Shown: one piece after another, positions 1 to 25,928 of the stretch
Layout: every line of letters starts with the position of its first letter
Numbering within the stretch: position 1 is the first letter of the stretch
Source: a virus
IMG/VR virus record: IMGVR_UViG_3300008952_000266
Span: 1 to 25,928 of that record
DNA length: 25,928 nt
Direction: 5' to 3' (one strand)
Translations under genes and position numbers: made by a program
The notes under the pieces: model-generated
What the model was told of the DNA's origin: nothing
Database searches by the model: none
Seen by the model: only the letters and a program-made list of their open reading frames with translations

Positions 1-2357
1 GGGGTTACCGTTGCCGAGCACCCGTATCCTCGGAGCCTGACCGATGTCCTGACCGATGCATCCTCATCGGCGGCCAAGGCCGTCGGAACCCCACCGTTGT
101 CGGTTGCCAAGGCTCCCGAAATGGTCGTCCCTGTCCTAGTCGCATCGGGATCGGTCGAGGTAAAGTCAAGAGCCGCATCGCTGGTCGAGTCGGCATCGGA
201 TTTCAAATGGAGCTCGGCCCGAGCGAAATACTTTCGGTCGATTTGATCCACGTCATATTCCCGAGTTTGCAAAATTGATGAAACCGCAACGGTTTCGGAT
301 ACGGCGGACCCTGCGGTGACCGAGATTTGATCGCCCCCGTCAAAGCCTTCCACCCTATGCACTCCGCCTTCGGAAGTGGTAATATAGAGGGCATTTTCCG
401 ACCCTTCCCGAGCGACTAGCATGTCCCGAACGTTGAAGCCTGAAGATGCCACCGTGTCGATGGATTCCCAGCCCCGATTAAGTTCGGAATATATGAAAAT
501 GTAATTGTTCTCGGTCGCGCCGTCCAATGGGCAAGCGATGAATACCCGACCATCAAAATAGGCCGAGGTCGCCTTGTGGGCGTAGTCTTGATTGATGCGA
601 TCTATGTAGGGTTTGATCGGTTCGGAAATCGGGATCTCGAGCCCGCGCAAATTGTACTGATCCAAGAACTCGAGCCCGTAAATCCCCTGATCCGAAAGGA
701 AGTAAATCTTGTTTGCCACCTGGACGATTGAACGCCTGGCAGAGCACCCGACGTCGGGAGTGATCACGTTCATTCTCGCATCCGCCAGGCTCCCGCTGAC
801 CCCGTTTATTTGGGCAACGGATCTCCGGCAAAAGACGACCATTCGGTCCTCCGTAAAAGGCTCGAGGGCGACGACGTAATCAGCCGAGCCACCGGTAATC
901 TTGAACTGGTTCCCGATCACGTCGAAAGTGTCCCCGTCCATGATCTGACTAGCCACGATCTCATCCTGATTCGAGCGCTTGGTCGGAGTGGAATCGGAAG
1001 TGTAAAAGTAGGGCATCCAAAGCCGTCTTTGGTTCAAGACTGCAAACGGAGTGGCGGGCTGGTGGATAAAATAGGAAATCGCTTGGGGCTTTGAAAGCGT
1101 GAGCCCGACCGATTGGCCTAGACTGACGTTCTCGACTTCGAGGTTGAACTTGAAGATTGAAACCGAGGGGACGGCGGAGACTCGAACGGTTTCTCCGGCA
1201 AATATGCTCACCGGCACGTCAGCTTTGACGATGGAAAGTTCGTCCCCTTGACTTAGCCCGTGCGATGCTTCCGTAACCGTTACCACCCCGTCAGTCGCCT
1301 CGATGGCCGTGTCGGTGATGTATGCGGGCAAAGTATAACCCCCCGAAGTGACAAGCGTGAAGTCGTTGAAATATTGAGCGGTCGCTCCCGAGACGTTGAA
1401 AGTCTCCGACCCGGAATCAGCCGAGGTGACGGTGAAAGAGTTGGTGCTCGCTGTAGTTACTTTGTATACACCGTTTGGATTGGCCGTCCAGCCGCCCAAG
1501 CCGACAAGGGTGACGAAGTCATTGGCCACCCTACCGTGCGCAGTCGAGTTTACCGTGATAGTCGTCCCTGACCTGGAGGCCGAAGTGATGACCTTACTGG
1601 TCAAAGTCGGAGTCGATTGGAAGGAAGTCTTTTTACCCCGGAAAATGTAAACCTTGTTAAAAGCTTGTAGCAATTCGCAACGGTCCGAAACCGTGTTCGA
1701 GCCGGGATAGCGAACCTTGAATTTTACTCGATCCCGAAGCCTGAGAATGTCGCAAACCGAGTTTGTGGCCGTGAAGATATAGTCGTCACTATTGTCAGAG
1801 TTCGGATCGGAGAATACCGCCGACCCGTAAACTTCGTTTATCCCGTCGTCGTTTAAAGTGAACGGAGTGTTTGTGATTGCCGTCGAGGCCGGCCAGGCGA
1901 GGGAAGATGCGGAAGTGGTAAACGACTCGTTTGCGGCGGTTTGAGCAAAGGTCAGTTGCTTGTTCGTGTAGGAGATGGAGACGAGCGAGTGCGTACCGTT
2001 GGGGTCTACTGAGAACCCGGTAAGTCCGGCAACGGTAAAGTTTTCGCCGGGAACGAAAGCCGTGCTGGGGGTTTCGGAAAGCGTGAGGGTAACGACGTTG
2101 GATTGACGCTGGGCGGCGCTTATGACGTAGGGCAATCGAATGGCATCAGCGTCAAGCGTGATTGCTCCCGAAAGAGTTTGCAGTCCCTTTCGGGGTTGCC
2201 AGGTCCCATCCTTTTTCATCCGCCCGTTTTGGGAAAGCTGAACTTCGCCCGGTTGCAATTGGGTAGCCCGAAGCCGGGCGTTCATCCTCAAAAAAAAAGT
2301 ATCACCCTCCGAGACGTAGCGGTCGTCCAATTTCCCATATTGCCGATAACGACTCAT
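1..2357 (-). CDS. Tail nozzle/stabilisation-like beta-propeller protein, 3' end outside window
   Basis: An open frame of 785 codons runs from the ATG at 2357 to the left edge without a stop, so the C-terminus is missing. The start overlaps the preceding gene's stop as ATGA. Residues about 430-650 (for example SQIMDGDTFDVIGNQFKITG, then VANKIYFLSDQGIYGLE and NYIFIYSELNRGWESI) resemble beta-propeller tail nozzle or stabilisation proteins of podoviruses (T7 gp12, P22 gp10 type). Three beta-rich inserts at about 85-145, 255-325 and 353-402 share the pattern VTVT...HG...GD...G...NG...F. The last ORF of the structural block and its size fit a tail component. The tail role is moderately sure; the exact family is inferred without a search. 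Confidence 0.75.
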   Translation of the reverse strand, partial: MSRYRQYGKLDDRYVSEGDTFFLRMNARLRATQLQPGEVQLSQNGRMKKDGTWQPRKGLQTLSGAITLDADAIRLPYVISAAQRQSNVVTLTLSETPSTAFVPGENFTVAGLTGFSVDPNGTHSLVSISYTNKQLTFAQTAANESFTTSASSLAWPASTAITNTPFTLNDDGINEVYGSAVFSDPNSDNSDDYIFTATNSVCDILRLRDRVKFKVRYPGSNTVSDRCELLQAFNKVYIFRGKKTSFQSTPTLTSKVITSASRSGTTITVNSTAHGRVANDFVTLVGLGGWTANPNGVYKVTTASTNSFTVTSADSGSETFNVSGATAQYFNDFTLVTSGGYTLPAYITDTAIEATDGVVTVTEASHGLSQGDELSIVKADVPVSIFAGETVRVSAVPSVSIFKFNLEVENVSLGQSVGLTLSKPQAISYFIHQPATPFAVLNQRRLWMPYFYTSDSTPTKRSNQDEIVASQIMDGDTFDVIGNQFKITGGSADYVVALEPFTEDRMVVFCRRSVAQINGVSGSLADARMNVITPDVGCSARRSIVQVANKIYFLSDQGIYGLEFLDQYNLRGLEIPISEPIKPYIDRINQDYAHKATSAYFDGRVFIACPLDGATENNYIFIYSELNRGWESIDTVASSGFNVRDMLVAREGSENALYITTSEGGVHRVEGFDGGDQISVTAGSAVSETVAVSSILQTREYDVDQIDRKYFARAELHLKSDADSTSDAALDFTSTDPDATRTGTTISGALATDNGGVPTALAADEDASVRTSVRLRGYGCSATVT

Positions 2358-2503
2358 TTTCGCTTTCGGATTTCTTGGTAAAGCTTGACTAGCATGAAAA
2401 TAATGGTGAGCGAGCCGGCGACTACTCCGATATACTCATGGAGAGATCCTGAGAAAACCGTGGCCGTTCCGCCCATCCCGATAAGTGAGTCCTTGTCAAT
2501 CAT
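2354..2503 (-). CDS. 49-residue single-span membrane protein, holin candidate
   Basis: A 49-codon frame starts MIDKDSLIGMGG and holds one hydrophobic segment at about residues 25-38 (IGVVAGSLTIIFML), followed by a basic C-terminus (KLYQEIRKRK). Its ATG overlaps the stop of the 39-residue gene upstream, and its stop overlaps the tail-protein start, both as ATGA, which argues that it is translated as part of the operon. Size, one membrane span, charged tail and position between a lipoprotein and a tail gene fit a small holin. No family was recognised by sequence, so the lysis role is inferred from context. Confidence 0.65.
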   Translation of the reverse strand: MIDKDSLIGMGGTATVFSGSLHEYIGVVAGSLTIIFMLVKLYQEIRKRK

Positions 2504-2619
2504 CCCCAAAGCCAATCAATTAAAATGATTGCGATTAACGTAGCGGCGAACCAAGTGATCATCTTTCCTTGCTTTGTCATTCCTCGATACAATTCGAGTA
2601 GTGGCTTAAGATTTTTCAT
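2500..2619 (-). CDS. 39-residue membrane protein, possible holin or lysis partner
   Basis: The frame MKNLKPLLELYRGMTKQGKM is followed by a hydrophobic stretch ITWFAATLIAIILIDWLWG that ends the protein. The N-terminal half is basic and would stay in the cytoplasm. The stop overlaps the next start as ATGA (2500-2503), and the start lies 14 nt inside the end of the lipoprotein gene. Two tiny membrane proteins in tandem after a lipoprotein suggest a lysis cassette (holin pair or holin plus antiholin). No endolysin is visible in this window, so this stays an inference. Confidence 0.6.
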   Translation of the reverse strand: MKNLKPLLELYRGMTKQGKMITWFAATLIAIILIDWLWG

Positions 2620-3037
2620 TTGTTGGAAAAGGTGGACGGGTAAGATGTTTTTTCGAACACGATTCCGCAGTTTTACGTGCTACAAAAATGGGGATCGAAA
2701 GGTATGCACCGAGGAGGCAGGCCGCAATGATGAGAATCCTCTTCACGGTGGAAACGAAGGAGTCGAACATGCCTTGATGCTCGCCCATCTGATTTTCTAT
2801 CAAGCCCTCAACATCTCCGTGGGTAAGCTGAGTGATCGTCTCCTCGGCCTCAATTAATGCGTCCTTGTTTTTCAAAGCTTCCCCCGCAATCGCGCCCGTG
2901 CCTGCGCCTAGGGCTCCCCCGACCGGTCCTGCAATACTGCCAACGCCTCCGCCGGCGATTGCTCCCAAAGTCGGATAGGTCGAGCGGAATGAACAACTCG
3001 AAACGAGGAGGCAAGCAATTATGCAAAAATAGATCAT
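2606..3037 (-). CDS. Glycine-zipper lipoprotein with second membrane span
   Basis: The 143-residue product begins MIYFCIIACLLVSSCSF, a signal peptide ending in a lipobox (VSSC), so acylation at Cys15 is predicted. Residues about 23-54 form a Gly/Ala zipper (GAIAGGGVGSIAGPVGGALG), as in outer-membrane lipoproteins and some membrane-active proteins. A second hydrophobic segment (ILIIAACLLGAYLSIPIFVA) lies at about 101-120, before a basic tail. The start overlaps the upstream 75-residue gene as ATGA. Together with the two following small membrane proteins it may form the lysis cassette, perhaps in a spanin-like role. That role is inferred. The lipoprotein signal is read directly. Confidence 0.7.
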   Translation of the reverse strand: MIYFCIIACLLVSSCSFRSTYPTLGAIAGGGVGSIAGPVGGALGAGTGAIAGEALKNKDALIEAEETITQLTHGDVEGLIENQMGEHQGMFDSFVSTVKRILIIAACLLGAYLSIPIFVARKTAESCSKKHLTRPPFPTNEKS

Positions 3038-3261
3038 TCGGGCAATTCGGGGGCGGGTTCTTCGACAAACTCGACGTTCTCGGCAACGTCATCGGCTTTC
3101 CAAGTCCCGCTTTCTTTTACGCGAAGTAACCACTTGCCGCCCCGCTCTTCGGGAATCGCGTAATTGGTAGTACCCTTGCCGTCAGGTATCCCCAACAGCC
3201 CCATCAACCGTTGATTTTCTGCTTTTGCGGATGCCGAGGTGGTGTGTACTGAATATTTCAT
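3034..3261 (-). CDS. 75-residue hypothetical protein
   Basis: The frame starts MKYSVHTTSASAKAENQRLM and ends with an acidic, Pro-rich tail (EEPAPELPE). There is no signal peptide or membrane span. It begins one base after the LamG-like gene and its stop overlaps the lipoprotein start as ATGA, so it is embedded in the late operon. No family was recognised. It is probably a small virion or assembly protein by position only. Confidence 0.6.
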   Translation of the reverse strand: MKYSVHTTSASAKAENQRLMGLLGIPDGKGTTNYAIPEERGGKWLLRVKESGTWKADDVAENVEFVEEPAPELPE

Positions 3262-3262
3262 T

Positions 3263-4138
3263 TTAGCTAAACGCTGTAGTTGTTATGCCGTATTTGTTGG
3301 TAATGTAGAGGCGGATTGTGTTGAGGTCAGAAGTGGAAAGCGCGCTTGAGAAAATTAGAATTTCGGAAACTGTACCATTCTGATAACCAAACTGCCCTTG
3401 TCCTATTGTTTCAATCTCCATGTCATTTGTACGACTCGCAGGCCCGTATATGCTAGTTCCTCCTGACTCAAACACTTCGGCACTTGTACCGTCTCGGTGC
3501 AGAGTATGCATATTAAAAACACTAGTGTCGGAAACTGCACCCGAACCACCTCCAAAAAAGTAATCCTGCCCAAAATACTCCCAAAACGCTTTAGTGTAAG
3601 AAGACGCTTTTAAAAGGTAAAAACTACCTGCGGCGAGGGATTGTGAAACAAATATTGCGGTACACGAACCAGTTACAGACCAAGCATTTGTTAAATCAAA
3701 CTTATCAGTAGCCCAAGAAAGCGCGGGTTGCGACCCTGGGCCTGACGAAGCATCCTTGAAAGTGGGTTGATATGACGCACTGGATTGCGTAGCATCGTAG
3801 TCGGTAGTGTTTCCGCTTCTATCTCCCCATGTGCTTACTGCTGCGCCGTCTGCGGGGTTATTTGCGGCATCAGCACCGTCTAATATAGTAGCATCGTAGT
3901 GTATGTCGGGTGACGTACTTAAATAATAAGTAGCGGATGCTGATGACCAAAGTCCCGTAGGATAGTGAAGTTCGTTCGTGCCCACCGTCGAATATGCGAT
4001 ACCATCGGAATCGTAGACGCGCCAAACTGTGCCGTCGTAAGTAATTATCCGATTTGTGTCAGTCTCGAAAAGGGTGTCTCCTAAGCTTGGAGAAGCTGGG
4101 CGAGCGCCCGAAGTGCATGTGTCAAGTATACTAGCCAT
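3263..4138 (-). CDS. LamG/concanavalin A-like protein, putative surface-binding virion protein
   Basis: This 291-residue protein has an N-terminal module (LGDTLFETDTNRIITYDGTV, then WRVYD) that is also found in the neighbouring 68-residue protein. A body of about residues 75-290 follows with features of a LamG/ConA-like jelly roll: GDRSGNTTDY at the start, a central Gly/Ser-rich strand region, and VSEILIFSSALSTSDLNTI with ITNKYGI at the end. That closing pattern is typical of LamG-type domains in phage and bacterial surface proteins. It probably binds carbohydrate or decorates the virion. Base composition is visibly more AT-rich than its neighbours and codon choice differs (many ACT, AGT, TTA), suggesting recent acquisition or fast evolution. 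Confidence 0.7.
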   Translation of the reverse strand: MASILDTCTSGARPASPSLGDTLFETDTNRIITYDGTVWRVYDSDGIAYSTVGTNELHYPTGLWSSASATYYLSTSPDIHYDATILDGADAANNPADGAAVSTWGDRSGNTTDYDATQSSASYQPTFKDASSGPGSQPALSWATDKFDLTNAWSVTGSCTAIFVSQSLAAGSFYLLKASSYTKAFWEYFGQDYFFGGGSGAVSDTSVFNMHTLHRDGTSAEVFESGGTSIYGPASRTNDMEIETIGQGQFGYQNGTVSEILIFSSALSTSDLNTIRLYITNKYGITTTAFS

Positions 4139-4150
4139 GATATTTTTAAT

Positions 4151-4357
4151 TTAATCGTTTTCAAACTTACGCCAGTGCGATCCGTCATAAACGTACAAGT
4201 CATAAGTGTCGGTCCCGAAAGCCACTTGTCCTACCACTGCTCCAGTAGAAGCTCGGATGTTTGCTTCCGTATCAAAATCCGTATCGAACCCACCAGGCGC
4301 ACTTGCGGTGGGTTGGCCCCCGATACCGATAAAAAGTCCAAGCCCGAGGTTAGGCAT
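4151..4357 (-). CDS. 68-residue virion-associated protein sharing the TDT-YDG-WR module
   Basis: I place the start at the ATG at 4357 (MPNLGLGLFIGIGG), which follows AGGA by a few bases and comes just after the upstream stop. A longer frame from 4420 would overlap the upstream gene by 58 nt. The C-terminal half (GQVAFGTDTYDLYVYDGSHW, then RKFEND) matches the N-terminal module of the LamG-like protein (GDTLFETDTNRIITYDGTVW). In phage tail and fibre proteins such short modules often sit at the attachment end. Function is unknown. The shared module suggests that the two proteins occupy related positions in the virion. Confidence 0.55.
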   Translation of the reverse strand: MPNLGLGLFIGIGGQPTASAPGGFDTDFDTEANIRASTGAVVGQVAFGTDTYDLYVYDGSHWRKFEND

Positions 4358-4362
4358 TTTTC

Positions 4363-4632
4363 CTACGCTTTGTAGAGCAACGCCCCACCACTTGCCAAAG
4401 TCACCGAAGTTGCCGGGCAATAGATAACTTGCCCTTGGCTAAAGACCGTTGCGTCACTTATGAGATCCGCCGAGTCATCCATTTTGCCGGTGATTGCTCC
4501 AAGGACCGAGTCCTCGGTGAATTGGATCGCCGTGAAGCCGTCCGTTCCGTTTGTCCGAGCGACCGTGTCATTCACGTACTCGCAACCGTTAGCACCCATG
4601 CTGTTAAGAATATTTACTCCTGATAAGCCCAT
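4363..4632 (-). CDS. 89-residue hypothetical virion protein
   Basis: The frame begins MGLSGVNILNSMGANGCEYV and is rich in Thr, Ser, Gly and Asp with no membrane segment, a composition typical of small decoration or head-fibre proteins. It lies between the adaptor-like and LamG-like genes. Upstream of the ATG the sequence is AT-rich without a clear ribosome-binding site. No family was recognised, so the structural role rests on position and composition. Confidence 0.6.
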   Translation of the reverse strand: MGLSGVNILNSMGANGCEYVNDTVARTNGTDGFTAIQFTEDSVLGAITGKMDDSADLISDATVFSQGQVIYCPATSVTLASGGALLYKA

Positions 4633-4641
4633 GATATTTTT

Positions 4642-5268
4642 TTATGTTACTTGTAAAATTGAAACGCCGAGTTGATAGCTCGGATAAGTTTGTACCGCGA
4701 TTTTGTTCATCCCTTCGAGGCGCTCGACTCGGTCGATTTCCAAGGCTAGGGTTTCCTCGGCCATTTGCTCCTGAGCGAGACTCTTTTCCAATTGACCATC
4801 CGCCTTGTACCAGTCACTGACGCAAGCGAGCAAAAGGTAACGCTCGAGGAATCGAGGGAGGGTCGTCGTGCCGTCTCCGTAATCGTTTGCAGGGACTTGA
4901 TTTCCAACGACGAAGACCGAAGTGTCGGACGATTCGGCGGGCAAAATCAAATAGCCATCGACCAATCGATAATCGATTTGAACGGCCGTTCGGTCAGCAT
5001 ACGGGTTCTTGTCGTAGACCCCGAACACGTCAAGAATTGCGGAGTTGTCGATTTGCACGGCTTTGTCAGCCGGTACGGGTGTAGTGGTAGCCGCAACCGA
5101 AAGCTCGACGACCTTCATCAATTCGGGCCACTTGGCTCTTGTCCAGGCTCCCTTGACCCGATCATTCAGGCTGTTCTTGAATGCCGTCTCCTCGACCGCT
5201 AAAAGCGAGTCCACCCCGATTGCCGAGGTGAAGCGAGCCTTTAAGTCTGCATAGGTGACGGTCCTCAT
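4642..5268 (-). CDS. Putative head-tail adaptor protein
   Basis: The 208-residue product (MRTVTYADLKARFTSAIG...) is mostly helical at both ends with a beta-rich centre, and contains FLERYLLLACVSDWYKADGQ followed by a charged helix rich in Glu and Gln. That layout (a helical bundle able to form a ring under the portal) and the position after portal, scaffold and capsid match podoviral adaptor proteins such as T7 gp11 or P22 gp4. No diagnostic motif proves this. The start overlaps the upstream stop as TAATG. Confidence 0.55.
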   Translation of the reverse strand: MRTVTYADLKARFTSAIGVDSLLAVEETAFKNSLNDRVKGAWTRAKWPELMKVVELSVAATTTPVPADKAVQIDNSAILDVFGVYDKNPYADRTAVQIDYRLVDGYLILPAESSDTSVFVVGNQVPANDYGDGTTTLPRFLERYLLLACVSDWYKADGQLEKSLAQEQMAEETLALEIDRVERLEGMNKIAVQTYPSYQLGVSILQVT

Positions 5269-5576
5269 TAACTGCCTATAACTGTCTCGGGATTCGCTTT
5301 GGCAAAATCCCGTCTATATTCTGCATCTGACATTGCTCCGGGGCGCTCGATCTCGTGACGTAAGAACGTTGTCGAATCGATGGCCGAGACCAGGCGAAAG
5401 TCACCCGATCCCTTGACTTGCTCGGCGGCCTTCCTCGTAGCAATCGAACGATTGCGATAGCCCGCTTTTTCCCGCCTGGCATCCGCTTCGGATTTTCGCG
5501 TAAGATATTCGGCCATTTCCTCGCCCGACATTCCGCCGCTTCTCTTCCCGCCCCTTACGATAATATTAAGACTCAT
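5268..5576 (-). CDS. 102-residue hypothetical protein directly after the capsid terminator
   Basis: The frame starts MSLNIIVRGGKRSGGMSGEE and is basic and helical with no recognised domain. The ATG at 5576 lies only 4 bases from the U-tract of the capsid terminator and has no ribosome-binding site, so the internal ATG at 5531 (MSGEEMAEYL), preceded by a purine-rich run, is a real alternative. Expression would depend on terminator read-through or a promoter inside the capsid gene. Its stop overlaps the adaptor start (TAATG). Confidence 0.6.
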   Translation of the reverse strand: MSLNIIVRGGKRSGGMSGEEMAEYLTRKSEADARREKAGYRNRSIATRKAAEQVKGSGDFRLVSAIDSTTFLRHEIERPGAMSDAEYRRDFAKANPETVIGS

Positions 5577-5580
5577 GCTT

Positions 5581-5626
5581 TTAAAAAGAAAAAGGGGAGC
5601 CGGCTACCCCATGAAACCGGCTCCCC
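5581..5626 (-). terminator. Strong intrinsic terminator after the capsid gene
   Basis: On the minus strand a perfect 10-bp stem, GGGGAGCCGG (5626-5617) with CCGGCTCCCC (5603-5594), encloses a 13-nt loop and is followed at once by TTTTTCTTTTT (5593-5583). This is a textbook Rho-independent terminator. It lies 36 bases after the capsid stop and would cut transcript levels for all genes further left, setting a high capsid-to-tail ratio. Confidence 0.92.
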
Positions 5627-5661
5627 ACACATAACCAATCGATATGAATAACTAACCGAAA

Positions 5662-6681
5662 TCAAACGATACTTCCAAGGGCTCGGGGATTGGCCACGCG
5701 AATGGTAGCCATTGCCTCTGAGAATGCCCTTTTTCCGGCTCCGTTGTCAGGAAGATCCTGAACGGTGATGCCTTCCAAGAACTTGATCGAAACAGTGTCA
5801 TCGCCGGGGATCAGGTAAGCGCGATCAGTGTTGACCGTACCCTCAACCGTATCGGTTCCGCTTGCGCTACCGTCAACACGTCCCAAAAACAAATCGGGGA
5901 TGATGTTGATGGTGGAATAATCGGAAACGTAAGTCAGAACCGAACGAACGAGAGTTTTGCCGCTGACGTCCTGATCGAAACTAAAGTTTCCGTTGGAAGT
6001 CGTCGAGCGGGTGTAGTCCGTAATCTTGTTCATAACGGCGGGACCGGCGAACAGATTGTAAGTACCCTTTGATCCTGCGGCAGTATAAACAGCCTGGAGA
6101 AGTCCACGGAATGCGGATTCGGTCAAGCTGGCGAGAGAGACTCTCGAACCACTAACTGCACGGAAGCCCTGCTTGAGGGAAGTGTCGAAAGTGTTGCCGG
6201 TTGCAGTCGGATCAGACCATATTCCGAGTCCGGCCATCTTGGCCCCTGCGGAGGAAGTCCCTGCGGACTGATCGTTGCCCGAACCAATTGCAGTCTCGAG
6301 ACTGTTCTTCAGTTGAATCAAACTCTTGGCCTTGGATGCGGCAAAGAGAGATCCGCCAGGAGCGACGTCGATCATTTCCGCTTGGCGCGAAACAGAGAAG
6401 ATGTCGCGTAAGGTTTGCACCCTATTGCCAAGCCTTGCCCGAGTGTCGATCAAATTGGCGGCATCGGAGATCGTAAGATCGACCCCGTCGATTACTCCAC
6501 CAATTTCAGGCGAGGCGAGGCTGTCCACAAGCCACTCGTTCAGAGTAGCCTTTGGAGCGGCGGATTGTGATAAAGTTGCGAAGAGCGGGGTCTCGGTGGG
6601 CTCCACCGTGCGCAAAACATTTTCCAAATTTTCACGCGCTCCCTTCGTACTTACTACATTGTAAGATGTTGCAATAGCCAT
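5662..6681 (-). CDS. Major capsid protein, SU10-type (HK97 fold)
   Basis: The 339-residue product begins MAIATSYNVVSTKGARENLE and shows the family's N-terminal pattern: ETPLFATL at about 30-37, then NEWLVDSL at about 48-55, followed by RLGNRVQTLRDIFSVSRQAE. This arrangement is that of the SU10-like major capsid proteins (DUF5309 type, HK97 fold), which are usually 300-350 residues. It follows the scaffold gene by 34 bases and is the last gene before a strong terminator, as expected for the most abundant virion protein. AAGGAA precedes the start by about ten bases. The family call comes from pattern memory, without a search. Confidence 0.85.
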   Translation of the reverse strand: MAIATSYNVVSTKGARENLENVLRTVEPTETPLFATLSQSAAPKATLNEWLVDSLASPEIGGVIDGVDLTISDAANLIDTRARLGNRVQTLRDIFSVSRQAEMIDVAPGGSLFAASKAKSLIQLKNSLETAIGSGNDQSAGTSSAGAKMAGLGIWSDPTATGNTFDTSLKQGFRAVSGSRVSLASLTESAFRGLLQAVYTAAGSKGTYNLFAGPAVMNKITDYTRSTTSNGNFSFDQDVSGKTLVRSVLTYVSDYSTINIIPDLFLGRVDGSASGTDTVEGTVNTDRAYLIPGDDTVSIKFLEGITVQDLPDNGAGKRAFSEAMATIRVANPRALGSIV

Positions 6682-6715
6682 TTTATATAATTCCTTTTTT
6701 TAAGTTTTGTAAATT

Positions 6716-7735
6716 TTAGTCCGCAAGAAATGCGGCAAGATCGTTTTCCGAGAGTTGTTTACGCTCCAAGAGCTTCGATTTTTCTACAGTCGCTCGAGTG
6801 GCCGCCGTTTGAACGGGTGGGCTGGAATCTCCGATCTCGCTTGGCGGTGGAGCCTTGGCCTTTCTTTTCTTGGCCGGCTTGCCCGCTTTGGATTGATCCG
6901 CTTTGATTGCCTCGACTCCCCTAGCCAGGGTTGCCGCTACAAAATCAGCGTTCGGGAGGGATTGCAGAATGTGCGAATATTGGCTTTGAATTTGGTCGAA
7001 AATTTCCTTTCGATCTTCAAACCCTTCGCTCTTCTCGATCCACGGGTGAGTCGCTTGAGTGTCCTTCGCCCATTGGGCTTGAGACTGAAGATGTTGAGCC
7101 CTTTCGGGGATCTTCTCGGTCAAGTAGTCTTCGGCTTGGGTCAGTATTCCCCGGATTTCATCATCCGAATAATCTTTCCCATCGACCTCCACGTACTCCT
7201 TCCCGATGTGCTGGAGACTCCACCTCTTGGCCGCCAAAGCTTCCTTTCTCAAAGACTCCAATTCCTCAAAGGTATTGACCTCTTCAAGTGCCGGCTTTTG
7301 CGGTTCGGTTGCGGATTGCGGATTGGCTTTCAATGCGTCAATCTCGGCCTTTAAAGCTTCGGCATTTTCCTCTGCGGATTTTGCTCGAGCGGTCAGTTTA
7401 TTAACTTGCTTGAGCAACTTACCTACTGCTTTTGGTGGCTCGGCTTCGGCCTCTTCAGCGTCTTCCTCCTCCTCCTCAACTTCTTCCTCCGATTCCTCTT
7501 CCGATTCCTCTTCGGTTGACTGTAAAAGAACGTCCTCCTGGTCGGTTTCCGCATCTGCTTCGGGCTGAGTCTCGGACTCTTCCGACGCTTCGGAATCCTC
7601 TTGGGCTTCAGCCTCTTCGACCTTGTCAACGAACGATGCCGTCAACTCCTCCAAAGTGGTTATGGAACCCTGCGTTTCTGTCTCTGCTCCCGTTTCTTCC
7701 GTACCCGGAGCCTCGGTCGTTGAACTTTCTGCCAT
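6716..7735 (-). CDS. Capsid scaffolding protein
   Basis: This 339-residue protein has a very acidic, low-complexity N-terminal third (long runs of Glu, Asp, Ser, Ala), a central coiled coil around residues 105-140 (LLKQVNKLTARAKSAEENAE), a second helical region, and a basic Lys/Ala/Pro patch near the end (KPAKKRKAKAPPPSEI) before a short helical C-terminus. Acidic and helical composition with a basic C-terminal capsid-contact region immediately upstream of the capsid gene is the usual picture for phage scaffolds. AGGA lies just before the ATG. The call rests on architecture and gene order. Confidence 0.8.
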   Translation of the reverse strand: MAESSTTEAPGTEETGAETETQGSITTLEELTASFVDKVEEAEAQEDSEASEESETQPEADAETDQEDVLLQSTEEESEEESEEEVEEEEEDAEEAEAEPPKAVGKLLKQVNKLTARAKSAEENAEALKAEIDALKANPQSATEPQKPALEEVNTFEELESLRKEALAAKRWSLQHIGKEYVEVDGKDYSDDEIRGILTQAEDYLTEKIPERAQHLQSQAQWAKDTQATHPWIEKSEGFEDRKEIFDQIQSQYSHILQSLPNADFVAATLARGVEAIKADQSKAGKPAKKRKAKAPPPSEIGDSSPPVQTAATRATVEKSKLLERKQLSENDLAAFLAD

Positions 7736-7840
7736 AATTTTCCTGCGTTTGTAGAGTTCGCACTCTCTTGCTTGAATCTGCGCGACGTATATGTCCCGCC
7801 AGTTACGATTTTAGCAGGGGGTCAGGAAAATTATTAAGGG

Positions 7841-8251
7841 CTAGTGATTGTAAAACGGGGACCAGTTCTCGCGGAATTTCTCATACTTGCTCGAGCTCCG
7901 AGGCGAGGCCGCAAAGAGTCGAATGCACTTGGTCGGCTTGGCCGAGGTCGGGATGACGTACCAAACCCGGACCGGATCGACCCAGCAAGCAACGACGTCA
8001 ACGTCATCACCAATGCTTTTCTTCTTATTCGAACCTTGGGAAGTCATTACCTTGAATGACGAGTCGCCCGGATCGGCCGAGGGTGAGCCGGTCCCCTTGA
8101 CCTGGACTTTCAAAATCCCTTTTGGGCAAGTGACCAAAAAGTCCCAGGCAACCGGCAAAGTCGGGCGGTGGGTAACAAACCCACGTCTCAATGCCTCGGC
8201 CTCGAATTCAGCCTCGTAAATCCCACCGAGAAAGACGTTCGAGATCTTCAC
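7841..8251 (-). CDS. PD-(D/E)XK nuclease-like protein inside the packaging block
   Basis: The 136-residue product contains AWDFLVTCPKG followed by LKVQVKGTG at about residues 35-54, a D-x(n)-QxK pattern of the PD-(D/E)XK superfamily. The layout is like the PDDEXK endonucleases found in group I introns or as free-standing small nucleases, with a helix (YEAEFEAEALRRGF) before it and further strands (VDVVACWVD, VRVWYVIP) after it. The GTG start overlaps the upstream stop as GTGA. A nuclease gene between portal and scaffold is unusual. It could be a homing-type nuclease, a resolvase or a packaging helper. No catalysis can be proved from sequence. Confidence 0.6.
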   Translation of the reverse strand: MKISNVFLGGIYEAEFEAEALRRGFVTHRPTLPVAWDFLVTCPKGILKVQVKGTGSPSADPGDSSFKVMTSQGSNKKKSIGDDVDVVACWVDPVRVWYVIPTSAKPTKCIRLFAASPRSSSKYEKFRENWSPFYNH

Positions 8252-8427
8252 TCCTCAAGCTCGGGGTCGGGCTTGAACTCGACGACAGGTTCGTCGAGCC
8301 ACTCTTCAATATCCTTGGTTGCAATTTTAGCCATCTCGAGGTCGTCAATGTCACTCTCCTCGAGCCAGCGGTTCAAAAGGGCGCGATGAGCCCGCCTGAA
8401 CTGCTCATGCGGGGTCAGTCTCGCCAT
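8248..8427 (-). CDS. 59-residue hypothetical protein
   Basis: The frame MARLTPHEQFRRAHRALLNR begins within the last codons of the 73-residue gene and ends in GTGA with the nuclease start. It has a basic N-terminal helix, then an acidic helical part ending PDPELEE. Tight overlaps on both sides support translation by coupling. No family was recognised. Its position between portal and scaffold suggests an assembly accessory protein. Confidence 0.6.
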   Translation of the reverse strand: MARLTPHEQFRRAHRALLNRWLEESDIDDLEMAKIATKDIEEWLDEPVVEFKPDPELEE

Positions 8428-8626
8428 CCTCGTCCTTTAATCCCTCGACGATCCGAGTGAGCCCGCCAATCTCGCCCGCCAGCCTAGCCAGCTTGCTGGG
8501 ATTGTCTATTAGCTCCGGGTCTTGAAAGTCAGCTAGGCAAAAGTCGAGCTGGGATTGAATAAATCGTCGGACGACTTGAAAATCATCCCGGTCGGCAAGG
8601 CTAGCTAGTGCTTCGGGTAACGTCAT
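8405..8626 (-). CDS. 73-residue hypothetical protein after the portal
   Basis: The frame begins MTLPEALASLADRDDFQVVR and is almost wholly helical (FIQSQLDFCLADFQDPELI, then LARLAGEIGGLTRIVEGLKD), ending in an acidic tail. Its ATG overlaps the portal stop as ATGA. Small helical proteins are often encoded directly after portal genes in podovirus-like phages, but I cannot name this family. Confidence 0.65.
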   Translation of the reverse strand: MTLPEALASLADRDDFQVVRRFIQSQLDFCLADFQDPELIDNPSKLARLAGEIGGLTRIVEGLKDEDGETDPA

Positions 8627-10716
8627 GCCGCTATCTCCGAAGTTGCCGGGACATTTCCGGGGGCGGTCCCAAGCTGGCCGATCAATGCGTTCCTTTGCTG
8701 GGCTTGCTGTTGCTCGAGTTGCCCGGCATAGGTCTGAATCCTCGCCGCAAAGACTTGATCCTCTTGGAGCCTTTGCTGGACGTCCTGGGCGGGGATCTCC
8801 TTTGTCCCTTCAATCCATTGCTGAAGAACTTGCAAACGAAGTTGAGAGTTGGAATTTTGTGGAGCATTTACCACCTGTCCCGATGCAATCTTGGCAATGT
8901 CGGCCGAAGTCTCCTTGATCTCCTTGTCGGTCGCCTCCTGAACCGGTGCGATCAATTGATTGGCCAAGTTCGGATCGATTGCCTCGATCACTTTGCGCAA
9001 GTACACGTCATAACGAGCCTGGCCCTGCCTGTCATACTGAGCCATCAACTTCCCAACCGTATCGAGTTTCTGAATGACCTTCTCCTCGTCGGCATTCATT
9101 GAGTTCCAAGAGATATTGAAGTCATAAACCTCCGAAGTCTCGTCCATGATCAAGGATGCTCCTTGCTCATTGTTCGTAACTCGAAACCATACCTCGGGGC
9201 CGGCATATGCCCGATCCAAACACCATATCCGTTTTAAAATCTCCTTCCATCCGCCCAGCCAACGATTGACCAAGTTCTGCCTGATCGTGTTCGCCTCGAC
9301 CGCATCCAATTCCGAAGTCGCCCGACCGGTCACCCGATTGGCCAATGCCCGAAGTTGCATCTCGACTTCCATGCTTGCGGGCGAGTATTTCGGGATCTCG
9401 AGGAATCCGACCTCGCCCCTCCGCCTGACGGGAACCTGACTACCAGGCCCAATCCGTTCGGGCTTTCTCCCGACCTGGAACTCGACAGGCGGGACCGTGG
9501 ACATCGAGGCGCGGTCTCTTCGACTATCTAATTCTGTCTTACAAGCAATTTGATAATCCTTCAAAAGCTCGGGATATCCCCGAGAATCCAAAAGTCGATG
9601 GTTCAAACTCTCTCTCGTAATGCAAACGAAGGGATATCGCCCCTCGTCATAGGCCACCGGCTTATGATAGCCCGCACCCTCGGCCTCATCGGCAAACACG
9701 GTTTGCGTGACGACGGGGACCTCGTCATCAGGATCGATCTCCTTGCGATACGCAACGACTACCCGGACCATGCCCTCGAAGTGCTGGACCCCATAGCCCG
9801 AGGTCGAGCCATAGGTAATCAAGTTATTCGAGTAACTCTCATCAGTATAGGTCCCCTTCGAGTTCTCGAGCACCTCGTCAATCCATTTGGCATCCCAACC
9901 GTCATTGACCTTTTGCTTGAGGGCTTCGGGGCTAAAGTAATGAATGCAATAGATCGCTCGAGCGGATTCCAGGTCGATCACGTTACTATCGACAATGATC
10001 TCCCGCCCCAACTCGTACGCCTTTACGCACGGTCTGTTTACGACCATTTTTTCGGTCGGAATTTCGGTCATCCCGGTCTCGCGCAATTCCTTGATTACCC
10101 GCCTGACCCGTCCCTTTTTCAACTTTGGAAACGCTTGACTAAGCAATTCCTCAACCCCGCCCTGCATCTCGGGATCTTGAACGGCCATGGCCAATTCCGG
10201 CGACTGTTGAGCAAGCTCCTCCAGGCTAATTGATTGGAAGGTCCGAGTAGTCTCCCTCTTCCAACTAGTCCCGAAGAAAGTCAGTCCGTTCTGTAGCAAA
10301 TAGTTCGCTCCGATAGCCGCCTCCCTCTGCAACTCTTCCATCGAGCCCATTCGCCAGCGCAAGAATTCAGATACGAGCTTGGCCGAGGCAACGTCACCCG
10401 ATTCAACGGGAGCCGCCACTAGATTCGCCTGAGTCAACGATTGCCCGAGCAGGGCGACGTCTCCCTCGATCAACGGATTTACAAGCTGGGGACTGAGATC
10501 CGAAGCACCGTCCCAAGGAAACGCTTCGGGACCGATCTTCTTGCCAGTCTCGTTCTTGCCCGCCCACTCGTTAAACCGGCATTCCCTGCCCTCTTCAGCC
10601 TTGTCCATCCAAAACGAAAGGTTTGCCTTCGCTTGGTCGAAATTATTCTTTAATTCATCAACATCCGGCTTAGCCGAGCTGAACTCCTGTACTTGCATAC
10701 CATTATCACTCATCAT
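8623..10716 (-). CDS. Portal protein
   Basis: The 697-residue product lies after the terminase and before scaffold and capsid, the normal portal position, and has the usual length for the larger podoviral portals. Features that fit: an N-terminal helical region with AFPWDGASDLSPQLVNPLIE at about 62-81; a middle alpha/beta region; the segment NRVTGRATSELDAVEANTIR near 490-510, typical of portal stem and crown transitions; and a Gln-rich helical C-terminus (QQRLQEDQVFAARIQTYAGQ) that may line the DNA channel. GGAGG sits just before the ATGATG start, inside the end of the preceding gene. It would form the dodecameric packaging ring and contact TerL. Confidence 0.82.
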   Translation of the reverse strand: MMSDNGMQVQEFSSAKPDVDELKNNFDQAKANLSFWMDKAEEGRECRFNEWAGKNETGKKIGPEAFPWDGASDLSPQLVNPLIEGDVALLGQSLTQANLVAAPVESGDVASAKLVSEFLRWRMGSMEELQREAAIGANYLLQNGLTFFGTSWKRETTRTFQSISLEELAQQSPELAMAVQDPEMQGGVEELLSQAFPKLKKGRVRRVIKELRETGMTEIPTEKMVVNRPCVKAYELGREIIVDSNVIDLESARAIYCIHYFSPEALKQKVNDGWDAKWIDEVLENSKGTYTDESYSNNLITYGSTSGYGVQHFEGMVRVVVAYRKEIDPDDEVPVVTQTVFADEAEGAGYHKPVAYDEGRYPFVCITRESLNHRLLDSRGYPELLKDYQIACKTELDSRRDRASMSTVPPVEFQVGRKPERIGPGSQVPVRRRGEVGFLEIPKYSPASMEVEMQLRALANRVTGRATSELDAVEANTIRQNLVNRWLGGWKEILKRIWCLDRAYAGPEVWFRVTNNEQGASLIMDETSEVYDFNISWNSMNADEEKVIQKLDTVGKLMAQYDRQGQARYDVYLRKVIEAIDPNLANQLIAPVQEATDKEIKETSADIAKIASGQVVNAPQNSNSQLRLQVLQQWIEGTKEIPAQDVQQRLQEDQVFAARIQTYAGQLEQQQAQQRNALIGQLGTAPGNVPATSEIAA

Positions 10717-10954
10717 TTTCCTCCGAGTTTATCATTAATTTTTTAAAATTATTAAGGGCCTCCTGCTCAACGTTCCTCAACGTCGAGAAGCCCAGCCCGA
10801 CGTGATCCGCAATTTCCTGAAGACTGAACGAACGAGGGTCATCCCCGCTAGCAAGCGCCCCCAGCGCCTCCTCGACAACCATGTCCCGCAAGAGGCAGTC
10901 GATGCGTTCCTCATATTGAGACCGAGTCTCATTATACGAGTTTGTACAAGTCAT
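10706..10954 (-). CDS. Sigma region 4-like HTH protein (late operon)
   Basis: This 82-residue protein carries SLQEIADHVGLGFSTLRNVE followed by QEALNNFKKL, which matches the region 4.2 HTH of sigma-70 factors (EIA..LG.S...V...E..AL.K). The N-terminal half is helical, and there is no region 2, so it cannot be a complete sigma factor. GGTGGAAG stands just before the ATG, and its stop overlaps the portal start by 11 nt. It could bind a -35-like element or host RNA polymerase as a regulator, or bind DNA during packaging. A small-terminase role cannot be excluded because it lies between terL and portal. Confidence 0.65.
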   Translation of the reverse strand: MTCTNSYNETRSQYEERIDCLLRDMVVEEALGALASGDDPRSFSLQEIADHVGLGFSTLRNVEQEALNNFKKLMINSEENDE

Positions 10955-11291
10955 CTTCCACCCGGCGGACCAGTAATTTCGATTTTACCGGTCGGTTGTC
11001 CTCCGGTCTCTTCACGCACCTCGCAAATCCTTCACGTGCTGGGAACGCTATGAGCATGAGTCGAGGGTTCGGGACGTGTTTCAAAACGAACGCCTCCTCG
11101 ATCCCGTCCATTTCACCGGGCGGAACGGATGGGACCTCCTCCTTTACGACCGCATCGCTCTTCCAAATACTGATGCAAGTGCTCTTCGGGATGCCCGTCG
11201 CCTTGCTGATCTTCAGCCAACCCGCTCCGCCCTTTCGCATCAAAACGACCTGGTCCCTGTCCAATTTAGTCCACTTCTTCCGTACTCCCAT
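10932..11291 (-). CDS. HTH DNA-binding protein next to terL, possible small terminase
   Basis: I use the ATG at 11291 (MGVRKKWTKLDRDQVVLMRK) because GGAGGA lies 8 bases upstream. A TTG at 11297 would sit too close to it. The 119-residue protein has an N-terminal HTH (GAGWLKISKATGIPKSTCIS, then IWK) at about residues 20-44 and a mixed, basic C-terminal region. Its start follows the terL stop by two bases. An HTH protein adjoining terL is a natural candidate for the small terminase, but it lies downstream of terL, and the plus-strand HTH protein at 13309-13824 competes for that role. Confidence 0.6.
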   Translation of the reverse strand: MGVRKKWTKLDRDQVVLMRKGGAGWLKISKATGIPKSTCISIWKSDAVVKEEVPSVPPGEMDGIEEAFVLKHVPNPRLMLIAFPAREGFARCVKRPEDNRPVKSKLLVRRVEDDLYKLV

Positions 11292-11293
11292 AA

Positions 11294-12919
11294 TCAATAT
11301 CCTCCTCCGCCACTCGACACCATATCCCCCTCACTGAAATATTCGAAATTTCCCACCGCAAAATATCTCGCGCAGTCTACGAAGTCCTTGCTCGGATTCT
11401 TCAAATCTCCGGGCTGATACGCTTGCATGCAACTTATGAGATTTTGGCACTCGTCCGAGAACATCAATTTAGGCTTATTCTGCAAATCCATCTCCTTGTC
11501 GCGGTCCCAAGCGAGCAAATTATTGATCGCCTGAAGACCCGTCTCGATGTCCAAAGCTTCGGCCGGTTGCACGATAATGTCCTCACCAACTAAGTCGTCT
11601 ATGATATTACTCGAGCCTTCAGCCTTCTGATACGAGGCCGCTCCAAGCCTCGGGTCGATTATCCGAATGACTTCACCGGTACATATCTTTTCCATCCTTC
11701 GAATCTCTTCAGCATAATCCTTCAATCCATACCCATTCGGTTGGGCCGCCTCACCCGGAGCCAGCTTGTCCTTGGTCAGATCAATCCATCCGCCCCAAGT
11801 ACCGAAATCAGGGAATTCCTTGACCGCCCAGGCTACCCCGTGAGCGTCAACCGCGAACAATACGATAGTCCAGGGCTTCGCTCCAGCCGGATCGATGCTC
11901 ATTACCCAGTTAGCATCCTTGAAATCAGGTAGTTTCTCGGGAGATCGAAAGTTCTTATCCGAGAGTGCCGGGAACACAGCCCTAGACTGGCGTACAGGCA
12001 CTCCATAGGCCCGGCAAAGTATCGTTTCGCGCTTCTCACCCTCGAGCTGAGACTTCATGGCCGCCCATCCGCCGAAGGGATTGGCCGCCGTATGAAAATA
12101 CACCACGCTCGAGGCTTTTCGCAAAGGTTGTTGCACAAGAGGGACTTCCTCACCTCCGAGGAGGTCCGCTTTGGCCGATTTCATCGTCCTGGCTCCCGTA
12201 AGCATCGATTTGACCACCGAGTTCCAGCCATCTACGGCCGTGAAGGAGATTATGCCCGCCGCAGGGCGGACCACTCCATCATAGAGGCTCTTGTGCGAAC
12301 GAGTTACGCAACGGAAGCGAAGGGTATTTACCCAACTCATTGGGACCAGTTCGTCGGCCCAAAAGCCTATGTTGTGAGTGCCATTGGCCGGCGGAGCGGG
12401 ACATCCGATCTCCCCGCCTTCGATTGTGCTGATGTCTTGGCTCCAATTTCGAAAGATGCACTCCGACCGGTTCGGCAAAGTGAACTTGCCAGCCGTGAAT
12501 CCATTTCGAAGCGAATACATGACGTAACCGACTTTGCCCCGTCCGAGAGATTTCATCTCCTTCGGCAAATACTTGAATATCAACTTTTGCTGAAACTGAA
12601 TGCTGTTGGCCGAGGTCTCCGTTAAGCACCAAATGATCGTGCCGGGGTTTTCAACGAGGCATTGGACTACGCGCTTGGCGCATAGCTCCGATTTCCCCGC
12701 CCGGTTTCCGCCCATAAGGAGGATCTCGGAGTGAGTCTTGAGCTCATCGTCCGCAAGCTTCCAGGTGTCGAGCTCGAAGCCATGGCGGTAAGGATCGTCC
12801 TTCTCGGCCTCTATGGCCTGCTCTCGAGTGTTGTAGTACTCGAGGATCTTTTCGGGCTCCATCCGAAGCATTTCCTCTTTCGTGAGGGCTGGGAGAGCAG
12901 GATGTGGAGTCCATTCCAT
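11294..12919 (-). CDS. terL: Terminase large subunit
   Basis: The 541-residue protein has the ATPase motor of phage terminases: Walker A GGNRAGKSE at about 70-78, and Walker B NIGFWADE ending in the Asp189-Glu190 pair. The C-terminal RNase H-like nuclease follows: the first acidic residue in MSIDPAG (Asp343), the second in IDPRLGA (Asp422), and a third in DFVDCARYF (Asp515). All needed residues are present, so it should be active in cutting and pumping DNA through the portal. It is the first gene of the leftward late operon. No ribosome-binding site precedes the ATG, and an inverted repeat lies just upstream (12928-12955), which may affect translation. Confidence 0.93.
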   Translation of the reverse strand: MEWTPHPALPALTKEEMLRMEPEKILEYYNTREQAIEAEKDDPYRHGFELDTWKLADDELKTHSEILLMGGNRAGKSELCAKRVVQCLVENPGTIIWCLTETSANSIQFQQKLIFKYLPKEMKSLGRGKVGYVMYSLRNGFTAGKFTLPNRSECIFRNWSQDISTIEGGEIGCPAPPANGTHNIGFWADELVPMSWVNTLRFRCVTRSHKSLYDGVVRPAAGIISFTAVDGWNSVVKSMLTGARTMKSAKADLLGGEEVPLVQQPLRKASSVVYFHTAANPFGGWAAMKSQLEGEKRETILCRAYGVPVRQSRAVFPALSDKNFRSPEKLPDFKDANWVMSIDPAGAKPWTIVLFAVDAHGVAWAVKEFPDFGTWGGWIDLTKDKLAPGEAAQPNGYGLKDYAEEIRRMEKICTGEVIRIIDPRLGAASYQKAEGSSNIIDDLVGEDIIVQPAEALDIETGLQAINNLLAWDRDKEMDLQNKPKLMFSDECQNLISCMQAYQPGDLKNPSKDFVDCARYFAVGNFEYFSEGDMVSSGGGGY

Positions 12920-12927
12920 AATAAAAG

Positions 12928-12955
12928 TGTCCGGCTTTTATGCGATTACCGGACA
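12928..12955. repeat. Inverted repeat upstream of terL
   Basis: TGTCCGG (12928-12934) and CCGGACA (12949-12955) form a perfect 7-bp inverted repeat with a 14-base centre, 9 bases before the terL ATG. On the leftward mRNA it would be a hairpin followed by CTTTTATT, so it may be an operator, a weak attenuator or an mRNA stability element. Confidence 0.6.
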
Positions 12956-12977
12956 GGCGATGAAAGATAACCAGGGG

Positions 12978-13004
12978 GGAAACGAAAACATAGGAAACGA
13001 AAAC
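12978..13004. repeat. Tandem GGAAACGAAAAC direct repeat
   Basis: Two identical 12-mers start at 12978 and 12993, a 15-bp spacing. They lie in the divergent control region between the promoter candidate and terL. They are candidate binding sites for a regulator such as one of the HTH proteins encoded nearby. Confidence 0.6.
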
Positions 13005-13065
13005 CCACCGCCGCAATGCCTGTTGTGTGGAAACATCGCTTTCATTTTAACAGATTGCGGGGTAA

Positions 13066-13095
13066 AGTGTAACCTCGCGGGGGGCAATTTGTCAG
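13066..13095 (-). promoter_or_regulatory. Candidate sigma-70-like promoter for the late operon
   Basis: Reading leftward, CTGACA (13095-13090) and TACACT (13071-13066) are separated by 18 bases, close to the TTGACA/TATAAT consensus. A second possible -10, TAAAAT, follows at 13049-13044. The initiation point would lie about 140 bases before terL. Only sequence similarity supports this, and such matches also occur by chance. Confidence 0.35.
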
Positions 13096-13308
13096 AATTT
13101 TTTTACGGCTCTCAATCGTTTGGAGTGAAAATCCCCGGCGGTCTTCGGACCCCCTCCCCCCCCTCTCAATGTCATAAATCACATATGTTTTTCCGTAAGT
13201 CATTGATTGTCAGTAAAAGGAGGTTCGTGCAATAAGTTTTATGTCTAATTGTGATTGACCTGGAGGCTTATTGAAACTTATTCTCAACCATCTACACCGT
13301 TTGGATTT

Positions 13309-13824
13309 ATGCCGACTAAGCTTCCAAGGACGACCCATTTTCCTGACAACTTGCCAGCCAACCTCGAGGTGAAGGATACTTGCCCAGCAGTGTGGACCGG
13401 GCAAAAGCTTTACGACAAGAGACCGGCCGACTATGCCAAGTGTGTGCAAATGCTAGCTCAAGGGGCCACGATCACGCAGACCGCAAAGGCTTGCAAGATC
13501 TCCGCCAATACCGTTGCCGTAGTCCGCACTCGAGAAACCGACGTCCTCAAAGAATCAAAGAAACACCTCAAGGGATTGATCGGTACGGCAAGCATGATGG
13601 CCGTCGAGCAGATGATTGAGAAGCTCGAGAACGATCAAATCCCTGCCGGAGTTCTCCCAATCGCAACCGGGATATTGATCGACAAGCACCGGCAATACGA
13701 AGGCGAGCCTACCCAAACCATCGAGGTTAAGAAGACTCTTAGCCTGGAAGAGATAAAGGCCGAGTTGGCTACCTTAAAGGATGAGAAAGTGGTCGAGGCG
13801 GAGGTTACTGACGTAGAAACTTGA
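13309..13824 (+). CDS. Plus-strand HTH DNA-binding protein, alternative small-terminase candidate
   Basis: One of only two convincing plus-strand genes. I use the ATG at 13309 (MPTKLPRTTHFPDNLPANLE, 171 residues). The frame also opens at a TTG at 13255, and neither start has a good ribosome-binding site. An HTH lies at about residues 52-75 (GATITQTAKACKISANTVAV). A helical middle follows, with VLPIATGILIDKHRQYEGEP near 128-147, a pattern I associate with phage HTH and small-terminase-like proteins, and an acidic helical end. It may regulate the divergent promoters or recognise the packaging site. Codon use is like that of the minus-strand genes. Confidence 0.7.
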   Translation: MPTKLPRTTHFPDNLPANLEVKDTCPAVWTGQKLYDKRPADYAKCVQMLAQGATITQTAKACKISANTVAVVRTRETDVLKESKKHLKGLIGTASMMAVEQMIEKLENDQIPAGVLPIATGILIDKHRQYEGEPTQTIEVKKTLSLEEIKAELATLKDEKVVEAEVTDVET

Positions 13825-13853
13825 CATGTCATGCCCCATTCCCCTGAATGACC

Positions 13854-13906
13854 CCATGACCGACGACGCTCCATGACCGACTCGAACGCCCCCATGACCG
13901 ACGACA
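13854..13906 (+). repeat. Threefold CATGACCGAC repeat at a start codon
   Basis: ATGACCGAC occurs at 13856, 13873 and 13894. The first copy opens a six-codon frame (MTDDAP) whose TGA overlaps the ATG of the second. The second and third are in frame, so the gene begins MTDSNAPMTDDTP. It looks like a short duplication of the initiation site. Confidence 0.7.
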
Positions 13907-14115
13907 CCCCAACCTTTTCCACTCGCAAAGAGATTTTCCCTTGGGAGAAAGATTTCGACCTGGACCGGTTGGCGGAAGAATATGCCGAGATCAACGGATG
14001 GGATTTGGAGAAATGCCGACAAGAGATTTACCGGAGCATGATCCAAGTCGCTCGAGACCTGGAACCGGGTCGCTGGATCTCTTCGGAGATGGTCAAATTG
14101 GCCGGCGAGCAATAG
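13873..14115 (+). CDS. 80-residue plus-strand hypothetical protein
   Basis: The frame starts MTDSNAPMTDDTPTFSTRKE and continues with a compact helical part (FDLDRLAEEYAEINGWDLEK, then IYRSMIQVARDLEPGRW) that looks like a genuine folded domain. The start may be 13873 or the in-frame repeat copy at 13894, and neither has a ribosome-binding site. It lies 48 bases after the HTH gene on the same strand, so the two are probably one transcript. No family was recognised. The antisense frame opposite it has no protein-like features. Confidence 0.6.
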   Translation: MTDSNAPMTDDTPTFSTRKEIFPWEKDFDLDRLAEEYAEINGWDLEKCRQEIYRSMIQVARDLEPGRWISSEMVKLAGEQ

Positions 14116-14241
14116 AATCTCCCCCTATTGATCATGCCCCGGTGGAACGAGTCGAAGGATTGGCCTTTGGTCGACGTATTTCTTTGATCCGTTCGTCCGT
14201 TCGACTTGTAAATCGGGAAGCCGTGTTCTGATTTTCAAGGT

Positions 14242-14673
14242 TCATTCGTTTTTACGTGCTAGAGCGGCCTTTCGATTGGCCGAAGGTACGTTTTTACGTG
14301 CTAGGGGGTAAAAAGCCCTTCTGAGTACCTTCCTGGCGATTTTAGGGCTATATCCGTTTAGCAGACCGACATGCATTCTCAGGAATGCCCCTATAAGCCC
14401 CGTGAGCATACCTAGAAGCCCTTTGAATGTTTTACGAGGGTAATCTATCATGTCGATGCACAAAAGGCTTTTTACGAGCCAAGGGTTCTCCGAGGCAATC
14501 TTTTGATCGATGACATCCCTTTTCGATTGAATCCGCTCGAGCTTGTAGGCTATTGACCGGGGTGCATACCCATTGCCCCAGCGTAGCGGTTGGGGCAGGA
14601 GCGTGTGGCCTGCCCACCTCCTTTGGGTATGCCTCCCCTCATAGCCTCGATTTATTCTGTTTTTTCTGACCAC
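14242..14673 (-). CDS. Doubtful 143-codon frame over the structured region
   Basis: The frame opens with GTG at 14673, inside the left arm of the long inverted repeat, without a ribosome-binding site. Its first 45 codons cover the multi-stem element and give an Arg/Gly/His/Trp-rich sequence unlike a folded protein. The later part is more protein-like, with a hydrophobic stretch TFKGLLGMLTGLIGAFLRMH at about residues 82-101 and a basic end in which LARKN occurs twice, 14 residues apart, through the two 16-mer repeats. It may be a real basic membrane-associated protein with a later start, or chance. I lean to a non-coding or partly coding region. Confidence 0.3.
   Translation of the reverse strand: MVRKNRINRGYEGRHTQRRWAGHTLLPQPLRWGNGYAPRSIAYKLERIQSKRDVIDQKIASENPWLVKSLLCIDMIDYPRKTFKGLLGMLTGLIGAFLRMHVGLLNGYSPKIARKVLRRAFYPLARKNVPSANRKAALARKNE
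14247..14304. repeat. Two exact 16-bp direct repeats
   Basis: CGTTTTTACGTGCTAG occurs at 14247-14262 and 14289-14304, 42 bases apart, flanking a CGGCC/GGCCG stem. The core TTTTACGTGCTA occurs once more at 2671-2682 inside the lipoprotein gene. They may be protein-binding sites or a duplication inside a coding frame. Confidence 0.7.
14547..14647. other. Multi-stem structured element with two competing hairpins
   Basis: Nested pairings close the element: AGGCTAT (14547-14553) with ATAGCCT (14641-14647), GGGG (14559-14562) with CCCC (14635-14638), and GCATACCCA (14564-14572) with TGGGTATGC (14624-14632). Inside, TGCCCCA (14574-14580) can pair with TGGGGCA (14591-14597), or GGGCAGG (14593-14599) with CCTGCCC (14609-14615). 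These two stems share bases 14593-14597 and cannot coexist. On the plus strand a T-rich run (14651-14665) follows, so a rightward RNA could end here. The strand is not settled. Confidence 0.55.
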
Positions 14674-14726
14674 CGGTAAATGGGTATATTACCCCCCTTT
14701 AGGGGGGTTAGGATTTACCGGTGGTC
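14668..14726. repeat. 14-bp inverted repeat with inner hairpin over the end of the ATPase gene
   Basis: GACCACCGGTAAAT (14668-14681) and ATTTACCGGTGGTC (14713-14726) are perfect inverted copies. Between them ACCCCCC (14691-14697) pairs with GGGGGGT (14702-14708) around a 4-base loop, while GGGTA/TACCC (14682-14694) is an alternative small stem. The right arm encodes the last residues of the ATPase. There is no T-tract on either strand, so it is not a standard intrinsic terminator. Confidence 0.8.
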
Positions 14727-15910
14727 CCTTCCGCACCAAAATCCTCCTCCAAATCATAATTCGCCGAGTACAAAGTCGGGTTGCCGTTTCCCTGCTTCTC
14801 TTGCACGATCCTATCGCCACAAGCCTTTATTATCGACTGAATGTTTACCTTGTTAATAGGTCGGTTGGTCACCTTTTGCAGTAATTCAATCAACTTTGTC
14901 TGACTCTCGATCTTCCTCGTTTGGAGCTTCAATTCTCTTATCAAGGTGTCGGCGAGAAGTTCGTTTGCCCGTCGATTCTCGGCCGCCTGACCGGCCTTCC
15001 TGAGAGTCGGCTCGAGGTCGGATTTCGTAATGAAATTGGGCCATGAGAACTCGAGGACCTTCTTATCGGGGGTAGCGAAGTTTCTCAGGGTTCCCTCGAG
15101 GACAAGGTGATGCTCCTCCTCGTGAGGGGTGAGGGTTAGGATGGCATCGGGATCTCTTGCGAACACCCCGGAGCCGCTCGCCCTGTCGATGTGATCCGTC
15201 TCCGCCTTGTTCCCCTTGGAGAAGTGATGAGCGTATACGAATGCGCATCCTAGACGCTCGGAGAAGGTCTCCATGGAGTCGAGGACTCGGGCGACCGAGC
15301 CTGCATCGTTCTCATCATATTCTCCGCCCAGCTTGTAAAAGGGATCGACTATTACCATGTCGGGAGAGAAATCCTTGATTGCCTGGATATGGAGGGCGAG
15401 ATCCTCGAGCGAACGCTTCTGTCCTCGAAGTCCGCAGTATCTGAAGTTCTTCGTTTGAAAGTACTCGTTTACCGGGCTGTTCATCACGTCCTTGAATCTC
15501 TCCTCGGCCAGTCGAGGGACGAGCTCAAAGTCGAGGTATACGACCTTGCATTGTCTATTGATTCGGTGGCCCATCCAGGGGAGCCCGTTTGCGGCGGCCA
15601 AGCCGAGATGCATGAGGGCCAGGGTCTTCCCTGCCTTCGAGGAGCCCGAGATGATCATCTTGCATCCCTTATGCAAAATGCCCTCGATCAGAATGGGGGG
15701 CAGGGTCGAGGGATCGCTCGCATTCGCCATGATCTGAAACAGGTCGATGAATACGGGCGGGGGGAGCGGGTCGTTTATCGCATCGTTCACGAGTATCTCG
15801 ACGGCGGGTTCCTGATAGGTCGAGGTCGGGGACATGCCTGCCAGCATCTGATCGATTTCATCGGCGGCGGCTAGGGTTTCGGGTGTTAAGTAATCTTCTC
15901 TTCTTGCCAT
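14708..15910 (-). CDS. RepA-like hexameric replicative ATPase/helicase
   Basis: The 400-residue protein has a RecA-like fold of the RepA/AAA_25 type: Walker A SGSSKAGKT at about 88-96, a strand ending LDFEL at about 126-130, Walker B DMVIVDPFYK with Asp189, the conserved YAHHFSKGN at about 226-234 and DRASGSGVFARDPDAI at about 242-257. This last pair is the signature of plasmid and phage RepA-type helicases. The C-terminal part is helical and may hold a winged-helix segment (LLQKVTNRPINKVNIQSII). It is the last gene of the replication operon, after the primase. It would unwind DNA at the fork. The last codons and stop lie inside a long inverted repeat. Confidence 0.85.
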   Translation of the reverse strand: MARREDYLTPETLAAADEIDQMLAGMSPTSTYQEPAVEILVNDAINDPLPPPVFIDLFQIMANASDPSTLPPILIEGILHKGCKMIISGSSKAGKTLALMHLGLAAANGLPWMGHRINRQCKVVYLDFELVPRLAEERFKDVMNSPVNEYFQTKNFRYCGLRGQKRSLEDLALHIQAIKDFSPDMVIVDPFYKLGGEYDENDAGSVARVLDSMETFSERLGCAFVYAHHFSKGNKAETDHIDRASGSGVFARDPDAILTLTPHEEEHHLVLEGTLRNFATPDKKVLEFSWPNFITKSDLEPTLRKAGQAAENRRANELLADTLIRELKLQTRKIESQTKLIELLQKVTNRPINKVNIQSIIKACGDRIVQEKQGNGNPTLYSANYDLEEDFGAEGTTGKS

Positions 15911-15915
15911 GGTTT

Positions 15916-16101
15916 TTATTTTATTGGTTTCTTGCCAATCGTGAGGACTAGCATCGGTTGTAAATTTATGCGATTTCGGACAATGATAATTTTCCCGCCC
16001 CTCATCAATTTGCCTGCGGTTTCGATGGATCGGAGGGGAGAAAGTCCGAGGCGTGAGAACCTTCGGATTGCTTGTTCTCGGATCATGGAGTTGGAAGCCA
16101 C
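15916..16101 (-). CDS. 61-residue basic hypothetical protein
   Basis: The frame opens with GTG at 16101, or more likely ATG at 16086 (MIREQAIRRFSRLGLSPLRS). It is very basic, with a helical N-terminus and a strand-rich end (KIIIVRNRINLQPMLVLTIG). It fills the gap between the primase stop (16106) and the ATPase start (15910) with the same strand and spacing as its neighbours. No family was recognised. Its charge suggests nucleic-acid binding. Confidence 0.55.
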   Translation of the reverse strand: MASNSMIREQAIRRFSRLGLSPLRSIETAGKLMRGGKIIIVRNRINLQPMLVLTIGKKPIK

Positions 16102-16105
16102 GGGT

Positions 16106-16969
16106 TCAGTCGTCCTTCCAATAAATGATCGGTTGCTCGGCGGCCAGTGGTTCGCCTTGCTTTCGTCTCGTCCCCCAAGGGAGCCTGCAAAGCTGGGACC
16201 CGTTTGCGAACCTGACGTCCCCGCCTAGCTTTTGGGACAGGGTCAGGAATGAATCCCTTCGTCCGGGTTTCCAATGAAACCATGCATGGAGGCTCTTCCC
16301 GCCTGACGAAACGACCATCTTGAGAGGAACGATGGACTCGAGTTGTTTGATGAGGCCGAGTTGCTGTTCGAAGGATATTGATTTGTCATCTACTTCGTGG
16401 AGCAGGTACTTGCGTTTTCCGCTTAGGTTCTGTTCGTTCCTACCGGTCGGGTTCTCGACTGACGGGTTGTGAGTGGTGTACTGGTAGGGCTTGAGGTCCA
16501 TGGTCTTCCAATCCCCTACCCTTTTGCAGAACTCGAGGGGTTTCGAATATAGCTCGGGCTGGATGAACAAGACGTCGTCATCGTGGAATAGGCCGCCAAT
16601 CGCCTCGGCCCCGCTTGACGGGATTGGATCGGACGCTAGGATGAACTCCTCGTAAGTCTCTTCATTGCCGACATATGCTTTTTGTAGCCCGGCATCGACC
16701 TGTTCTCTTTTCTTTTTTACGGTCGAGCGGTTGGGATTTGCGAGGTATTCGTAGCCCGAGAGGACAAGCTTCTTGATCTCGTTCGGTTGCTCGTCCCGAT
16801 GGTTCGAGCCGTCGAGCAGTTTGTAAATCAACTCGACTGCCTGGTCGGGATTTTCGACATACTTGCAAACGATCAAGGACAAGGGCGTGAGCACTTGGTT
16901 ATGGTGCGAGAACTCTCCTTGCGGGAGTCGCTCGAAAAAGTTTCGGAGTTCTCCTTTCAGGGTGGCCAC
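16106..16969 (-). CDS. Archaeo-eukaryotic-type DNA primase
   Basis: The 287-residue protein carries the three AEP motifs: acidic motif I in LLHEVDDKS (Glu192, Asp194, Asp195), the nucleotide-binding motif II SSGGKSLHAW (221-230) and motif III with CRLPWGTRR (261-269), where related phage primases have RLPG. The spacing between I and II with a conserved Gln (EQQLGLIK) is typical. The N-terminal 100 residues are helical and of unknown role. The GTG start overlaps the radical SAM stop as TAGTG. Placed next to the RepA-like ATPase, it should lay primers for the phage polymerase. Synthesis of long DNA by it is not implied. Confidence 0.72.
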   Translation of the reverse strand: MATLKGELRNFFERLPQGEFSHHNQVLTPLSLIVCKYVENPDQAVELIYKLLDGSNHRDEQPNEIKKLVLSGYEYLANPNRSTVKKKREQVDAGLQKAYVGNEETYEEFILASDPIPSSGAEAIGGLFHDDDVLFIQPELYSKPLEFCKRVGDWKTMDLKPYQYTTHNPSVENPTGRNEQNLSGKRKYLLHEVDDKSISFEQQLGLIKQLESIVPLKMVVSSGGKSLHAWFHWKPGRRDSFLTLSQKLGGDVRFANGSQLCRLPWGTRRKQGEPLAAEQPIIYWKDD

Positions 16970-17937
16970 TAGAGTGAGAGGGTTAGTTGATCCTTCGGAG
17001 GTTTGGATCGCATTGACGAATCATAATTTCCCCAAGCTACGAATTGGTAATATCTGCGGTTTACCCAACGCTGAAACTTTTTGAGTTCGGGATTTTCTTG
17101 GTCATAGACCATCGGGTAAGGCAGGACTCCGGCATCGTTCAGCTTGTTAAAGCGCCAAAGAATATCCTCCATCGTTTCTCCGGGCCAATAGCCTATGAGC
17201 ATGTAGACCATGATCTCTCTCGGCTTGATTCCCGCATCCATGAGGATATTCAATCCTTTGAAAAATAATTTCTCGTCCTTCGGATTATCCCATGCGGTGT
17301 GAAGTCTGCGGTATTTGAATTTCGCTTCAAAGAATTGCATCTGCTTGAGCATCATCGCCCCCTCTTCGTGAATCAGTCGGGCATTCATGCCTTGATTGAA
17401 GTTAACCTTAAAGTCACCATTGAGGATCTCCTCCGCTTTCTCCTGCCAATCCGGTTGTCCGAAGAAATCATTATCGAGCAAGATGATTTCCTTGGGGTAT
17501 GGTTCGCCTCGCCAAATCCGATTGATCGGGCCGTTATCCTTGTTCTTGCCCTCCTTGCCCGGAACTACGCAAAACTTGCAAGCCAAGCGACAACCCCGTT
17601 GGCTAAATCCAATGCTTTGCTTGAACTTCGGATATATGGAATAGTCGAAAAACTCGTAAGGGCCGCCCGTTACGTCCTCAATGGTCATCTTCGATTTCGT
17701 TCCCGTACCTCCCACTATTGCGTTTGGGAACTCGGTAAGGAATCTATCGAGCTTAGCCTTTGTCCATTGAAATATCGCAGACCCGTAAACCACGTCATAT
17801 TCGGGTTCAAAAAGTTGACGTTCCCAAGTCTTTGAAAAGTGAACCTCATCACCTTGTGACTTGTGCCAATGTGACAATTTCATCAAAGCGATATTGGGCA
17901 ATGCCCCGTCAAGCTGAGTTATTCTGATGATGGCCAC
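16969..17937 (-). CDS. Radical SAM enzyme with B12-binding-like N-terminus
   Basis: The 322-residue protein has the radical SAM cluster motif CxxxCxxC as CRLACKFC (Cys116, Cys120, Cys123). Residues 14-35 (PNIALMKLSHWHKSQGDEVH) and VVYGSAIF at about 49-56 resemble the N-terminal B12-binding-type region of COG1032 enzymes. A TIM-barrel-like body follows with EIILLDNDFFGQPDW, FNQGMNARLI and REIMVYMLIGYWPGETMEDI. The GTG start follows the HTH gene's TAA directly. The substrate is unknown. It is not QueE-like in size or context, and no queuosine genes are nearby. Being between a dNMP kinase and a primase, modification of nucleotides, DNA or RNA is a reasonable guess only. Confidence 0.85.
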   Translation of the reverse strand: MAIIRITQLDGALPNIALMKLSHWHKSQGDEVHFSKTWERQLFEPEYDVVYGSAIFQWTKAKLDRFLTEFPNAIVGGTGTKSKMTIEDVTGGPYEFFDYSIYPKFKQSIGFSQRGCRLACKFCVVPGKEGKNKDNGPINRIWRGEPYPKEIILLDNDFFGQPDWQEKAEEILNGDFKVNFNQGMNARLIHEEGAMMLKQMQFFEAKFKYRRLHTAWDNPKDEKLFFKGLNILMDAGIKPREIMVYMLIGYWPGETMEDILWRFNKLNDAGVLPYPMVYDQENPELKKFQRWVNRRYYQFVAWGNYDSSMRSKPPKDQLTLSL

Positions 17938-18159
17938 TTACTCATCGCCCCTCTCTATTATCCGGGCAATTTGCTCGGTTACCTTTTCGATTGCTCCCCG
18001 TTCGATCCGATTGATGAGTTGCCTGGACAGACCGGTCTTCTCGGCAATCTCCGATTGAGACATGGTCTGACCTGGTCCGGTCTCCCTTAGGAGGTTGCGG
18101 ATTTTGGCATCGGCGGCCATTTTCTTCACGCTATTGCTGGGTGACTCCTTCTTTCCCAT
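17938..18159 (-). CDS. XRE-type HTH regulator
   Basis: The core MSQSEIAEKTGLSRQLINRI at about residues 38-57, followed by ERGAIEKVTEQIARIIERG, is a Cro/C1-type (XRE) helix-turn-helix. The ATG at 18159 gives 73 residues and overlaps the kinase end by 29 nt. The ATG at 18120 gives a 60-residue protein still containing the HTH and is a fair alternative. The stop abuts the radical SAM start. It may be a phage transcription regulator acting on one of the operators described here. Confidence 0.7.
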   Translation of the reverse strand: MGKKESPSNSVKKMAADAKIRNLLRETGPGQTMSQSEIAEKTGLSRQLINRIERGAIEKVTEQIARIIERGDE

Positions 18160-18652
18160 CCTCTTCCACCGTTACCCATTTATCGATAAACTGTTTAGGA
18201 AGTCCCGCCTCGGAGACGTGTTGATCATTCTCGTCGGGCTCGAATCCCTTTCGGCTGACGTGAATGATCTTGGTAAGGATCTCGTTCGTGACCCCCCACC
18301 GCCTGATCGCCCAAGCTTCGTTCGGAAACCTGACGTCGTCAAAGATGATCGTGGCCTTTCCGATATACGGGTGGATCATTCTGTATGCGGCATCGACCCA
18401 TATGTTCGGGTAGCAAGTTTCCCTACCAAACGAGGTCCCGAGATGCTGGAGCATGTATCTGACCGTGCAATGCTCGGGGAAGCCGGGTGGGGCCTCCTCT
18501 TTCCGTTCGATCCACGCCTCGCTCGGGAGGATGGTTATGAGCATCTCCTTGAGGGGCTTGGCAAATGAGAAGACCATCCCGTCGAGAGTCTTCGCATAAG
18601 TCGATTTCCCTACCCCCTTGGGCCCGCATAGTCCGATGATTTCTATATCCAT
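18131..18652 (-). CDS. Deoxynucleoside monophosphate kinase
   Basis: The 173-residue protein starts with a strand and P-loop (IIGLCGPKGVGKST, residues 5-18) and continues with KPLKEMLITILPSEAW, a helix with YMLQHLGTSFGRE, and ATIIFDDVRFPNEA, where DDVRFPNE is characteristic of phage dNMP kinases of the T4 gene 1 type. It would phosphorylate dNMPs from degraded host DNA for phage synthesis. The start overlaps the end of the small membrane-protein gene by 10 nt. Confidence 0.8.
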   Translation of the reverse strand: MDIEIIGLCGPKGVGKSTYAKTLDGMVFSFAKPLKEMLITILPSEAWIERKEEAPPGFPEHCTVRYMLQHLGTSFGRETCYPNIWVDAAYRMIHPYIGKATIIFDDVRFPNEAWAIRRWGVTNEILTKIIHVSRKGFEPDENDQHVSEAGLPKQFIDKWVTVEEDGKEGVTQQ

Positions 18653-18762
18653 GGGAAGAGCAGGCGGGAGAGCCCGATAAGTATTGCGGCCATGACTAAT
18701 ATGCCGGTGGCCACGGCGAGCAGGAAGAGAAGGATTATACCTAACGTTTTAAGTGGTTTCAT
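18643..18762 (-). CDS. 39-residue membrane protein in the replication operon
   Basis: The frame MKPLKTLGIILLFLLAVATG continues ILVMAAILIGLSRLLFPWI and is nearly all hydrophobic after a short basic start, so it would span the inner membrane once. Its ATG lies 3 bases after the upstream stop and its stop overlaps the kinase start by 10 nt, which favours real translation. Possible roles are a membrane anchor for replication, superinfection exclusion or host takeover. None can be chosen from sequence. Confidence 0.6.
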   Translation of the reverse strand: MKPLKTLGIILLFLLAVATGILVMAAILIGLSRLLFPWI

Positions 18763-18765
18763 AAG

Positions 18766-19203
18766 TTATCGTTTTTCTAAAAACTCCAACAAACTCTTGG
18801 AAAATGTGGTGCATGACTTGATAAATTTACGACTGTGCAAATCGGCAGAAATGCCCTTGATGAAATCGATTTCCCCCTTTTTCTTTTTGCAATATTTCTC
18901 AACCCTGTCTTTTTTCCGCTCCAAACTTTTAATCGATTTGCCCAACAATATTTTGTGCTCGTCCAAATCTTGCTTGATGCGTTTTAATTCCGATTGAGTC
19001 GCATTCAACGCCATTTCGACGTCAGGGTTGACGGGTTTCCCCTCCATGACTTTGTCAACCTCTTCCATAGGAAAAACAAGTGTTCGCACATTGCCCATGC
19101 CTTCAACTCGGACAAAGATTTCGTCCCTAATTATCCATACGTATACCTTATCAAAGACGGCATCGTCTCCGACAGACCGGGGTAAGTTTCTAATATCAGT
19201 CAT
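18766..19203 (-). CDS. 145-residue coiled-coil protein
   Basis: The protein starts MTDIRNLPRSVGDDAVFDKV with a small beta-rich part (VYVWIIRDEIFVRVEG). From about residue 60 on it is a long Lys/Glu-rich coiled coil (LNATQSELKRIKQDLDEHKI and following), ending in a basic helix. It is more AT-rich than the polymerase gene. The start follows the polymerase stop by 6 bases. No family was recognised. The coiled coil suggests an oligomer or a scaffold for partner proteins. Confidence 0.7.
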   Translation of the reverse strand: MTDIRNLPRSVGDDAVFDKVYVWIIRDEIFVRVEGMGNVRTLVFPMEEVDKVMEGKPVNPDVEMALNATQSELKRIKQDLDEHKILLGKSIKSLERKKDRVEKYCKKKKGEIDFIKGISADLHSRKFIKSCTTFSKSLLEFLEKR

Positions 19204-19209
19204 TATTTT

Positions 19210-20973
19210 TCAGTAGTGTTGTTTAATCTCCCCCTCCGCCGCCAAGGGTAGCCCTGGCATGTAGGAAGGTTCCTCGGTTAGTATTTGAATGAGTAAGTCT
19301 AGAGCCGCCTGTCCCTCTTGCTCCGCAACCTCGACAGTGATGGAGTCATGGACGTGTAGACAGACGGGCAACCCGGCGGCCTCCGCTCGAATGATTGCAT
19401 CGGAAAAGATTTGCCGGGCTTGGCACTGAACGAGGTTTTCCATGAGTAGCCCGCCGTACAGCTTTGACCTTGCTTGCCCTCTTACCTTCTGAGCGGTGAT
19501 CTCTCCCTTGCCATCGACTTGCACGTTAAAGTATCGAATGGGAGCCTCGTCCCGGGTTTGAACGACAACACATTCGGGAGTTTGCTTGGCCTGTTCCCTA
19601 ACGAAGTCCTCGAGGGCTTTCCACTGCTCGACGATTAGCGGATTGTTCTTCCGGTAGTCATTGACTTGCTTCTTGGCTTCCTGCTCGGTCATCTTGAGCT
19701 TTCCACCGGTCAGGGCCTCGGCGACTTGTCCGAACTTCTTGAATCCGCAACCGTAGCCCAAGCCGAGAACTCTTGCTTTGCATAGGTGGCGGAGTTCGGG
19801 AGCGAGGTCCTTCATCGGTTCGTCATGGTTATATAATCCGGTCGCCCGGCCATGAGCTTCGTACAGATCGATCCCTCCTCGTACCAGGCCGAGAAAGTCC
19901 ATGTCTCCAACTAGATAAGCGAGGACTCGAGGCTCGATTTGGGAGAGGTCGGCCGATACGATCACCCGCCCTTCGGTTGCCTTCAGGCAACGCTTGGCCG
20001 ACGTACCCTCGATTTCGTCCCTGGGTATCCCGTGGAAATTTATTCCACCGGTCCCCGAGAATCGTTTGGTATGTGTCGCCCCGCAGTAGAGTAGCCGAGT
20101 GGATACACGTCGGTCGGGTCGAGTTCTAAGGATCAGGCCGGTATAATATTTATTTGCTTTGTTCGCTTTTCTCCACCGGGTCATGGCATCGAGCACGGGG
20201 GCATGTTCGGGATTCTTTGCCTTCCAAACAAGGACCGCAGGATCATCCTCCTTGGTCGAGGAAGGGGCCTGAACGCCTTTCATTTCTAGATACTTGGCGA
20301 GGGCTATCGGAGAGGTTGGCTCCGCCCCTCGTCCATCCTCGGTTACCCAAGGGAGAAACTTTTCCATCTCCTCCATGACTTGCTCGGTCGTATCGATGAA
20401 CGTTTGGCAGAGCGGACCGTCGAGTGGCATCCCTCGACTGGCAATCTTCCGATTGAGTGCTGACAGGATTCTTTCTTTCTCGGGAAAGCCCGCCTCGAGT
20501 TCCTTGTAAATTCGCAGGCAGGCCCGGCTATCGTTCAATGCGTAGTCCCTGAACTGCGGGTTTGCGGTTATCTCCTCGGCCGATAGCCCTGCCATTGCAT
20601 CACGCGCATCCTTTGCCAAGTGCTCCCCGTAAAGCTCGAAGTATGCTTTGGCGAGTGAGCGTGGCAACTGATGCCACGATGCCATATCCGCCGTGCATAT
20701 CCATTCGGCGGGTTGGAAGTTAGGCATCTGTCCTCTAGCCATGGCCATTCGTGCGCATACCGAGTCAAACTCCGCATTATGGGCGACCAGTTGCTGGCCT
20801 TGCAAACGCTCGACGGGTAACTGCTGGGGCGGACCCACCCATTCGAACCCATCGTCTCCGACTAGAGAGACCAGGGTGACTTGAAAGGACAAAGCTTTGA
20901 CGTACCGGTCCAGCCCCATGGTCGCGACCGAGTAAGACTTCGACCAAACGGTTTCCAGGTCGAAGGCGATCAA
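19210..20973 (-). CDS. polA: Family A DNA polymerase with 3'-5' exonuclease domain
   Basis: The 587-residue protein has exonuclease motifs FDLET (Asp5, Glu7), HNAEFD (Asp70) and YALND (Tyr144, Asp148), then polymerase motif A SADLSQIEPR (Asp342), motif B RHLCKARVLGLGYG (Arg395, Lys399, Leu403, Tyr407) and motif C VHDSITVEV (His542, Asp543). It lacks a 5'-3' exonuclease domain, as is usual for phages. Leu403 aligns with E. coli Phe762 and Ser544 with Glu883. The TTG start is set by AGGAGG 7 bases upstream and overlaps the previous stop as TTGA. It is the replicative polymerase of this phage. Confidence 0.95.
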   Translation of the reverse strand: MIAFDLETVWSKSYSVATMGLDRYVKALSFQVTLVSLVGDDGFEWVGPPQQLPVERLQGQQLVAHNAEFDSVCARMAMARGQMPNFQPAEWICTADMASWHQLPRSLAKAYFELYGEHLAKDARDAMAGLSAEEITANPQFRDYALNDSRACLRIYKELEAGFPEKERILSALNRKIASRGMPLDGPLCQTFIDTTEQVMEEMEKFLPWVTEDGRGAEPTSPIALAKYLEMKGVQAPSSTKEDDPAVLVWKAKNPEHAPVLDAMTRWRKANKANKYYTGLILRTRPDRRVSTRLLYCGATHTKRFSGTGGINFHGIPRDEIEGTSAKRCLKATEGRVIVSADLSQIEPRVLAYLVGDMDFLGLVRGGIDLYEAHGRATGLYNHDEPMKDLAPELRHLCKARVLGLGYGCGFKKFGQVAEALTGGKLKMTEQEAKKQVNDYRKNNPLIVEQWKALEDFVREQAKQTPECVVVQTRDEAPIRYFNVQVDGKGEITAQKVRGQARSKLYGGLLMENLVQCQARQIFSDAIIRAEAAGLPVCLHVHDSITVEVAEQEGQAALDLLIQILTEEPSYMPGLPLAAEGEIKQHY

Positions 20974-21188
20974 ATTCTGTCCTCCTGCAAAATTGTGATT
21001 GCCGAAAGGACCGCATTCTCAAGGCTTGGGAATTCGAGCTCGGGAAGGTCGGGAGTATCGAGCTTGAGGGACCAAGTTTGTTCTTCGGGATTAAGCGATG
21101 CATCGGCTTGGCGGTGGCCCACCTTGATGATTACTTTCTCCCCTCGGGGGATTCCCTTCCCGGTAAAAACTTCAGGCTCCATCTTCAT
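20970..21188 (-). CDS. 72-residue hypothetical protein before polA
   Basis: The frame starts MKMEPEVFTGKGIPRGEKVI, with AGGAGG 6 bases before the ATG, and ends in TTGA shared with the polymerase start. It is a mixed beta/alpha protein with an acidic middle (LDTPDLPELEFPSLENA). The fixed coupling to polA suggests a polymerase-related or dose-matched role. No family was recognised. Confidence 0.7.
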   Translation of the reverse strand: MKMEPEVFTGKGIPRGEKVIIKVGHRQADASLNPEEQTWSLKLDTPDLPELEFPSLENAVLSAITILQEDRI

Positions 21189-21345
21189 TTTTTTCCTCCT
21201 TCATTTCTTCAATCGTCTCCTCGCTTTGTTTTACAAACTCCTCCTCGCAAAAGTGCTCGTCCTCCTCATCGCTTTCCCAGCGTTCCCCGCACTTTTCGCA
21301 AACCGTGTATCGGTCGTAAGATTGCCATCCTAAAAATTGCCCCAT
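21172..21345 (-). CDS. 57-residue zinc-ribbon-like mini-protein
   Basis: I place the start at the ATG at 21345, which overlaps the previous stop as TAATG. A longer frame reaching back to 21483 runs through the neighbouring gene. The protein has VCEKCGERW (CxxC) and, 14 residues later, EHFCEEE with His and Cys, which together could bind zinc, then a Glu/Lys-rich tail. Such mini zinc proteins in phages often bind host enzymes. No specific family was recognised. Confidence 0.65.
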   Translation of the reverse strand: MGQFLGWQSYDRYTVCEKCGERWESDEEDEHFCEEEFVKQSEETIEEMKEEKNEDGA

Positions 21346-21488
21346 TACTCTTCCTCCTCCTCTTCGCATAGACAGGTCGGATCTTCCGTATCTTCCCATA
21401 CTTGCTCGCAATCCTCGCATTCGACTTCGGCCGTTGGATAGGGCTCCTCGGTCAGTCGAACTTGCGTTATTCTCTTTTTCCAATTCAT
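21345..21488 (-). CDS. 47-residue Cys-rich acidic mini-protein
   Basis: The frame MNWKKRITQVRLTEEPYPTA continues with ECEDCEQVW (CxxC) and TCLCEEEEEE (CxC), a possible four-Cys metal site, and ends in six Glu. It is joined to both neighbours, by ATGA at its start and TAATG at its stop. The resemblance to the next gene (CxxC then a late Cys, acidic tail, W-E-D/S) suggests the two are related, possibly by duplication. Confidence 0.6.
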   Translation of the reverse strand: MNWKKRITQVRLTEEPYPTAEVECEDCEQVWEDTEDPTCLCEEEEEE

Positions 21489-21664
21489 TTCTTCCCCTCC
21501 TTCGTTTTAACTTTCTTCCTTGCCCCCGGCAAAGAGGAGCTCGAGCCCTCGATCACGTGGTAAGGGACAACAGGCTCGACCGTTGTAAAAATCGGTACTC
21601 GCTTGCCCTGCGGGTTGGTTTCGTACCCCTTCAGAAAGAGGGGCTGTTTTAATTTCTTCGTCAT
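21485..21664 (-). CDS. 59-residue basic hypothetical protein
   Basis: The frame starts MTKKLKQPLFLKGYETNPQG and has a basic C-terminus (ARKKVKTKEGKK). ATGA overlaps join it to the genes on both sides. No domain was recognised. The basic ends around a short strand-rich middle would allow nucleic-acid contact. Confidence 0.6.
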   Translation of the reverse strand: MTKKLKQPLFLKGYETNPQGKRVPIFTTVEPVVPYHVIEGSSSSLPGARKKVKTKEGKK

Positions 21665-21807
21665 AATGATAATGTTTTTGCTACGTCTTTGATAAATTGC
21701 TCCAGGGGCTTTCTGTAGAGTTCGCGAAGTCGAGCGTTACCGATTTGTGCGGCCAAGATCTTCAAATTCTTCAAGGCTTCTTCGGCCCGTTCCTTGGTTA
21801 TTTCCAT
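21661..21807 (-). CDS. 48-residue helical hypothetical protein
   Basis: The frame MEITKERAEEALKNLKILAA continues as amphipathic helix to the end (ARLRELYRKPLEQFIKDVAK). Its stop overlaps the following start as ATGA and its start lies within the last codons of the sigma-like gene. It may form a small helical bundle or bind a partner. No family was recognised. Confidence 0.6.
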   Translation of the reverse strand: MEITKERAEEALKNLKILAAQIGNARLRELYRKPLEQFIKDVAKTLSL

Positions 21808-22100
21808 TGCCTAAACTCCTTTCGAGTTACTGTTTCGTTCCGCCTTAGTTTCTTCATTGCTTCCTTCTCAATCTGATGGACCCGTTGTTTGGAAATTCCG
21901 CAAAACTCTCCAATCTCTCGGCAGGACATTGGGACTCCTCGAGGGGCCGATACGGCCAAGACAGCCAGCAAGCAATCGGTCAGTTCTTTTTGAATCCTTC
22001 CACTCTTTTCAAACGGGTCGGTTTTGCCTCGTAAATACTCGGAACAAGAAACCCGGTGAAATCCCGTCGTCTTTGCCAGTTCAGTAGCCTTGCTTCCCAT
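21798..22100 (-). CDS. Sigma region 4-like protein (early operon)
   Basis: The 100-residue protein carries SCREIGEFCGISKQRVHQIE followed by KEAMKKLRRN at about residues 59-88. This is an excellent match to the region 4.2 HTH of sigma-70 factors, where RVRQIE..AL.KLR is the hallmark. The N-terminal half is helical, and no region 2 is present, so it cannot melt promoters alone. It may bind -35-like DNA, or compete for the beta flap of host RNA polymerase. Purine-rich sequence lies before the ATG, and the gene overlaps the previous one by 20 nt. Confidence 0.75.
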   Translation of the reverse strand: MGSKATELAKTTGFHRVSCSEYLRGKTDPFEKSGRIQKELTDCLLAVLAVSAPRGVPMSCREIGEFCGISKQRVHQIEKEAMKKLRRNETVTRKEFRQWK

Positions 22101-22284
22101 CCCGTTTCCCCACTTTCCTAAAATCCACGTGGTCGAGGTTCGGCCGTTCCCTCGGCACGTTCGTCCGATAAACTTTGCCCTTCCTGTCCACGCTCAACTG
22201 GTTCTTTTTCCAAAATTTTTCAAACGCTCGAGCCACTTGCTGGCCTAACGAAACTTGCTTTTCATACCTCCCACTGTCTTCCAT
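22081..22284 (-). CDS. 67-residue basic hypothetical protein
   Basis: The frame starts MEDSGRYEKQVSLGQQVARA, with AAGGAACTCG just before the ATG, and is strongly basic in its second half (FWKKNQLSVDRKGKVYRTNV). It overlaps the genes on both sides by about 20 nt, a common packing here. A DNA-binding role is possible from charge. No family was recognised. Confidence 0.6.
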   Translation of the reverse strand: MEDSGRYEKQVSLGQQVARAFEKFWKKNQLSVDRKGKVYRTNVPRERPNLDHVDFRKVGKRDGKQGY

Positions 22285-22486
22285 CGAGTTCCTTGACTAT
22301 GGGGCTCTTGTCTTTCAGGCGCTCGACGAGCAGGTCAGTGATGAAGCGGGAGGCCGAGATCCCCATATCCCGCGCCTCCCCCTTCACCACTTGCTTCAAG
22401 GTATCGGGCAAGGAAAAGTTCATTTGAACGACTCCCTCCCCGAACCGATAATATTTGGAATCAATCTTGGGATACTCTTGGGTCAT
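22262..22486 (-). CDS. Ribbon-helix-helix-like small regulator
   Basis: The 74-residue product has a strand VQMNFSLPDTLKQVVKGEAR followed by two helices (GISASRFITDLLVERLKD). The order strand, LP..L...V...A...G.S.S.FI..LL matches Arc/MetJ/CopG-type ribbon-helix-helix DNA-binding domains. AAAGGA precedes the ATG within the end of the nuclease gene. It probably binds operator DNA as a dimer and could control one of the repeat-bearing regions. Confidence 0.6.
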   Translation of the reverse strand: MTQEYPKIDSKYYRFGEGVVQMNFSLPDTLKQVVKGEARDMGISASRFITDLLVERLKDKSPIVKELDGRQWEV

Positions 22487-23279
22487 ATCCTTTAAGGGAT
22501 CTCCAAATTTGGCAGGATGCCTTGAAGACTTTCCATGCTTGTTTCAGTTCAGCCGGTGAATATTTAATCACCTCGAATCGACCGGGCTCAGTCGAAGATA
22601 TATAACAGTTCGCACCGTGGACCTGTTCCGCATCCACTGCATCCGCGCCCCAGTAGGTGGCCGCATAGGCGGCGATCTGATGAACCTGGAAGTCGTAACT
22701 GGTGACCTTCACCTTGGGCTTCGTCTTCCTCGTCTTCCAATCGACGATGAACTTTTCTTGATTCGCCCCAAGGCCGACAATATCGACCGTCCCCGCAAAG
22801 CCCTCCTCCAAGTTCACCAGTGTCTTTTCCCGCTCGATGAATCGAAGCTTGTGCTCCTGCTTCCAATCGAAGGCCGGCTTGACGTAGGGGAGGAGCTCGT
22901 CGTCGATGGGATCACCTTCGAAAAACTTCTCGATTGCATCGTGGATTCTAGTCCCGAAGTCCGCCGCCTCTTCAACCGGTTGTTCGTGCATGACGAGGCA
23001 TCGGTCTGCAAAAGCTTCAAAACTTTCGCCATCCTTAGCGGGATGTTCGTGAGCTATGCGGAGGAGCTGGTCCTGTTTCCAACGCTCGAGTCCAGGCTTG
23101 GCAAAGAGGCCGAGCAAGGTCGTAACCGAAGGTATCAATTGATGCTTTCGAGCGTCCCGCAGAGTGGTATTCCTTTCGCCACTCCCGTCCGCTCTAGGCA
23201 TCGTATGCCGGGGCTTTGCATCCCGGTCATACCAATGCCCTCCCCCGCCCCTCTTAGGCTTTGCCGTGATGATAGCCAC
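22461..23279 (-). CDS. RecB/Cas4-type PD-(D/E)XK exonuclease
   Basis: The 272-residue protein has the order expected of RecB-family nucleases: a helix with FGTRIHDAIEKFF (His113), GFAGTVDIVG with Asp166, the (D/E)XK motif IVDWKTRK (Asp180, Lys182) and QVHQIAAYAATY (QxxxY, motif IV). All catalytic positions are present. The GTG start at 23279 is fixed by AGGAGG 6 bases upstream. It lies two small genes after the SSB-like gene. It likely processes DNA ends for recombination-dependent replication or degrades host DNA. It is more a phage exonuclease than a CRISPR Cas4, as there is no CRISPR context and no four-Cys cluster. Confidence 0.82.
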   Translation of the reverse strand: MAIITAKPKRGGGGHWYDRDAKPRHTMPRADGSGERNTTLRDARKHQLIPSVTTLLGLFAKPGLERWKQDQLLRIAHEHPAKDGESFEAFADRCLVMHEQPVEEAADFGTRIHDAIEKFFEGDPIDDELLPYVKPAFDWKQEHKLRFIEREKTLVNLEEGFAGTVDIVGLGANQEKFIVDWKTRKTKPKVKVTSYDFQVHQIAAYAATYWGADAVDAEQVHGANCYISSTEPGRFEVIKYSPAELKQAWKVFKASCQIWRSLKGYDPRVSQD

Positions 23280-23346
23280 GCCATACCTCCTTTCCGGCTT
23301 TCCAAAGAAAGATGGTGAGGTGGATCACTCGCTTGGCATACTTCAT
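23254..23346 (-). CDS. Possible 30-codon gene before the nuclease
   Basis: The frame MKYAKRVIHLTIFLWKAGKE ends 26 nt inside the nuclease gene. Its ATG overlaps the stop of the 21-codon frame as ATGA. It is basic with a short hydrophobic part. It contains the AGGAGG used by the nuclease. It has no ribosome-binding site of its own, so it would depend on coupling. Its small size makes this uncertain. Confidence 0.35.
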   Translation of the reverse strand: MKYAKRVIHLTIFLWKAGKEVWRGYHHGKA

Positions 23347-23408
23347 ATGAGCATGTCGGCAATGACCGCCCCCCATCCGATGATTAATAAAACAGTGATC
23401 GGGTTCAT
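23343..23408 (-). CDS. Possible 21-codon hydrophobic peptide
   Basis: MNPITVLLIIGWGAVIADML plus one residue starts 3 bases after the SSB-like stop and ends in ATGA with the next frame. It would be a single membrane segment. The chain of couplings supports it, while the length and lack of a ribosome-binding site argue against. Confidence 0.3.
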   Translation of the reverse strand: MNPITVLLIIGWGAVIADMLI

Positions 23409-23410
23409 TT

Positions 23411-24085
23411 TCAGAACGGGACCGACTCGGTTGGTGGTGGGGTGAACTGTCCGCCGAGGGTCTGCTGACCTTGGGCAGGCTGAACCTGTTGTACGGGTTG
23501 CTGTACAGGTTGGACTTGCTGGGGCTGATCGACCGTTACCGTGGTTGCTACTTGAGCGGGAGCGACTGGCTGAACAGGCTGAACGGGTGCAACCGGTTGA
23601 GCGGGAGCCGAAGGCGGATTGTTGCCCTGCGGAATCGAGAAGTTCGCAACGTTTGGAACTTGGTTCGCGAGTTGGGGCATTACTGGGCTGACGCTTGCGA
23701 CGTCGGAATAATTCGTCCCTTTCTTGCTGACCTTCGCAACGACGTTCAGGGTGACTCCCTGACCGACCAAAGATTCAGTATCGAATCCGATTGCCGGCGG
23801 AGCTCCGAGCCAACTGGTCAAAGTCCCTACGAGCTTGCTCTTCTCATGCCCGGAAATTTTCATCTCGGAAGTTTGAATGAGCGAACCGTCGGCCAAGCCG
23901 AATAGGAATCGGGTGACGTCGAGGGTTTCGATAATCGAGGGGTCTTCGTATGATGGTCGCTGAATGCCCAAGGAGTCCTTGACTGCAAGGCAGACCGCTA
24001 CGTGTTGGCCCGCTGGAGCCGGGTTGTCGATTGGCCAGCCCGTGATCGGACCGTCTCCTGATGCTGATTGTGTGAGTATAGCCAT
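23411..24085 (-). CDS. Single-stranded DNA-binding-like protein with PQ-rich tail
   Basis: The 224-residue protein has a beta-rich N-terminal part (about 1-145, with HVAVCLAVKDSL, FLFGLADGSLIQTS and GVTLNVVAKVSKKGTNYSDV) that fits an OB-like fold of phage DNA-binding proteins. A long linker of Pro, Gln, Val and Ala follows (about 155-212), then a tip ending PPPTESVPF. A disordered linker and a terminal acidic-Pro-Phe tip are hallmarks of bacterial SSB (DDDIPF in E. coli), used to bind partner proteins. It lies between resolvase and nuclease, as expected for the phage SSB. Sequence identity with known SSBs was not tested. Confidence 0.65.
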   Translation of the reverse strand: MAILTQSASGDGPITGWPIDNPAPAGQHVAVCLAVKDSLGIQRPSYEDPSIIETLDVTRFLFGLADGSLIQTSEMKISGHEKSKLVGTLTSWLGAPPAIGFDTESLVGQGVTLNVVAKVSKKGTNYSDVASVSPVMPQLANQVPNVANFSIPQGNNPPSAPAQPVAPVQPVQPVAPAQVATTVTVDQPQQVQPVQQPVQQVQPAQGQQTLGGQFTPPPTESVPF

Positions 24086-24129
24086 GTTATTATATTCTCT
24101 CTATCTCCATTTTTACGGGTGGAGGCCCA

Positions 24130-24588
24130 TTATTTGGTTAGTAAAAAATGTCTTAAAATTAGGATCGCATCGGCCGTCTTGAGGGTTAGCCCTTTGGTCG
24201 ATGGGAAAAATTGCTTGGCATGGTTCGCCAAAACTTTTTTCCGCTTGTTCGAAGTAAGCCCTTGCAACCCGCCCAAGCCCTTTTGCCATTCTTGAGGGCG
24301 GACCAAAGTGAATGGGATCTCGGCCATGCGAAGGACTCCCTCGAGAAACCCGCAATTCTTCCCGAGTTTGAAAGATGCGGACGAAGGGATCATCTTCCCC
24401 GCAAAGGGTGGGACCAATTCGATCACTCCCTCGATCTCGGTAACGTCAGGGTGATCTTTTAAGTCCTGAATATGTTCAACAAATTCAAAGTCCTCGCCAA
24501 GCGTGTGCAGGCTAATACTATGCAAACCGCCCCAAGCGATTGCGTAACCTCCCGATGCACCCGGATCAATCCCGATGGTGATCTTCAT
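24130..24588 (-). CDS. RuvC-like Holliday junction resolvase
   Basis: The 152-residue protein starts MKITIGIDPGASGGYAIAW, with catalytic Asp8, followed by Glu57 in GVIELVPP, RPQEWQKGLGG and the C-terminal LKTADAILILRHFL with Asp140. These are the RNase H-fold acidic residues of RuvC-type phage resolvases. I choose the ATG at 24588, which overlaps the HTH stop as ATGA. An upstream in-frame start would only add residues unlike the family. It would resolve branched DNA before packaging. Confidence 0.85.
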   Translation of the reverse strand: MKITIGIDPGASGGYAIAWGGLHSISLHTLGEDFEFVEHIQDLKDHPDVTEIEGVIELVPPFAGKMIPSSASFKLGKNCGFLEGVLRMAEIPFTLVRPQEWQKGLGGLQGLTSNKRKKVLANHAKQFFPSTKGLTLKTADAILILRHFLLTK

Positions 24589-24770
24589 GCCGCCTCCTCG
24601 AGCACTTCGGCCAGCGTGTTCCGAATGTCTTCGGTCAGGAATTTCCTGCCGACCTTGCGCCACTTATAGCGAGCCGTCCAGGTGCTGACCTGTCGGTCGG
24701 TCAGGCGAAAGATTTCTTTGACTTCCCCTTTCGTGAGGAACGTGCAATGATAGTTTAATAATTGATCCAT
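24585..24770 (-). CDS. Small HTH protein at the head of the replication operon
   Basis: The 61-residue product contains LTKGEVKEIFRLTDRQVSTW followed by KVGRKFLTEDIRNTL, a winged-HTH/excisionase-like pattern. The gene begins directly after a perfect palindrome (24774-24789) and is the first gene in the operon, so autoregulation is plausible. Its stop overlaps the resolvase start as ATGA. It has no Shine-Dalgarno sequence. Confidence 0.65.
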   Translation of the reverse strand: MDQLLNYHCTFLTKGEVKEIFRLTDRQVSTWTARYKWRKVGRKFLTEDIRNTLAEVLEEAA

Positions 24771-24773
24771 TAT

Positions 24774-24789
24774 GAGGTTTTTAAACCTC
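24774..24789. repeat. Perfect 16-bp palindromic site before the HTH gene
   Basis: GAGGTTT (24774-24780) and AAACCTC (24783-24789) are separated by two bases, three bases before the HTH start codon. The position suggests an operator, or a hairpin in the mRNA leader that hides the start. Confidence 0.65.
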
Positions 24790-24822
24790 GGGCAGGATCA
24801 ATTGCTTCGCTAAGTTATCGAC

Positions 24823-24963
24823 CTAAAATGTGCTCTTAGGAAGATAATGCATATTGTGCGAAGCATTATGATACCCCCGAGGGATTTGTTCAGTTGTTAT
24901 GTGTAAAGAACGTGCAAGTTCCGTAACTTGCATTATTGACTGATACATTTCCTTTTTATTCAT
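24823..24963 (-). CDS. Probable 46-residue leader protein
   Basis: The frame MNKKEMYQSIMQVTELARSL continues HITTEQIPRGYHNASHNMHY and ends LPKSTF. It reads like a small helical protein with ordinary codon choice, despite lying in an AT-rich control region. It would start at 24963, or at 24948 (MYQSIM) with AAAGGA close by. The TGCAAGTT inverted repeat lies inside it. It is either a genuine small early gene or a chance frame. Confidence 0.45.
   Translation of the reverse strand: MNKKEMYQSIMQVTELARSLHITTEQIPRGYHNASHNMHYLPKSTF
24913..24932. repeat. TGCAAGTT inverted repeat, operator candidate
   Basis: TGCAAGTT (24913-24920) and AACTTGCA (24925-24932) are perfect inverted copies around CCGT. The same half-site recurs at 24964-24971, 51 bases further on, in direct orientation. 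Repeated 8-bp half-sites upstream of the replication operon suggest a repressor or activator array. Confidence 0.6.
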
Positions 24964-24998
24964 TGCAAGTTCTTTTTTAAAGTTTTTTGTGCAATGCA

Positions 24999-25451
24999 CT
25001 ATTTTTGTATATTTTTTAACTCTTTACCCTTCTCTTTCAATCCTCTTTTTTTCTTACGCTTGGCCAATGCACCTTTAAGCTGGAGCATCCGATAGTAGTT
25101 GGAATCTCCTCGAACTTTCTTTTTGCCGACCCCGTTTTGCCCGCCTATTTGCCCGAGTAACCTGGCGGCCTCCTTGACCTGATTTCCCCTGTAATACAGT
25201 TCCCAATGGAGTTTTCCACCGGTCCGAGCGCAGAACGTGTAACCCTTCCAATAGTTGTCGCCGACGGGCTGTTGAGTATCGGTATTCATGTTGCACCAAA
25301 CTCCCCATTTTCGATGGGCCGCATCGGGCATTCTAATGAGCATATGCCTTTGCGTTTCTGCATAGCAACGACGCACTTCACCCTTGTAGTAAATGACGCA
25401 AACCCAGTCGTTGCGCCATGGCTGGTTTTTCATTTTCTTCTGCTTCCCCAT
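24999..25451 (-). CDS. 150-residue basic hypothetical protein
   Basis: The frame starts MGKQKKMKNQPWRNDWVCVI. The first two thirds are rich in Trp, Tyr, Cys and His (VWCNMNTDTQQPVGDNYWKG), suggesting a compact folded domain. The last third is very basic (GALAKRKKKRGLKEKGKELK), as in nucleic-acid-binding proteins. An internal ATG at residue 7 is preceded by a purine-rich run and may be the true start. The gene has intergenic regions on both sides, so it is probably transcribed alone or first in the early region. No family was recognised. Confidence 0.7.
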   Translation of the reverse strand: MGKQKKMKNQPWRNDWVCVIYYKGEVRRCYAETQRHMLIRMPDAAHRKWGVWCNMNTDTQQPVGDNYWKGYTFCARTGGKLHWELYYRGNQVKEAARLLGQIGGQNGVGKKKVRGDSNYYRMLQLKGALAKRKKKRGLKEKGKELKNIQK

Positions 25452-25578
25452 ATTTACAGTATTTCGCTTGCGTAAACTTAAATAGGCAGTTATTCACAAT
25501 AGCAAGCTAAAACTTACAGTAATAAACATTAAGTAACGCAAGGGGTTGGGCTGGGTTTAGCCCGATGTGAATAGGAGT
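25452..25578. promoter_or_regulatory. Intergenic region before the basic 150-residue gene
   Basis: This AT-rich 127-bp gap lies between two minus-strand genes and is among the few places where the transcript may start or stop. It holds ACTGTAA twice on the minus strand and a 5-bp stem GGGCT/AGCCC (25548-25563) without a T-tract. A promoter is likely by position, but no clear -35/-10 pair stands out. Confidence 0.4.
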
Positions 25579-25928
25579 TTAGCGAAAGCGTTCGCTCAAC
25601 TTACCGCCAGTAGTTACCGCCGGAGCCATGAATCTATTCGCAGGCATCGAAGGAGCTTGCGGTTGGACTCGATTGACGGGTTGACGCTTTGGCGCTTTGG
25701 GGTCTGAGGGCATGAAATTTACTTCCCTCCGGCCAAGTCTATCTAGCATTACCCCCGCCCCCATTGCTACAGCCATATTAGCCTCACCGTCCGGGCCTCG
25801 TAGTTCTGCCCTAGATGACAAGTCTTGTATATCCGCAAAGTCTTTTAAAAATGCCTTTTCTTTTAAAGGTATCGACCAAGGATAAGCTGAATTAAGGTCA
25901 GGGCGATAGACAGCATCAGAACCATCGT
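25579..25928 (-). CDS. C-terminal end of an unidentified protein, 5' end outside window
   Basis: The frame is open from the right edge (reading DGSDAVYRPDLNSAYPWSIP) to a stop at 25579, giving at least 115 residues. It includes a helical part (LKEKAFLKDFADIQDLSSRA), a Gly/Ala/Met stretch (NMAVAMGAGVMLDRLG), a Pro/Gln/Arg-rich linker and the end GGKLSERFR. As the preceding gene of the same strand it could be the last virion gene, but this is not shown. A TTG at 25819-25821 could open the frame internally; the continued open frame upstream makes a longer protein more likely. Confidence 0.65.
   Translation of the reverse strand, partial: DGSDAVYRPDLNSAYPWSIPLKEKAFLKDFADIQDLSSRAELRGPDGEANMAVAMGAGVMLDRLGRREVNFMPSDPKAPKRQPVNRVQPQAPSMPANRFMAPAVTTGGKLSERFR

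Follow-up and report, generated by a model that had tools for sequence, protein, structure and literature searches.

Intrinsic (Rho-independent) terminators, including convergent and bidirectional ones, consist of a GC-rich stem with a T-rich tract directly after it on the transcribed strand, and they can sit at the end of a transcription unit that faces a convergent operon. The OOP antisense RNA of phage lambda is a short convergent RNA that ends in a stem and a U-tract, beside a replication gene. The pRNA of phage phi29, which is represented in Rfam, is a phage RNA whose fold is strongly conserved while its sequence diverges, and it adjoins packaging genes. Comparative genomics has also delivered candidate RNA motifs (e.g. 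PMC2864571) whose structure is conserved across uncultured relatives and whose function is open.

The element described here, H1, lies in the IMG/VR record IMGVR_UViG_3300008952_000266, a single virus record of 25.9 kb that was analysed over its whole length (25,928 nt, referred to as the window). H1 shares with intrinsic terminators the stem, the T-rich tract on the transcribed strand and the position facing a convergent operon, but it is 60–157 nt long, often branched and endowed with covarying inner helices instead of being a compact stem-loop; moreover, its GGCU/AGCC base is constant, its T-tract is missing in several alleles and its body is swapped. Like lambda OOP, it is convergent, has a stem and U-tract at its end, neighbours a replication gene and is potentially antisense to the opposing mRNA; unlike OOP, it lies beyond the helicase gene with no overlap (in the window, only the neighbouring palindrome H2 reaches the last codons), and this clade has no −10-like box. 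Like phi29 pRNA, it combines a conserved fold with a divergent sequence beside packaging genes, and many of its alleles have a three-way junction; on the contrary, it matches no Rfam covariance model, some alleles are single hairpins, the loops GUAGCG and CCUG of the window lack the complementarity by which R and L loops would form a ring, and the phages carry SU10-like capsid, TerL and TerS-like genes and are not phi29-like. With the candidate motifs it has in common a structure conserved across uncultured relatives, and it is set apart from them in that no Rfam 15 family reaches threshold in the window or in 14 relatives. No tRNA or tmRNA was found, and searches of the literature for structured RNAs of phages, for packaging RNA and for convergent terminators yielded nothing specific.

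Setting and anatomy of H1

The features of the window are the following:
5662–6681, leftward: SU10-like major capsid protein, structure/packaging side
11294–12919, leftward: large terminase (TerL), structure/packaging side
13255–13824, plus: small-terminase-like (TerS-like) HTH gene, essentially the sole long rightward gene
13873–14115, plus: short rightward ORF within the slot for variable cargo that separates TerS from H1
14539–14545, plus: conserved 5' flank GAGCTTG, in most clusters immediately 5' of the closing stem
14547–14647, plus: H1, the whole structured element, with a two-branched fold, recognised from fold z-score, relatives, G.U bias and compensatory changes
14547–14553, plus: 5' arm AGGCTAT of closing stem P1 (7 bp, pairing with 14641–14647), GGCT core constant
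14559–14562 and 14635–14638, plus: 4-bp stem GGGG/CCCC
14564–14572 and 14624–14632, plus: 9-bp stem P2, 5' arm GCATACCCA and 3' arm TGGGTATGC
14574–14580 and 14591–14597, plus: first 7-bp hairpin of the initial annotation, TGCCCCA/TGGGGCA
14575–14596, plus: hairpin A of the minimum-energy fold, GCCCCAGC-GUAGCG-GUUGGGGC
14593–14599 and 14609–14615, plus: second (alternative) hairpin of the initial annotation, GGGCAGG/CCTGCCC, far less stable than the minimum-energy fold
14597–14622, plus: hairpin B of the minimum-energy fold, AGGAG..CUCCU (GGAG..CTCC) with inner GUG/CAC and GG/CC
14641–14647, plus: 3' arm ATAGCCT of P1
14650–14665, plus: T-rich tract ATTTATTCTGTTTTTT after the closing stem
14668–14726, no strand: second palindrome H2, GACCACCGGTAAAT...ATTTACCGGTGGTC, whose right arm overlaps the helicase C-terminal codons
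14708–15910, minus: AAA_25 gene for a replicative helicase/primase-like protein, convergent, at the end of the replication operon

The TerS-like gene and the short ORF point rightward at the helicase gene, between two leftward gene blocks. The replication side codes for helicase/primase-like and primase-like proteins, a DNA polymerase, an exonuclease and a Holliday junction resolvase; a radical SAM domain gene (phrog_9298, 16969–17937) lies within the same cluster. The role of 13255–13824 as TerS is putative: we infer it from the adjacency of TerL and from a sub-threshold HTH_23 match. No close isolate phage was found, the helicase and the large terminase having distant matches only and TerS matching no isolate phage. 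A 112-base end overlap in the relative G014 indicates a circular assembly of about 37.1 kb, and the window belongs to a widespread family of uncultured phages of about 37 kb. Two MAG contigs that contain relatives are labelled Verrucomicrobiota and Opitutaceae, which is only a hint of a Verrucomicrobiota host. In the records G005 and G002 (loci L211 and L077), the large terminase has stops or is split in two; the assembly may be at fault there, or the genes may truly be broken.

Almost every ORF of at least 100 aa in G014 and G003 points leftward, and in many relatives differing small rightward ORFs occupy the slot between TerS and H1, which suggests that the only rightward transcription unit (the TerS-like gene and variable cargo) has H1 at its end, facing the replication operon. 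The slot (13830–14500 in the window) holds variable small rightward genes in relatives such as L005, L009 and L106; its ORF has 183 aa in L005, L008, L013, L020 and L027, and 211 or 84 aa in others. The TerS–H1 spacer of the window also contains a small hairpin with a T run (CTTTCGATTGGCCGAAGG..TTTTTA, 14269–14299), which is not significant by terminator scan, and L005 and L007 have CCCTTTTCGA..CCGAGGG forms resembling it.

The plus strand of H1 (101 nt) folds with −60.2 kcal/mol (z −5.6) and the minus strand with −55.7 kcal/mol (z −4.2); in neither case do any of 200 shuffles reach such a low energy, so that the excess over shuffled controls, which the initial annotation had proposed to look for, exists on both strands. 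No other 110-nt stretch of the window folds as strongly as H1 (−61.6 kcal/mol, the runner-up having −47.7), and the same holds for H1 in three relatives with complete or near-complete genomes (G014, G003 and G006). The nested stems of 7, 4 and 9 bp and the two 7-bp hairpins described from the letters are all where they had been placed, and the two hairpins overlap at 14593–14597, by exactly five bases. As letters both hairpins are present; the predicted fold is however a single long closed stem bearing hairpins A and B, in which the second 7-bp hairpin is an alternative only.

Conservation, covariation and strand

Hundreds of loci came out of IMG/VR scans that used the helicase, the large terminase and TerS as queries. 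Of the 102 distinct regions that border the helicase 3' end, all but the distant members L132 and L136 have a strongly folded element with a GGCT...AGCC base (100 of 102); GGCT/AGCC belonged to the detection rule, so that its constancy is partly by construction, although a listing based on the fold only gives the same ends. The position is constant, directly before the helicase 3' end and between the two convergent gene groups, and there is a single copy in 8 of 8 genomes. Clustering at 88% similarity results in 17 clusters including L132 and 16 without it; across these 16, the length goes from 60 to 157 nt and z from −3.4 to −8.4. The bodies are mostly branched, many with a three-way junction, while the 60-nt relatives are plain hairpins. 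The GAGCTTG flank has a per-position conservation of 0.70–1.0 across 23 dissimilar upstream regions and is missing from the B/C alleles (60–62 nt).

When the whole collection was searched with the pattern GAGCTTGWAGGCT...AGCCT, strongly folded matches occurred only beside this helicase, save in L333, where the match is GC-rich and due to chance; such searching of the whole collection found the form headed by GAGCTTG in this phage family only. We note that TerS relatives at about 50% identity have other strong hairpins 3' of TerS: in L136, L141 and L144 (TerS about 51%), a near-perfect hairpin AAACTATATAGGCGCGCGC...GTGCGCCTATATAGTTT follows TerS, different in sequence and similar in setting.

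Compensatory changes in related phage contigs, another check that had been put forward, were found in two allele groups. In group A1 (10 sequences) four pairs, and in group A2 (12 sequences) seven pairs, are altered on both sides with pairing kept. None of 500 shuffles reaches the covariation score; kinship can inflate such counts, so that we put weight on controls with slid partners, in which the score collapses, and on the number of different allele groups. By hand reading, P2 in L004 (TTACACCCA/TGGGTGTAA) has three base pairs changed on both sides with pairing kept, of which RNAalifold scores one because MAFFT misaligns L004, and in hairpin B of L004 the inner U-A has become G-U. These changes bear out the earlier view that selection acts on structure.

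It does not seem to act on a peptide. The minus ORF that spans H1 (14242–14673) has no match in Pfam and PHROG searches, and between close relatives the length of H1, which ranges from 60 to 157 nt, changes by numbers that are not multiples of 3. No frame is conserved, and we rejected a coding role for H1.

The selection has a polarity. In the consensus folds, G.U cells number 48 against 0, 52 against 17 and 7 against 1 (plus against minus strand), and the plus strand is the more stable in 49 of 52 elements, a difference for which base composition accounts in part. Compensatory changes together with a one-sided G.U bias indicate that the selected molecule is single-stranded and of plus polarity, very probably a rightward RNA; that it is RNA rather than single-stranded DNA is the natural reading.

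The 12 nt after the stem contain on average 6.1 T on the plus strand of the relatives and 1.6 on the minus strand. A U-rich tract follows the stem in the window, as the initial annotation had seen, and in most relatives, but not in every one: among the 16 clusters, those of L032, L070, L008 and L009 have none directly after the stem. The G.U bias, the T-tract asymmetry and the position of the cargo ORFs all agree with the suggestion that H1 belongs to the plus strand, at the 3' end of an RNA from the genes at 13.3–14.1 kb. A simple terminator scan does not list H1 because the loop limit of the scan excludes it.

Exchange of H1 together with palindrome H2

The H1 body and the adjoining H2 are exchanged as a cassette between close relatives. 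L053 (60 nt) and L027 (156 nt) are identical at 119 of 125 positions upstream, then have unrelated elements, and then match again in the helicase (424/500); homology is lost over H1 and H2 alike, which means that H2 was swapped together with H1. The types B61, C60 and D156 are intermixed on the helicase tree, and ten allele types, which are defined by length and are therefore coarse labels, need 17 changes where the minimum is 9.

In relatives, H2 lies between H1 and the helicase stop, often with a TATATAAGG-like centre and AGTAGT/ACTACT arms. It has no strand bias in relatives, which fits a role at the DNA level or in both directions. We also considered complementarity between the arms of H1 and H2 as a switch and rejected it: the 5' arm pairs slightly better with its own partner (15/19 above the row median) and the 3' arm shows nothing.

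Possible functions of H1

The requirement for H1 is generic (a strong stem, a fixed base and place, plus polarity) while the body is free, and this is best explained if H1 is an elaborate and modular 3'-end RNA of plus polarity that serves as terminator and insulator of the rightward unit. We favour this reading, at about even confidence. It accounts for the T-tract asymmetry and for the convergent setting. As RNA polymerase passes, the body of H1 would fold and its GGCU/AGCC base would close just before the U-rich tract. In most alleles rightward transcription would be stopped at H1, and in all of them H1 would cap and protect the 3' end; the rightward RNA would be kept from running as antisense into the replication operon, and H1 and the palindrome H2 together would form an insulator between the two converging units. 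Base, stem strength and position would be all that is kept, while the body (60 to 157 nt) could be exchanged freely. H1 would then be a phage 3'-end or terminator-like RNA that is unusual by its size, branching and allele exchange, and apparently new to Rfam.

Several clusters have no U-tract, which indicates that plain intrinsic termination is not the whole story, and a terminator needs neither a large, branched body nor well-kept internal loops. Since the 3'-end reading leaves these tractless alleles and kept loops unexplained, a discrete small RNA, including an OOP-like antisense RNA, is a serious rival, even if we consider it rather unlikely. Such an RNA would have its own upstream promoter, end at the U-tract and act in trans or by base pairing; in the OOP-like form, it would pair with leftward mRNA of the replication operon that has read through H2 and H1, and this mRNA would then be cleaved. 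A TAATCT/TATTCT box stands 22–25 nt upstream of H1 in 12 of 23 dissimilar flanks, where 0.3 are expected; it is −10-like and suggests that in many relatives H1 may have its own promoter. It was not found in the window's own clade, and the window has a weak promoter-like site at 14423–14451. The GAGCTTG flank, a closing stem that joins the 5' and 3' ends as in stable RNAs, and the U-tract would also suit a discrete RNA, and the minus strand has no U-tract after H1, so that leftward mRNA may read through and be its exact complement. On the contrary, no single-stranded seed is conserved across alleles, and the replacement of a 156-nt body by a 60-nt hairpin in close relatives is unlike a small RNA with fixed targets.

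It may also be, with a distinctly small probability, that H1 is not a mere transcript end but an exchangeable single-copy RNA allele that determines identity or incompatibility by sense/antisense pairing with the opposing mRNA.

It is very unlikely that H1 acts as DNA or single-stranded DNA folded on one strand, i.e. as a replication origin, a packaging (pac/cos) site or a recombination site. The TerS-like and helicase genes adjoin H1, the strand-neutral palindrome H2 lies alongside, and G.T pairs exist in single-stranded DNA too, so that the strand bias alone is no proof of RNA. However, the T-tract is polarity-specific and no integrase is among the annotated genes of the window. Candidate iterons (CGAGTGA, TTTTACGA and similar) are spread over the genome with no site-specific array, and GC skew has no clear switch at H1, so that nothing points to the replication signal that had been suggested.

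By analogy with plasmids under antisense-RNA control, H1 could be an RNA identity tag: the swapped bodies would label allele types that are incompatible with one another and would control superinfection or co-replication. Distinct allele types are indeed swapped between close backbones, and the replication operon adjoins, but there is no sign of a matching partner locus and the loops vary little within a type, which makes this reading less probable again.

Last, a two-state regulatory switch (attenuator or riboswitch), as the mutually exclusive hairpins had suggested, is the least probable reading and is rejected as the main function on grounds of energy and evolution: the alternative hairpin GGGCAGG/CCTGCCC is kept in the window, L005 and L004, but it is worse by 4–11 kcal/mol (11.3, 3.9 and 9.0, respectively), its core pairs have probabilities of 8e-8, 2e-3 and 3e-7, its letters are invariant in these only three sequences and hence show no covariation, other allele groups have no equivalent, there is no rightward gene downstream to control, and no Rfam riboswitch matches.

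In the H1 family, which is absent from Rfam, structure and place are thus selected while the body of the sequence is a replaceable module. Its alleles form a natural series in which the indispensable parts of a phage 3'-end RNA can be sought, and they bear on whether elaborate RNA ends of phages insulate converging operons or mark identity.
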